Positions 1 to 48,727 of a stretch of 48,727 nucleotides of DNA are shown in pieces; positions within the stretch are counted from its first letter, which is position 1, and each line of letters opens with the position of its first letter. The notes under the pieces are model-generated. The model worked only from the letters and a program-made list of their open reading frames with translations. It searched no databases and had not been told where the DNA came from. The position numbers and the translations under genes were made by a program. The stretch lies in IMG/VR virus record IMGVR_UViG_3300031715_000009, positions 1 through 48,727 of that record; one strand, 5' to 3'. Source of the DNA: a virus.

Positions 1-125
1 ATTCCAGTCAATGTGGCAATAACATCCACACCCAGAAAATCCGCGTTCATCTTCATGGCCCCACGCATAAAAACAAAATGTGTGAATCCCAAAGAAACAC
101 CAAATAGTAGGAAGTGGGTCGCCAT
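1..125 (-). CDS. 5' part of small hydrophobic protein (second copy of the 48504-48725 gene)
   Basis: ATG at 125 opens about 41 codons that run off the left edge. They equal the first 41 codons of the 73-aa gene at 48504-48725, so this is one gene seen twice because of the terminal overlap. The N-terminus has a hydrophobic stretch, then a polar tail. It is the next gene in the leftward chain after 161-262. No function recognised. Confidence 0.6.
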   Translation of the reverse strand, partial: MATHFLLFGVSLGFTHFVFMRGAMKMNADFLGVDVIATLTG

Positions 126-126
126 C
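1..126. repeat. Left copy of 126-bp terminal direct repeat
   Basis: Bases 1-126 are identical to 48601-48726; base 127 (t) and the last base 48727 (a) differ. This is the usual sign of a contig from a circular or circularly permuted molecule whose ends overlap by roughly one assembly k-mer. The repeat lies inside a minus-strand gene that reads through the junction, so it is more likely an assembly overlap than a physical virion terminus. Confidence 0.9.
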
Positions 127-160
127 TAATCCGGTTCCTACGCGAATCGAACGTAGCCAA

Positions 161-262
161 TTAAGCATCTTTCCCCTTCTCCACCGCCGAACAATTCCCT
201 GCCAACATATCAAACCCGCATTGGTTCATGATTTGTTCGGCGATTATGTAAATATCACTCAT
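161..262 (-). CDS. 33-aa hypothetical protein
   Basis: Small frame starting MSDIYIIAEQ, with its ATG overlapping the TGA of the upstream gene (ATGA at 259-262), the coupling used throughout this operon. It has two cysteines and a short amphipathic N-terminus. The 35 bases between its stop (161) and the next ATG (125) can form a CTACG/CGTAG hairpin. No family recognised; support is the coupling only. Confidence 0.4.
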   Translation of the reverse strand: MSDIYIIAEQIMNQCGFDMLAGNCSAVEKGKDA

Positions 263-277
263 CGTTTCGGGGCCTCG
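255..277. repeat. 23-bp repeat at a gene junction, copy A
   Basis: Identical to 48328-48350. In both places it spans the end of one minus-strand gene (encoding EAPKR-stop) and the ATGAGTGA start of the next (MSD or MSE). The two loci are only about 0.5 kb apart on the circle, which suggests local duplication or recombination of a gene junction. Confidence 0.85.
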
Positions 278-441
278 TCCCACAAAAGATCTATGAAATG
301 GCACAAAAGGATATTCCGTTTCCATACCTCCGCGCGTTTCAGGCGAAGGTATACACCGTTCATGACGAGCGTCTTGTCATTCATTGGAATCCCAAACTCC
401 CTTTCCGATATTTCGGGTAGCGTCCTTTGTGTTTCTGACAT
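259..441 (-). CDS. 60-aa hypothetical protein
   Basis: The start at 441 (MSETQRTLPE) is preferred over the ATG at 456 because an AAAAGGA ribosome site lies just before it. It ends in EAPKR and is stop-start coupled to the 33-aa gene. The body has a possible beta-strand part followed by a helical WKRNILLCHFIDLLW stretch. It overlaps the C-terminus of the 381-677 gene in another frame. No family recognised. Confidence 0.5.
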   Translation of the reverse strand: MSETQRTLPEISEREFGIPMNDKTLVMNGVYLRLKRAEVWKRNILLCHFIDLLWDEAPKR

Positions 442-677
442 GCTTTCCTTTTCCATCCGTGGAAATTGATGTTGTAGAGTGTCACATCATATCGCTTGCA
501 ATCGACACAGCCCCACACGCGGCGGTCATTCGACGTCACTGGCGGTTCCGTCACCTCTGGGGAGGGGGCAGGACCCGGAGGTACAACCGGTAGGGGTTCT
601 GTCGCCGCTTTGCGTTCGTCGTTTCGGGCAGAGGTCTTGGTGCGCCACTTTTGCCATATACGTTTCAAGGGCCCCAT
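381..677 (-). CDS. Proline-rich protein with C-terminal Cys/His cluster
   Basis: Starts at MGPLKRIWQK (677) behind a strong AAAGGAGG ribosome site 7 bases upstream. A basic N-terminus, a Pro/Glu-rich linker (about residues 28-50) and a C-terminal segment with CVDC followed by CQKH suggest a small zinc site on a flexible tether. About 150 nt of it overlap the MVDQL zinc-finger gene (526-735) in a different frame. Function unknown; perhaps nucleic acid binding. Confidence 0.55.
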   Translation of the reverse strand: MGPLKRIWQKWRTKTSARNDERKAATEPLPVVPPGPAPSPEVTEPPVTSNDRRVWGCVDCKRYDVTLYNINFHGWKRKACQKHKGRYPKYRKGSLGFQ

Positions 678-735
678 CCGGTTGCCTCCTTTCAATCACT
701 TGTCCACAGTCCTTACATTTTAGTTGATCCACCAT
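526..735 (-). CDS. Small zinc-finger protein, heavily overlapped
   Basis: The first 40 residues carry CKDC, then HQDLC about 25 residues later, a treble-clef or zinc-ribbon-like pattern seen in many phage small proteins. The rest (Thr/Gly/Ser/Pro) looks low in complexity and overlaps the better-supported 381-677 frame, so the true product may be shorter or the two frames may be joined by frameshifting. No clear ribosome site before ATG 735. Confidence 0.4.
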   Translation of the reverse strand: MVDQLKCKDCGQVIERRQPDGALETYMAKVAHQDLCPKRRTQSGDRTPTGCTSGSCPLPRGDGTASDVE

Positions 736-782
736 AAAAGTACCAAGGTAACAAACATAACAAGAAATGTCCGGCCATTCAT
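720..782 (-). CDS. 20-aa one-helix membrane microprotein
   Basis: MNGRTFLVMFVTLVLLWWIN: one arginine then a nearly pure hydrophobic helix of about 14 residues. Its ATG overlaps the TAA of the HNH gene (TAATG at 780-784), which supports translation by coupling. Too short for family assignment; it could equally be a chance frame upstream of the MVDQL gene. Confidence 0.3.
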   Translation of the reverse strand: MNGRTFLVMFVTLVLLWWIN

Positions 783-1114
783 TACACTCCCACCGCCAGA
801 TGCGCGGATCGACTCATGGTTGCAGGTCTACTGACCACCGGGATAAAGATAATGCGGGTATGCGGCAGTTTCTTGAATTTCTCCAAGTTGAACCGAATCA
901 CTACCAGGTTCGACGGCGCGTTGTCTTCGCGTTTACCGTTTTTATGGAACACTCTTTCACCTTCCAGCAAGTCCCGGTGAACGACACTGTTCCGGGCGAC
1001 CATGCGATGTTCCGCTTCCCACTTCCCATCGGTTCGTTTAATGAACCGATACCCTGATGTGCGTAGAATGATCGTTCCACTATGATAATTGTGCATCCTA
1101 TGATAGTCTGGCAT
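782..1114 (-). CDS. HNH endonuclease
   Basis: A 110-aa protein. The core reads GYRFIKRTDGKW, EHRMVARN, then RVFHKNGKREDN and APSNLVVI, the usual order of a phage HNH_3-type nuclease: beta hairpin, conserved EHR, H-x-N-G-x2-x-DN, then SNL. The canonical VHH is VFH here, so the first histidine of the motif is replaced while the second is kept. Good ribosome site (GGAAGGAG) before 1114. Lies directly downstream of the OrfA-like gene. It could be a homing or a packaging/recombination-associated nuclease. Confidence 0.75.
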   Translation of the reverse strand: MPDYHRMHNYHSGTIILRTSGYRFIKRTDGKWEAEHRMVARNSVVHRDLLEGERVFHKNGKREDNAPSNLVVIRFNLEKFKKLPHTRIIFIPVVSRPATMSRSAHLAVGV

Positions 1115-1116
1115 GA

Positions 1117-1581
1117 TTAACTCCTTCCACTATATTTCTTAAGGGCTTGAATATCTAAAGCGTAGTCTGAAATCAGTAACCGCAACTCCAGATTTTCTGC
1201 CTTTAAGATTTTGATTTCGTCGCTGGACCCGTTGGTATGCACCAAGGGTACAATGGTTCGTACGGCTTTTTCAGCCTGTTTACGGCTTCGGGATAAAGCA
1301 CTTAGAAACGTCGTGGGTTTAATCCCCTTTTCAAGACAGAACCCTTTCAGCGTCAACTGATCTTTTCGCTGTTCGTATTCGGCAATGATCGGGGCCCATT
1401 CTTCGGCGGTTCGTTCTTTGTACGCTTTGGGATTTAACCCAAACTTATTTTTCCAGCCGTTATATATGAAATAGGTAATGCCGGCTTTCTGAACGGCTTG
1501 TTGTGCGTTCATCCCTTCCCGTCGGTATTGATCGACTTCATTTACTTTCTGCATTCTTTCATCATCTGTGTGAACTGTCAT
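1117..1581 (-). CDS. IS3-family OrfA-like DNA-binding protein
   Basis: A 154-aa protein with two apparent helix-turn-helix units: residues about 13-47 (YRREGMNAQQAVQKAGI...WKNKFG) and about 73-100 (TLKGFCLEKGIKPTTFLSAL). The C-terminal zipper (about 124-150) has the ENLELR...LDIQALKKYSG pattern typical of IS3 OrfA, the DNA-binding half of an IS3 transposase. No OrfB (DDE catalytic half) or inverted repeats lie nearby, so it seems to be a captured DNA-binding protein, possibly a phage regulator. Ribosome site AGGAAAGGA overlaps the end of the RusA gene 4 bases upstream. Confidence 0.65.
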   Translation of the reverse strand: MTVHTDDERMQKVNEVDQYRREGMNAQQAVQKAGITYFIYNGWKNKFGLNPKAYKERTAEEWAPIIAEYEQRKDQLTLKGFCLEKGIKPTTFLSALSRSRKQAEKAVRTIVPLVHTNGSSDEIKILKAENLELRLLISDYALDIQALKKYSGRS

Positions 1582-1584
1582 GGG

Positions 1585-1944
1585 TTAGTCCTTTCCTATG
1601 TCCTTCACCACAAAAACGGTTCGTGGTTCATCGGATCGTCTGACAACATTAAATTCGCGGCCAATGATCTGTCGATCATCGCGCCACAAGATACCATTCC
1701 CTGCATCAAAGAGGGCCTTTAAACAGTTGTCGGCATCGCCCCTTTTCACGCCATAAAACACCACTTCAATTACGACATCGTTTAGTAAGAGCGGCATCCC
1801 CTGACCGGCTTTCTGTTTGAGTAGTTGCCACGCCAGTTCGTCTTTGGCTTCTTTGGACGGATCGTAGAAATGTCCTTGCTTACTTTTACGGGCGCGTTCT
1901 TGAACCACCGGAGGCCCCGCAATCTCAAAGTGATAGGATTTCAC
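1585..1944 (-). CDS. rusA: RusA-like Holliday junction resolvase
   Basis: 119 aa, the usual RusA length (about 120). The core is RGDADNCLKALFDAGNGILWRDDRQI: D70, D72, K76 and D89/D90 match the metal-binding aspartates and lysine of E. coli RusA almost position for position, followed by the conserved DD-x-Q-I. The enzyme cuts four-way junctions and would resolve branched phage DNA before packaging, acting with the exonuclease and annealing protein encoded just upstream. Its ATG overlaps the stop of the 48-aa coiled-coil gene (ATGA). Confidence 0.93.
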   Translation of the reverse strand: MKSYHFEIAGPPVVQERARKSKQGHFYDPSKEAKDELAWQLLKQKAGQGMPLLLNDVVIEVVFYGVKRGDADNCLKALFDAGNGILWRDDRQIIGREFNVVRRSDEPRTVFVVKDIGKD

Positions 1945-2087
1945 GAAATCCCCGTTTCTTTCTTTAAGCGGAGGAATTTCAATTCCGTTTCAATCAAGTC
2001 AATCGTATGAATCATTCCTTTTAAGAGATACCGCGATTCGGTTAACTTCTCAATTAGTTTGTTAATGACTTCTTCTTCACTTCTCAT
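1941..2087 (-). CDS. 48-aa coiled-coil miniprotein
   Basis: Begins MRSEEEVINKLIEKL and continues as a charged amphipathic helix with leucines at heptad spacing. It is coupled on both sides: its ATG overlaps the TGA of the annealing protein (2084-2087) and its TGA overlaps the RusA ATG (1941-1944). Placement between two recombination genes hints at an accessory role, but no family is recognised. Confidence 0.7.
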   Translation of the reverse strand: MRSEEEVINKLIEKLTESRYLLKGMIHTIDLIETELKFLRLKKETGIS

Positions 2088-2836
2088 TGAATCGCTCCTT
2101 TTTCGATCATCTGGATCAAGGCCAAAGCTTCCGAATCAAACAGGTCTTTGGAGGACTCTTTCCCAAACGTTTCTTTGATAAACCATTTGAGTTTGTCCGG
2201 TTCGACTTTTTTCTTTCGGGCAATTTCGTGAAGTTTGGCAAAGAACTTACTTTCCGGGGGCCTTGCTTCATGCGCGATTTCTTCTTTGGATAAAGGCGGT
2301 GTCTCGGTTTTTGTTTCAATCAATTTCGGTTGCGGCATTTTCACCGGCGGTTGTCCTTTCATATCATCGGTCACTTCCTCAGACGGGCATCCCTCATACC
2401 CGGCCAAGATCGCCACGAATCGAAACTTGTTGGACAAGGCTTTCGATCCCGCGCGGGTCTGCGCCATACTCGCCAAGGCATACATCGGTTTATCTTTCCA
2501 TTGGGGTTCGTCGCGCATACAGTAGGCGACACTGCCGCCCACCACTTCCCCGGTCTTATCATTCAATAAATCGCACTTAGCGAAGAACCCTTTTGTTCCA
2601 TCAATGTCGCAAGGTTGCGCGTCTGCGGTTCTTACCGAACAATGGTAAAAAGCTCCAATCGTTTGCCAGTGATGAATTTCAAGGTATCGTTTTCCTCTGA
2701 ATACGAGCGGGGGTTTATCGTTTAAGGTAATGACCCGTTCCAACGCTTGCGCGGCATCGCGAGCCGATAACAGTAAACTTTCCGGCGTTTGGGCTACGAG
2801 TTCTCCTGTTTGTACGTCTAAGACTTCTTTATCCAT
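2084..2836 (-). CDS. Probable phage ssDNA-annealing/recombination protein
   Basis: A 250-aa protein. The first ~155 residues are a compact domain with FRGKRYLEIHHWQTIGAFY, RDEPQWKDKPMYALASMAQTRAGSKAL and FRFVAILAGYEGCPSEE, a pattern I associate with phage recombination proteins next to exonucleases (the ALxSMAQTRAxSKAL and GYEGxPxEE blocks). A Pro-rich linker leads to a helical C-terminal domain (about 195-250). It sits downstream of a PD-(D/E)XK exonuclease and upstream of RusA, as expected for an exonuclease-annealase pair. I cannot separate the RecT, Erf and Sak superfamilies by eye. Strong ribosome site AAGGAGAT. Confidence 0.6.
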   Translation of the reverse strand: MDKEVLDVQTGELVAQTPESLLLSARDAAQALERVITLNDKPPLVFRGKRYLEIHHWQTIGAFYHCSVRTADAQPCDIDGTKGFFAKCDLLNDKTGEVVGGSVAYCMRDEPQWKDKPMYALASMAQTRAGSKALSNKFRFVAILAGYEGCPSEEVTDDMKGQPPVKMPQPKLIETKTETPPLSKEEIAHEARPPESKFFAKLHEIARKKKVEPDKLKWFIKETFGKESSKDLFDSEALALIQMIEKGAIQ

Positions 2837-2945
2837 TCTTATCTCCTTATGAAAACGAGGGGGTAGCGGATAGTTGGAGTACCGCTACGGGTCCATGTTC
2901 TAACAAGTGACTTCAAGGCACCGTCCAACACCCATAACCCCCAAA

Positions 2946-3527
2946 TCATTTGATACTCCGGGGATGGGCCTTCTTGAACCAAGCGTATAAGCCCATGGTA
3001 TTTTCCCATAGATTCGGGTTCATCGGGTCGTAATCGATCAGTCTGAAAGTTCCGTCCTTAAACAGTTGCAAAACCCGAAAAGGTAAAAGCTCGTTACAAT
3101 TTTCGCCCCAAAGCATTTGCTGAGCGGCCCCTTGCAGTTCCGAGGCGGGGTCTACGTCCTTGGAGGTTTTATAGTCTACAATCATATCGTCTAAAACCAA
3201 ATCTAAAGTCCCGGCAAAGTTCAAGCGTTGGCTATACAAGGATATTTCCGTCGCGCAGCGTACGCTTTTTTTGGTTTTAGTCCACCAGGCTTTAAAGCCC
3301 TCGAAGTAGCCCCGGTAGGACTCGTCAAGTGTCTGCTCGTCTAAATTGTCGCCAAGGTATAATTCGATGGCTTTATGCGCCGCGATCCCGCGCGTGGCAA
3401 AATAAGGATCGATGTAAGTCGTGTCTTTGGTGAGGCCCAAGGTTTTAATAATTTCCGTAATTCCGGGTACACGTTTTCCCTCCCAAAAGTATTGATGCTT
3501 TTCCGGTTCTAATATTAAGCCCTCCAT
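2946..3527 (-). CDS. PD-(D/E)XK (Cas4/RecB-like) exonuclease
   Basis: A 193-aa protein with RGIAAHKAIE at 46-55, E94 in ATEISLY, GTLDLVL (D109), IVDYKTSK (D118, K120) and a following Q-rich helix (QGAAQQ, about 132-137). This is the motif II-III order of the PD-(D/E)XK fold, and the length fits single-domain phage exonucleases. It probably resects ends for the adjacent annealing protein. Its start is overlapped by the 28-aa frame 3515-3601. Ribosome site GAAGGG. Confidence 0.85.
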   Translation of the reverse strand: MEGLILEPEKHQYFWEGKRVPGITEIIKTLGLTKDTTYIDPYFATRGIAAHKAIELYLGDNLDEQTLDESYRGYFEGFKAWWTKTKKSVRCATEISLYSQRLNFAGTLDLVLDDMIVDYKTSKDVDPASELQGAAQQMLWGENCNELLPFRVLQLFKDGTFRLIDYDPMNPNLWENTMGLYAWFKKAHPRSIK

Positions 3528-3601
3528 CTTTTTTCCCTTCTAACTGGTTCTGTGTATTTTTCTAATGCTAGCAGAAGCACATTAGTTAATTTTGTAGGCA
3601 T
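3515..3601 (-). CDS. 28-aa putative leader protein upstream of exonuclease
   Basis: Starts MPTKLTNVLLLALEKYTEPV and ends inside the first codons of the exonuclease gene in another frame. The N-terminus is amphipathic with a leucine-rich stretch, the tail is basic. A modest GGGGA site precedes it, and the anti-Shine-Dalgarno hairpin (3609-3644) lies just upstream, so it could be a regulated leader. A longer overlapping frame of 30 codons (3586-3678) is also open. Weak support. Confidence 0.35.
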   Translation of the reverse strand: MPTKLTNVLLLALEKYTEPVRREKRWRA

Positions 3602-3608
3602 AAAGAAT

Positions 3609-3644
3609 CCCCGGTAAGCGTCCAAGGAGGCCGCCTAACGGGGG
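3609..3644 (-). other. Hairpin whose loop shows the anti-Shine-Dalgarno sequence
   Basis: In the leftward transcript the segment folds as an imperfect 10-bp stem (CCCCCGTTAG with CTTACCGGGG, 8 of 10 pairs) closing a 16-base loop that contains CCTCCTT, the core complementary to ribosome binding sites; the plus strand reads AAGGAGG at 3624-3630 with no plus-strand start nearby. It lies 8 bases upstream of the 28-aa leader ORF. It may be part of a longer regulatory RNA with 3714-3871. Confidence 0.4.
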
Positions 3645-3713
3645 ATAACGGGTCATTATTCATTAAGTTAAAGAGCATGGTTAAATTCTTTCTTCTGAAA
3701 CTCCTACAGGGCC

Positions 3714-3871
3714 GGGGGGATACTAGAGTCAACGCGGGGTCCGAAGACCGCTTATGCTCGTCTAGCCCCTTTCCGATCCTTGGTAGGCTCGATTCCTAGA
3801 TAGTAGAGAGTTGTTCAGGACAACACAAATATCAAGCGTTTCGCCGTTCCTCTACACGTTTAGTCTATCTA
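3714..3871 (-). ncRNA. Candidate structured RNA in the 340-base coding gap
   Basis: The gap 3602-3941 has no frame over 30 codons but dense pairing on the leftward transcript. Module 1: 3866-3871 pairs with 3797-3802 and 3850-3855 with 3803-3808 (6 bp each, nearly stacked), enclosing a GCG/CGC hairpin (3836-3844) and a 5-bp GTTGT/ACAAC hairpin (3810-3824). Module 2: 3766-3769 with 3716-3719 and 3761-3765 with 3723-3727, capped inside by a 4-bp GGTC/GACC stem with a C(UUCG)G tetraloop (3738-3749). UUCG is the stable form only when read from the minus strand, the direction of transcription here. No known RNA family recognised. Confidence 0.5.
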
Positions 3872-3941
3872 AGCGATGTTTGTACTTCCTCACTGACAAC
3901 CCCCTCGCGGGAGCTTTAACACCGTGTTACTCGTTATAATG

Positions 3942-4430
3942 CTAATGGGCGATTCCGAATCTCCCTTCAACGGAAGAAACGAACCGAACCACGTTTTTAC
4001 GCTTCCAGCGGTGTTTGTCATTGAGAGAACGTAGCACCGTCTTTAAGGTTTTGAGTTCCCCGGTTTCCGGGTTCATCACCTTTTTCTTAAGGATCGGGAA
4101 CGTCCTTTCGAGATAGTCCCCGACCATGTAGTTATGAACCTCGGTTTTTCCGGTGTGGCCTTGGTAAGCCGCTCCTAGAATGTCGGAACGATCTTCCCCG
4201 GCAAAGTAAACCCCATGCGCCCTCTTGGGCCGCATCGCAATTCCTTTGGTCATAGCCGCGCTCAATGTCATGCGTGGTGTAGCTTCTGTGTTTGTTGGCA
4301 TCTTGGTATCACTCCCTTTCGATACGAAATTAAAACGGTTCTCTTTTTCATTCAAGTAGACGGATAGTGCTAACAATCCAGCGGCAGCAGTAATAGCTAA
4401 GCCTACGGCGGTGTTGGGTGTCAGGGTCAT
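3942..4430 (-). CDS. 162-aa protein with N-terminal membrane segment
   Basis: Residues 8-25 (VGLAITAAAGLLALSVYL) form a likely transmembrane helix or anchor. After a polar stretch the soluble part (from about residue 44, MPTNTEAT) holds AYQGHTGKTEVHNYMVGDYLERTFP and a basic C-terminus. An internal ATG with AAAGGGAG upstream could give a second, soluble product starting at MPTNTE. Coupled to 4427-4630 by ATGA. No family recognised. Confidence 0.65.
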   Translation of the reverse strand: MTLTPNTAVGLAITAAAGLLALSVYLNEKENRFNFVSKGSDTKMPTNTEATPRMTLSAAMTKGIAMRPKRAHGVYFAGEDRSDILGAAYQGHTGKTEVHNYMVGDYLERTFPILKKKVMNPETGELKTLKTVLRSLNDKHRWKRKNVVRFVSSVEGRFGIAH

Positions 4431-4630
4431 TGGGTTTCTTCCACCGTAGGCATTTCAGATCGGAGAGAATTGTCATGGTCTAAGGTAAAACGGATCGCGT
4501 AACGTACAAAGTTCATGGGGGAATGACGAAACCTGTCCTCTTGACACGCTTGGTCAATCCGGTAACGTAAATGCCGACCGTCTTTGCCCGATCCCAAATA
4601 CACCGATAATCGATAATCTTCTTTAGGCAT
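4427..4630 (-). CDS. Possible ribbon-helix-helix regulator
   Basis: 67 aa: a short beta strand (DYRLSVYLG), a helix (LRYRIDQACQEDR), then SPMNFVRYAIRFTLDHD. This order and length resemble Arc/CopG-type ribbon-helix-helix DNA-binding proteins, in which the second helix ends with a hydrophobic xxxVRYAIR pattern. It is the first gene after a strong promoter (4665-4694) with ribosome site AAAAGGAG, a fitting place for an early regulator. The fold is inferred by eye only. Confidence 0.5.
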   Translation of the reverse strand: MPKEDYRLSVYLGSGKDGRHLRYRIDQACQEDRFRHSPMNFVRYAIRFTLDHDNSLRSEMPTVEETQ

Positions 4631-4664
4631 AATCTGTAAATCTCCTTTTTACCCTGACTATTAC

Positions 4665-4694
4665 ATTATACCAGACTAGCTCACAGTGGGTCAA
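4665..4694 (-). promoter_or_regulatory. Strong leftward sigma70-type promoter with extended -10
   Basis: On the minus strand TTGACC (4694-4689), an 18-bp spacer, and TATAAT (4670-4665) preceded directly by TGG. It drives the 4427-4630 gene with a short leader of about 27 bases containing AAAAGGAG. The TGG-TATAAT combination recurs at 8229-8258. Confidence 0.8.
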
Positions 4695-4702
4695 GAACAT
4701 TT

Positions 4703-5056
4703 TTATTCATCCTCATTTTCTTCGGGATCTGGTGAGATCGCTGGTTCACCTTCCCCCATGCGCGGTGATATCATGGCATGGTCAAATGGTTGCCCTTGAA
4801 GGGGATCAAGGGACATGTCCTCTAGCGTGGGTGTCAGGTACGTGATCCTACGGCGGGGCCGGGACTGTACCGCCATCCGTCCGAAGTCATGCCAAGTGCG
4901 CTCGTAACTGACTTTTTCCATGAGGGCCCTCAAATGGCTCTGGACGTGCTTTAAATCGGCTTGCAGCGTCTTTTTTGTGCAGAGGAATGGTTGCGTGTCA
5001 CTACACCTAAACCCCGCGATTTTAGCCAATTCTGTGTAAATTTGCTTTGCAGTCAC
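4703..5056 (-). CDS. 117-aa hypothetical protein
   Basis: GTG start at 5056 (MTAKQIYTEL), overlapping the end of the previous gene by 35 bases. The N-terminal half is helical with two cysteines (FRCSDTQPFLC), the middle is basic (QSRPRRRITYL) and the C-terminus is acidic and proline-rich (PDPEENEDE). It is the last gene before the promoter region 4631-4702. No family recognised. Confidence 0.6.
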   Translation of the reverse strand: MTAKQIYTELAKIAGFRCSDTQPFLCTKKTLQADLKHVQSHLRALMEKVSYERTWHDFGRMAVQSRPRRRITYLTPTLEDMSLDPLQGQPFDHAMISPRMGEGEPAISPDPEENEDE

Positions 5057-5228
5057 GTTTTACCCGCTTTCTGGGGAAACTGTACCCGTAGACCTCAATT
5101 TGATCTTTTGGAGTTGATTTTTCGCGCAGTTCTTGTTCTTCGACTATAGAATTTAGAGTCAGATAGCAGCGGTTACGACTGATCTGAAACAAGCAACCTA
5201 GTTGATATTTTTCTAGGGATGTTATCAT
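5022..5228 (-). CDS. 68-aa putative helix-turn-helix protein
   Basis: Starts MITSLEKYQLGCLFQISRNR, which reads like a helix-turn-helix (QLGCLFQISRNRCYLTL) as in sigma-like or AsnC-type DNA-binding helices, followed by a charged region and a basic tail. Coupled by ATGA to 5225-5533. The HTH reading is a visual guess. Confidence 0.5.
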   Translation of the reverse strand: MITSLEKYQLGCLFQISRNRCYLTLNSIVEEQELREKSTPKDQIEVYGYSFPRKRVKRDCKANLHRIG

Positions 5229-5533
5229 TGATGCCTCTTGAGATAGGTAAAATGTCGCTCTAAATCAGCGCGTGGGACAGTAAATTTATGATCCAGAACC
5301 TTAAGAAAGACATAGCGGGTGGTCATATCATCGACGTAGGCGGTGATCCGTCCGTCTATGGTGATCCATACGCCAGCGCGTAACCGGGTGCGCCGGGGAC
5401 GGTTTTCAATCGCACGCGCCAGCCGTGTTTGATGGACGAGTTCCGCGCGATACCTGGCGCGGCTGGCGGTTGTATCCTCCTCCACACGCCTTAATATCTC
5501 AGCGGCGGCTTGTTCAACGCGTGCAACTGGCAT
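5225..5533 (-). CDS. 102-aa hypothetical protein (helix plus beta domain)
   Basis: The first half is a long charged helix (ARVEQAAAEILRRVEED...). The second half alternates strands (GVWITIDGRITAYVDDMTTRYVFLKVLDHKFTV), suggesting a small beta barrel. Ribosome site GAAAGGG precedes ATG 5533. No family recognised. Confidence 0.65.
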   Translation of the reverse strand: MPVARVEQAAAEILRRVEEDTTASRARYRAELVHQTRLARAIENRPRRTRLRAGVWITIDGRITAYVDDMTTRYVFLKVLDHKFTVPRADLERHFTYLKRHQ

Positions 5534-5534
5534 A

Positions 5535-5747
5535 TTAGCTAACCCTTTCGTAACCGAAATTCTCTAAATATTGTCGATCAATATTAAAAATGTGCGTTGA
5601 CCCTAAGACGGTTAAATACACCTGTCCGGACCCTTCATAGACCACCACGCAGGGGATACCATAGATGATAATGCTTCTACCCTTCAACGGGCTACAACTT
5701 GCCAACTCCACAGATAAGATACCGGGAAACGTCGCACGTATCGGCAT
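5535..5747 (-). CDS. 70-aa hypothetical beta-rich protein
   Basis: Mostly beta: GRSIIIYGIPCVVVYEGSGQVYLTVLGSTHIFNIDRQYLENFGY. Starts MPIRATFPG behind an AAAGGAG site and lies one base from the GATase gene, so the two are co-translated. The strand pattern resembles a small SH3-like or OB-like barrel; it might help the amidotransferase, but nothing specific is visible. Confidence 0.65.
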   Translation of the reverse strand: MPIRATFPGILSVELASCSPLKGRSIIIYGIPCVVVYEGSGQVYLTVLGSTHIFNIDRQYLENFGYERVS

Positions 5748-5748
5748 T

Positions 5749-6699
5749 TTAGCTTTCTCCTTTGTAGGGGCGTATTCCAGCTAACTGGAAACAGGCGTAA
5801 CAGACATCACTTGAAATCATGCGTTTGACCTTACCGCAGTCGTAACACATTTCATCGGCATGGGGTTGGATGATGTCGGCTACCCGGAACCCGACCGATA
5901 GCGTCTGTTTCGGGCAGCTCGTATGGCATTTATGCGCCGGGGCGGTGCGTTGCTCAGGAACATATTTCGACTGGTCGTTGTCCCAGACGTACCCTTCCCG
6001 CCACGTTTGACCCGGCCTGAACATTTCCCCTTCACAGTACGCGCTTGGGGATGATCCGAACGTATAGGACTTGTTACAGGGCAAGCGTTTGGTGGTTTCA
6101 AGTTTCAGGCCGTCCCAGACGTACATTTGACCTTCGGCTAGTTCCTTGACCCGTTTACAGCCGATCTGATTTAACATATCATCCTCTGAGGCCAAGTACA
6201 CCGCCTTATTACGAAAACCCCGGTATAGCGGGTTTCCTTTATGGAAGGCATGGAGTTTCCCCGCTTCAATCCAGACCAAGGCAATCGGGCCATAGAACGC
6301 TGAGAAATCGCGCTTTTTGATCCCTACGATGAGACATTCCGAATCGACGGTATAAGTACCGAACGCCTGATAGTTGGAGATGATCCCGTTATGCGCCCAT
6401 GTGATATTTGTTTCCTTATCGTAAAAAGGATGGGCGTTTTTATCGGTCACGTCCCCCGTGGTGGCTTGCCGGGTATGCCCGATTAAGACCGCGCCGTATT
6501 TAGCGGCGTGACGAATTGCCGGGGCTAGCGTCACCGGAAAAGCGACGAGCGGATTTTGAGCGATTTTGGCAACCCGTACCACACCGTCCACAGACCATCC
6601 GACTCCCGCCGATTCATCCCCGCGCTTTTCGGACAAGCAGCCAAGAGCAATCGTGTACCGCGATTCGATCTTTCCGGTAGCCGCTAGTAGGCCGCACAC
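5749..6699 (-). CDS. Class II (Ntn-type) glutamine amidotransferase with C-terminal zinc ribbon
   Basis: GTG start placing Cys2 as the N-terminal nucleophile (MCGLLAATGK). Family motifs follow in order: RGDESAG (26-32), GHTRQATTG (74-82), NAHPF (88-92), HNG (103-105) and VDSE (118-121), matching the glutaminase domain of GlmS, PurF and AsnB. This domain hydrolyses glutamine and passes on ammonia. The partner synthetase domain is absent; instead the C-terminus has CHTSC and CYDC...CYAC, a likely zinc ribbon. The amidoligase gene lies 2 bases upstream in the same operon, so it may be the ammonia user. 316 aa. Confidence 0.88.
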   Translation of the reverse strand: MCGLLAATGKIESRYTIALGCLSEKRGDESAGVGWSVDGVVRVAKIAQNPLVAFPVTLAPAIRHAAKYGAVLIGHTRQATTGDVTDKNAHPFYDKETNITWAHNGIISNYQAFGTYTVDSECLIVGIKKRDFSAFYGPIALVWIEAGKLHAFHKGNPLYRGFRNKAVYLASEDDMLNQIGCKRVKELAEGQMYVWDGLKLETTKRLPCNKSYTFGSSPSAYCEGEMFRPGQTWREGYVWDNDQSKYVPEQRTAPAHKCHTSCPKQTLSVGFRVADIIQPHADEMCYDCGKVKRMISSDVCYACFQLAGIRPYKGES

Positions 6700-6701
6700 C
6701 G

Positions 6702-7808
6702 TTAAGACCTCACCCGATCTATCAACCTCACACAGTTAGCCGCTACCCACCACGGATTGTTAATCGGCGCAATCACGCCAATGGGTTGTGAATTATCGGG
6801 ATTTAAGGCCGTGACGCGGTAACGGTGTCCGACTTCAACCCCGCCATCTTCCGTTGGGGATATGACCTGTACGGTATCCCCCACACAGTACCCATGAGCA
6901 GGTAAGGGTGGATATACCCGGGCATTGGACCGGGCCGCTTCAAACTCTTGGGACATGCGCTCTAAGACGTTCCTCCACGCGCGGGAATCGGTGGATTCTT
7001 CTCTGGCATGATATTGCATGATCCGTTCACGCTCTTGGAGTTTTTCCAAGGGTTTCCCGAAGGGTTCCAACAGTCCAGCCTTAGACGCTAAAAAGACCGC
7101 CGTTTTAGCGGCGACTTTCTTGGGAACGTCCGGCAGAATAAACGAATCACGCACCAACTTAAAGGATTCTTGCAGGTTCTTTTTTTCTTTCTCTAAGCGG
7201 GAGGCATCAAAGATTAAGGCCCATGAACTCATAGCCATCAAGCGACAAACGCTGATCCATGACAAGAGCCACGTATAGCGGGCAGTGGCCCCCATCAACC
7301 GGATTTCGACGGTACGTATCCCGCCCGGTCTGAACACCTCCACCGGGTTTACCCATTGGTAACGGTCACGGTTACAATGTTTGGACGGATGATATTGCAG
7401 AGCCCCAATCGATTCAGGATTGACGCGCCATGAGCGGCAGTAGGCGTTATCCGTACGTGACGGGGGAACCGCCTTAAATGCGTCGGTTTCAACTTCTCTA
7501 GCCAACTGCACAAACCACTGCGCCCAGTCATGCAACCGCCGGGAACGATTCGCCAGCCCCAAATGCACATGAAATCCACAGGAGGCGTTCACTGTCAGAT
7601 CGGGATCGGTCGCTATCGCCCGGAGGCACCCTAACGATTTCGCCACGTTCGTGACGTGTTCTTTACGGATACGGTATTCGAGTCCTTCGCCATCGACAGA
7701 ACCGTCATGGCCCACTTCCACACCGGGGACATGCACCGAGGCCCGGTGCGTCGCTTCTAGTTCCCATCCTAAAGTAATTTGCGGTAACATCATTTCGCGT
7801 TGATTCAC
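6702..7808 (-). CDS. COOH-NH2 ligase (Amidoligase_2 family) with C-terminal SH3-like domain
   Basis: 368 aa, GTG start overlapping the upstream TGA. Family blocks: GWELEAT (14-20), GHDGSVDGEGLEYRI (33-47), CGFHVHLGL (77-85), RYQWVNP (149-155) and RTVEIRLMGATARYTW (165-180), the glutamine-synthetase-like fold of amidoligases, which join a carboxylate to an amine at the cost of ATP. The E16/E18, D35/E41 and H80/H82 positions fit metal-binding residues. The last ~70 residues (GDTVQVIS...GHRYRVTALN...WWVAANCVRLI) look like an SH3-type barrel. Substrate unknown; pairing with the GATase suggests amide formation from glutamine nitrogen. Confidence 0.85.
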   Translation of the reverse strand: MNQREMMLPQITLGWELEATHRASVHVPGVEVGHDGSVDGEGLEYRIRKEHVTNVAKSLGCLRAIATDPDLTVNASCGFHVHLGLANRSRRLHDWAQWFVQLAREVETDAFKAVPPSRTDNAYCRSWRVNPESIGALQYHPSKHCNRDRYQWVNPVEVFRPGGIRTVEIRLMGATARYTWLLSWISVCRLMAMSSWALIFDASRLEKEKKNLQESFKLVRDSFILPDVPKKVAAKTAVFLASKAGLLEPFGKPLEKLQERERIMQYHAREESTDSRAWRNVLERMSQEFEAARSNARVYPPLPAHGYCVGDTVQVISPTEDGGVEVGHRYRVTALNPDNSQPIGVIAPINNPWWVAANCVRLIDRVRS

Positions 7809-8044
7809 TGGGTAATCTCCTTATAATGTTTGGGGTCTAAGTAGGCGTAAAGCAAATCCACGTCTTTACGGTGCTGTAAGGCTTTCTGGACTAACTCCAA
7901 GACGAACCGGCTGGACCCGTCCCGGCGTTGCGTCACGACATGCCCCACGGCAATCATAAAATCGTCGGAGGCAGAGAACAACCGCCCTAAGATCGCGTGT
8001 AACTCCGGGGACATTTGGGACTTACGAATTTTCTTTTTTTTCAT
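7805..8044 (-). CDS. 79-aa hypothetical protein
   Basis: Lysine-rich start (MKKKKIRKSQ) and helical body (LHAILGRLFSASDDFMIAVGHVV...VLELVQKALQHRKDVDLLYAYLD). GGAGGGA ribosome site. Stop overlaps the amidoligase start, so it is co-translated with the enzyme pair. No family recognised. Confidence 0.65.
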   Translation of the reverse strand: MKKKKIRKSQMSPELHAILGRLFSASDDFMIAVGHVVTQRRDGSSRFVLELVQKALQHRKDVDLLYAYLDPKHYKEITQ

Positions 8045-8222
8045 GGGAAATTCCCTCCACTAAAATGAGGCTTTCAAGTGCGTCAATGGCGACATCGGCA
8101 TCCAACAGCCCTAACTTGTAGCCATGCCACGGCATTACACTTTTGTTATGCACTAGGGCAACTCTGCGCTGGCGGTATCGCTCCAAGGTTTTGCGTCGCT
8201 GAATCGTTGAAAAATTAACCAT
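8022..8222 (-). CDS. 66-aa hypothetical protein, leaderless start
   Basis: ATG at 8222 (MVNFSTIQRRKTLERYRQRR) is chosen because the -10 box of a strong promoter ends only 6 bases upstream; a start at 8258 would lie on the -35 box. Predicted transcription start coincides with the A of the ATG, so the mRNA would be leaderless. Arg-rich N-terminal helix, then helices DADVAIDALESLILVEG. First gene of the unit leading to the amidoligase and GATase. Confidence 0.65.
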   Translation of the reverse strand: MVNFSTIQRRKTLERYRQRRVALVHNKSVMPWHGYKLGLLDADVAIDALESLILVEGISHEKKENS

Positions 8223-8228
8223 GATTTT

Positions 8229-8258
8229 ATTATACCATTTCTCCCCTAGTCTAGTCAA
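8229..8258 (-). promoter_or_regulatory. Strong leftward promoter giving a leaderless mRNA
   Basis: Minus strand: TTGACT (8258-8253), 18-bp spacer, TATAAT (8234-8229) with TGG directly before it. Six bases after the -10 comes ATG 8222. There is no room for a ribosome site. It should drive 8022-8222 and the following unit including the amidoligase and GATase. Confidence 0.8.
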
Positions 8259-8296
8259 CTATCTGTAGTGCGGAGTTAGTGAGTCGTCCCAGTTAG

Positions 8297-8494
8297 CTAG
8301 ATCGCCTCCCAGACGAGGATTTCCCCTAATGTCTGGGGATTGGATTCGTGCGCTTGATCCTTGTCGATCGCGGCCAGTCGTGCGTCAGCGTCGGCGCGGG
8401 TTTTGTGCGCCGAATCAATGTGCGTTAAGAGTTCGCAATCTAAGCAGCGCATCACGACGATAAAAACGGTTACGGTTTCTAGCGGACGGGGCAT
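8297..8494 (-). CDS. 65-aa hypothetical protein with CxxC motif
   Basis: Strand-rich start (TVFIVVMRCLDCELLTHIDSAH), then a helix with KTRADADARLAAID. It shares its plan (strand, C-x2-C, turn, helix with RADA) with the gene just upstream (8479-8664), so the two are probably diverged tandem duplicates. The start overlaps that gene by 16 bases. The CxxC could be half of a zinc site in a dimer. Confidence 0.6.
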   Translation of the reverse strand: MPRPLETVTVFIVVMRCLDCELLTHIDSAHKTRADADARLAAIDKDQAHESNPQTLGEILVWEAI

Positions 8495-8664
8495 AATTTC
8501 ACCTCGATACGATCCGTAGCGGATTCTTTGAGTCGTAACGCATCGGCGCGGTTATCGGCTTCGTAACGGTATATGTAGACGTTATCCATGCGCTTGATCG
8601 AGCTACAGTCTTTGCACACCACCGCCACCAAGTAGACATGGGAAAGTAATGTTTTTCGTATCAT
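8479..8664 (-). CDS. 61-aa hypothetical protein with CxxC motif, paralogue of neighbour
   Basis: Start at 8664 (MIRKTLLSHV) because its ATG overlaps the TGA of 8661-8849 (ATGA); an in-frame ATG at 8694 lies further inside that gene. Layout VYLVAVVCKDCSSIKRMDNVYIYRYEADNRADALRLKE parallels 8297-8494. No named family. Confidence 0.55.
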   Translation of the reverse strand: MIRKTLLSHVYLVAVVCKDCSSIKRMDNVYIYRYEADNRADALRLKESATDRIEVKLCPVR

Positions 8665-8849
8665 CGAGGTAGTACCGTCCGGTCTAAGAGCCATGGTTGT
8701 AAATCAAGAATAAAAAATGTGACGTTATGGGGGTCTAAATACATCAGCGATTCATCCCCCTTTTTATCCATGATCCGTAAGCCTTCCGTCACTCCTTTAA
8801 CGGACGTTTTACAACCGCTTTCCCCGCACGACCATTTTCGAGTGAGCAT
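8661..8849 (-). CDS. 62-aa hypothetical protein
   Basis: MLTRKWSCGESGCKTSVKGV opens with C-x4-C, followed by beta-rich GDESLMYLDPHNVTFFILDLQPWLL. ATG 8849 overlaps the TAA of the preceding frame (TAATG) with AGAAAGGA upstream. The frame extends open further upstream to an in-frame TGA; see the finding at 8849-9115. Function unknown. Confidence 0.55.
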   Translation of the reverse strand: MLTRKWSCGESGCKTSVKGVTEGLRIMDKKGDESLMYLDPHNVTFFILDLQPWLLDRTVLPR

Positions 8850-9115
8850 TATTTTTTCCTTTCTAAAGCGCGAATCTGGCGACGGTTTCCGCGCTTCCGA
8901 GGAATCGGGATTACTTGGGGGGAGTTTTTTCCCACGCCACACTGTAACCCGGTCGGAAACGAAGATGGGACGGAAACCGCCGCCGTACCCGCGATACACC
9001 GCACACCGCTTTTGTTCAAACGTCCGATCTGTGCATCAGCGCAAAACAGCTTGCCCCTCACACCTCGGACACGCCAGCGGGTACTTGTCATTCGGGCGAT
9101 TCGCGCTTTAATCAT
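8849..9115 (-). CDS. Arg-rich 88-aa frame; alternative frame encodes a zinc ribbon
   Basis: Begins directly after the upstream stop (TAAATG) and ends coupled to 8849 (RALERKK, TAATG). Composition (Arg, Ser, Gly) is not convincing. In the frame shared with 8661-8849 the same DNA reads NDKYPLACPRCEGQAVLR, an in-frame TGA, then CTDRTFEQKRCAVYRGYGGG, a classic zinc-ribbon look. Either a frameshift or nonsense change broke a zinc-ribbon gene, or this frame is real and the ribbon is chance. Confidence 0.35.
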   Translation of the reverse strand: MIKARIARMTSTRWRVRGVRGKLFCADAQIGRLNKSGVRCIAGTAAVSVPSSFPTGLQCGVGKNSPQVIPIPRKRGNRRQIRALERKK

Positions 9116-9364
9116 TTAGGCCGCTTCGCCTTCCTCACCGTTCGGATTTTCTCCGACGCTTTCCGGTGTCGCCGGTGGTGCTTGCGGCACTTCCGGCGGC
9201 TTTTCCATCGTGACTTTGCGTTTCGTTTTCGTCATGGGGTCAACCTTTCCTCGCTGGAAGTAACCCAGTCGTTCCATTTCTTTGAGCGTACGTTGCGCTC
9301 GTCGGGATCGCATCTGAACGATCCTGCCCACTTCCTCTATCACAGCTTCCGCCATTGATTGCAT
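9116..9364 (-). CDS. 82-aa putative winged-helix/HTH protein
   Basis: Start at 9364 (MQSMAEAVIEEVGRIVQMRS) has AAAGGA 7 bases upstream and overlaps the upstream TAA (TAATG). Residues 5-38 read like the end of a winged helix (RSRRAQRTLKEMERLGYFQRG). The tail is Pro/Glu-rich and disordered. Likely an early DNA-binding protein, but the fold is inferred from the pattern only. Confidence 0.55.
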   Translation of the reverse strand: MQSMAEAVIEEVGRIVQMRSRRAQRTLKEMERLGYFQRGKVDPMTKTKRKVTMEKPPEVPQAPPATPESVGENPNGEEGEAA

Positions 9365-9534
9365 TACGGTTCCTTTCGTTGACGTTGGAGTTCGATCCAT
9401 ACTATAATGAGACAGAACACCGTCCACCCAGAGGGATAGGCGCATAGGACAAAGAGCAACGCGACCTCTAACGAGGGATTATAGGCCAGCCAGACCCAGA
9501 CAGCCGTTACAAACAGATTCAGGAAGATCGCCAT
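9364..9534 (-). CDS. 56-aa protein with two transmembrane helices
   Basis: MAIFLNLFVTAVWVWLAYNP then LEVALLFVLCAYPSGWTVFCLIIVWIELQRQRKEP: two hydrophobic helices separated by a short turn, with a basic C-terminus (in the cytoplasm by the positive-inside rule). TAATG coupling to 9116-9364. The second early gene; it could remodel the host inner membrane or block superinfection, but no family is recognised. Confidence 0.65.
   Translation of the reverse strand: MAIFLNLFVTAVWVWLAYNPSLEVALLFVLCAYPSGWTVFCLIIVWIELQRQRKEP
9379..9408 (+). promoter_or_regulatory. Candidate rightward antisense promoter
   Basis: Plus strand TTGACG (9379-9384), 18-bp spacer, TATAAT (9403-9408), inside the minus-strand membrane-protein gene. 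No TGG extension. If active it would send an antisense RNA through the first leftward gene and the control region toward the replication genes. Could also be chance. Confidence 0.35.
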
Positions 9535-9576
9535 ATATCCCCGCTCACCGCCCTATGGGATGAGCAGGGGATAGGG

Positions 9577-9771
9577 CTACCGTCTGTTATTAAATACGTC
9601 GTCGCTGATAGGGATGAATCGATTTTGATACTGGGCCTGTGTGCGTGAATCTAATTCGGTACACACCTGGCGCAATCGAACCGCCATCGATTCCCAGTCG
9701 GTATCGTAATGCGTGAGCGTTAATTCCTCGTCGATGTCCGTTAGAATCTGCTTTATTTCCTTGGTTCCCAT
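9577..9771 (-). CDS. 64-aa first leftward early gene
   Basis: MGTKEIKQILTDIDEELTLT: an acidic, helical protein (many D/E/Q) ending in FIPISDDVFNNRR. Preceded by AAGGGG and the leftward promoter 9835-9865. Acidic first-expressed proteins are often host-inhibitory in phages, but this is only a position-based guess. Confidence 0.65.
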   Translation of the reverse strand: MGTKEIKQILTDIDEELTLTHYDTDWESMAVRLRQVCTELDSRTQAQYQNRFIPISDDVFNNRR

Positions 9772-9834
9772 GTGTTCATCACCCCTTATCTATTGTCTTA
9801 GTCTGCTTTGCATGTTAGTTACTTAACCTAGTTC

Positions 9835-9865
9835 ATTATAGCAAATGGGATGGAATACGTGTCAA
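9835..9865 (-). promoter_or_regulatory. Main leftward early promoter
   Basis: Minus strand: TTGACA (9865-9860), 19-bp spacer, TATAAT (9840-9835). Both hexamers match the sigma70 consensus fully. It faces the 9577-9771 gene and the whole early operon, with a leader of roughly 55 bases. Operator copy 1 abuts the -10. Confidence 0.8.
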
Positions 9866-9980
9866 GGAAATAATTTAACTAATTCAGATTATTTTTATGA
9901 TTGTTTAACTAGGTCATCTAGTACCCCAAATTATTTTTAAGGGCCTAGAATCGAATTTATGTGTGTTGACCGTCGATGGA

Positions 9981-10009
9981 TTGACTTCATTTAAAGAAGA
10001 TGGTAGAAT
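9981..10009 (+). promoter_or_regulatory. Main rightward promoter with extended -10
   Basis: TTGACT (9981-9986), 17-bp spacer ending in TGG, TAGAAT (10004-10009). The predicted start is 3-4 bases before ATG 10020, so the transcript would be nearly leaderless. Operator copy 4 overlaps the last base of the -10 and the start point. Confidence 0.75.
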
Positions 10010-10019
10010 TAACTCATTC

Positions 10020-10220
10020 ATGTACGACAATTTCAAACCCCGCAAACTCCATTGTCCCTTCTGCACGTATCCCGTCGGTGTTCCGATCAAAGAGGGGCAA
10101 CGGCGCGGGGTTTTATTTAAAACCGGACACTGTTCGAAGTGTAGTTTATTTGTTACGGTCGAGATGCCCTTGAGTGCTTACATCTTTTCGAGCGACCCCG
10201 AATTTAAGCCCAAAGCCTAG
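10020..10220 (+). CDS. 66-aa zinc-ribbon protein
   Basis: The ATG at 10020 is preferred over GTG 9963, because the latter would place the promoter inside the gene. KLHCPFCTYPVGV...KTGHCSKCSLFVTVEM has two CxxC pairs about 25 residues apart with intervening strands: a zinc ribbon, typical of nucleic-acid-binding or transcription-linked phage proteins. First rightward gene, 10 bases before the replication initiator. Confidence 0.65.
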   Translation: MYDNFKPRKLHCPFCTYPVGVPIKEGQRRGVLFKTGHCSKCSLFVTVEMPLSAYIFSSDPEFKPKA

Positions 10221-10229
10221 AGGTGACTT

Positions 10230-10790
10230 ATGGCGTGGATACAATCGCATGAGGAAATAGGCGACCATCCCAAGACGCTTAAACTGGCAGAATTGCTTAA
10301 TATCCCTGTCCCTTATGCCGTTGGTCTAGTGCATTTACTCTGGCATTTTACTTTGAGATATGCTTGGGAAAATGGCGACTTAAGGCGTTATTCTGCGGGA
10401 CAAATCGGGACGGGAGTTAAGTGGGATGGCGATGCACTAGTGTTACTTTCAGCACTTAAAAAATCAGGCTTTTTGACGCGCATGAAAGTGCATGATTGGA
10501 GCGAATACTCAGGGCGTTTAGTACATGACCGACTACGCTATAAGTTAGCGAACACCATCCGTACGGAATCCGTACGTAAACCGTACGTTGACCGTACGTT
10601 GACCGTAGCCAAGAGTAGAAAGATAAGAAAGATAAGACAAGACTTTGACGTCAAAGACTCAACTATATTAAGAGGTGAACCGGAGGAGTCGGCGCTTGGG
10701 CTGGTTAATGGCCCCGCGCCTCCTCCCAAAGCGAGTCATGCGGACAACTGCGCTTGTGAATTGTGCTGGCCTAAAATCTTTCAACGGTAA
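10230..10790 (+). CDS. Phage replication initiator (lambda O-like) with N-terminal winged-helix domain
   Basis: 186 aa. Residues 1-100 have the well-known phage pattern AWIQSHEEIGDHPKTLKLAELLNI, AVGLVHLLWHF, GDLRRYSAGQIG, GDALVLLSALKKSGFLTR, VHDWSEYSGRL, the N-terminal DNA-binding domain of phage replication proteins. The middle is a basic linker whose codons form an 11-bp iteron array, and the end carries CACELCWP. As in lambda gene O, the origin seems to lie inside the gene. No helicase or loader gene is visible nearby, so host DnaB must be recruited otherwise. AGAGGTGA ribosome site. Confidence 0.8.
   Translation: MAWIQSHEEIGDHPKTLKLAELLNIPVPYAVGLVHLLWHFTLRYAWENGDLRRYSAGQIGTGVKWDGDALVLLSALKKSGFLTRMKVHDWSEYSGRLVHDRLRYKLANTIRTESVRKPYVDRTLTVAKSRKIRKIRQDFDVKDSTILRGEPEESALGLVNGPAPPPKASHADNCACELCWPKIFQR
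10558..10612. repeat. Origin iterons: 11-bp tandem repeats inside the initiator gene
   Basis: Five abutting 11-bp units: TCCGTACGGAA, TCCGTACGTAA, ACCGTACGTTG twice, then the degenerate ACCGTAGCCAA. The core CCGTACG contains the palindrome CGTACG. Location in the initiator's linker codons mirrors lambda ori in gene O, where O binds iterons. Probable replication origin. Confidence 0.8.
10613..10680. other. Probable DNA-unwinding element next to the iterons
   Basis: A purine-rich, AT-rich strip directly after the iterons, with GAAAGATAA repeated twice, then a perfect 14-bp palindrome CTTTGACGTCAAAG (10643-10656) and AACTATATTAAGAGG. The iteron-then-AT-rich order matches theta origins of the lambda type. 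Confidence 0.5.
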
Positions 10791-10795
10791 GTGCT

Positions 10796-11287
10796 ATGAC
10801 TGATCCGATACCTGGTGGTGCTGACCCTGCTATAACTGTCCACGACAGGACGGGGTTAAGAACCACCCCTCGTAACCTTGACCGGGCAAAGCTCACCGAC
10901 GCAATCATGCGCCATTGGCCTAACCTAGCGCAAGCCGCTAGGGAGTTAGGGGTCTTAGCCTCATCGTTACACTGGCAGAAGGATCATAACCCGGTGGTCG
11001 CTCGCATTTGTGCAGAAGCCGACGCGAAGGGGTGTGATGCTCTGGAAGCGGTCCTCTACCAGCGAGGTGTCTCAGGCGAACCGTACACGTTCACCGACCG
11101 GATTGCTTACCTTCGCGCACATCGACCGGAGTTGTACGACCGGGTGAAGCGCGTGGAGATCACCGGAACCAGAACACCCCGCGCAGAAGCCGAGGCACGC
11201 GCGAAGCTCGCTGAGGAAGCTATTGACGCTGAGATCGTTGAAGGCTATCGCACTCGTAAAGCACGAAAGGCAGGGCCACCCCCATGA
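10796..11287 (+). CDS. Terminase small subunit-like protein
   Basis: 163 aa. Residues about 30-62 form a helix-turn-helix (LTDAIMRHWPNLAQAARELGVLASSLHWQ). The stretch EPYTFTDRIAYLRAHRPELYDRVKRVEITG (about 100-130) matches the segment in small terminases that ends a DNA-recognition and oligomerisation domain (LKxxxPexYRdR). Arg/Lys-rich tail. It would recognise packaging sites and load TerL, encoded 2.5 kb downstream; the gap between them is unusual. Confidence 0.65.
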   Translation: MTDPIPGGADPAITVHDRTGLRTTPRNLDRAKLTDAIMRHWPNLAQAARELGVLASSLHWQKDHNPVVARICAEADAKGCDALEAVLYQRGVSGEPYTFTDRIAYLRAHRPELYDRVKRVEITGTRTPRAEAEARAKLAEEAIDAEIVEGYRTRKARKAGPPP

Positions 11288-11481
11288 CAACGACAAGGCC
11301 ACGTCTACGCCGCAAAAGCCAAACACATAGTCCGTCCTTTACAGCCAGGTCTCCGAATATCCCGCCGTATTTTTCGAAAGTACCGTGGGAAGATAGTCGT
11401 TGGGAAACGTTTCATAAGGCCCGGGCTTTTAACGAAGTGCGGGACGGGGAAGGGAAAATAATTTGGCCCTGGGAAAAATAA
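11284..11481 (+). CDS. 65-aa basic hypothetical protein
   Basis: ATGA-coupled to the preceding gene. Arg/Ser/Pro-rich N-terminus (TTTRPRLRRKSQ), then PYFSKVPWEDSRWETFHKARAFNEV and a PWEK end. Looks like an intrinsically disordered DNA-associated peptide. No family recognised. Confidence 0.55.
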   Translation: MTTTRPRLRRKSQTHSPSFTARSPNIPPYFSKVPWEDSRWETFHKARAFNEVRDGEGKIIWPWEK

Positions 11482-11494
11482 ATTAATTTAGCGC

Positions 11495-11523
11495 TTGACA
11501 AAATTCGAGCGTGGTGGTAGGCT
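11495..11523 (+). promoter_or_regulatory. Internal rightward promoter, leaderless
   Basis: TTGACA (11495-11500), 17-bp spacer ending in TGG, TAGGCT (11518-11523). Seven bases later comes ATG 11531, so the mRNA would start at or next to the A of ATG. It would drive the exported-protein/chaperone-like cassette and perhaps the late genes. A TTG at 11495 that could be read as a start is the -35 box. Confidence 0.65.
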
Positions 11524-11530
11524 TGTCGCT

Positions 11531-12166
11531 ATGAAGCCGGAACGACGCACGGCGCATTTAGCGGGGCTCGCACTTTTTGTGGGGGCCCTCTTTTTTTATG
11601 GAATGACTGCGTCGGTGGCACTCGCTTCGCCGGTGGAAGATGCCAGTTATTACTATTCTGGGGCGAACACCTACGTCTGTGCGTCGACCACGACCGCTCC
11701 GACGATATCCGCGGCGGGACTCTCCGTGACCACGACCGGACTGATTTTAGTAAACCCCGTGGGGTCCGGTGTGAAGTTGGTGATGCTGGACACCGGTGTC
11801 GATATTTTGGCGTCTCCGGCCGGTGCGACGGGACTGTTTCTCGCCTATAACCTGATGAATTCAACAGGCGTGACCGGTGCCCTTCCGCCGGCAACGATTT
11901 CAAGTGCCTTCGTCGGGCAGAGTACGGGGACCTTCGCGAACACCAAAGCCTTGTGTTATAGCTCCGCGCAACTTCCCGCGGTTCCAGTTTTCTTTCGAGC
12001 CTTAGGGGGCACGACGGGAGCTTCCGCCATTGGCGGTGTGCAGTTGATTGACCGAGAGTATCCGATCGGTTCGGTGGTGGTTCCGCCGGGAGGAATCCTT
12101 TCTTTGGGGGCGAGCTCGGCCACTGTGATGATCGCTCATTACACCTGGGTGGAAGTGCCGTTATGA
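11531..12166 (+). CDS. Exported protein of unknown function
   Basis: 211 aa with a long signal peptide (MKPERRTAHLAGLALFVGALFFYGM...SVALA, cleavage likely after ALA). The mature part is strand-rich, Gly/Ser/Thr-rich, low in charge and has three cysteines. It resembles surface or decoration proteins in style. It starts the cassette that leads to GroES-like and zinc miniproteins and ends with ATGA coupling to 12163. It may be a client of those proteins. No family recognised. Confidence 0.7.
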   Translation: MKPERRTAHLAGLALFVGALFFYGMTASVALASPVEDASYYYSGANTYVCASTTTAPTISAAGLSVTTTGLILVNPVGSGVKLVMLDTGVDILASPAGATGLFLAYNLMNSTGVTGALPPATISSAFVGQSTGTFANTKALCYSSAQLPAVPVFFRALGGTTGASAIGGVQLIDREYPIGSVVVPPGGILSLGASSATVMIAHYTWVEVPL

Positions 12167-12483
12167 GCCTTACGCTGCGCAGGACATGGCCGATTTTAGT
12201 GGAGTTAATCGACCGTTACGCGGATGAAAAGAACCCGTTGGGCTTGACGCTAGTAGACACCCAGAAACATTTTGAAGGGAAAGTCCGGCGTGGGAAAGTG
12301 ATGTTGACGGCCGGCCACATGGAATCGGTCAAACCCGGGGACGTAGTGCTTTTTAAAGCGACGGCGGGGTTTACCTTGGACGGCGACCCCGTCGATCCGA
12401 CCAACCCCTTAAAAGGCGAAAAGATGCGGTTTTTAAAAGAGCACGAATGTATCGCCGTCGAAGAGAAATTCGAGGTGGCGTAA
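12163..12483 (+). CDS. GroES (Cpn10)-like co-chaperonin
   Basis: 106 aa, the length of GroES (about 97) plus a few residues. The layout follows the family: RRTWPILVELIDRY (first strands), a gap at about 22-36 where the mobile loop lies, GKVMLTAGHMESVKPGDVVLFK (44-65; compare G-x-V-x-x-x-G...VKxGDxVxF), a roof-like insert, then EKMRFLKEHECIAVEE (86-101; compare the LIMSESDILAIVE end of GroES). Phages such as T4 carry GroES substitutes (gp31) to fold their capsid protein with host GroEL. Here the gene sits just upstream of the packaging genes. No full-length comparison was possible. Confidence 0.6.
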   Translation: MSLTLRRTWPILVELIDRYADEKNPLGLTLVDTQKHFEGKVRRGKVMLTAGHMESVKPGDVVLFKATAGFTLDGDPVDPTNPLKGEKMRFLKEHECIAVEEKFEVA

Positions 12484-12485
12484 AG

Positions 12486-12638
12486 GTGGTGATCTGCGGT
12501 CAATGCAACGGCAACGGAAATTGTATCGGCACCGAATCGACGGACGACATCAAAGACAACGACGAAAGTTTCTTTACGCCGTCGGGGGTCCTGCCGAATA
12601 TCGTCTGTACCCAATGTCAGGGCAAAGGCTATTATTAA
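12486..12638 (+). CDS. DnaJ-type zinc miniprotein 1 (two CxxCxGxG motifs)
   Basis: 50 aa from GTG 12486, behind TAAAGG. Near the start CGQCNGNG and at the end CTQCQGKG, each the CxxCxGxG unit that occurs four times in the DnaJ/Hsp40 cysteine-rich domain. Two units can bind one zinc by pairing. No J-domain, so it cannot stimulate DnaK in the usual way. First of three tandem relatives. Confidence 0.7.
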   Translation: MVICGQCNGNGNCIGTESTDDIKDNDESFFTPSGVLPNIVCTQCQGKGYY

Positions 12639-12818
12639 ATGGCGAGTTTCTTGTGTCCGTACTGTAAAGGGGTCGGTGTGACCTCTGACGGTGACACCGA
12701 AGTCAAAGACCTCAAAACCGGCAAAGTCCATGGGCCTCATGCCGGGGCCCCCTCGGTGTCGATCGGATGTACCAGTTGTAACGGCACCGGGATTGAACGG
12801 GCGCATTCGCCCTTGTGA
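12639..12818 (+). CDS. DnaJ-type zinc miniprotein 2 (two CxxCxGxG motifs)
   Basis: 59 aa, starts right after the previous stop. CPYCKGVG at residues 6-13 and CTSCNGTG at 44-51 flank a Gly/Asp/His-rich arm of about 30 residues, longer than in DnaJ. Shares plan and spacing with the genes on both sides, so tandem duplication is likely. Confidence 0.7.
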   Translation: MASFLCPYCKGVGVTSDGDTEVKDLKTGKVHGPHAGAPSVSIGCTSCNGTGIERAHSPL

Positions 12819-12828
12819 GGAGGTTGTT

Positions 12829-13005
12829 ATGAGCATGGTCTGTACGCAATGCAAAGGCCTTGGCAATGTCGCCGGTCCGACGGGACAAGCGCTCACTGCG
12901 CCGAATGCGTTCACCTTCACCAATGTCACGACCGGTTCGGAATATCCCTGTCCTTCCTGTGGCGGCACCGGGAAGATGAACGCCTTCGGGTCCAACGGGT
13001 TTTAA
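12829..13005 (+). CDS. DnaJ-type zinc miniprotein 3 (two CxxCxGxG motifs)
   Basis: 58 aa behind a perfect TGAGGAGGT ribosome site. CTQCKGLG at residues 5-12 and CPSCGGTG at 41-48, with a Thr/Asn-rich arm between. The strong ribosome site suggests this is the most abundant member. Role unknown: zinc-dependent thiol chaperone, assembly aid or virion part are all possible. Confidence 0.72.
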   Translation: MSMVCTQCKGLGNVAGPTGQALTAPNAFTFTNVTTGSEYPCPSCGGTGKMNAFGSNGF

Positions 13006-13007
13006 GG

Positions 13008-13400
13008 ATGACTTCGAACATGATGATGCAGGCGGTCGTCTTACAAGGCGAAGCTTCCAACGACTCCGGTCTTGTGAAGCTGGCCGGGTTCATTACGAAC
13101 TCCGGGGACATTTCCAAGAAGTGCGAGGAAGTCTTTCCGCCGGACTCCGGCTGGCGTAAACTGGCGCATACCGAATCGAACGGCCGCATGATGTTACTGG
13201 CCCTGCAATCGCCGACCGACGCCCCCTACATCCCAAGGAAAGTGGCTGTGTATCGCCGGGAAGACCACAAATTCTTTGTCGATTTATCCTTCATCTTCCA
13301 GCGTTTAGCTATCGCGACGATCGACGATGTCACTGTCTCGGAATCGCACGGGTCTTTTTCCATGGTCCTGCTTTATACGGAGCGGTCAACCGATGCCTGA
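13008..13400 (+). CDS. 130-aa hypothetical protein
   Basis: Start MTSNMMMQAVVLQG at 13008; the open frame reaches further upstream but would overlap the zinc gene. Predicted alternating strands and helices (KVAVYRREDHKFFVDLSFIFQRLAIATIDDVTV) with the end overlapping the next gene by 8 bases. No family seen. It lies between zinc miniproteins and the NFACT-R-like protein and presumably works with them. Confidence 0.65.
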   Translation: MTSNMMMQAVVLQGEASNDSGLVKLAGFITNSGDISKKCEEVFPPDSGWRKLAHTESNGRMMLLALQSPTDAPYIPRKVAVYRREDHKFFVDLSFIFQRLAIATIDDVTVSESHGSFSMVLLYTERSTDA

Positions 13401-13776
13401 TTTAATGACGGAACTGAAATCCCCGGCGCCCCGCAAAAACGATCGACAGATTCTCTCCTTTCAGAAACAGGGTTACGTGATCCAACTCGGGCAGAATTCT
13501 TACTCGAACGAAAAGCTGGTCTTGGAACACCCGCACAAAGACTGTCTCTGGATGCACGCCATGGCCGCCAAAGGGTCGCACCTCGTGTTATGCCGGCACC
13601 AAAAGCAAGATCCGTCTTCCGACGTCCTGCAGTTTGCCGCCCAACTCGCACTTAAATATTCGCATTCCCAAGCGCGATCCGTGTCGGTCGCGCTTCTAAA
13701 AGATGTCTCGAAAGAGGACCATTTGGCGATCGGTATTTTTAAGGTGCACGACCCGATGACCCTGGAGGTCGCATGA
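13393..13776 (+). CDS. Stand-alone NFACT-R (DUF814)-like RNA-binding protein
   Basis: 127 aa. Blocks VIQLGQNSYSNEKLVLEH (29-46), DCLWMHAMAAKGSHLVLCRH (50-69) and FAAQLALKYSHSQARSVSVALLKDV (81-105) follow the NFACT-R pattern G-x-N-x-x-x-N..., D-x-W-x-HA...G-SH-V-V-x and AA-x-LA-x-x-YS-x-A-R...V. NFACT-R is the C-terminal domain of RqcH/NEMF, which binds tRNA at stalled 60S/50S subunits. The other RqcH domains (NFACT-N, HhH, coiled coil) are absent. Overlaps the TerL start by 4 bases. Family call is from motif reading only, moderately sure. Confidence 0.6.
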   Translation: MPDLMTELKSPAPRKNDRQILSFQKQGYVIQLGQNSYSNEKLVLEHPHKDCLWMHAMAAKGSHLVLCRHQKQDPSSDVLQFAAQLALKYSHSQARSVSVALLKDVSKEDHLAIGIFKVHDPMTLEVA

Positions 13777-15461
13777 CCCAAGCCATCGAAAAGTTGCTCT
13801 GGCGCGAAAAGGAATTGTTTGAAGCCGATCCCGTCGGACTCTTAAAACGCGGGTACTTGATGATCCGCGATAAAGATGCGAATTTGATTCCTTTGGTGTT
13901 AAACTCGACGCAACAAAAAATTGTGGACGCGCTCCAGGCCCGACGGCGCTTGGGTCGACCGGTGTTTTTGTTCGTCTTAAAAGCCAGGCAGCTAGGCGTG
14001 ACCACCTTGGCGCAGGCGTTGATCTATGCCTTCTCCTCCCAACGACCGAATGTCAACGCCTTGGACGTCGCCGATGACGTCGACGGCGCCACCTACATTT
14101 TTAAAATGAACGAACTCTTCCATGAACAAATGCTGGCCAAACACCCGCATCTGGTTCCCACCGCTAAACGCATGGACGAACGCAGACTCGAGTTTGACGG
14201 CACCTATTCGCGGATCATGATCGATACCGCGAGAAACGCCAAAGCCGGCCGGAAATATACCTTGAAACTCGTGCATTTATCCGAAGTCGCCTTCTACGAA
14301 AATTTCAAGGAACTGATGCAAGCACTCACCCCCGCTATTCCTAAAACCGAAGATACGATGGTGCTCTTGGAATCGACCGCTAACGGCATTAACGAAGTTT
14401 CGAAATTCTATTGGCGGATCAAAAAGGCGTACGAGGCAGACCCCGAAAACACCGACTGGATACCGCTGTTTTGTAGTTGGCGCGAACACGCCGAATATTC
14501 CCGGCCCTTCTATAACGAGGGCATCAAACAAAAATTTGTGGCATCGCTATCGGAAAAAGAAAAAAAGATTATGGCGGAACACTCACTCACCTTGGAACAA
14601 ATGAACTGGCGTCGAAGAGAAATTGAAGATTCCTTCGGAGATGACGATGAAAAGTTCCAGGTGGAGTACCCCTTAACCGACAAAGAAGCGTTCATTTCGA
14701 CCTCGCAACGGGTGTTCCCGGAACGGCTCACCGCTCCGCAGAAAAGTAATTTAGGCGCCCCGAAGTTGCGCGGGGAAATCGAACTGGTGGACCGACGACC
14801 GGCGTTTGTTTCTGATGCGAAAGGATTCTTGCGCATTTATCAGGAAGCGCAGAGTGAAGAAAAATATGTGATCGGGGCCGATACCTGCGAGTCGGCCTTA
14901 ACGCATGACGAAGCCTGCGCGCAGGTGATCAAACGTTCGACCTGGACGCAAGTCGCGCATTTACACGGGCACATGAACCCGGACGATTTTGCGCAAAGGT
15001 TGTTCGCGCTCGGTCTTTACTATAACCGGGCGCTGCTGGCTCCTGAACGTAACGGGCCGGGGTTGGTGGTGGTGACGTATCTGGCCAACAAACATTATCC
15101 GAATCTCTGCCGGCAGAAAAAGGCCGTGGTCTCGGACGCCGGCGTCTGGAGTGAGACCGAGGAATTCGGGTTTCATACCAACGTCAAGACGAAGCCGATG
15201 GTGATCGACCAACTGCAGAACGCGCTTCGCACGTTACTGATCGTATTGCATGATGAGTTGACCTTGGAGGAGTTGGAAACCTATGTCGTGAAGCAGGTCT
15301 CAAAAGAAGGGCACGTCGATATGGGCGCCGAAGAAGGATGCCGAGACGACTGCACAATCGCTTTAGCTATTTCTGTTCATTACTGTCATACGATTGCTTC
15401 AGTCCACGCGCCCTTAACGGGTCTGCCGCAATTTCATTCGCAGTCCAAGACAGGTTACTAG
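13773..15461 (+). CDS. terL: Terminase large subunit
   Basis: 562 aa. ATPase: Walker A-like VLKARQLGVTT (69-78, the KxRQxGxT variant), Walker B KLVHLSE (165-171, acidic E171), coupling motif LLESTANG (198-205). Nuclease: VIGADTCE (D370), LAPERNGPG (E425) and RDDCTIA (D525-D526), the RNase-H-like acidic triad. It pumps DNA into the prohead and cuts the concatemer. ATGA-coupled to the NFACT-R-like gene. The short Pro-rich protein follows after 9 bases. Confidence 0.95.
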   Translation: MTQAIEKLLWREKELFEADPVGLLKRGYLMIRDKDANLIPLVLNSTQQKIVDALQARRRLGRPVFLFVLKARQLGVTTLAQALIYAFSSQRPNVNALDVADDVDGATYIFKMNELFHEQMLAKHPHLVPTAKRMDERRLEFDGTYSRIMIDTARNAKAGRKYTLKLVHLSEVAFYENFKELMQALTPAIPKTEDTMVLLESTANGINEVSKFYWRIKKAYEADPENTDWIPLFCSWREHAEYSRPFYNEGIKQKFVASLSEKEKKIMAEHSLTLEQMNWRRREIEDSFGDDDEKFQVEYPLTDKEAFISTSQRVFPERLTAPQKSNLGAPKLRGEIELVDRRPAFVSDAKGFLRIYQEAQSEEKYVIGADTCESALTHDEACAQVIKRSTWTQVAHLHGHMNPDDFAQRLFALGLYYNRALLAPERNGPGLVVVTYLANKHYPNLCRQKKAVVSDAGVWSETEEFGFHTNVKTKPMVIDQLQNALRTLLIVLHDELTLEELETYVVKQVSKEGHVDMGAEEGCRDDCTIALAISVHYCHTIASVHAPLTGLPQFHSQSKTGY

Positions 15462-15470
15462 GGAGGCTCT

Positions 15471-15824
15471 ATGAGTGAACTATCCGATATGGCCGCTGAG
15501 ATTCAGTCCGCGGAAGACGCGTTACGCGCGCGCATTGAAAAATTGTTCGGGGCGTTTCACACGACCGATTTTGCCGCGGAATTTTCACAGTGGATGGCGG
15601 CGCACGATAAGATCAGGGTGTTGGCGAGTCTTCAAAACGCTCCGCCGGCGAAACCCACTCCGGTGATTCCGTTTCCGACTCCGCCGCCGCCGGTTCAACC
15701 GCCGCCGCCGGTTCAACCGCCGCCGCCGGTTCAACCGACTCCGCCGCCTCCTCCGGTTCAACCGACTCCGCCGCCTCCTCCGGTTCAACCGCCGCCGCCG
15801 GTCACCGAAAAGCCCGCGGCGTAG
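15471..15824 (+). CDS. Proline-repeat protein
   Basis: 117 aa. Residues 1-55 form a helical domain (MSELSDMAAEIQSAEDALRARIEKLF); the second half is (PPPPVQ) and (TPPPPPVQ) repeats that should form a stiff polyproline-II rod. Long proline runs stall ribosomes without EF-P, so expression may depend on it. Perhaps a head-proximal spacer; function unknown. GGGAGG ribosome site. Confidence 0.7.
   Translation: MSELSDMAAEIQSAEDALRARIEKLFGAFHTTDFAAEFSQWMAAHDKIRVLASLQNAPPAKPTPVIPFPTPPPPVQPPPPVQPPPPVQPTPPPPPVQPTPPPPPVQPPPPVTEKPAA
15677..15802 (+). repeat. Tandem repeats encoding PPPPVQ units
   Basis: Repeats of 15-24 bases based on CCGCCGCCGGTTCAA and ACTCCGCCGCCTCCTCCGGTTCAA. GC-rich, prone to copy-number change and assembly collapse. 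Confidence 0.85.
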
Positions 15825-15825
15825 T

Positions 15826-16044
15826 ATGGAGACCGAATCGAATTTTCCGGATTTAATGGAACCGGGCTTAAATGATCCTGCGCCGAAGAAACGGGTAAAA
15901 AAAAAGACGCGAAAGAAACCGAAGGCGATGACCCCGCCTCCGTCCGTTCATGTGCATGTGAATGTCTCGAATGATTCGGGAGGCACGCCGTTTCGCAACC
16001 AGGCCGATTCCGCTTTAGACCATTTACGGAGAATCCATTGGTAA
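15826..16044 (+). CDS. 72-aa basic protein
   Basis: An acidic N-terminus (METESNFPDLMEPG), a very basic block (PKKRVKKKTRKKPK, about residues 20-33), and an HVHVNV strand, ending RRIHW. Looks like a nucleic-acid-associated or disordered head protein. Ends just past the next gene's start. Confidence 0.6.
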   Translation: METESNFPDLMEPGLNDPAPKKRVKKKTRKKPKAMTPPPSVHVHVNVSNDSGGTPFRNQADSALDHLRRIHW

Positions 16045-16208
16045 AGAAAAAAAGGAAGAAACTGGAACGCGGAGAAGTCGGGATGTACGATCCGGATCAG
16101 GCGCGTGCCCAAGAGGACAATGCCGCGGACAAGGAACTGGCCCGCATGAAGAAGTCGGTCGGGGTCCAGTGGCCGAAAAAGAAAAACGGCTATGCCGTTC
16201 AAAAGTGA
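16038..16208 (+). CDS. 56-aa basic protein, TTG start
   Basis: TTG 16038 follows GGAGA 5 bases upstream and overlaps the previous stop. Lys-rich (VKKKRKKLERGE...KKSVGVQWPKKKNG). The end overlaps the 16192 gene. Supported by close packing and ribosome site only. Confidence 0.5.
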   Translation: MVKKKRKKLERGEVGMYDPDQARAQEDNAADKELARMKKSVGVQWPKKKNGYAVQK

Positions 16209-16392
16209 ATCCCAGAGGCGAACCCTTTGGGCCAACGAACCGAAAGTGGCCGAAGCCTGGGCCCATGGCAGCTCAAGTGTGACAGGAAAAAAAGAAGGAA
16301 AAGCCAAGAACAAGGGATTGCCGATGCACTTTTCAAAATCCAAAAAAGCGAGTGAAAAAGGATATAAAACAAAACACAAAGGGAACTACTAG
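16192..16392 (+). CDS. 66-aa basic protein of a common phage type
   Basis: MPFKSESQRRTLWANEPKVAEAWAHG is a familiar N-terminus of small phage proteins encoded near terminase/portal genes (MPFKSxxQrR...P.vA..W). Lys/Ser-rich tail. Function unknown; probably a small virion or DNA-bound protein. Confidence 0.65.
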   Translation: MPFKSESQRRTLWANEPKVAEAWAHGSSSVTGKKEGKAKNKGLPMHFSKSKKASEKGYKTKHKGNY

Positions 16393-16393
16393 G

Positions 16394-16621
16394 ATGGACG
16401 AAAAGATTTATCCGAACACGATTCAATTCGATGATAAGGCCGCGACGATGACGATCGTTTTGGATTTACGCAATGTACCGGCGATGTGTTTAGGGTCGTT
16501 GGATATTTCCAAGGACGCCGTCAAAAATTATTATATGCGACAGGCCTTAAAGAAAAAGGGACAGGACGGATTGATTGTGCCGCCTTCGAACGGCAAAGGG
16601 GATTTGCATGTCCTCTCATGA
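16394..16621 (+). CDS. 75-aa hypothetical protein
   Basis: MDEKIYPNTIQFDDKAATMTIVLDLRNVP starts with an edge strand pattern; helix SLDISKDAVKNYYMRQALKKKG follows. The ATG at 16394 follows the previous stop by 1 base. No family seen. Confidence 0.6.
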   Translation: MDEKIYPNTIQFDDKAATMTIVLDLRNVPAMCLGSLDISKDAVKNYYMRQALKKKGQDGLIVPPSNGKGDLHVLS

Positions 16622-16919
16622 CATGGAATTTAGAACGGCGGGTAAGCCAGCCACGGCTAAAGAGGAGATTTCTTACCCGCATTTATTTATTGACCTGGAC
16701 CAGTTCCCGGGATTGGAAGGGGATTTGGACGAGGAGATCGAACTGCACGTCCGAGGACGGGTGTGTTCGCTCTCGCATTCCTACGGGTCGCATTCGATGG
16801 ATGTGGAAGTCCAGAAGATCGCTCATCCCGATCACACCCATGACGACGAAGTCCCGAAGGTGGCGGTGATTTCGATCGCCGACTCGGAACTCTCGCGCAT
16901 GAAACGGAGAAGCCTATGA
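16608..16919 (+). CDS. 103-aa hypothetical beta-rich protein
   Basis: Acidic, strand-rich protein: PHLFIDLDQFPGLEGDLDEEIELHVRGRVCSLSHSYGSHSMDVEVQKIAH with a His-rich HPDHTHDDE stretch. The phrase EIELHVRGRV...SMDVEVQKI resembles small phage beta-barrel proteins. ATG overlaps the previous gene by 14 bases, and its stop overlaps the next start. Confidence 0.6.
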   Translation: MSSHDMEFRTAGKPATAKEEISYPHLFIDLDQFPGLEGDLDEEIELHVRGRVCSLSHSYGSHSMDVEVQKIAHPDHTHDDEVPKVAVISIADSELSRMKRRSL

Positions 16920-17191
16920 AAGAAATGACCATGGAACCGGGAACGTCCAAGCGCAAGAATTTGAAAAACCGTTTTGGGGCCAAATACAAACAGTCCCGGA
17001 CGCATTCGGATAAACTCTCAGCGTACAAACACGGAGATTCCTTAAAGAGTCCGGGAGGGTCCTCCGACACCGGCGGCAAAGAAAACCGGGCGGATGTGGA
17101 GTACCGCCGGCTGCGAGCCGATGACGTCTACCGGGGCACGAGTAAAGGAAAATCGCACGAAGGAAATTACACTAAACGGAGGTATAGCTAA
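16916..17191 (+). CDS. 91-aa basic disordered protein, paralogue A
   Basis: ATGA-coupled. KRKNLKNRFGAKYKQSRTHSDKLS recurs in shorter form (LKNRFGATFKERTH) in the next gene, so they are related. Composition is Lys/Ser/Gly/Arg-rich and mostly disordered. Unknown role, possibly in the head. Confidence 0.6.
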   Translation: MKEMTMEPGTSKRKNLKNRFGAKYKQSRTHSDKLSAYKHGDSLKSPGGSSDTGGKENRADVEYRRLRADDVYRGTSKGKSHEGNYTKRRYS

Positions 17192-17192
17192 C

Positions 17193-17369
17193 ATGGGACA
17201 GAATCAGCCAAGAAGTGAATCGTTGCCGGAAGAAGGAAAGCATCATATTAGTCAGACACTGAAGAACCGGTTCGGTGCGACGTTTAAGGAACGAACCCAT
17301 AACGTGGTCAATCCTAAGGCGACCGGGCAAGGTGCGGCGTCAGGAAAAAATCCCGGTAAACCCACCTAA
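17193..17369 (+). CDS. 58-aa basic disordered protein, paralogue B
   Basis: MGQNQPRSESLPEEGKHHI then the shared LKNRFGATFKERTHN motif, ending GKNPGKPT. GGAGG ribosome site (ACGGAGGTA). TAATG overlap with portal suggests co-translation. Confidence 0.6.
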   Translation: MGQNQPRSESLPEEGKHHISQTLKNRFGATFKERTHNVVNPKATGQGAASGKNPGKPT

Positions 17370-19483
17370 TGCCGAGCGTCACTTTAGAGCACCAGCGGGA
17401 CCTGGGGTTAGTTCCGCCACCTCCCGGGTTACCGGAAATCGAACCGCAGACACATCTCGTGAAGCTGGCGAAGCTCGATTCCTCCAGCTATCGCCAGTTG
17501 ATGAAATTGACCGAGGAGCAAAAAGAGCGGATCAAGACGTTAATGAAGCAAGTCTGCGAGGAATGGACCCGGAACACGCGCCTGCAGAATGATAAGTTGT
17601 TACGGTCGATTGACCGGTTCGAAGGAATCACCGGTCCGAAAGAGTTCCCCTGGCCGGAAGCATCGAACTTAAATATCCCGTATTCCGAGATACAAATTAT
17701 GGTGGCTTATGATCTTGTCTGTGCAACCGCTCTGGATGCTGATCCGATGTACTTTGTAAGGGAACTGATTCCTTCCCGACGCGATCATCCGGAAGAACAC
17801 GTCGACCCGAAAATTGAGCATTGGTTAAACTGGGTGTTTAAGAAACAACTGCATTTAGAAGAAGAACAGCGCATGGCGGTGTTGCTCGCGTTCCGAGATC
17901 CGGTTTCCTTTTTGTGTGTGGATTGGGTGGAGGAACTGGCGACCGAATACCGCGTCGAAGTGTTTGAAGATTCCATGACCTTCCAGAACATGTTTCCGGA
18001 TGCCAAGAGTGCGGGAGTCCCGGAAGATACCTATAACCGCTGGCTGGGACAACTAGCGATTGGCCATGAATCGCTCCCGTTTGAAATCCGCGAACGGGTG
18101 GTCAGGTACCGGGGTCCCAAGGCCCGGGAAGTTGAACTCAAAGATTTCGTCCGGGTTCCGGTCTCGTGTCCCGATCTGAAGTACACCATCTTTCACGGGG
18201 ACCAGTTCCGTCAACGAAAAGCCTGGTACCGCTATCAAGCGAAGTGTGATCATTTCTATAAAGAGGAGACCGACGAGTTAATTAAAGCGACGGGCAAATC
18301 CGGGGCGATAGACTCCATTTCTCAGGAACTCGATACCATTGAAGGGATTTCCTCTAACCGTACCAAACCCGACGAATACGATTCGGTACGGGGAAATTTA
18401 CGGATCGACTTAAATAACGACGACGAGGAGGAGTTGTATCATGTGGTCTACAATCCTGAACACAACCGGCTCCTGCGTGTCGAGCGCTATCCCTACTGGC
18501 ATAACCGCCCGAACTATATTCCACACCGTATCCGGCGTAAACCCAATCGGTTACTCGGCCGTTGTTTCATGGACATGCTATATGACATCAACGAAGAAAT
18601 AAATACCCAGCATAACCAGCGCATCGATTCACGGACGATTACCACGGTGCCGTCCTTTGTGATTAACGCCCAGGAAACCGATCTGATCGGGTTACTCGAT
18701 CGTAAAGCCCAGCATTTCTATCCGGGGGTTCGGTTTGCTGTAACGAACATGAACAACTTAAAACAGTTGGAAACGACCGTCGATTTCCAGGGCACGATTC
18801 AGGAAGAACAGAATTTGTTTCTGGTAGGTGAAATGTTGACCGGGACCCAGGCCTATGGCTCCCGCGGCCTGGCACCCAAAGACCCGCGAGCGTCGGGCAA
18901 GAAAAAGCAGATTGAAATCGGGCAATCGAATCAGCGCATTGACGGATACATCCGGGAACTCAGGCCCGCTTTTATTGAAATGGCCTCTCAAGTCTTGGAA
19001 CTCTATTACCAGTTTTCTCCGGAGACCGTGATGGCGTATTCCTCCTATGACGAAACGACCGATGCCTGGATACGCAACGAAATTAAACGCGTGTCTCTTC
19101 GTAACCGGAACATGACGATTGAACTGGCCCGGACCTCGGTGTTAGATAACCCCGACTCGGTCCTGCAACGGGCGCTTACGGACTACGAACTCTGGAGCAA
19201 GGAACCGTTGGTCGGGGGGAACATTCAACGGCGGCATGAACTCATCCGCGATACCATGTTCGCGGAACGCAAGAAAAATATTTCCAAGCTCCTGCCGCCC
19301 CTCCCGCAACTCTTACAAGAAATGCAACAGCAGGACGCTTTGGCCCAGGGGTCTCCCTCGCACCAGAACCTGTTGGATAGCATCCAGGAAAAAACCGGAA
19401 AACCGAAAAAGGAAGAACCGTCCGGGAAACGACAAGGGTCCAGTGATCATCGTCCGTCCCAACTCGATAGGAGTCAAAAGTAA
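17369..19483 (+). CDS. Portal protein, podovirus type
   Basis: 704 aa, the size of P22-like portals. Features: N-terminal helix region, FPWPEASNLNIPYSEIQIMVAYDL (about 92-115), NRLLRVERYPYWHNRPNYIPHRIRRKPNRLLGRCFMDMLYDINEEINTQHNQRIDS (about 370-420), then the long helix and a Gln/Lys-rich C-terminal tail (PLLPQLLQEMQQQ...). The phrase MxxD-I-N-x-E-x-N-x-x-x-x-x-R-x-D is the typical portal helix. The dodecamer forms the DNA gate and docks terminase, then the neck adaptor. Followed at once by 19483. Confidence 0.88.
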   Translation: MPSVTLEHQRDLGLVPPPPGLPEIEPQTHLVKLAKLDSSSYRQLMKLTEEQKERIKTLMKQVCEEWTRNTRLQNDKLLRSIDRFEGITGPKEFPWPEASNLNIPYSEIQIMVAYDLVCATALDADPMYFVRELIPSRRDHPEEHVDPKIEHWLNWVFKKQLHLEEEQRMAVLLAFRDPVSFLCVDWVEELATEYRVEVFEDSMTFQNMFPDAKSAGVPEDTYNRWLGQLAIGHESLPFEIRERVVRYRGPKAREVELKDFVRVPVSCPDLKYTIFHGDQFRQRKAWYRYQAKCDHFYKEETDELIKATGKSGAIDSISQELDTIEGISSNRTKPDEYDSVRGNLRIDLNNDDEEELYHVVYNPEHNRLLRVERYPYWHNRPNYIPHRIRRKPNRLLGRCFMDMLYDINEEINTQHNQRIDSRTITTVPSFVINAQETDLIGLLDRKAQHFYPGVRFAVTNMNNLKQLETTVDFQGTIQEEQNLFLVGEMLTGTQAYGSRGLAPKDPRASGKKKQIEIGQSNQRIDGYIRELRPAFIEMASQVLELYYQFSPETVMAYSSYDETTDAWIRNEIKRVSLRNRNMTIELARTSVLDNPDSVLQRALTDYELWSKEPLVGGNIQRRHELIRDTMFAERKKNISKLLPPLPQLLQEMQQQDALAQGSPSHQNLLDSIQEKTGKPKKEEPSGKRQGSSDHRPSQLDRSQK

Positions 19484-19929
19484 TGTTGACCGAAGCCAGC
19501 AAAAAACAACTTAAGATTGACGAGATTTCAAACGGGATTCGTCTCTGTGAAGAAGCCATCTCGAAAGCCGAGACATACGAACGCTTAAACGATAACCCCG
19601 ATTGGAAAGCGTATCTGTCGGATTTAGAAACGGTGGTCTCTTTGCATGACCGGGAGATCCAGTTTGGGTTATTGATGTTGATGGAAGCGCCCCCGAACAC
19701 TTATGTCAAACACGATGCCCGCGGTGAAGTGGTAGTGTCCTCATCGGAGGAATGGATCGGATTTATTAAACGCCATCAGATCCAGCGGGAAGAACTCAAA
19801 AATTGGACGAAAGAACCGGCCCGTATTTTGATGCTGGCCTCTCAAGCCCGGATCAAGTTACCGGAACTCAAAGCTCAATTACTGGCTATGACTGAGGGTG
19901 GAAACAATGTGGACCATGTGGTACCATGA
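19483..19929 (+). CDS. 148-aa helical protein
   Basis: TAATG overlap with the portal. Mainly helical and charged (KKQLKIDEISNGIRLCEEAISKAETYERL...), central strands around EVVVSSSEEWIGFIK, then helical C-terminus. Placement between portal and scaffold suggests a head assembly role. No family recognised. Confidence 0.65.
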   Translation: MLTEASKKQLKIDEISNGIRLCEEAISKAETYERLNDNPDWKAYLSDLETVVSLHDREIQFGLLMLMEAPPNTYVKHDARGEVVVSSSEEWIGFIKRHQIQREELKNWTKEPARILMLASQARIKLPELKAQLLAMTEGGNNVDHVVP

Positions 19930-20011
19930 ACGCTGGGACCTCTGGGAACCGAGTGGCGAAGAAGGACCGATTCTAGAAACGGACGAGGAGGGAGACGACG
20001 ATGACGACTGA
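19907..20011 (+). CDS. 34-aa Trp-rich acidic miniprotein
   Basis: MWTMWYHERWDLWEPSGEEG then an all-acidic tail (EGDDDDD). Four tryptophans among the first 13 residues. GAGGGTGG precedes the ATG. Overlaps both neighbours by about 10-20 bases. Could be a scaffold-linked peptide; support is modest. Confidence 0.45.
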   Translation: MWTMWYHERWDLWEPSGEEGPILETDEEGDDDDD

Positions 20012-20705
20012 CGGAAAAGAAGATCCTAAAAAAGAAGAAGGTAACTTACCTCCGGAAGTAAAGAAAGTCCTGGAGGATGTGAAATCAAAATTGGATGCCA
20101 TGCAGGAACCTCCAAAGGAGGAAACCCCTCGGGCTCCGACAGTACCTTCCTACGCCGATCAACGGGCGGATCTCCAGAAGCGTCTGGGATTTAATGATGA
20201 CCAGATGGCCGCCCACGAACAGATGATTTTAAAGAATCAAGCGCCGGTGATTGAACAAACCGGATGGAATCGGCTTGAGAAGAAATCCGATCTCGAAAAC
20301 TACCGGAAAGAAATTGAGCAGGAACTCTCGATCTATCCGCAAGAAAGACGCACCCCGGATATTATGGAGAAGATCTACTACTTCGTGAAAGGTAAACACG
20401 CGGATTCCCAACCGAAACCCACGCCCAAGGAACCCGGCGTTGAAAGTCCTCGCATCTCGCGCGGACCCGGGTACACGGGGTCTGAACCCTCGTCCGGGGC
20501 TCCAGAACCGGGAGAACGTCCGGAAGACGAAAAGTTGTCTGAAACCGAAGAATTTGTCGCTCAGAAGTTGGGTGTGAACGCTCGGGATTATGCCCGGGCC
20601 AAGAAAACCGGTCGGGAAGTCTGGCAGATGAAACCTCCCGATGACCGACAATTTGTTTCGTCCGCAGATTTGGAACTCAAACGTTTGATGAATAAACAAC
20701 GATGA
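20001..20705 (+). CDS. Scaffold-like protein
   Basis: 234 aa, acidic/Lys-rich and helical with Pro-rich disordered parts, lying between portal and major capsid genes where phages encode scaffolds. The N-terminus (DGKEDPKKEEGNLPPEVKKVLEDVKSKL) and the central helix (LGFNDDQMAAHEQMILKNQ) fit. The C-terminal helix (ETEEFVAQKLGVNARDYARAKKTG) resembles a coat-binding tail. Assigned by position and composition only. Confidence 0.55.
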   Translation: MTTDGKEDPKKEEGNLPPEVKKVLEDVKSKLDAMQEPPKEETPRAPTVPSYADQRADLQKRLGFNDDQMAAHEQMILKNQAPVIEQTGWNRLEKKSDLENYRKEIEQELSIYPQERRTPDIMEKIYYFVKGKHADSQPKPTPKEPGVESPRISRGPGYTGSEPSSGAPEPGERPEDEKLSETEEFVAQKLGVNARDYARAKKTGREVWQMKPPDDRQFVSSADLELKRLMNKQR

Positions 20706-21055
20706 ACGACGTACACCCGACAGAGACTTCAGGAGACGGACAGCCCATTATTCAGAGCCGGTATCTGCATCTGTCTTCAGGAGATACGGTAGATCGACGG
20801 ATCAACTGTGCACAATGTGGAATGATTGTGAACTTGGATACGCGTGCGACCGGAGATGACATTTATAATTTGGATGCGTCCATTACCACTACCACGCAGT
20901 CGTTCACACCGCCGCGAGGTATTTCGCAGTCGGATACCTTCGGGAATCCTCAAGATGATATGGGCGCCGGTTGCCCTTTGTGCCGAACGATGAACCCTAC
21001 GGGCGTGAATCGCGGTAAACGATTTGGCAGTGGTATCAATCTCGAAGGTTTATGA
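20702..21055 (+). CDS. 117-aa zinc-binding protein
   Basis: ATGA-coupled. INCAQCGMIVNL and GCPLCRTMNP give two CxxC pairs about 45 residues apart around a Thr/Gln-rich middle. Resembles small head-associated zinc proteins that many uncultured phages encode before the capsid gene. No name. Confidence 0.65.
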   Translation: MNDVHPTETSGDGQPIIQSRYLHLSSGDTVDRRINCAQCGMIVNLDTRATGDDIYNLDASITTTTQSFTPPRGISQSDTFGNPQDDMGAGCPLCRTMNPTGVNRGKRFGSGINLEGL

Positions 21056-21555
21056 GTTCAAAGGAATATCATCATAATTGGTATATGGAACACAGAGAAA
21101 AATTTTTGAAGGATGCGAAAGTTTACCGCGATGGTTTGGACAGGGAAGAATTACGGAAGAGATGGCGTGAATCTGGAAAGCGATATCGAGAAAAAGGTGG
21201 AGAAAAGTTGAAAGCGTACCGATTGATGAAGCACAAGGAATGGAAGAAGAACAACCGTGAAAGATATTTGTCGGTTAGACGAAAACACGCTCATGAATTG
21301 AGTAGAAGACAGAGGGAGTTAATCCAACGCGAGAAGATGCGTCCTTGCATGGATTGTCGAGTTCAGTATAACCCGTGGGTGATGCACTTTGATCACCGCG
21401 ATCCTGCTACAAAAAGATTTTGTGTCGGTAACACGACTTTGAGATGTAGTAAAACCATCATGGAAGAAATCAAAAAGTGCGATGTCGTTTGTTCAAATTG
21501 CCACGCAGAACGAACTCACAAAAGATATATAGATATACATCCAGTCAGCGCTTAA
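21052..21555 (+). mobile_element. Free-standing HNH homing-type endonuclease
   Basis: 167 aa, ATGA-coupled to 20702-21055. Long basic helix (residues 1-95), then CMDCRVQYNPWVMHFDHRDPATKRF (C-x2-C, H-F-D-H), an SKTIMEEIKKCDVVCSNCHAERTHKR end: a zinc-stabilised HNH of the type found in mobile free-standing genes. Base use is clearly AT-richer and AAA/GAA-rich compared with its neighbours, and it is followed by an AT-rich spacer (21556-21614). This supports recent insertion between zinc protein and decoration genes. Confidence 0.85.
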
Positions 21556-21614
21556 CCTTAGTCTTTTCCTTAATTAACAAAAACTAAAATCTAGTTGATT
21601 TATAGGAGGGTTTT

Positions 21615-22343
21615 GTGATATTTGCCTATGACCTTACAGGCGGGGCCCAGTTAAAGAGGGCTATTCCTTTATTTGGAAATGCCACAAACATTCCGGCTGG
21701 AGCGGTGGTGATGGCCGGAGAAACCGATGGAACGAACCAGGGCTACGGCATCATCGGAGCATCCACCTTAAACAAATTCTTAGGAGTAACGGAATCCTTG
21801 TTTGCGGCAGCGACCTTGGACAATGATCCGACGGCCGGTACCAAGTACCTGCTCACGGACTGCACGATCAATCCGTTCGGGGTCTGGGAAGCGGAGTACG
21901 ATCAAGCGACCAACTTGTCTATTGCCAGTGTGGTGGCCTCGACATCGTTTACCGTGACCTCCGGAGAAAATATCGGAGGCGGATGGATCTTAGGCGTCGG
22001 AGCGCCCGGAACAGGGTATCTGGCATTTATTGATTCCTCCAGTTCAGGAACCTACACGCCGAAGTCCACGACCTTTCCGTTTACGACCGCCAGCAAAGTC
22101 ATTAAGATCCTTCCACTTTACGATCCCAAGTTGGCGTTAACGACCAACTGCGTTAAGATCCTGGGATCGACAGCGGCTCAAGGGTCGTGGTTAGCTCGGA
22201 CACTGGAAAATAAAGTCGTGGCTCCGGGATTTGATCATCAGTTCTTAGATCCCACCAAGCACGACGGAATTACGTTCCCGACAGGATTCAAGTTCTTTGC
22301 CATGATCAATTTCACAGCTTCGATCTTCTTGAACGCGAACTAA
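21615..22343 (+). CDS. Probable capsid decoration/head protein
   Basis: 242 aa, GTG start behind ATAGGAGGG. Hydrophobic, beta-rich, Gly/Thr/Ser-rich with no lysine clusters (GYGIIGASTLNKFLGVTESL, SFTVTSGENIGGGWILGVG). Position directly before the major capsid gene and the composition fit a decoration or head-stabilising protein. No signal peptide. Confidence 0.6.
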   Translation: MIFAYDLTGGAQLKRAIPLFGNATNIPAGAVVMAGETDGTNQGYGIIGASTLNKFLGVTESLFAAATLDNDPTAGTKYLLTDCTINPFGVWEAEYDQATNLSIASVVASTSFTVTSGENIGGGWILGVGAPGTGYLAFIDSSSSGTYTPKSTTFPFTTASKVIKILPLYDPKLALTTNCVKILGSTAAQGSWLARTLENKVVAPGFDHQFLDPTKHDGITFPTGFKFFAMINFTASIFLNAN

Positions 22344-22360
22344 CCCTTGACGGTCCATCG

Positions 22361-22393
22361 CCCGGGAGGGTTTACGCCCACTTCCCTCTCGGG
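22361..22393 (+). terminator. 10-bp GC-rich hairpin upstream of the major capsid gene
   Basis: CCCGGGAGGG (22361-22370) pairs with CCCTCTCGGG (22384-22393): ten pairs, one G-U, 13-base loop. No T-run follows, so it is not a standard intrinsic terminator; it may be an RNA-processing or stabilising 5' element that boosts capsid mRNA, or a partial terminator. Confidence 0.5.
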
Positions 22394-22425
22394 TGAGGAC
22401 CCACCTAATTACGAGGAGGATTTAA

Positions 22426-23319
22426 ATGTATACATCAGCGAACTGGTCGGACCTGTTAGAACCCGGTCTGGCCACGGTGTACGTCGATACGTTCTATCAG
22501 GAACAGCAGCAGGCGATTGCCCCGATTTTGTATTCGGTCAAGGAATCGCGGAAAGCCCAGGAACACGACTTAGAAATGGGAGATGTGGCGGACTTTGCGC
22601 CGTTTACGGGAACCATTCCCTACGACGATACCGGGGAAGGCTACAAGACGAACTACGTCCATGCGGAGTTTGCTCGGGGCATGAAAATCGAACGGAAGCT
22701 GGTCGATGACGACTTGTACGATGTCATTAACCGAGTGCCCCAGCGCTTGGGACTGGCCGCCTTCCGGAAACGTGAAACCGATGCCGCTTCCTTATTTAAT
22801 AATGTGGTGGTCGCCGGGATCACTGGTGGTGACGGGGTCGCTTTAGGGTCCACGGCGCATCCTTCGAACAATGGGGGAGCAAGTCAATCGAACCTCGGTA
22901 CCACCGCGTTATCCCCGACGGAACTCGACACCGCGCGTATCAACATGGTGAAGTACAAATCAAACCGCGGAAATCCTCTGACGATTCAACCGGACATGAT
23001 TATTGTGCCCGTAGATTTACAGAGCTACGCCTACGAAATCATCTCGTCTCGAGGTAAAGTAGATACCGCCCAGAACAACGTGAACTTCCATTACGGGAGT
23101 TACAAGCTTGTCGTCTGGCCGAACTACCTGTCCTCGACGACACGGTGGTTCTTGGTTGATTCAAAACTGATGAAAATGTACCTGAAATGGTGGGACCGTA
23201 TCTTGCCGCAGTTTTTTAAGGATACGGATTTTTCCACCTTAGTCGCCCTCTTTGCCGGTTATATGCGTTATAGCTACGGCTGGAGCGATTGGCGGTGGTT
23301 ATATGCTGAGAACGCTTAA
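22426..23319 (+). CDS. Major capsid protein, HK97 fold (Mu gpT-like)
   Basis: 297 aa. Characteristic blocks: VKESRKAQEHDLEMGDVADFAPFTGTIPYDDTGEGYKT (about 39-76), EFARGMKIERKLVDDDLYDVINRVPQRLGLAAFRKRETDAASLFNN (about 80-126), then LGSTAHP (about 142) and DMIIVPVDLQSYAYEII. This order is the Mu-type (gpT) major head subunit, 300 aa. No signal peptide, no delta-domain. GAGGAGG ribosome site. Confidence 0.9.
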   Translation: MYTSANWSDLLEPGLATVYVDTFYQEQQQAIAPILYSVKESRKAQEHDLEMGDVADFAPFTGTIPYDDTGEGYKTNYVHAEFARGMKIERKLVDDDLYDVINRVPQRLGLAAFRKRETDAASLFNNVVVAGITGGDGVALGSTAHPSNNGGASQSNLGTTALSPTELDTARINMVKYKSNRGNPLTIQPDMIIVPVDLQSYAYEIISSRGKVDTAQNNVNFHYGSYKLVVWPNYLSSTTRWFLVDSKLMKMYLKWWDRILPQFFKDTDFSTLVALFAGYMRYSYGWSDWRWLYAENA

Positions 23320-23338
23320 ACTAAACCTGGAGGATCAC

Positions 23339-23920
23339 ATGGACGAAAAACAGAAACAGGCGGCGATGTACGAACGTATGGCCCGGATGCGTGAGGCCTT
23401 AGTGAAGAAACGGGAATTAGAGAAACAGGGAAAAGGTCCGGACCCGACAAAACAAGTGTCTCAGGAAGAAAAAATCGGGCGAGGGGACCGCAAACTGGAA
23501 GAATCGGACCGGTCGAACTTGCGTCGTCAAGTAGAGGAAGATGAAGCGATCTTGTTAGGAAGTACGCAACCGGAAAACCAACTCAAAAGCCAGACTGTGG
23601 ACTTGGCATCGGTCAAAGCGCGTTATGATCGTAACAAAATGATCTTGGGTCATGACGAAGATTTAACGGCCCGGGATTCTGAGAAGGATCGACTCAACGC
23701 CCGACTCAAAGAGATCACCGCCATCCTCCAGAAGGAAATGCCGACCAAACATGAGATGTGGCCGAAGACCGGGTCGGTAGAAGCCCAGCAAGCGGTTCGT
23801 CATAACGTCAAGTTTCAGGAACAATATGGGGCCTTGTGCCATGAATACCAGGAACTCAAAAAGCGTCTCGAGCCTGATGATCCCTATGCTCACAGCTTGG
23901 AGCTAATCCGGCCGGACTAA
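23339..23920 (+). CDS. 193-aa coiled-coil protein
   Basis: Start MDEKQKQAAMYERM (GGAGGATCACATG). Nearly all helix with high Lys/Glu/Arg and few hydrophobics except heptads (ALVKKRELEKQ, LARLKEITAILQKE). Sits after the capsid gene; could be a head-completion or scaffold-type protein. No family. Confidence 0.65.
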   Translation: MDEKQKQAAMYERMARMREALVKKRELEKQGKGPDPTKQVSQEEKIGRGDRKLEESDRSNLRRQVEEDEAILLGSTQPENQLKSQTVDLASVKARYDRNKMILGHDEDLTARDSEKDRLNARLKEITAILQKEMPTKHEMWPKTGSVEAQQAVRHNVKFQEQYGALCHEYQELKKRLEPDDPYAHSLELIRPD

Positions 23921-23940
23921 CGATCGAAAGGACGTACACC

Positions 23941-24540
23941 ATGAAAGAGTTACTCGTTTTACTATTGGTGGATTTGCTCGCTATGCCACTCTATGCGACG
24001 AGCATTTGTACCAAGACGGATTTAGAGTGTTATGTCACAGGACCGACCGCCAACTTGACTACGCAATGGCGCATTGATGCGTCGGGAAACGCGACGTCAA
24101 ACGGCGTGATTACCTCGAGCGGTACAGGAACCAGTAACTTTGCCGGGAGTATTTCGGTCGCGGGAAATGGAACGACCTCGGGCATCACGGTGTATCCGCC
24201 CCAGGTGGTAGTCGGGATCACAACCATCACCGTCATTTCTCCTACATCGACTTACCTTCAGGTTTTATCCACCGGAGCCGTGGTGACGTGTGGGATTGCG
24301 ACCCCGATGTTGCCTGGAAACGCCGCTATCCCCTGTATTTCAACGGCAACGGCCACCAACGGTCAGTTATTAATTCTGACATCCACATCAACGATTAATA
24401 CGCTTGTCATGTCGAGCGGGACCTCGGCCGGAATGGACTTAGGAGCCGCGACACGCACCTTGCAGTTTGGAAAAGTATTGACGCTCATTTACGATTCGTC
24501 TATTTTCGAGTGGAAAGAACTCAGTTACGGCAATAACTAA
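23941..24540 (+). CDS. Exported head/tail-region protein
   Basis: 199 aa with signal peptide MKELLVLLLVDLLAMPLYA, then a Thr/Ser/Gly-rich beta protein (NATSNGVITSSGTGTSNFAGSI) with C-terminal TRTLQFGKVLTLIYDSSIFEWKELSY, which looks like a fibre/baseplate strand motif. Four cysteines in the mature part might form disulphides, as expected for an exported protein. Confidence 0.7.
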   Translation: MKELLVLLLVDLLAMPLYATSICTKTDLECYVTGPTANLTTQWRIDASGNATSNGVITSSGTGTSNFAGSISVAGNGTTSGITVYPPQVVVGITTITVISPTSTYLQVLSTGAVVTCGIATPMLPGNAAIPCISTATATNGQLLILTSTSTINTLVMSSGTSAGMDLGAATRTLQFGKVLTLIYDSSIFEWKELSYGNN

Positions 24541-24599
24541 ACGTGTCCAGAGGGCGCAACGTCGTCAACTATGGAAATTATACGTTTGGGGAGGTCTGA

Positions 24600-25367
24600 T
24601 TGGTGCCGTGGTACCGCTTCTATTGGCCTACTTTTTTTTCAGGTAAGAAATGGTTATTCGGATTCATCCTGATATTTCTTTCCGGGAATGTCCATGCCAC
24701 GACGTTACTCGCCTCCGATGTCCTGTCGCGCGCCCGCGTGTATTTACGCGACCAGTCGACCTCCCCTAACCGTCAACAGTTTACGGACTCGACCCTCCTT
24801 CAGTTTCTCTCTGATGGACAACGGGAAGCCAACGCCCAGAACTGGCTGCTTCAATCCTGTTATAACTTTAGTTTGATCGGTGGAACCACGGAGTATGCAC
24901 TTCCGGTCGACTTCATGGCGACGCTTCGGGTCTGGTATCAGGCACCTGGCGGGTCCTATTTAAAACTTGATCAAACGTCTTTGGATCAACTGGATGCGCA
25001 AAGTAACGGTTGGACAGTGTCGCAGGGACCTTCGACCAAATACTATATCGATCGCACCAATTATGCACTAGGCTTTTATCCCGCTCCGACGTCTACTTCG
25101 ACCGGTCCCGTTACTGTTTGTTATATCCAGCAGACCTCTGATGTCACGACAGTGACGGCGCTTCCCTTTAACGGGGACCTACTTCTTCAGCCGTATGTTT
25201 CGGCGTTGGCCTATTACGTGGCTTACCGTGGATTCCAGACCGTGGAAGAAACGGACCTCGCTAAAGAATATCTCAATTACTGGGTTTCATTCCTGCAGAT
25301 CATGCGTCAAGGGACTACCAAAATGCCGGATTTTACCCCGGGTTTTGTAGGTTCCAGGAGTCCCTGA
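24600..25367 (+). CDS. Neck adaptor (head-tail connector) with N-terminal signal peptide
   Basis: TTG start at 24600 with GGGGAGG upstream. The first ~35 residues are basic-hydrophobic (KKWLFGFILIFLSGNVHA). The body matches phage adaptor proteins: SRARVYLRDQ, FTDSTLLQFLSDGQREANAQNW, GGTTEYALPVDFMATLRVWY, LDQLDAQS, YYIDRTNYALGFYPAP, and ALAYYVAYRGF (P22 gp4/T7 gp11-like connector pattern). Adaptors normally assemble onto the portal in the cytoplasm, so the signal peptide is odd. Confidence 0.75.
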   Translation: MVPWYRFYWPTFFSGKKWLFGFILIFLSGNVHATTLLASDVLSRARVYLRDQSTSPNRQQFTDSTLLQFLSDGQREANAQNWLLQSCYNFSLIGGTTEYALPVDFMATLRVWYQAPGGSYLKLDQTSLDQLDAQSNGWTVSQGPSTKYYIDRTNYALGFYPAPTSTSTGPVTVCYIQQTSDVTTVTALPFNGDLLLQPYVSALAYYVAYRGFQTVEETDLAKEYLNYWVSFLQIMRQGTTKMPDFTPGFVGSRSP

Positions 25368-28189
25368 TGTTCCGGCGCTGGAGTGTGGCGCTCATACTCC
25401 TTTTCGCGGGGTCCTTCGCTTCGGCGATCGGACCTCGCCAATATTTAAAGGTCTATGACTTTTCAAAAGGCGTCGATACTTACCACGGGTCGACTTCGCT
25501 TCCTGACGGGTTTGTTCAAAACTCTTTGAATGTTCTATTTGATGATGTGGCTCCGATCACTAAACGGCATGGCTATACGGTAGCGTGGTCCACCAAATCC
25601 TATTCTTATACCGGCCTCTGGACGTACACGGACCCTAACAACAACACCTGGCATATCGTCAGATCCTCCGATCAGATCACCGCTAATAACTTTTCAGGAT
25701 CTGTTGTTCTTATTACGACGGTATCGATTAATAACACGGTCGGTGAAACCAACGCTTTCGGGAACGCCTACTTCGTGGATCAGACGCAGGGAGTCTATTA
25801 TTGGAATGGATCGCACATGACGCAAGTGGCTTCCAGTCCCCTGGGGTCCCAGATTGTTTCATTCCATAATCGTGTCTGGGTGATTGGAGCCGCAGTCCCT
25901 AACGGCAATCAACTTTATGGATCGAAGTACGGAGATGGAACCATCTGGACGACCGGACTTAATGCGACGGACCCTGTTCAATTCTCCGTGGGGTTACAGG
26001 ATAACTTCGATAACGTGACGGCGGAATACGTGTACCTGGATACGCTTTATCTTTTTAAACACTCCACTATTTTTGGTCTTTACGGGTTTGACCAGACGTC
26101 TTTTCAGATTTCGTTCTTGACGCAGGAATGCGGATGCGTCGACCAGAATTCCATTCAGACCTATAACGGATCTTTGAAATTTGTGTCTTTACGGGGTGTA
26201 GAAGATTTTAACGGGTATACGTGTAAACGAATTTCCGACCCGATTAAAAATAAAATAGATCCAGGGATCTTGACGGAAGGATTTTCTCAGCAGTCCTGGG
26301 TACTTCAGTCGCAGTCCGACTGGCAATCAGGAACGATTTACTCCCCGCCGAATAGCTTAAATACCACGTCAGCCTCGCCGTCTTTGGTCCTGTCCACGCA
26401 GGCGGCTGCCGTCTTTACGGATGCGACCCAGGCGAACTGGGATGCCGGGACGTTAAGTAACATGGATACGACGTCTCAAGCACCGGGACTGGCTGTCAAC
26501 CTGTCATCCACCGTCATTTATGATCAAGGAACAAGTCCAAGTCAAATCAATACCGCCAATCAGGGAGGAAGTGCCCAGTGGTCTGGAACGTGGGCGCAAG
26601 CTTTTGCTCAAAGTTTTACAACGACGTCGGATCCTTATCAACAACTAACGAATTTCGGTATGGTGATTTGTCAGGTTGGAACCATTTCTACCACCTTAAC
26701 CGTTAAACTGTATTCCGATAATAATGGTGTTCCCGGGTCTTATCTAGGAACGAGTGGTTCTGTGAGTGGATCAGGAACGGGAACTTGCGGGTCCAATAAC
26801 ACTTTGGTGAATATTAATTTAACTTCCACGGTCCTATCTCCGAGTACCAAGTATTGGATTTATGTCCCGGCGATTGGAACATCGGCCAATTATACGGGTT
26901 GGAATCTAGCGAGTTCAGCCTATGGTGCTACGTGGGGATCGATCTCTGGAATTATACCCGGTAACTACCAGACCTTTAGTGCCACCATCAACAAAGGGCG
27001 AATTTCATACAGTCCTACGTCCGGTTCGATCACGTCTCGTGTCTTTGATTCAGGCGTGTCGACGGGAACACTTTTGTTTAACTGGGGCGTGTTTAATACC
27101 TCCGAAACTGATAATGGGAACACCATCACTTACCAGACCCAGGTGGCGACCGCCACGACGGGACCCTGGGACGCACCGGTATCGGTCACTCCGGGGAGTC
27201 TGATCGGTTCCTCGAACAAACGCTATATCCAGTACATTTCTAGTTTTAATACGACCAATGTTCCGTCACTGTCCCCGGTTCTTTCCTCAGTGACCCTGAA
27301 TACGACAGTGATTGAGAATTCCTCGGGGGTGTTTAAGTCTCCGGTTCATAGTTTTGGTTCGATCAATTCCTTCGGTAATTTTTCGGTCAATCAACTCTTA
27401 AATAACGGATCGATAGCCTATTCCATCTGTGCCTCTACCACATCGAATATGTCGGTCGATTCGTGCCAAACGATTAACATCAATTCACCGATTACGCTTT
27501 CGACCGGTACGGGGGGATCAGGCACCTATGCCCAGTGGTATTCGACGTTTAGTGTCACCAACGCCACTCAGACACCGACGCTTCAAAGCGGGACCATCCA
27601 GGTCTTTTCAGGAAACCGTGCCCCTCCGATGTCCTCCACGGTTTGGGACAATCGTTACTGGCTATCCTTTTCGTCGAATCCCCTGGACAGTTTTAATGAC
27701 ATCGTAGAAGTGTTAAATACCCGAGGGGCCTGGGCCCCGATGGATATTCATGCCGGGGCTTTTACGCAGACCAAGAATACCCTCTATCATGCCGATTCCT
27801 TGTCCTCTGGAAATATCTATTTGGATAATCAATCTTACGCCGACAACGGAAATCCGATCAACGTCTTTGTTCAGACCAAGGACTATTCCTTCGGGGACTT
27901 ACCGGCAGATGAATACCTTTATGTGTTATATCCGACGGTGGATAACCAGGGCAGTTGTCCGGTTACGTTCCAGTATATGCCCGATCTATCGGGAACCAAT
28001 TATTCTTTGGGTTCGCCTTTGGAATCGGAGTTCGCCGCCCTGCGATCCGTTCGACTCCCGTTCCCGATTGATTCTTCCCATCAGGATTTTGGTCAGTCCA
28101 TGAACTTTACGATTGGGACAAGTGACAGCCAATGTCCGTTCCAGTTTTACGGATTCGAAGGAATCTACAAAGAAAGGCAACCGCAGTGA
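25367..28189 (+). CDS. Large tail protein (nozzle/needle type) with signal peptide
   Basis: 940 aa. Textbook signal peptide MFRRWSVALILLFAGSFASA followed by a phage tail opening: KVYDFSKGVDTYHGSTSLPDGFVQNSLNVLFDDVAPITKRHGY, typical of tail tubular/nozzle proteins that cap the adaptor. The long Ser/Thr/Asn-rich beta part follows, ending with FQFYGFEGIYKERQPQ. ATGA-coupled to the adaptor. Confidence 0.75.
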   Translation: MFRRWSVALILLFAGSFASAIGPRQYLKVYDFSKGVDTYHGSTSLPDGFVQNSLNVLFDDVAPITKRHGYTVAWSTKSYSYTGLWTYTDPNNNTWHIVRSSDQITANNFSGSVVLITTVSINNTVGETNAFGNAYFVDQTQGVYYWNGSHMTQVASSPLGSQIVSFHNRVWVIGAAVPNGNQLYGSKYGDGTIWTTGLNATDPVQFSVGLQDNFDNVTAEYVYLDTLYLFKHSTIFGLYGFDQTSFQISFLTQECGCVDQNSIQTYNGSLKFVSLRGVEDFNGYTCKRISDPIKNKIDPGILTEGFSQQSWVLQSQSDWQSGTIYSPPNSLNTTSASPSLVLSTQAAAVFTDATQANWDAGTLSNMDTTSQAPGLAVNLSSTVIYDQGTSPSQINTANQGGSAQWSGTWAQAFAQSFTTTSDPYQQLTNFGMVICQVGTISTTLTVKLYSDNNGVPGSYLGTSGSVSGSGTGTCGSNNTLVNINLTSTVLSPSTKYWIYVPAIGTSANYTGWNLASSAYGATWGSISGIIPGNYQTFSATINKGRISYSPTSGSITSRVFDSGVSTGTLLFNWGVFNTSETDNGNTITYQTQVATATTGPWDAPVSVTPGSLIGSSNKRYIQYISSFNTTNVPSLSPVLSSVTLNTTVIENSSGVFKSPVHSFGSINSFGNFSVNQLLNNGSIAYSICASTTSNMSVDSCQTININSPITLSTGTGGSGTYAQWYSTFSVTNATQTPTLQSGTIQVFSGNRAPPMSSTVWDNRYWLSFSSNPLDSFNDIVEVLNTRGAWAPMDIHAGAFTQTKNTLYHADSLSSGNIYLDNQSYADNGNPINVFVQTKDYSFGDLPADEYLYVLYPTVDNQGSCPVTFQYMPDLSGTNYSLGSPLESEFAALRSVRLPFPIDSSHQDFGQSMNFTIGTSDSQCPFQFYGFEGIYKERQPQ

Positions 28190-28482
28190 TTAAGAAACGC
28201 GGCGTTCGAGGAGTGTTTCTCTATGCATTTCTTCTGGCATTGGCCGTCTGGACATTGTCTCATGCATCGTGCCCCATTTTGACGCATACGGATCAGTCGG
28301 ATGAACGGGAATTTCAAAATGTCTGTCAGAACATCAATACCAAACCGTCGGTGTACACGGGGTCCGGGGCTCCCTTACAAGCCCCTTCTCGAGTCGGGGA
28401 CATCTATATTGCCATAACCACCGGAAAGGTTTATATAGCGACGGCAACGGTAACAAATGCGTCGTGGGCTTTGGTTAATTAA
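28186..28482 (+). CDS. Small exported tail protein
   Basis: 98 aa, GTG start overlapping the previous stop. Signal peptide VRGVFLYAFLLALAVWTLSHA; mature part ends GSGAPLQAPSRVGDIYIAITTGKVYIATATVTNASWALVN, a phrase often seen in short phage fibre/tail peptides (GAP...GDIYIxTxxxxxYIA...W). Confidence 0.7.
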   Translation: MIKKRGVRGVFLYAFLLALAVWTLSHASCPILTHTDQSDEREFQNVCQNINTKPSVYTGSGAPLQAPSRVGDIYIAITTGKVYIATATVTNASWALVN

Positions 28483-28511
28483 TGAGTTAATATTAAATTG
28501 AGGAGGATTCG

Positions 28512-29045
28512 ATGATAAAAAAGATCGGTCTGTTACTCTCGGTATCGTTGTTTTTAGTGTCAGAGTCGTGGGCTGGATGTCCCCCGTTATCGGGAGGTAA
28601 CTCCTGTTCGTCGGGTATTAAAGGGACGGTTACCAATGATAACGCTGTTCCAGGAAATGTGGGAGAATACGTCTCTGCGTCGGTTACATCTTCGTCTAAT
28701 TTTGGAACTACGGCCAATTATAAAAATGCGGCTTCGATTATCTTGAGCCCGGGTGATTGGGATGTTTCTTGCCTGCTAAGTGCGACGGCAAATGGTTCAA
28801 CCACGACTCAATTCAGAGCCGGTATTTCCACGGATTCCGGTGCCACCACGTTTAGCGATGAAGCTTCAGGAGATAATTCCGCAAGAGCCATTGGACCCAC
28901 AGCTTCTTATGATCAGACTGTTACCGTGGCATCGTACAGAGTTTCAATTCCTTCAACCACAACGATTTATTTTAAAGCTCGTGCGGATTATTCAGCAGGA
29001 ACGCCTCAATATATGGGTCGTATTTCGGCTAGACGCGTGAGATAA
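28512..29045 (+). CDS. Exported fibre-like protein with C-terminal head domain
   Basis: 177 aa. Signal peptide ending SESWA, followed by Cys. The C-terminal half (SPGDWDVSCLLSATANGST...STTTIYFKARADYSAGTPQYMGRISARRVR) matches jelly-roll-like head domains of phage fibres and short tail proteins. Likely receptor contact. Confidence 0.7.
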   Translation: MIKKIGLLLSVSLFLVSESWAGCPPLSGGNSCSSGIKGTVTNDNAVPGNVGEYVSASVTSSSNFGTTANYKNAASIILSPGDWDVSCLLSATANGSTTTQFRAGISTDSGATTFSDEASGDNSARAIGPTASYDQTVTVASYRVSIPSTTTIYFKARADYSAGTPQYMGRISARRVR

Positions 29046-29056
29046 AGGAGCTATTT

Positions 29057-30112
29057 ATGCCTACAGCGACACAAGATCCAACGACAAATACAGGGACCGG
29101 AGATCCCAATGCCGTAATTACCGATCCCACCGGTGGTGCCCCTAACTTTAATATTCAGCAGGTCTTTAACCAGTTTGGGTATTACCCAACGCAAGCCGAA
29201 ATTACGGCTATGGCTCCGTCCTTTGAAGGGACCTTTAACGTAGGCCAGATCGGAACTAGCGCAGTCGCCCAGTATGTGAACTTTAAACAGGCCGAAGCGA
29301 CTCGTGCCGCCAACGACCCTTTAGCGGCTCTCCAGACGAAAATGACCGATTCGGCCAATCAAATGAAGCAGCAGGTGACCGGTCTTTATACCCAACTTCA
29401 AAGCGTTTTAACACAAGCGCCTCAGTTGTTTGGGAGTTTATCTCCGGACCAGATCAGTACCTATTTACAGCCGTTACAGAACGCGTTCCAGACGCAACTA
29501 GCGACTGTGCAGGGCGCTTTGGGAGGACGAGGCCTCGCCGGGTCATCCACGGAATCGAATGCCTTAGCGCAGACCGGTCAGCAATTCGAGCAGAACGTCT
29601 TATCGACGGGACTTTCCGTTGGTCAAACCCAGCAACAGGCGCAAGCGACCAGTATCCAGAACCAGATCAATAGTTTGCTGGGTTTAACAGGTACAGAAGA
29701 GAATATTGCCGCAGGAGCGGCCGGTCAGGAATCTTCCCAGAACTTGGGCCAATCGAACCTGATTGCGTCACTTCCTTACTTCCTGGATCAGTCGTCCGCG
29801 CAACAGCAAGCATTGGCCGCTCAAAAGGCTTCCCAAGGTGGTTTCCAGAGCGAGTTCAATACCGTCACGGGAGATATAGGGCAAGCAACTGGAGCTGCAC
29901 AAAATCTTATCGATTTCAGTAAGAATTTTGCTCCCTCTAGTGCAAGTCTCGGACCTTTGGGAAACGTAGGAACCAGTTCACCCAACAGGCCAGGAAATCC
30001 GTTCGCTTCATCGGCGAGTTATGGACCGGGAGGGACTAATTACTCGGCACCAAACGCTAGTCTATATGACTCGTCGTCATCGACAGGCCCTTTATCAGCT
30101 TTATTCCAATAA
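29057..30112 (+). CDS. Internal/ejection-type virion protein (Gln-rich)
   Basis: 351 aa without signal peptide. Gln/Ala/Ser-rich helices (LQTKMTDSANQMKQQVTGLYTQLQSVL), a GGRGLAGSSTESNALAQTGQQFEQ turn, then a low-complexity tail. Composition and place before a very large protein suit the first of three ejection proteins (P22 gp7, gp20, gp16 style). Confidence 0.55.
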   Translation: MPTATQDPTTNTGTGDPNAVITDPTGGAPNFNIQQVFNQFGYYPTQAEITAMAPSFEGTFNVGQIGTSAVAQYVNFKQAEATRAANDPLAALQTKMTDSANQMKQQVTGLYTQLQSVLTQAPQLFGSLSPDQISTYLQPLQNAFQTQLATVQGALGGRGLAGSSTESNALAQTGQQFEQNVLSTGLSVGQTQQQAQATSIQNQINSLLGLTGTEENIAAGAAGQESSQNLGQSNLIASLPYFLDQSSAQQQALAAQKASQGGFQSEFNTVTGDIGQATGAAQNLIDFSKNFAPSSASLGPLGNVGTSSPNRPGNPFASSASYGPGGTNYSAPNASLYDSSSSTGPLSALFQ

Positions 30113-30123
30113 GGAGGACATAT

Positions 30124-30969
30124 ATGCCTAACGATACACTTTTCGAAGCAGGAGCTGGTTTATTAAAAGGGGCGGCCGCTACCGTTTCCGACACTAATCA
30201 GCAGAGTCTAGACCAGCAGCGAATCACTTCGGAAGCAGGGAGTAAAGCGAGCGATCGAGTGTCCGAAGAAGCAAAGTCTAAGCAAGCGGCATTGATGGCC
30301 TTAAAGAAGATTGATGAACAGGGACTCGCCCAAGGGCATACCTTTATCATGTCGCCCCAGGTGGCGGTCGGTCTCATGCAGGACGATAAAGATCCCTCCT
30401 GGCTTAAGATGATAGGCCAACCCGTTCCGACGGGACTGGTATTGGGTAAAATGAAGGGCGATTTCCAAATGAAACTGGATAAAATGAAAGCGCCGAAGGA
30501 ATTTAATTTTAAAGTGGGTGACAAAACGGTTCCGGGGGCCATGCATTGGAATGAAGATACCCAAAGCTGGGACTTGCAGCAGTTAGGGGAAGGTGGTCAA
30601 ACCTTTAGTCCGACAGCCCGGGGGTTGGATACCCCGGCCTCCCGTAAAAAAGGAGCTGGTAAAGGGAGTAAAGATCAGTTAGATAAAGATAAGGTGTGGC
30701 TGAAGGAGTATGACGCGAACAAGAAATGGTTGACGTCGGACGAAGCCCGGCACGTTAAAAACAATAACCCCGAAGAATACAAAAGGCGATCGGCCTGGGT
30801 GGAAGACAACACTCCCAAATTCGATGAAGTGACCCGTCGACTAGAAGACTCCGGAGAAACTCCTTCTCCAGACAGTGGCGGTGCCGCTCCTTCACCCGCG
30901 TCGGCCCCTACGGGTGCAGGGATTACGGACCAGGATTGGAACGCAGTATTTTCAGGAACCGGTAAATGA
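30124..30969 (+). CDS. Second ejection-type protein
   Basis: 281 aa. Ala/Gln-rich helical start (FEAGAGLLKGAAATVSDTNQQSLDQQ), then charged, Lys/Asp-rich helices and a Pro/Ser tail ending in DQDWNAVFSGTGK. No signal peptide. GGAGG ribosome site. Assigned by company. Confidence 0.5.
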   Translation: MPNDTLFEAGAGLLKGAAATVSDTNQQSLDQQRITSEAGSKASDRVSEEAKSKQAALMALKKIDEQGLAQGHTFIMSPQVAVGLMQDDKDPSWLKMIGQPVPTGLVLGKMKGDFQMKLDKMKAPKEFNFKVGDKTVPGAMHWNEDTQSWDLQQLGEGGQTFSPTARGLDTPASRKKGAGKGSKDQLDKDKVWLKEYDANKKWLTSDEARHVKNNNPEEYKRRSAWVEDNTPKFDEVTRRLEDSGETPSPDSGGAAPSPASAPTGAGITDQDWNAVFSGTGK

Positions 30970-33900
30970 GTGTACTAGAAGATCGTTGGCAAGCGGTTTC
31001 AAGCAGTGACCGCTACAAGACGCTAGACCCGGACGACCAGGAAAAGGTCCGTCAGAACTTCTATCGCCATTTTGTGGTGTCTTCTTCGGCCTATCAGTCG
31101 ATGCCGGAAGAAAAGCGTTATGCCATGCGGGAAGACTTTGAACGACGGACCCAACCCCCTTCTCGTCCTGGACTCTTTGAACGATTGAAGACGCAGGTGC
31201 CGGGAGCCGTGGAAGCGTCTGGCGCAGGTGCCGCGTCGGGTTTACAGGAAGCCACCACAGAAATCGGCAAAGCCGCAGAAGCACCCACAAAGATGATGCC
31301 TTCCCCGGAATCGTTCGTGAAAGCCACTCCCAAAATCGCGTTAGGTGCGCAGTTAGGTGCTGAAGCCTTACGTGAGTCTCCGATGGGTAAAGCGCGGCAG
31401 TCGGTTAGTGACATCCCCATTCCAGGAGCCAAACAATTAACGACTGGTCTGCATCAAACCGGAGAAACCATTTCCGGTAAAATCGCACCCACCGAAGATG
31501 AAATTAGAACGAGTCGTTTGAACAAACCCGGTGATTTAACGATATTCCAGAAAGCCCGTATCTATGGGGCAGGACTCGCCTACATGCCCTGGGAACTCAC
31601 CTCTCAAGCGATTCCTGAAACAGTCGGGTCCCTGACGAATTATCTAGTGATTGATAAAGCTTTTGAACTGGCCGGCCAGACCTTTATGGGAAAACCCATA
31701 TCGGAGATGTTCAAACCGAAAGCCCCTCCGATCATAGAAAACTCCGACTTCCAGAAATCAATCTTAAGAGCGGTCTTTGAACAAAAAGGTCGGGACATGA
31801 CCGCCGGGCCTCCCCGTCCTTTTGAGCAGATCGTTAAAGCCGAAGAAGAAGCGAAACTCCAGAAATGGTTGGAAGACGCAGAAATGAAAGCGGCCGCTGA
31901 AGAGAAACCCAGTCCCAGTTTAGAGGAGAAACCCGGAGACCTCCACCCCAATCCCAAGGTGAACCAGTCCATGCTCCAGGACCACGCCAAAGGCGTCCGA
32001 GATGAAGTCCAGAAACGCCTGGATGCGTTAAAAGCTGAACCGGAACACTTAGAAACCCTGAAGTGGTCGGAAGATGCACTAGCGGGGTATTACCGGGATA
32101 AGATGGGGAAGATCGTGATTATGGGTCCTCCCGGAAATCTGGAACCCACTTTACAGATCGAAGGCCCGGAACAACCGCTTCAGATTGAAGCGCCCCGTGC
32201 ACCAAAAGCGCGTCCTGAAGAACCGATACCCAGGCGAGCACCTACCCCTCCTCCTGAAACGGTTCCTCCCAGAGAACAGCCGTTAACACTGCAGACATTG
32301 AAACCCTATTTATCGCAACAGTTAAGAGAACGGCATCCCACGGAAAATAAACAGACCTTAGATGCTCTCAATGCCGTAATCCAAAAGACGGTTAGAGATC
32401 AAGTGGGTCAATCCGAGATATTAAAACAGGTCGTAGATCATCTGCTAGAACAAGGGATGTCCGATCACCTTTTGGCAGAAGAAATTGCTCGAGTCGGTTT
32501 TAAACCTGGTCGTCCAGGAGACGTGCCCTCCGGTTTAACAAGAGAAGAAACATCCCGTTTAAAGACGCAGGGAATTTCGAAAGAGGACGTCCTAAAAGAA
32601 GCTGATCGCTTGAAACAGGAATGGGACTTGCGTAATGTCGAACCGGAAGGACACGCCTATATCCGTCAAATGGGAGGACTCGCTCCAAGTCCGGACGTTC
32701 AAGAAGAATATACCCGTTATGTCAAACCCTCTCTTCGTGGTAGTCGTCCATTGGACGAAGCTGCTCAGGAAATGTATGAACAGGGATATATACAGGGTCC
32801 TTCGAGCGCCGATCTCCTTTCGTATTTAAGAGAACATGAAACCACTACCGGAAAACAACGGTCTGTTCGTTCGTTTATCGGAGATGCCATTCATAACCTG
32901 GAAGCCCCTTTAACTCCGCCTATGGATTTCTCCTTGGAATCCGTGAAAGCCAAATCCTCACAGCCGATTGGAGAACCCGAAGATATTACCAAACAGAGTG
33001 CCTTTGACCTGGGAATGCAGATTGGGGATCACTTCTTAAAAGGAGAAAAAGGAGCGATCGGTCCGGGAGCACCTATTGACCCAATCGAATCGGCTCGGGT
33101 TCAGGAAGCAATCAATGAACTGGTTAGACGTGCACGCGCGATCGGTTACGATACCGCCGAAGACATCATGCTTTATGTCGCTCGAAACGCACCCAAAGAA
33201 TACCTCGATTTCTTCCGAGGTCAAATTAAGACCAAGACGGTCACGCCCTGGGATACGCACGCTTATAAGGAAACTGAAGCGGCTCAGAAAGGGAACCCGA
33301 TCGCTCAGAAATCCTTAAAAGATCGGGCCTGGTACGAATATCTCCAGGATAAATGGTCCCAAAGAAAAAGTTCTAGAGCCGCCAGCCGTCCTTTGGCACG
33401 CTTTAAAGATTCCGATGAAATGGTGATGCGCATTAAGTTCCTGTACTTTAAAAACGATGTCTTAAGAGACTCTAAAATATCGAAATTGGAACGAGAAGCG
33501 ATGGAATTTTATATAGACGGTGAGGTCCCGAAATTGGATAAACTACAGGCGTTTAGGCCCAAAGATGCCGATAAGTTAATCCAGTTAGGAGAACATCCGA
33601 CACCGGCCATGAAACAAGCCGCTTCAGAAATCCGGCCTTATTACGATGAATGGTACCGTCTCTATAACGAGCATTACGATGACGTTGCCCATGTGAAAGA
33701 TTATGTCCCTCGTCACTGGAAACGGCCGGACGATTTTGTGTCCTGGCAACGGGCGTCCACCGGCGGAAAAGCCCCGTGGCTCAATCACCGAAAATTAACG
33801 ACAAGCGCTCAAGGAATCAACGCCGGGTTTGAACCGGAAAGTTTAGATATACGCGATACCATGACCGCCGATTCCGATTTACGGACGAACCTGCTATCCA

Positions 33901-35570
33901 AACTTCATACACTCAAAAAAGTGGCGCTCACCATGAACGACGATATGAACCCGTCCTTGGTGATTGACGATACCCAACCGAAACTCCCGGGAAGTATTGG
34001 ATCTCCCAAACGACAGATTTCGCCTGTGGCCATGGACGCTCCACAAGGGTACTTACGATCCGATCATCCGCTTTTGCGGGGCATGGCCTTTGACCCGAAG
34101 TTTAAACCGCTCATGGACTATATGTTTACCTCCAGATCCTCCGCCAAGTTTCTAGGCGTTCCCATGAACTTAATTGAGTCGATTAACGCATTTTCTAAAC
34201 GGTCGATCTTCTTGTATTCCATGTTTCATCCCTGGGCGTTGTCAGAAATGCTGTTTGCCGGGTCTTCCTTCCGGGACCTGATGATCTTTAATAAAGACCG
34301 TAACGTACTGTATAAGACCTTAGCCGGTATTACCCGCGCCGCGACCGAAGATTTGGCTGAACCTTTAACCTGGAAACGTCCCATTCAAAGTGCCAAGAAC
34401 TTCTATACCTCGTTTATGGAAGGTCACGCGGCACTATCTAATCGTCCCTTGGCGTTGGACTCGGCCGAACATTCCCTGCGCTTTAGCGCCATTGACGACG
34501 TCCAGCGGGATGTATTTAACCGGGCCCTTCAGAACATGGAAGGATGGCTCAACACCTATAAAGTGACAAAACCCGGAGCGGCGGGACTTAAAATATTACG
34601 AGGATCGAACGAAATCTTCGATAAAGCGTTGTGGGACTATTGGTCTCCGATGATAAAAATGTCCCTGTACGAGTCGCATTTAGCGGATAATATGAAGGTT
34701 TTTGGCGACAAAATTCCGGTGGATGAGATCAAAAACCAGACCGCTTTATATATCAATAAAGCGTTGGGGGGCCTGGCCTGGGGCGATTTGTTGGCGTCGC
34801 CTCAAACCCAGCAGGCTCTCCAGTGGTTGATGCTTGCCCCGGAATGGACTATTGGCCGGGTGTTGATGGGGACCTCCGCCTTAACCTCAGGTCCCCAGGG
34901 CCATCAAGCTCGGAAACTCCTGGCCCGTGGATTTTTAGCATGGTTTGTCTTTGGAAACATGATGAACTATATCAACACTAAGAAATACGGTCTTAAAGGA
35001 TACGGCAGTCCCACGGACAAGTTTATCCAGAGGAACTTAATCGAAGATTGGAACAAGAATCCTGGTCGGTTCATGTGGCAGAACGACCCCGGTCATGAAA
35101 CCGATGTCTTGTATGGGAAGACGCCTGATGGTAGAGACATTTATGTGACCCCGTCTAAAGCCTTTACGGAACTCTATCAGGATATCTTCTACCCTTTAAA
35201 AACAGGACGCGGCAAAGCGTCTCCCCTCCTGAATATGGCCGCGGGTGCCATTACAGGGTATACCGCAGGCGGTTTTCCAGTGACTGGACCCGCCGATTTA
35301 GCCGGTCGAATGCTACTTCCCATGAGTACCCGTGGAGGGAATCTTTACGCCACGCTTCCCAAACACAAGGGTATGAGCGCCTACGAAGCCGAACAACTCT
35401 TTGAAAAATATGAACGCACCGGTAACGAAGATGTCTATGACAAAGCCATGTTTTTTGCCGAGGAAAACGGACTGAACTGGCAAGGACTTCACGCGCACGC
35501 GCGTGCCGTCGTTAAAGGCGAACAGAATAAAAAAGAGGCACGGGACGAAGCACGAGGATTACTCCAATAA
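30966..35570 (+). CDS. Very large internal virion protein (third ejection protein)
   Basis: 1534 aa, the largest gene, ATGA-coupled. Region order: charged N-terminus; Pro-rich linker (about 400-440); a central domain (about 890-1080) with YDEWYRLYNEHYDDVAHVKDYVPRHWKRPDDFVSW; a C-terminal part with several hydrophobic helices (IFLYSMFHPWALSEMLFAGSSF, ARGFLAWFVFGNMMNY). The last two suggest membrane insertion on ejection, as T7 gp16 or N4-type proteins do. No lytic-transglycosylase motif seen by eye. No signal peptide. Confidence 0.6.
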   Translation: MSVLEDRWQAVSSSDRYKTLDPDDQEKVRQNFYRHFVVSSSAYQSMPEEKRYAMREDFERRTQPPSRPGLFERLKTQVPGAVEASGAGAASGLQEATTEIGKAAEAPTKMMPSPESFVKATPKIALGAQLGAEALRESPMGKARQSVSDIPIPGAKQLTTGLHQTGETISGKIAPTEDEIRTSRLNKPGDLTIFQKARIYGAGLAYMPWELTSQAIPETVGSLTNYLVIDKAFELAGQTFMGKPISEMFKPKAPPIIENSDFQKSILRAVFEQKGRDMTAGPPRPFEQIVKAEEEAKLQKWLEDAEMKAAAEEKPSPSLEEKPGDLHPNPKVNQSMLQDHAKGVRDEVQKRLDALKAEPEHLETLKWSEDALAGYYRDKMGKIVIMGPPGNLEPTLQIEGPEQPLQIEAPRAPKARPEEPIPRRAPTPPPETVPPREQPLTLQTLKPYLSQQLRERHPTENKQTLDALNAVIQKTVRDQVGQSEILKQVVDHLLEQGMSDHLLAEEIARVGFKPGRPGDVPSGLTREETSRLKTQGISKEDVLKEADRLKQEWDLRNVEPEGHAYIRQMGGLAPSPDVQEEYTRYVKPSLRGSRPLDEAAQEMYEQGYIQGPSSADLLSYLREHETTTGKQRSVRSFIGDAIHNLEAPLTPPMDFSLESVKAKSSQPIGEPEDITKQSAFDLGMQIGDHFLKGEKGAIGPGAPIDPIESARVQEAINELVRRARAIGYDTAEDIMLYVARNAPKEYLDFFRGQIKTKTVTPWDTHAYKETEAAQKGNPIAQKSLKDRAWYEYLQDKWSQRKSSRAASRPLARFKDSDEMVMRIKFLYFKNDVLRDSKISKLEREAMEFYIDGEVPKLDKLQAFRPKDADKLIQLGEHPTPAMKQAASEIRPYYDEWYRLYNEHYDDVAHVKDYVPRHWKRPDDFVSWQRASTGGKAPWLNHRKLTTSAQGINAGFEPESLDIRDTMTADSDLRTNLLSKLHTLKKVALTMNDDMNPSLVIDDTQPKLPGSIGSPKRQISPVAMDAPQGYLRSDHPLLRGMAFDPKFKPLMDYMFTSRSSAKFLGVPMNLIESINAFSKRSIFLYSMFHPWALSEMLFAGSSFRDLMIFNKDRNVLYKTLAGITRAATEDLAEPLTWKRPIQSAKNFYTSFMEGHAALSNRPLALDSAEHSLRFSAIDDVQRDVFNRALQNMEGWLNTYKVTKPGAAGLKILRGSNEIFDKALWDYWSPMIKMSLYESHLADNMKVFGDKIPVDEIKNQTALYINKALGGLAWGDLLASPQTQQALQWLMLAPEWTIGRVLMGTSALTSGPQGHQARKLLARGFLAWFVFGNMMNYINTKKYGLKGYGSPTDKFIQRNLIEDWNKNPGRFMWQNDPGHETDVLYGKTPDGRDIYVTPSKAFTELYQDIFYPLKTGRGKASPLLNMAAGAITGYTAGGFPVTGPADLAGRMLLPMSTRGGNLYATLPKHKGMSAYEAEQLFEKYERTGNEDVYDKAMFFAEENGLNWQGLHAHARAVVKGEQNKKEARDEARGLLQ

Positions 35571-36880
35571 GATTCTTAATCCATTCAGAAGAATTGGAAG
35601 GTGCCGGGTTCTGTCGGAGACTCCAGGAAGAAGGGTATGACGTTGACTTCTGGATTCCCCATCCGGTAAACGAATTTCACTTAAAAGGAATTGTGAACAG
35701 GGTGAAGTCTCTGGAAGAAGGGCTTGCTCTAAAACCGGACGTGATCGTCTTTGACATGGTCCATGCCGGAGAATTGGCCGATGACTTACGCAAGAAAGGT
35801 CATTTAGTAGTAGGAGGGTCCGTATTCCAGGACCTCTTGGAACAGGACAGACTCTATGCGATTCGACTTTGTGAAAAAATGGGAATTACCGTACCCCCTT
35901 ACCAGGAATTTAAAAAACAGGAGATCGAAAAAGCAATTGAATTCGTGGCGAATCAAGGTAAGCGATACGTTCTCAAGCCCAACGGAGATGTGGGTTCTCT
36001 GGCGCTTGATCTCACGTATGTCTCGAAAGACCCGGAAGATATGATCCATCAACTCGAGTGGCTGAAAGACGAAGGCAATATGAAAGTGGACTTTATTTTA
36101 CAGGAATTTATTGAAGGGATTGAAGTGTCCACGGAATGCTGGTTTTCGAAAGGCCGTTACGTGGGACCGCCCAACGGGACGATTGAAGTGAAGAAACTCA
36201 TGGCCGGTAACAAAGGGCCTGTAACCGGTTGTGAATCCTCGGTGGTCTGGAGGTATGGGGATGACTCGACCAAGATCGTTCAGGAAACAATCGCCAAACT
36301 CTATCCGCTGCTTCAAGAAATGAAGTATACAGGACCCTTGGACATGAACTGTGAAGTCATGGATGGAAAGGCCTACTTCCTGGAATTTACCCCCCGGTTT
36401 GGGTACTCGGCCGTCTATGGATTTCTGGATTTATTAGAAGACGATTTCGGGGAGACGCTCTATCACATGGCTAAAGGGGACGCCGAAGAAATGAACGTCT
36501 CAGACGACCTATCCTTTGTGCTGACCCTCTCGAGCCCGCCCTACCCGTTATGGCACGATAAAGCCAAAGAGGTCTACAAGGATCTAGTCGGTAAGAAGAT
36601 GCTAAACGTTCCGGACGAAGCGTTCTGGCCGCATGACGTGTACTACGACGAAGAAAACGATTGTTATTGTCTGTCGGGATTTGATGGATTGGCCGGTTTT
36701 TTGTCTTATGCCGCCCCTTCCATTGAAGAAGCCAAAGACGCCGTCTATCAAATGGCTGGTGACATTGACCTCTCCGACATTCAGTACCGCATCGATGGCA
36801 CCGACCGCTTTGAAGAAGACATTCCGGAACTCGAAGCGATGGGTTTTGAAGTTCCGGTGAACGTGATGGAGGAACTCTAA
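35567..36880 (+). CDS. ATP-grasp ligase (GARS/PurD-like)
   Basis: Central ATP-grasp features: QDRLYAIRLCEKMGITVPPY, KRYVLKPNGDVGSLA (ATP lysine), FILQEFIEGIEVSTECWFSKG, and YFLEFTPRFGYS (compare the metal-binding ENxRxGDP of PurD). N-terminal Rossmann-like HSEELEGAGFCRRLQEEGYDV and DVIVFDMV. The family forms amide bonds via an acyl-phosphate. Its substrate is unknown and no purine genes are nearby. Most likely start is ATA 35567 (RFLIHSEE) which overlaps the previous TAA and has GAGGA upstream; TTG 35594 is the only standard start and loses the first strand. Sits between ejection and fibre genes. Confidence 0.8.
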   Translation: MRFLIHSEELEGAGFCRRLQEEGYDVDFWIPHPVNEFHLKGIVNRVKSLEEGLALKPDVIVFDMVHAGELADDLRKKGHLVVGGSVFQDLLEQDRLYAIRLCEKMGITVPPYQEFKKQEIEKAIEFVANQGKRYVLKPNGDVGSLALDLTYVSKDPEDMIHQLEWLKDEGNMKVDFILQEFIEGIEVSTECWFSKGRYVGPPNGTIEVKKLMAGNKGPVTGCESSVVWRYGDDSTKIVQETIAKLYPLLQEMKYTGPLDMNCEVMDGKAYFLEFTPRFGYSAVYGFLDLLEDDFGETLYHMAKGDAEEMNVSDDLSFVLTLSSPPYPLWHDKAKEVYKDLVGKKMLNVPDEAFWPHDVYYDEENDCYCLSGFDGLAGFLSYAAPSIEEAKDAVYQMAGDIDLSDIQYRIDGTDRFEEDIPELEAMGFEVPVNVMEEL

Positions 36881-37138
36881 ATGTGGTCACAATTTGAGTG
36901 GTCGAACGCGCCGCCTTTTCAGCAGAAACTTGATTATGCGGGACGAACCGATGGCCAACCCGTTTATATCGGGTGGGCGACACCCGGAGTTCAAGATACG
37001 GATGCCAAATGGAAAATTAGAAAATTAACTTATAACACAGATGGGTCCCTTTCTCAGATTCAATTCGCTAACGGAGATGTAGGGTTCCAACAAATTTGGG
37101 CGAACCGCTCCGACAGTACATTAATTACCTATAAATGA
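36881..37138 (+). CDS. 85-aa fibre-region protein of a common phage type
   Basis: Starts 0 bases after ATP-grasp. The pattern VYIGWATPGVQDTDAKWKIRKLTYNTDGSLSQIQFANGDVGFQQIWANR is a well-known phage tail-associated motif (YIGxAxPGxxxsdxxWxIxKxxYd...g...iW). No signal peptide. Its stop overlaps the fibre start. Confidence 0.75.
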   Translation: MWSQFEWSNAPPFQQKLDYAGRTDGQPVYIGWATPGVQDTDAKWKIRKLTYNTDGSLSQIQFANGDVGFQQIWANRSDSTLITYK

Positions 37139-40100
37139 AAAAGTTCATTCCATTTCTTCTACTTCTTCCGTCTCTTCTTCAAGCTGAACCTCTTAAGTTT
37201 ATCTTTAATCCACATACCGGGACTCTTGATGCGATTACTCGTATAGACAGTAATACGGTTCAAGCCGGTCCTTCATGTACATCAACGAGTTTATCTACGG
37301 GTGCGGTCATTATCAACTGTACCGGGGGTAGCACCACGCCTGGTGGTGGTAATTATAACGTTCAGTTTGACTCTGCCGGAGTGTTTACAGGAGCTACCTT
37401 CTTAAATGTATTTTCTACCAGTATGACCGTGACCGGTGCCGGAGGCCAGAGTGTCACTTACAATATCTCCGTAGGTAGCATGACGATCAATGGCTCAGGT
37501 GCAGGAGCCGTACAGTACGCTGAGGGATTGGATTCGACCGTTTTCGCCTCTAGCCCTACGATGGACAACTTCTGGGCGTCTTCCAGCTCTCATGCTTTTG
37601 TCGCCAACTTTAACGGTAATTCTTCAACCTATACGTTTGTGGTATCGAGCGTCACCCCCGTAGCAGGTCAGTGTGCCTATTGGACGCCGAGTGGCCCTAA
37701 TTCGTGGACCGTAGGCAGTATCGCCTGTGGGTCAGGAGGTGGCGGGACTCCAGCGGGGAACTCTTATGACGTTCAGGTAGATTCCAATGGAGCCTTTGGG
37801 GGATCCGATAACTTCCAGAATAACGGAACCCAGATTTCAGTTAACCCTGCCGATACAACGACCTTTGTTAATGAATCTACGGTTACTTATAGTGGTTTTA
37901 ACAGTTGGGAATGGGCTGGAACCAATATTACCATGGATGCCGCCAGTCCATTAACATGTTCGGATTCTACAACCCTAACCTCTCCGGTAGGAGTAATAGA
38001 CCCTTCGGGCGGATCAGGAAATGGAACTATAGCTATTCTGGAACAGGTAGCCGGTACTTATAAACCCAGTTACCAATTTCAGGGACCGACCGGTGGATTG
38101 ATAGCTTATATGGGATATTCTAATTCTGGAACGAAAGGATTGACCTTTGGAGGAGGTGATGACGGCGTAGCGAATCCACCGATCTATTTTGATTTAGGGT
38201 TTGGTGGAGGCGGCGCTACCAAAAACGCCCATTTCAATTTCGGTGTTATTTCTTCAAGTTGGTCTGGAGGAGGGCTAGCCACCTGCGGAAGTGCTACACA
38301 AGCCCTCGGATTTACCTCGACCAACACATTTGCCTGTCAGTACGTTCCGGGAGCAGGAGGTGGCGCTTCGTTTAGTTTGGTGGTGACCACCGGCGGTCCC
38401 ACCAGTTATATCGGTCCTCCGATTTCCAGTTTCAGTACCACGACTACTCTATTGTTCGATTCTAATACGACTCAAGGATCACTTTTAGCATCCAATACCT
38501 ATTTCTTTCAGTTACAGCCATCATCGGTCACTTTACAGGGTCCGTTACCCACCAAGCTAGGAACGGTGAGTGTAGGGACCTGGCAAGGAAGCGTAATTGA
38601 CGATACCTACTTATCACCGGACATCCAGTTCTTTGACGCCTCCCAACCTTTTACGGCTACACAGGTATTCGCGGGGAGTGTTACCTTTCAGGGTTTAGTA
38701 GGAATTAACTCCAGTATCAACACCGATTTGACAGTTACCGGAGCCTCCACCACCTTGGATGGTTTAGTGGGGATTCCAGGGAGTATCAATTCACTCTTGA
38801 CGATCACGGGTGCCTCCACGACGATTGACGGGTTAATAGGAATCCCGGGAAGTATCAATACGGATTTGACCGTTACCGGGGCTTCTACGACGTTGGACGG
38901 ACTCGTAGGGATACCTGGAAGTGTCAATACACAGTTAACGGTAGGTTCTTCCGTTACCGTTCAGGGAGCTTTAGCCGTTTCGTCCAATACTATTCTTCCG
39001 GGAACTACGTTTTATCAGAATGGTAACGTTATTGAAGGCTATATCGGGTCTTCGGTAGTTGTTCCGGCGTTTATTTCCTACACCACCAACGTGTCCAGTC
39101 AAGCCTTCGTGATTATGAGTACCAATGCGTTACCTGTTTTCAGCGTTAAGAATTCTTCGGTAAGTGCCGGGGATTATCTTTTGTCCATTTCATCAACGGC
39201 GGGAGATGCCGTTAATAATCTGTTTCATTTTGACACGTTTGGAAACTTTTATAGTTCGGGAAGCATGCACGCGCAAGGAGATGTGACCGCCGTAGGTCAA
39301 GGGGTCTTTACCAGTTCGGTGAGTGTATCGTCGAATACGCTTCTGCCCGATGCCACGTTCTATCAGAATGCGCCTGTGGTGGCTAGCTCCATCACTTATA
39401 TTAATGGAGTTGTATCGGCTCCTTTGGGGTTAAGTGCGGCCAGACAAATCGTTACACAAAGCCCTGTCAACACTCAGACGTTTAGTTCCAATGGCACATG
39501 GGTCAAACCCACCTGGGCGCAATTCGTCAAAGTGGTTTTGGTAGGTGGTGGTGGTGGGGGTGGAGGTGGTAAAGGTGCAACGGCCGCAGCCATTGAAGGG
39601 GGAGGCGGCGGTGGGGGTGGTGGAGCTTGGTGCGTCTTTCAGTATTTAGCCTCAGATTTAACAGCAACAGCCGTTGTCACTATCAGTACGGGTGCTGGAA
39701 CAGCGGCGGGTGGTAATGCCGGTAACGGCGCGGCGGGGAACACCGCCAGTCCCACTAAATTTGCAGGGTCAACGATTTCGACATTTACCTGCTACGGAGG
39801 AGGTGGGGGAATAGCCGGTCAAGCCAGTAACGGCACAGGCGGTTCAGGAGGGGGTACCGCAGGGCCTGGTTTGACCGGAGCAACTTCAGCTATAAATGGT
39901 GGCAATCCAGCTCAAACGTCAAACGAAATTGGGATGGGTGGTGGAGGGGCAGGTGCCACAACGGGAGCCGCTGGGTTGGGTGCGGAGTGGGGGGGTGCCT
40001 CGGGTGGGGGTGAAGCCGGAACCGCCGGGGGTGCTGGACTGGCAGGCGGAAGTGCGCAATACGGTGCAGGAGGCGGGGGTGGAGGAGGTAGTTGTCAGGC

Positions 40101-40404
40101 CGCATCCCAATTCGCCGGAGCCGCAGGAGGCGCGAGTAACAGTTTCACCGCAGGAGGTGGCGGCAGTGCAGGTGGCGCAGGAAGTAACGCAGGATCTACA
40201 CCTTCCCCGGGTTCAAGTGCCATAGCGGGAGGTGGCGGAGGTGGTGGAGGATGTAGTATTACCGTAGTGGGTGGCGCAGGAGCCACAGGTGCTGTGCCTG
40301 GAGGCGGTGGCGGCGGTGGTGGATCAGGGGTTAACGCCTCTGGTGTAGGGGGTGGCGGAGGGGGTGCTGGAGCCGCTGGCGAAGCGTGGGTGTACTCATG
40401 GTAA
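37135..40404 (+). CDS. Glycine-rich tail fibre/adhesin with signal peptide
   Basis: 1089 aa. Signal peptide MKKFIPFLLLLPSLLQA; shaft of Thr/Ser/Gly strands; four 23-aa repeats (38692-38967); then QTFSSNGTWVKPTWAQFVKVVLVGGGGGGG, the start of a Gly_rich phage domain, followed by about 270 residues with repeated GGGGG stretches (S16 gp38-type polyglycine folds are one precedent) and a final GEAWVYSW. Likely receptor-binding fibre. Exported fibres are unusual for tailed phages. Confidence 0.75.
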   Translation: MKKFIPFLLLLPSLLQAEPLKFIFNPHTGTLDAITRIDSNTVQAGPSCTSTSLSTGAVIINCTGGSTTPGGGNYNVQFDSAGVFTGATFLNVFSTSMTVTGAGGQSVTYNISVGSMTINGSGAGAVQYAEGLDSTVFASSPTMDNFWASSSSHAFVANFNGNSSTYTFVVSSVTPVAGQCAYWTPSGPNSWTVGSIACGSGGGGTPAGNSYDVQVDSNGAFGGSDNFQNNGTQISVNPADTTTFVNESTVTYSGFNSWEWAGTNITMDAASPLTCSDSTTLTSPVGVIDPSGGSGNGTIAILEQVAGTYKPSYQFQGPTGGLIAYMGYSNSGTKGLTFGGGDDGVANPPIYFDLGFGGGGATKNAHFNFGVISSSWSGGGLATCGSATQALGFTSTNTFACQYVPGAGGGASFSLVVTTGGPTSYIGPPISSFSTTTTLLFDSNTTQGSLLASNTYFFQLQPSSVTLQGPLPTKLGTVSVGTWQGSVIDDTYLSPDIQFFDASQPFTATQVFAGSVTFQGLVGINSSINTDLTVTGASTTLDGLVGIPGSINSLLTITGASTTIDGLIGIPGSINTDLTVTGASTTLDGLVGIPGSVNTQLTVGSSVTVQGALAVSSNTILPGTTFYQNGNVIEGYIGSSVVVPAFISYTTNVSSQAFVIMSTNALPVFSVKNSSVSAGDYLLSISSTAGDAVNNLFHFDTFGNFYSSGSMHAQGDVTAVGQGVFTSSVSVSSNTLLPDATFYQNAPVVASSITYINGVVSAPLGLSAARQIVTQSPVNTQTFSSNGTWVKPTWAQFVKVVLVGGGGGGGGGKGATAAAIEGGGGGGGGGAWCVFQYLASDLTATAVVTISTGAGTAAGGNAGNGAAGNTASPTKFAGSTISTFTCYGGGGGIAGQASNGTGGSGGGTAGPGLTGATSAINGGNPAQTSNEIGMGGGGAGATTGAAGLGAEWGGASGGGEAGTAGGAGLAGGSAQYGAGGGGGGGSCQAASQFAGAAGGASNSFTAGGGGSAGGAGSNAGSTPSPGSSAIAGGGGGGGGCSITVVGGAGATGAVPGGGGGGGGSGVNASGVGGGGGGAGAAGEAWVYSW
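38692..38967 (+). repeat. Four tandem 69-bp repeats in the fibre gene
   Basis: Units at 38692, 38761, 38830 and 38899 encode G-L-V/I-G-I-P-G-S-I-N-x-x-L-T-V-T-G-A-S-T-T-L/I-D. The last unit is degenerate. Probably one rung of a beta-solenoid per repeat. Confidence 0.85.
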
Positions 40405-41177
40405 AACGCTTAATCGCCATTATTTTGGTTCTATCCATTCCCCTTCAAGCGGCGGCTCCTCCAGCCGGAAAATGTGATCAGGGAGGATTTGCTGCAACTA
40501 CAAATGCTTCCTGTGCTTTAAGTGGCATGGTTCTTGGACAGTTAATTGCGTGTGTCATATTTGTTCAAAGTACTACGATCACGATATCCAGTTTTTCTGA
40601 TGGTGGAACAGGCCAGACATGGCATACGATAGGACCTGTCATCGGTTCAAATAACGAAACGTTTATTATCTGGGCGATTGATACAGGGAGTACGTTTGCC
40701 ACTACAGGGGTTGTCCTATCGGCTAATGGCACAGGAGACACTTTTTGTGCGGAGTATTCCAACATGGCCTCCGTGGGAACAGTGGCTGATTGTAATTCCG
40801 CGGGGTCGTCTGGGAATAGCACTTCTTTAACAAGCGGAAGCTGTACGCCATCAGCGGCTAATGACGTTATCTTAGGTGGGGGTGGTTCGATGGCAAACAG
40901 TATCACCTATACAGCCGGAGGATCGTTTACGATTGAAGCGCAGGATGCTCACTCAACGCAAGGAAATTCCGCAGGTTGGGAAGACGAAAATTCCGCATCC
41001 TGTTCTTCTCAGGCGGCGACCATGACAGCTTCCGGATCAGCCGCACAATGGTCCATGATTATGGCGGCGTTTAAAACGAATAGTCCGACTTCGTGCAGTT
41101 CACCCCCTCAAAGGGGTGTTATATTTTTAGAAGGTGGGTCCACAAAAATGGAAGGTGGAACGGTAAAAATTAAATGA
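40398..41177 (+). CDS. Exported Cys-containing adhesin-like protein
   Basis: 259 aa. Signal peptide MVKRLIAIILVLSIPLQAAA; mature part of Ser/Thr/Gly-rich strands with eight or more cysteines (KCDQGGF, TNASCALSG, LIACVIF, TFCAEYS, ADCNS, GSCTPS, ASCSSQ, TSCSS) consistent with periplasmic disulphides. Ends with GGSTKMEGGTVKIK. ATG overlaps the fibre end. Confidence 0.65.
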   Translation: MVKRLIAIILVLSIPLQAAAPPAGKCDQGGFAATTNASCALSGMVLGQLIACVIFVQSTTITISSFSDGGTGQTWHTIGPVIGSNNETFIIWAIDTGSTFATTGVVLSANGTGDTFCAEYSNMASVGTVADCNSAGSSGNSTSLTSGSCTPSAANDVILGGGGSMANSITYTAGGSFTIEAQDAHSTQGNSAGWEDENSASCSSQAATMTASGSAAQWSMIMAAFKTNSPTSCSSPPQRGVIFLEGGSTKMEGGTVKIK

Positions 41178-41194
41178 CTAGGAAAGGACACATT

Positions 41195-42121
41195 ATGAAA
41201 AAATGGATTTTAGCTTTAGCTCTTATTCTAAATAGCGGGATGGTCATGGGTGGTTCTTTGACAATAACAGCACCTGCCACGAATGTCCCTGGAGGGTCTA
41301 CGGGTCAGTGGCAGTACAATAATGCGGGGGTTTTTACAGGTGTCACTCCTTTTACGTTTGTGTCCAGTTCTACCCTTACCTCCACTAACACGATTTGTTT
41401 AGCTTCGGCTCCGGCCGCAGGACTTCCGTTGCTGCTACCTCATTCCACAGGAAATACGGGACAAATACTTCAGATTACGAAGGTAAATTTATCGACTTAT
41501 CCCGTTACGATTATGGCGAATGGCGCGGATTTAATTGCGGGTACGACCGGACTTTTAACCCTTAATGCGGCAGGTCAAACCGATGAAATCATAGCGGATG
41601 GTGCAGGGAACTGGTGGCCGCATGGTCAGGGGATACAAGCGACTCCTCCCAGATTAATGGAAAGTATTTATCAGCAAACGGGAACGTTTACGGAAAATTC
41701 TTCTAGCGGTATCGTCATTTGCCCCCTTTATGTGACTGTTCCCGTCACTGTTCAAGGATTTACGTATGTGACATTGGCTCAAGGAGGGGCCTCCACAATT
41801 GCTTTTGGAATCATGGATAATAACGGAAATGTAGTTGCCAGTACGGGACCTGTTCTCACAGGTGCCGTAGGAGCACGAACCGTTCTTTTAAATAACTTTA
41901 ACGTTAATATTCCACCCGGTGCGTATTATCTGGCCACACAACTTAATACAACGAATGCTCAAATAGAAGGGTCAGGGAGTACCGGGAACAGTCCTACCGG
42001 ATGCTCTTTTTACGCGGAAAATGCCATGGGGATCGTCGGTATCACTTTAGGAACTACGTCTCCCAGCGTGGCTCCTGCTGTTTCTGTTCTAGTTTCTGGA
42101 GGTCGAACAACGTTACAGTGA
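41195..42121 (+). CDS. Exported fibre/adhesin-like protein
   Basis: 308 aa. The start at 41195 (MKKWILALALILNSGMVMG) follows AGGAAAGG; the ATGA-overlap start at 41174 would add seven residues. PGGSTGQWQYNNAGVFTGVTPFTFVSSSTL resembles the fibre shaft. C-terminal SVLVSGGRTTLQ. Stop overlaps the next GTG. Confidence 0.65.
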   Translation: MKKWILALALILNSGMVMGGSLTITAPATNVPGGSTGQWQYNNAGVFTGVTPFTFVSSSTLTSTNTICLASAPAAGLPLLLPHSTGNTGQILQITKVNLSTYPVTIMANGADLIAGTTGLLTLNAAGQTDEIIADGAGNWWPHGQGIQATPPRLMESIYQQTGTFTENSSSGIVICPLYVTVPVTVQGFTYVTLAQGGASTIAFGIMDNNGNVVASTGPVLTGAVGARTVLLNNFNVNIPPGAYYLATQLNTTNAQIEGSGSTGNSPTGCSFYAENAMGIVGITLGTTSPSVAPAVSVLVSGGRTTLQ

Positions 42122-44187
42122 AAAAGAGATATCTATTCATTATTTTTATTGGAACGTCGGTATGGGCGGTTCCACCTGTTATTTCTCCGTCTACGGCAGT
42201 CGTGAGCGCCCGACAGACCATCCAGTTTAGCGCACAGAACTCGGTGAATTGGTCACTCGCCGCAGGAAGCGCGGGGTCAATTACGGCGGGGGGACTCTAT
42301 ACGGCACCCTCGTTAGTCACTCCGCATAATGTGGTGGCAGGATGCCAGTTAGGAGCCAATGACGACATCGCCAATGTACGGATTGATTCACTCCCAGTCG
42401 ATGCAAACAGTACCAATCGGATTAATAATGTGGCCGATATAAAACTGAGCTTTGAAATCGCGATGCCGTTAAACATCGTAGATAACACCACCCCAACTAC
42501 TGTTTTGCATCCGTTCTACACCACGGAAAATGATGGAGTTTCTTTCCCGCTTCTCGCGTTTCCCTATAATGGAGTCGAAAACGCGGCCACCCCCAACAAC
42601 TACTTCGCTCAAGACCGGCATCAGCATGGCGTGAATAAAGATACCTGTCAGTTCATTGAACTTTACAATAAGTATCCGACCGGAACCAATGGGGCGAACC
42701 AGAACGCTAATATCCAGTCGGCGATCAAATATTGGGGCATGAGTTATGCGCTACCCGATGCAGGAAACGGCGGTGGATCGACAGACGCCGCTGGAACCCA
42801 GATGCAGAAATATTTACCGCATTATTCCGAAATCAAAGCGGGAGTCATTAACCACGCGCTCCGGTTTACCTTAGCTAATGGGTATGAATACAATGGGCTC
42901 TTATGGCCCGCGACCGCTTTTACCAACCAGTGTCAGACGCTATCCACCTGTTTTCCCTATGGGGCACGGTTGCGTCTTAAAGCCGGGTTCCAAATAGGCC
43001 ATTACAGCAAAACCGCTCAGATCTATCTATTAGCTCTCCAGCATTACGGTATGATTAACGCCGATGGGGGTACGACGTTTGCCGTTCAGACCTCGGCAGA
43101 CGTTGCAGCGGATACGACGACCTGGTACGCTTTCTTAAATGAAATTATTGTGAGTACCATTTCCAAATCGAACTTTGAGCAGGTGGACGAATCCAGTCTC
43201 ATGGTGTCCTCCTTCACGAGTAACGTGAATTTGAATAATCCTTATATGACGCCTGATCTCTATGCCTCGGTGATCGCTACTAACCAGTCCGATCAGGTGG
43301 CTTCGACTCAAGCCATTCCCATTCAGGGAGTGGGAATTGGATTTAAGAATGTTCCTTACACACCGAACAATGCCGCCATCAGTGTCATGGCAGGAACACC
43401 GGCGTTTCAGATCCCTGTGATTATTACGGGGTCTTCTGATCCCACCACCACGTGCACGATGTCACCTACCCTTGGAACACTTACAGCGGGGTGCCTCTAT
43501 ACAGCTCCGGCGTCCCAAGTGAACTTACTATCCAGTACGACAGTCACGATTACACCCAAGATTGACACAACCCAGGCGTTTAGTTTCCCATTGGTTGTTT
43601 ATCCATCAGACGGTATCCGTGTCCGCTTGGGACCCAAATCAGGAGCCAATTCTCCGGCTCCGACGTATGACGCCGCAGGAGATTTACAGGACGCCGCCGG
43701 GAAGTGGTGGTGGGATGATCCCATTGGAAATAACATGGTGTTCTATTCGAGGGATGACGACTACTCGCCACAATCTTCCTGGGGAAGTGCGACAGATGTG
43801 AACCTATTTTATACAGCGGCACACGGAACCTCCGACGGGGTGTTTTCCATGATGGTACCTAACGGGAACTATACACTTTCGATGGGGTTTGCTTCAGACG
43901 GAAACAACAATAGCGTGACGGCTTCAAGCGCCTCTATTGATTCGCAAGGGATCATTCTATTGAGTACAACCAGTCTGGTGCACCAATCCTATAACCCGAA
44001 TACGCTTTCTTATCCGATTCAAGTAACGAATAACCAGTTCTACTGGGCGCTCCGGGAAGTATCCTCGACCCAGTTTCCACTAATTAGTAAATGGAGTTTG
44101 ATTTTTAACAGTCCTCTAGCGGGTACATCTCAGTCCCAATCCTGGCAGGGAGGGATCTTGATGAAAGGTGGGGTGACGGGACAGTGA
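42118..44187 (+). CDS. Large exported protein, possibly depolymerase-like or adhesin
   Basis: 689 aa, GTG start in a GTGA overlap. Signal peptide KKRYLFIIFIGTSVWA, then a bacterial-surface-type Ig-like domain (VISPSTAVVSARQTIQFSAQNSVNWSLAAGSAGSITAGGLYTAPS, about 20-64; a second about 440-500). The central part has an alpha-rich region (LYNKYPTGTNGANQN...YWGMSYALPDAGNG...) reminiscent of a secreted enzyme domain. The C-terminus is a beta-sandwich. It resembles secreted host proteins more than phage ones. Confidence 0.6.
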   Translation: MKKRYLFIIFIGTSVWAVPPVISPSTAVVSARQTIQFSAQNSVNWSLAAGSAGSITAGGLYTAPSLVTPHNVVAGCQLGANDDIANVRIDSLPVDANSTNRINNVADIKLSFEIAMPLNIVDNTTPTTVLHPFYTTENDGVSFPLLAFPYNGVENAATPNNYFAQDRHQHGVNKDTCQFIELYNKYPTGTNGANQNANIQSAIKYWGMSYALPDAGNGGGSTDAAGTQMQKYLPHYSEIKAGVINHALRFTLANGYEYNGLLWPATAFTNQCQTLSTCFPYGARLRLKAGFQIGHYSKTAQIYLLALQHYGMINADGGTTFAVQTSADVAADTTTWYAFLNEIIVSTISKSNFEQVDESSLMVSSFTSNVNLNNPYMTPDLYASVIATNQSDQVASTQAIPIQGVGIGFKNVPYTPNNAAISVMAGTPAFQIPVIITGSSDPTTTCTMSPTLGTLTAGCLYTAPASQVNLLSSTTVTITPKIDTTQAFSFPLVVYPSDGIRVRLGPKSGANSPAPTYDAAGDLQDAAGKWWWDDPIGNNMVFYSRDDDYSPQSSWGSATDVNLFYTAAHGTSDGVFSMMVPNGNYTLSMGFASDGNNNSVTASSASIDSQGIILLSTTSLVHQSYNPNTLSYPIQVTNNQFYWALREVSSTQFPLISKWSLIFNSPLAGTSQSQSWQGGILMKGGVTGQ

Positions 44188-44555
44188 GTGATGAATCGAA
44201 GTTGACAATTGAAAAGTTTAAGCTCAATGAACGCTTGCAGGGTGTAGAGACGCAAGTAGCCCTTTTAAGACAGTCTATTGAAGATTTGAAACTAATCAAG
44301 AACGAAGTCCATGAACACATTTTACAGGAACTCATAGAAACGCGAAAAGTGCTTTTTGGAACGGACATCAAAAAAGGACTCATTGTCGATGTAGACCGTT
44401 TGAACGAAGCCGAAAAAAACCGGAATCGCCATTGGATGGCGATCTGGGTTATTATTTCAGGTATTATCATTAACGCTATTTACCGTAGTATCACGATCGG
44501 ACAGGAATTTCAGAAAATTGAAACGTCTCAAGGGATCACGAATGGAGGGCATTAG
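44184..44555 (+). CDS. Coiled-coil protein with C-terminal membrane helix (XhlA-like)
   Basis: 123 aa, GTG overlap start. Coiled coil (LNERLQGVETQVALLRQSIEDLK), VDVDRLNEAEKNRNRHWMAIWVIISGIIINAIY as a membrane helix (about 82-102). Resembles XhlA/haemolysin-type lysis accessories. Directly before the endolysin. Confidence 0.6.
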   Translation: MSDESKLTIEKFKLNERLQGVETQVALLRQSIEDLKLIKNEVHEHILQELIETRKVLFGTDIKKGLIVDVDRLNEAEKNRNRHWMAIWVIISGIIINAIYRSITIGQEFQKIETSQGITNGGH

Positions 44556-44976
44556 TTGCCCCAAATGCGGAGCGAGTTTAGACCGATGGCCCTCGGAGTT
44601 AGGGCCGGGCTGGTGTCCCAATAACTGTATGACACTTAAATGGTTTACTCAAGAAGAAGTCGCCGGGTTGATTGAACCGCTTCCGGAAATGCTGGACGAA
44701 GCACGTAATGAACTGGGACAACCGATTGTTCTCACATTCACGACCGGCGGCCAGCATTGCGGAAACTCGGCGCATTATAAGGGTCTTGCGGTCGATATCG
44801 GATTGGGACATTTAGCCGAAGGATTTGAACGGGACACCTACCGATGGGGACTTTATAAAGCCCTTTTTAATGTCGGATTTCGTAGAATAGAGTTTGCTCC
44901 GCTCCACGCGCATGTGGATATTGCACAGCCACCGGACTATCCATCGCCCATTTTTTGGCCTGGACAAGACACATGA
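44542..44976 (+). CDS. Endolysin, peptidase M15 type, with zinc-ribbon start
   Basis: 144 aa. SAHYKGLAVDI (H78, G81, A83, D85) and HAHVDI (H122/H124, D126) are the zinc and catalytic motifs of M15 D,D-/L,D-peptidases. An N-terminal CPKC...CPNNC pair precedes it. The start at 44542 has AAGGGAT upstream; it overlaps the previous gene by 14 bases. It would cut peptide cross-links of host peptidoglycan. Confidence 0.85.
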   Translation: MEGISCPKCGASLDRWPSELGPGWCPNNCMTLKWFTQEEVAGLIEPLPEMLDEARNELGQPIVLTFTTGGQHCGNSAHYKGLAVDIGLGHLAEGFERDTYRWGLYKALFNVGFRRIEFAPLHAHVDIAQPPDYPSPIFWPGQDT

Positions 44977-45002
44977 ACCATATCTTACCCGGAGAAAGGC
45001 GC

Positions 45003-45716
45003 ATGGCGATGAAACTCAAAGAATGGTCTTATCGTGGAATGGCTAAAGCCGGTCTACGGGTTCGTTCCGAAGAAATTGATCTATCATTAGACGAAACCTT
45101 TAAAACTAAAAACAAAAGAAAGGTATTTAACGCCTACTCCGGAATCCGGGTTCCTTTACTGATTATTCTGTTTCTATGCGCCGGTCGGATTCATGCAACC
45201 GCTTCCGTCAACGACTTAAATAACGAAATCTCGGTTCTTAAATCCACCACCACCCAGACCGTGACCGATGTCAATAAAGCCCTCTCGGATTTTAAAAACC
45301 AGATCAATTTAACTCAAGGCGTTCTTGTCTTAGGAGGGATCGAGTCCATGTCGGTATCGACGTCGACCGACTGGCCGATTACGTTTCTAGCCAGTACCTT
45401 TTCGGTGACGACCCTTCAAATGGATCTGGTGATTCCTTCGTCTTTTACGGTCGGATTGATTGTGTCGGGCCCGGCGGCGTTAGCCTCCGGTAAATCTGTT
45501 ATCTTTTCTACTGTTAACGGGACCCGGCATTTAACGATTACAGGCGTCGCTCCTAACCCGATTCCCACTGGAGTCGTGGCCCTGGTTTCTTTACAACCGG
45601 GACCTTCCATATTGAAAGGTTACCACATATTGAGTTTAATGAACCCGGTAGCCACCGATGGATCAGGGGCGAATGTCCCGGTCTTGTCCGAAGACGGCTT
45701 AATTGAGGTTCAATGA
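45003..45716 (+). CDS. Exported protein with long N-region
   Basis: 237 aa. About 50 residues of charged N-terminus (MAMKLKEWSYRGMAKAGLRV) come before a hydrophobic helix (RVPLLIILFLCAGRIHA) with a cleavage-like site, then a coiled coil (SVNDLNNEISVLKSTTTQTVTDVNKAL) and a beta C-terminus. GGAGAAAGG ribosome site. May be a membrane-anchored fibre or spanin-type protein. Confidence 0.6.
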   Translation: MAMKLKEWSYRGMAKAGLRVRSEEIDLSLDETFKTKNKRKVFNAYSGIRVPLLIILFLCAGRIHATASVNDLNNEISVLKSTTTQTVTDVNKALSDFKNQINLTQGVLVLGGIESMSVSTSTDWPITFLASTFSVTTLQMDLVIPSSFTVGLIVSGPAALASGKSVIFSTVNGTRHLTITGVAPNPIPTGVVALVSLQPGPSILKGYHILSLMNPVATDGSGANVPVLSEDGLIEVQ

Positions 45717-46027
45717 CCCAGGAATACCGACGTTCAGGCGATTTCCCAATTCAACTACAGACGATCGAGAATTTACTTCTCGAAATAAAAACACAAGGAG
45801 ATACTATTATGAGCCAGCTAGATGATTTAAATGCACAGGTGACCGCCGTTCAAACGGCAGCATCACAACTCGGAACCGACCTAACGGCCTCGATTGCAGA
45901 CTTACAGGCGAAACTGGCCGCGGCGTTGGCCGCAGGAACCGCCCCGGACTTGACCGCTCCGATTGCGAGCTTGACAGCGATTGCCGCGTCTTTAACGGCC
46001 TTGGATACGTCGTCCAAAGGGCTGTAG
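45713..46027 (+). CDS. Ala-rich coiled-coil protein
   Basis: 104 aa from ATGA start 45713; a second start, 45809 (MSQLDDLNAQV), has the stronger AAGGAG site and gives 72 aa with the familiar phage pattern LDDLNAQVTAVQTA...TDLTASIADLQAKL...PDLTAPIASL. Purely helical heptads. Often near holin genes in phages. Confidence 0.65.
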   Translation: MTQEYRRSGDFPIQLQTIENLLLEIKTQGDTIMSQLDDLNAQVTAVQTAASQLGTDLTASIADLQAKLAAALAAGTAPDLTAPIASLTAIAASLTALDTSSKGL

Positions 46028-46029
46028 TC

Positions 46030-46302
46030 GTGCGCGTTCATCTGACGATGGACGCCGTCGCTCAGACCGCGCACTTCTTCATCAGTACCACGATCCTCTT
46101 TGGATCGACGTTGGTGATTGGCTGGCATGGTAAATGGATCGGAACGCTGATGGTAATCGGATGGGCGTTTTTTAAAGAGGCCTATTGGGACCCGGTCCAC
46201 GAAGATCCGACCACCGAAGGGTCTGGTATCCGGGATTTCACGTGGTACATGATCGGGTTACTAGCAGCGCACATAGTCCTTTTTATTAAGGAGGCCTTAT
46301 GA
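46030..46302 (+). CDS. 90-aa membrane protein
   Basis: GTG start. Three hydrophobic helices (FFISTTILFGSTLVIGW, WIGTLMVIGWAFFKEAYWD, YMIGLLAAHIVLFI). The middle phrase FKEAYWDP-x-x-EDP-x-x-x-GSGIRDF is seen in phage membrane proteins. Possible holin or holin partner. Confidence 0.6.
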   Translation: MRVHLTMDAVAQTAHFFISTTILFGSTLVIGWHGKWIGTLMVIGWAFFKEAYWDPVHEDPTTEGSGIRDFTWYMIGLLAAHIVLFIKEAL

Positions 46303-46556
46303 ACTTCATTCAAAAGATACTCGCCCAAATGAGTCTTACGAAATTGTTCGATGCCATCAACGGCCGAAAAACGTATCTCTTGGCCCTTTTAAACGTCGTG
46401 GTGGCTGTCATGGGCCATTATTGGGGACCGTTTCATTTAGCGGGAGGCATTGTTCCCAAGGAATCTTGGAATGACGTGTGGGGCGTGATAAATACATCGG
46501 GGTTTATTGCCTTCTTCCGGCATGGGGTTTCTAAGATCAATGGAGTCCCCTCATGA
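46299..46556 (+). CDS. 85-aa holin-like membrane protein
   Basis: ATGA overlap, ribosome site AAGGAGG. An amphipathic start, then NGRKTYLLALLNVVVAVMGHYWG as a clear membrane helix and a second, weaker one (VWGVINTSGFIAFFRHG). The INGRKTYxxAL opening is common in phage holin-like proteins. Confidence 0.6.
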   Translation: MNFIQKILAQMSLTKLFDAINGRKTYLLALLNVVVAVMGHYWGPFHLAGGIVPKESWNDVWGVINTSGFIAFFRHGVSKINGVPS

Positions 46557-47035
46557 TGAAACGATTGCTCGTATTCCTTGGACTCTTTCTAATATTCTGT
46601 TATCCGTGTTACGCCTTAAACGTGAACGGGGTTCCCGCGGTGTCTTCCACCAGTGTCGCCGGGACTCCGGTATCGTCTTTAGGCGATGGTCTTCATTTAC
46701 TGGATAACGTTCAACCGAGCGGATGCCGGGACGTTCTGCAAGGTCAATGGCTGGGCTGTACGGGCTCGTCCGTTTACAAGAAGTATTATTTAAGTCTGGA
46801 TGCGGTCTATGCGGTTCCCATTGGCGGTAACGGTTTCTTTGCACCGGGCGCCAGAGTCTATATCGGCCAACTGTTGATGGATCAAGTCCCGTCCATTCAA
46901 AGGATAGCCGTTAATAACGTGGTCTTAACGAGCGCCTTGAACTATCTTTCGGCCGGTGGCTTCTACACCCGCGATCTAAACCAAGGGATCGACCATGCCG
47001 GGTACTACATGGGTTTCTTGGTGAAATTCAGTTAA
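46553..47035 (+). CDS. Exported protein, last rightward gene
   Basis: 160 aa. Signal peptide MMKRLLVFLGLFLIFCYPCYA. Mature part has VNGVPAVSSTSVAGTPVSSLGDGLHLLDNV, two cysteines (PSGCRDV...GCTGS), and ends with GFLVKFS, a C-terminal Phe/Ser pattern reminiscent of outer-membrane-type strands. Its end overlaps the convergent gene by 4 bases. Confidence 0.65.
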   Translation: MMKRLLVFLGLFLIFCYPCYALNVNGVPAVSSTSVAGTPVSSLGDGLHLLDNVQPSGCRDVLQGQWLGCTGSSVYKKYYLSLDAVYAVPIGGNGFFAPGARVYIGQLLMDQVPSIQRIAVNNVVLTSALNYLSAGGFYTRDLNQGIDHAGYYMGFLVKFS

Positions 47036-47235
47036 TCGTTGGGATCGGTAAGTCCACGGCCCAGTAAATTCCATACCAACCGGTGGTCTCCCCGGTTCAT
47101 CGCCACACGGATCGCCCACCAGCGCGTTACCACGAAATAATCCTGCCCGATTCCGAACACGAACAGAACCCAGAAAAGAATCATCCATTTATTGGGCCCG
47201 TGTCGTAATGTCCACTTGCCAAGGTATTTTTTCAT
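47032..47235 (-). CDS. 67-aa membrane protein, end of leftward operon
   Basis: Start MKKYLGKWTLRHG (47235) behind GGGGAGGTG. One helix WMILFWVLFVFGIGQDYFVV, then a basic C-terminus. Overlaps the preceding gene by 47 bases. It is the last gene of the leftward block. Confidence 0.6.
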   Translation of the reverse strand: MKKYLGKWTLRHGPNKWMILFWVLFVFGIGQDYFVVTRWWAIRVAMNRGDHRLVWNLLGRGLTDPND

Positions 47236-47488
47236 GAGGCACCTCCCCATTCTTTTCTTTCACAAATTCCGTACAGGCCTTCTGCGTATCGCCACAATCT
47301 TCGGAGATGATTTTATTTCCCTTCTTGTGTTGCGCCGACCAGGTATGGACTTCGACTTCACTTTGTCCATCGACACTTTTACCGTAATAGTCGGTCGTGA
47401 CCTGCACCCACCACGGGGGCTCATCCCCCCATACTTTAAGCATGAACGATAATAAGAGCAGTGGAATCAAATAGAGATAAGGTTTCAT
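47189..47488 (-). CDS. 99-aa exported protein
   Basis: Signal peptide MKPYLYLIPLLLLSFMLKVWG, then acidic/aromatic DEPPWWVQVTTDYYGKSVDG and a Cys pair (EDCGDTQKACTEF). The size and form fit a small periplasmic protein, for instance a host-surface or spanin-like factor. Coupled by ATGA to 47485. Confidence 0.65.
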   Translation of the reverse strand: MKPYLYLIPLLLLSFMLKVWGDEPPWWVQVTTDYYGKSVDGQSEVEVHTWSAQHKKGNKIISEDCGDTQKACTEFVKEKNGEVPHEKIPWQVDITTRAQ

Positions 47489-47685
47489 CTAGTCTCCGCG
47501 ATCCTTAAAAGAATCTGTTTACACTTTTCGCACGGCAGTTGATCAGCGGCAAACCGTAAGGTCACCCGTTCAATCGGCACTTTTTCTTGAATCTGTCTCT
47601 GAACTTCTACCAACTGCTTACTACAGGCCAAGTATCCGGCGTCATAGACCACCTTCTCCCGTTCGGTTAATTCTTTGTAGTCCAT
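47485..47685 (-). CDS. 66-aa protein with C-terminal Cys pair
   Basis: Helical N-terminus (DYKELTEREKVVYDAGYLACSKQLVEVQRQ), then LPCEKCKQILLRIAETR with CxxC. Starts at the TAA end of the upstream gene. No family recognised. Confidence 0.6.
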   Translation of the reverse strand: MDYKELTEREKVVYDAGYLACSKQLVEVQRQIQEKVPIERVTLRFAADQLPCEKCKQILLRIAETR

Positions 47686-47873
47686 TATTTATCAAGCTCC
47701 CAATACCCGCACTTCGGACAGCGTTTATCGAAGCGGTATCCAGCGCGGTAGTAGCCGTACATATAACACCCCAACGCCACAATGAACAGAAGAAGCCCGT
47801 AGAATGCAATGTCCGCATCGCGCTTGTTGTGTTTGCCGATCAGTCCATCGTAGACCGCTTGTTGTTCAGTCAT
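47685..47873 (-). CDS. 62-aa membrane protein with zinc knuckle
   Basis: Start at 47873 (MTEQQAVYDGLIGKH) is chosen because it overlaps the stop of the 30-aa gene (ATGA); a longer frame with GTG 47939 lies in that gene. Membrane helix DIAFYGLLLFIVALGCYMYGYY, then RFDKRCPKCGYWELDK, a cytoplasmic CPxCG knuckle. Confidence 0.6.
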   Translation of the reverse strand: MTEQQAVYDGLIGKHNKRDADIAFYGLLLFIVALGCYMYGYYRAGYRFDKRCPKCGYWELDK

Positions 47874-47962
47874 AAATGGTCCGCCACAAATAGGTAACCA
47901 GCCCAAAACAAACCCCACAGGATAAACCACACTACACACCAGAATAAACAGGGATGGGTCAT
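47870..47962 (-). CDS. 30-aa hydrophobic membrane microprotein
   Basis: MTHPCLFWCVVWFILWGLFW then AGYLFVADHL: one Trp-rich helix. Both ends show ATGA overlaps (47870-47873 and 47959-47962), strong evidence for translation despite the size. Confidence 0.55.
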   Translation of the reverse strand: MTHPCLFWCVVWFILWGLFWAGYLFVADHL

Positions 47963-48081
47963 TGAAATCTATTCCTCCACCACCAGATTAGGCGTTGTTT
48001 AAAAGTCGCTTTGCGACACTGTGTACAACGACAGAAATAAAACCAGTAACCTAAAGGTAAAGTCATGGAGTTTTTGTCCAT
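47959..48081 (-). CDS. 40-aa Cys-rich basic microprotein
   Basis: MDKNSMTLPLGYWFYFCRCTQCRK then ATFKQRLIWWWRNRFQ. The CRCTQC cluster could bind zinc with a partner; the Trp/Arg-rich end may bind membranes or nucleic acids. Stop overlaps the next start (ATGA). Confidence 0.5.
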   Translation of the reverse strand: MDKNSMTLPLGYWFYFCRCTQCRKATFKQRLIWWWRNRFQ

Positions 48082-48107
48082 GCAAGGATATTCAGCAAAA
48101 TTGAAAG

Positions 48108-48335
48108 TCAGCCATTTGTTCTCTCTCCCCGCTCGCAGGCGGATAAAGCTATTCCTAAAGCATCCGCTGATTCACGAATCCATCCCGTTTGCATTAAGTG
48201 TTCAGCCGCCTCCCTGACCTTCCGTAGCAGGGCGTTCTCTTTTTCCAAGAGGGCGTTGCGGTCCCTTAATGTTTCACGCTCGGATTTATACTCGTGAGCT
48301 AAACGCCATGCTCTATTTAATTCACTTTCACTCAT
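48108..48335 (-). CDS. 75-aa coiled-coil protein
   Basis: MSESELNRAWRLAHEYKSERETLRDRNALLEKENALLRKVREAAEHLM: a long leucine-zipper-like helix, then SADALGIALSACERG. Start in an ATGA overlap inside the 23-bp repeat. Confidence 0.65.
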   Translation of the reverse strand: MSESELNRAWRLAHEYKSERETLRDRNALLEKENALLRKVREAAEHLMQTGWIRESADALGIALSACERGERTNG

Positions 48336-48350
48336 CGTTTCGGGGCCTCG
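48328..48350. repeat. 23-bp repeat at a gene junction, copy B
   Basis: Identical to 255-277. It contains the same EAPKR-stop and ATGAGTGA start junction. Confidence 0.85.
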
Positions 48351-48511
48351 CTTTGTTCACATTGTTCGCACATAGCAATCACATAGGTCGTTGATACTAC
48401 TAGACAGGTACGATGAGAAGGTCTTAAAACTCCGTGTAGCCAAAACACAAAAGCGCCCCAAACTGTAGAAAAATCCAATAGCCGTTTGTCGTAGTCTTTG
48501 AAGTTACTCAT
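48332..48511 (-). CDS. 59-aa protein with hydrophobic segment and C-terminal Cys pair
   Basis: MSNFKDYDKRLLDFSTVWGAFVFWLHGVLRPSHRTCLVVSTTYVIAMCEQCEQSEAPKR in short: a hydrophobic middle, then MCEQCE and EAPKR. It overlaps the previous gene by 8 bases and ends in the 23-bp repeat. Possibly a CxxC-bearing membrane-associated protein; no family. Confidence 0.6.
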   Translation of the reverse strand: MSNFKDYDKRLLDFSTVWGAFVFWLHGVLRPSHRTCLVVSTTYVIAMCEQCEQSEAPKR

Positions 48512-48725
48512 TCAGTCCTCCCAGAGCGACGGAGCAATCCGCTCCGCCAGTTGTCTTTCGGGGGTGGGGGTCATTTTTTAATTCTCCAATGGTGTTTACA
48601 ATTCCAGTCAATGTGGCAATAACATCCACACCCAGAAAATCCGCGTTCATCTTCATGGCCCCACGCATAAAAACAAAATGTGTGAATCCCAAAGAAACAC
48701 CAAATAGTAGGAAGTGGGTCGCCAT
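48504..48725 (-). CDS. 73-aa hydrophobic N-terminal protein (complete copy)
   Basis: Starts MATHFLLFGVSLGFTHFVFM, followed by a second hydrophobic stretch (ADFLGVDVIATLTGIVNTIGEL) and a polar, Gly/Asp tail. Lies across the circular junction after the 161-262 gene. Function unknown; perhaps a small membrane protein. Confidence 0.6.
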   Translation of the reverse strand: MATHFLLFGVSLGFTHFVFMRGAMKMNADFLGVDVIATLTGIVNTIGELKNDPHPRKTTGGADCSVALGGLNE

Positions 48726-48726
48726 C
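48601..48726. repeat. Right copy of 126-bp terminal direct repeat
   Basis: Exact match to 1-126. The last base (48727 a) differs from base 127 (t). Indicates a circular map of about 48,600 bp. Confidence 0.9.
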
Positions 48727-48727
48727 A

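Follow-up and report, generated by a model that had tools for sequence, protein, structure and literature searches.

Three consecutive genes of a tailed phage (positions 12486-13005) each encode a protein of 50-59 amino acids carrying exactly two CxxCxGxG motifs, and the products, here named Zn1, Zn2 and Zn3, are proposed to be half DnaJ domains that would hold one zinc each and serve as small protein-binding adaptors, with a putative partner for every copy, made from an operon of the packaging region; the chances of this reading are put at about even. The window analyzed corresponds to a complete IMG/VR record (48,727 bases), representing a tailed-phage genome or a fragment of one. Zn1 (12486..12638, + strand; 50 amino acids) begins at GTG and presents the motifs CGQCNGNG and CTQCQGKG on either side of an arm of 29 residues; Zn2 (12639..12818, +; 59 amino acids) begins at ATG with CPYCKGVG and CTSCNGTG flanking 30 residues; and Zn3 (12829..13005, +; 58 amino acids), also with an ATG start, has CTQCKGLG and CPSCGGTG flanking 28 residues. 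The open reading frames and the motif scan thus agree with the original prediction of three adjacent genes with two motifs apiece, but the arms, which had been described as differing in length, proved to be nearly equal when counted. No other recognisable feature was found in the three proteins. A six-frame scan of the record placed six of its seven CxxCxGxG matches within this region, and 60 shuffles of the record gave a mean of 0.28 matches and a maximum of two.

The junctions from the upstream 106-aa gene through Zn3 look like those of an operon. The 106-aa gene ends two bases before Zn1, the stop codon of Zn1 is followed without a gap by the ATG of Zn2, and Zn3 starts 10 bases after Zn2, preceded by a strong Shine-Dalgarno sequence (GAGGAGG); a search of the + strand for promoter- or terminator-like sites between 12163 and 13776 returned none. 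An antisense open reading frame of 259 amino acids (12216-12995, - strand) was rejected as a shadow: its codon-position G+C is flat (0.52, 0.52, 0.59), unlike the + strand genes, where the third position is raised. A sister contig (IMGVR_UViG_3300031823_000107) is 99.4% identical across the part spanning the trio, with Zn1 and Zn3 unchanged as proteins and one amino-acid change in Zn2; this amounts to 0-1 differences per gene, too few for a test of selection. Searches for direct homologues of Zn2 and Zn3 found this near-identical contig alone, and tblastn of cultured phages with the trio proteins gave weak, motif-driven matches only.

No named family takes in the trio, which on the predictions described below would belong to the DnaJ-type zinc structural class. 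The J-domain profile (PF00226) matched nothing in the whole record at E<=1, the same search being positive in 12 of 14 control genomes, and each chain carries two CxxCxGxG motifs against the four per chain of the DnaJ/Hsp40 type I proteins. With the DnaJ cysteine-rich domain profile (PF00684; cut-off 32.7 bits), the three proteins scored 10.3, 15.9 and 17.9 bits, and a genome search of the record with this profile yielded no match. The best scores with the Anti-TRAP families, 19.4 bits (PF15777, cut-off 32) and 20.9 bits (NF058604, cut-off 65), lie below both cut-offs; Zn1 reached 19.6 bits with the BSD2 family (PF25436, cut-off 27), in which there are four motifs rather than two. Anti-TRAP of Bacillus (AT, RtpA) has some of the same features, being a protein of about 53 amino acids that lacks a J-domain and contains exactly two CxxCxGxG motifs; it requires zinc, forms a trimer and works by binding another protein (PMC2896485), and its fold is among those matched by the Zn3 model. 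Its motifs, however, are about 14 residues apart, compared to 36-38 in Zn1-3, and it differs further in its C-terminal helical region, its single gene and its known target, TRAP. BSD2 and ZnJ2 (PF25436) are likewise standalone DnaJ-type zinc domains that lack a J-domain, but these chloroplast assembly chaperones are eukaryotic and have four motifs.

Two-motif modules also occur inside larger phage proteins. The DNA polymerases of HMO-2011-type phages contain a two-CxxCxGxG "partial DnaJ" insert (PMC9038755, PMC6918029), which is part of the polymerase whereas Zn1-3 are free miniproteins. In Xanthomonas phage PhiXhv-2, a 162-aa protein with a two-motif zinc module (locus L008, positions 154-642) has its gene immediately upstream of that for the large terminase; it is labelled "anti-TRAP", and the copy of a relative "terminase small subunit". 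The original prediction had allowed that fusion to a J-domain or to ribosomal or tRNA enzymes would indicate a different role; this was borne out in part, the module lying inside other proteins, namely the 162-aa Xanthomonas phage protein, the HMO-2011-type polymerases (PMC9038755) and lambda Q; its presence within such proteins points to a general module rather than one specific to chaperones.

The predicted fold was derived from an alignment of 48 miniproteins, consisting of Zn1-3, the Zn2 of the sister contig and 44 phage miniproteins. All eight C and G positions of the two motifs are invariant in this alignment, although the 44 were gathered with a pattern demanding those residues, so that the invariance speaks more for a uniform spacing and form than for conservation arrived at independently. 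With the alignment as input, AlphaFold2 modelled Zn3 as two beta-hairpins, one per motif, at residues 2-15 and 38-51 (block pLDDT of 78 and 83), and left the arm between them unstructured (residues 19-35, pLDDT below 50); the model as a whole, built without zinc, has a mean pLDDT of 64.6 and a pTM of 0.42. The top Foldseek matches of this model in the PDB were BSD2, which ranked first, Anti-TRAP (2bx9, 1.2 A rmsd), the DnaJ cysteine-rich domain, the zinc module of UvrA and lambda Q, all of one structural class; their E-values run from 0.085 to 1 with none below 0.05, as is expected for a protein of only 58 residues. Small uncharacterised phage proteins were also frequent among the matches to viral models. 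A profile of the 48-member alignment retrieved from the PDB the zinc domain of DnaJ (1exk, E=5.9e-8) and Anti-TRAP (3lcz, E=9.6e-5). The DnaJ cysteine-rich domain thus has both the motif and the predicted knuckle fold in common with Zn1-3, but in DnaJ four motifs form two zinc sites and are joined to a J-domain. Given that ratio, and given that Anti-TRAP is zinc-dependent with two motifs, the likeliest prediction for Zn1-3 is a single zinc ion in each chain. The idea that the three are halves of a DnaJ zinc domain, freed of the J-domain, is favored by the motif content, the monomer model of Zn3, the Foldseek matches and the PF00226 search.

That the trio arose by tandem duplication with divergence, as originally suggested, is plausible. 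The adjacency of the genes and the spacing make such an origin likely, but outside the motifs the similarity of the arms is no better than that of shuffled arms (P = 0.09, 0.54 and 0.58). Duplication cannot be demonstrated from arms that are no more alike than this, and paralogy judged by arm likeness was undetectable.

Genes of DNA replication, packaging and the virion lie around the trio. A replication initiator (at 10230) is followed by a probable terminase small subunit (10796..11287, +; phrog_4044, weak at E=6e-4), and downstream of Zn3 are a 130-aa gene with no family match (13008..13400, +), a standalone NFACT-R domain protein (13327..13776, +; PF05670, E=1.2e-10, above cut-off), the terminase large subunit (13773..15461, +; phrog_2, E=1.6e-15, with tblastn matches to many phage terminases), the portal (at 17369) and a capsid/protease gene (at 22426). 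The NFACT-R domain is otherwise found in ribosome quality-control proteins; its gene here, which is also present in the sister contig and for which an ATG at about 13393 is the likelier start, directly precedes the large terminase gene. The 106-aa gene upstream of Zn1 (12163..12483, +) has a weak, unconfirmed likeness to GroES/Cpn10 (Pfam E=0.026 and PHROG E=0.064, both short of cut-off). It was considered as a sign of a chaperone module and rejected, as a Pfam search of the record gave no match, no PDB relative was found and its model was poor (pLDDT 39).

With the trio lying between two terminase genes, an explanation as virion-assembly chaperones has to be weighed; like BSD2 and ZnJ2, Zn1-3 would hold new head or terminase proteins until assembly, perhaps in the form of the hetero-oligomeric zinc chaperone that the original prediction had suggested. 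The first rank of BSD2 among the structural matches of Zn3 is in keeping with this, as is the ability of ZnJ2, a holding chaperone whose DnaJ-type zinc domain comes without a J-domain, to prevent aggregation in vitro (PMC5818400). In other phages, a miniprotein gene follows the portal gene (locus L092), an array described below lies between portal and head-morphogenesis genes, and a GroES-like neighbor, weak as that match is, would suit a chaperone. Nevertheless, BSD2 and ZnJ2 have four motifs where Zn1-3 have two, the GroES-like match was not reproduced, and related packaging modules do without such proteins: none was found near the terminase relatives at 80 loci, many of them short upstream. 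Similar miniproteins are moreover numerous elsewhere in phage genomes, for example near DNA polymerase, recombination and integrase genes, and a chaperone role for the trio is considered unlikely.

These other miniproteins were found with a DNA pattern that spelled the first motif in a single codon variant and allowed a limited range of arm lengths, and that matched at least 120 loci in IMG/VR; among the matches listed, about 63 encode a two-motif protein of 90 amino acids or less, one of these having four motifs. Small two-motif phage proteins, for which the original prediction had proposed a search, are therefore common as single genes and represent an ordinary, already known kind of domain. 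Unnamed as they are, they resemble Zn1-3 in size (50-90 amino acids), in their two motifs with invariant C and G residues and in their arms, but nearly all are encoded singly; pairs were seen in L094 and L132 only among the approximately 63 loci listed. Among 106 genes neighboring the loci, the most frequent PHROG matches were DNA polymerase, integrase and recombination proteins, and a link of the class to packaging is thus not general.

This proximity of many related proteins to replication genes also accords with a role in transcription, in which Zn1-3 would act on RNA polymerase or DNA as the zinc module of lambdoid Q does. Zn2 matched the Q-like antitermination family phrog_6060 weakly (E=2.5e-4), and lambda Q structures were retrieved with the Zn3 model, but no full-length match to Q antitermination proteins was obtained; the matches to phrog_6060 and phrog_127 are confined to the surroundings of the motifs, other Q domains are absent and the arms have no visible conserved basic stretch. 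A function as nucleic-acid or transcription factors is accordingly rated as distinctly improbable.

Tandem sets were sought in two further scans for motifs across gene borders, which mostly returned long multi-motif proteins but also some true tandem genes, namely a pair in each of L225 and L269, four in L233 and nine in L229, for a total of four tandem pairs (L094, L132, L225, L269). The nine genes of L229 (positions 2437-3895 of IMGVR_UViG_3300048927_000355, a phiAsp2-like phage) encode proteins of 47-65 residues with 7 or 8 cysteines each and are coupled through overlaps (ATGA, GTGA or TGATG); identity between the final two copies is 69%, with a dN/dS of approximately 0.45 over 55 codons. 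The array is located between a portal gene (phrog_776, E 4e-156) and head-morphogenesis genes, and a head-morphogenesis protein there (L229:3892-5529) seems by eye to have an intein-like (Hint) insertion. In the cultured relative phiAsp2, the portal of which is 72% identical to that of L229, the same gap holds only Pas5, an unrelated hydrophobic protein of 28 amino acids, and the array is on that account regarded as an optional insertion. The phage of L233 (IMGVR_UViG_3300036861_000610, L426-L429; 148 kb) has at least 11 standalone DnaJ-type miniproteins, clustered and scattered, with the tandem four at 12.7-13.6 kb. As with Zn1-3, both arrays consist of adjacent miniprotein genes with a common zinc scaffold; they differ in that their phages are unrelated and their nine and four copies have three to four CxxC knuckles each, approximating a full DnaJ domain, compared to two motifs and three copies in Zn1-3. 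Among the matches listed from a pattern scan of bacterial genomes (at least 119 loci) there were no tandem miniproteins. Tandem sets seem to be rarer than single genes yet recurrent in unrelated phages, and apparently have not been described; the open literature searched contained no description of such phage arrays.

Multiplicity of this kind, up to nine genes rich in cysteine in one array and at least 11 copies in a single phage, would fit zinc buffers which, in the manner of metallothioneins, sequester or store the metal while infection proceeds, with copy number setting the dose. Each of Zn1-3, however, has just its four motif cysteines, the strict conservation of two glycines per motif suggests a fold rather than simple chelation, and a buffer has no need for divergent arms; this explanation is held to be very unlikely.

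As adaptors, Zn1-3 would each bind one zinc through the four cysteines of their two knuckles, giving a single DnaJ-type center like that of Anti-TRAP, and the 28-30 residues separating the knuckles would form a flexible loop. Co-produced from their putative operon between the probable small and the large terminase genes, the three would most likely bind other proteins, either helping assembly or inhibiting or modulating some protein of the host or the phage. Loops and tails that differ on a common zinc scaffold would provide a separate partner for each copy; a constant scaffold with unrelated arms of equal length fits small binders of this sort, Anti-TRAP being itself a binding inhibitor, though partner specificity is a guess because the modelled arm is disordered. 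The trio is probably accessory cargo rather than a core part of packaging, as no such proteins were seen near the terminase at the 80 loci, many of them short upstream, and phiAsp2 lacks the array of L229, and its position need not signify a packaging role given that comparable proteins of other phages are encoded next to replication genes. It is also conceivable, albeit doubtful, that phages repeatedly build arrays of zinc mini-binders (the trio, the four of L233 and the nine of L229) with copies diverged toward different host or phage partners, which would constitute a kind of accessory locus not yet described. Small zinc proteins tend to be dismissed as hypothetical; if the arrays are diversified binders, they would be a ready supply of phage proteins acting as modulators of host or assembly machinery, and the copies within an array would show specificity changing on a fixed scaffold of 50 residues. 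If they are assembly chaperones, viruses would have zinc chaperones free of a J-domain. The trio is unusual as a tandem set, and what most merits attention is that arrays recur among phages unrelated to one another.

Two other features of the window were observed. On the - strand at 5749-7808, a glutamine-amidotransferase-like gene adjoins an amidoligase-like gene (phrog_4736, E=2.8e-19; phrog_2443, E=2.4e-5), possibly forming a pair that modifies peptides or proteins. At 15471-15824 (+) is a proline-rich protein with PPPPPVQP repeats that is shorter in the sister contig (88 residues, compared to 117 in the window), a variation in repeat number.
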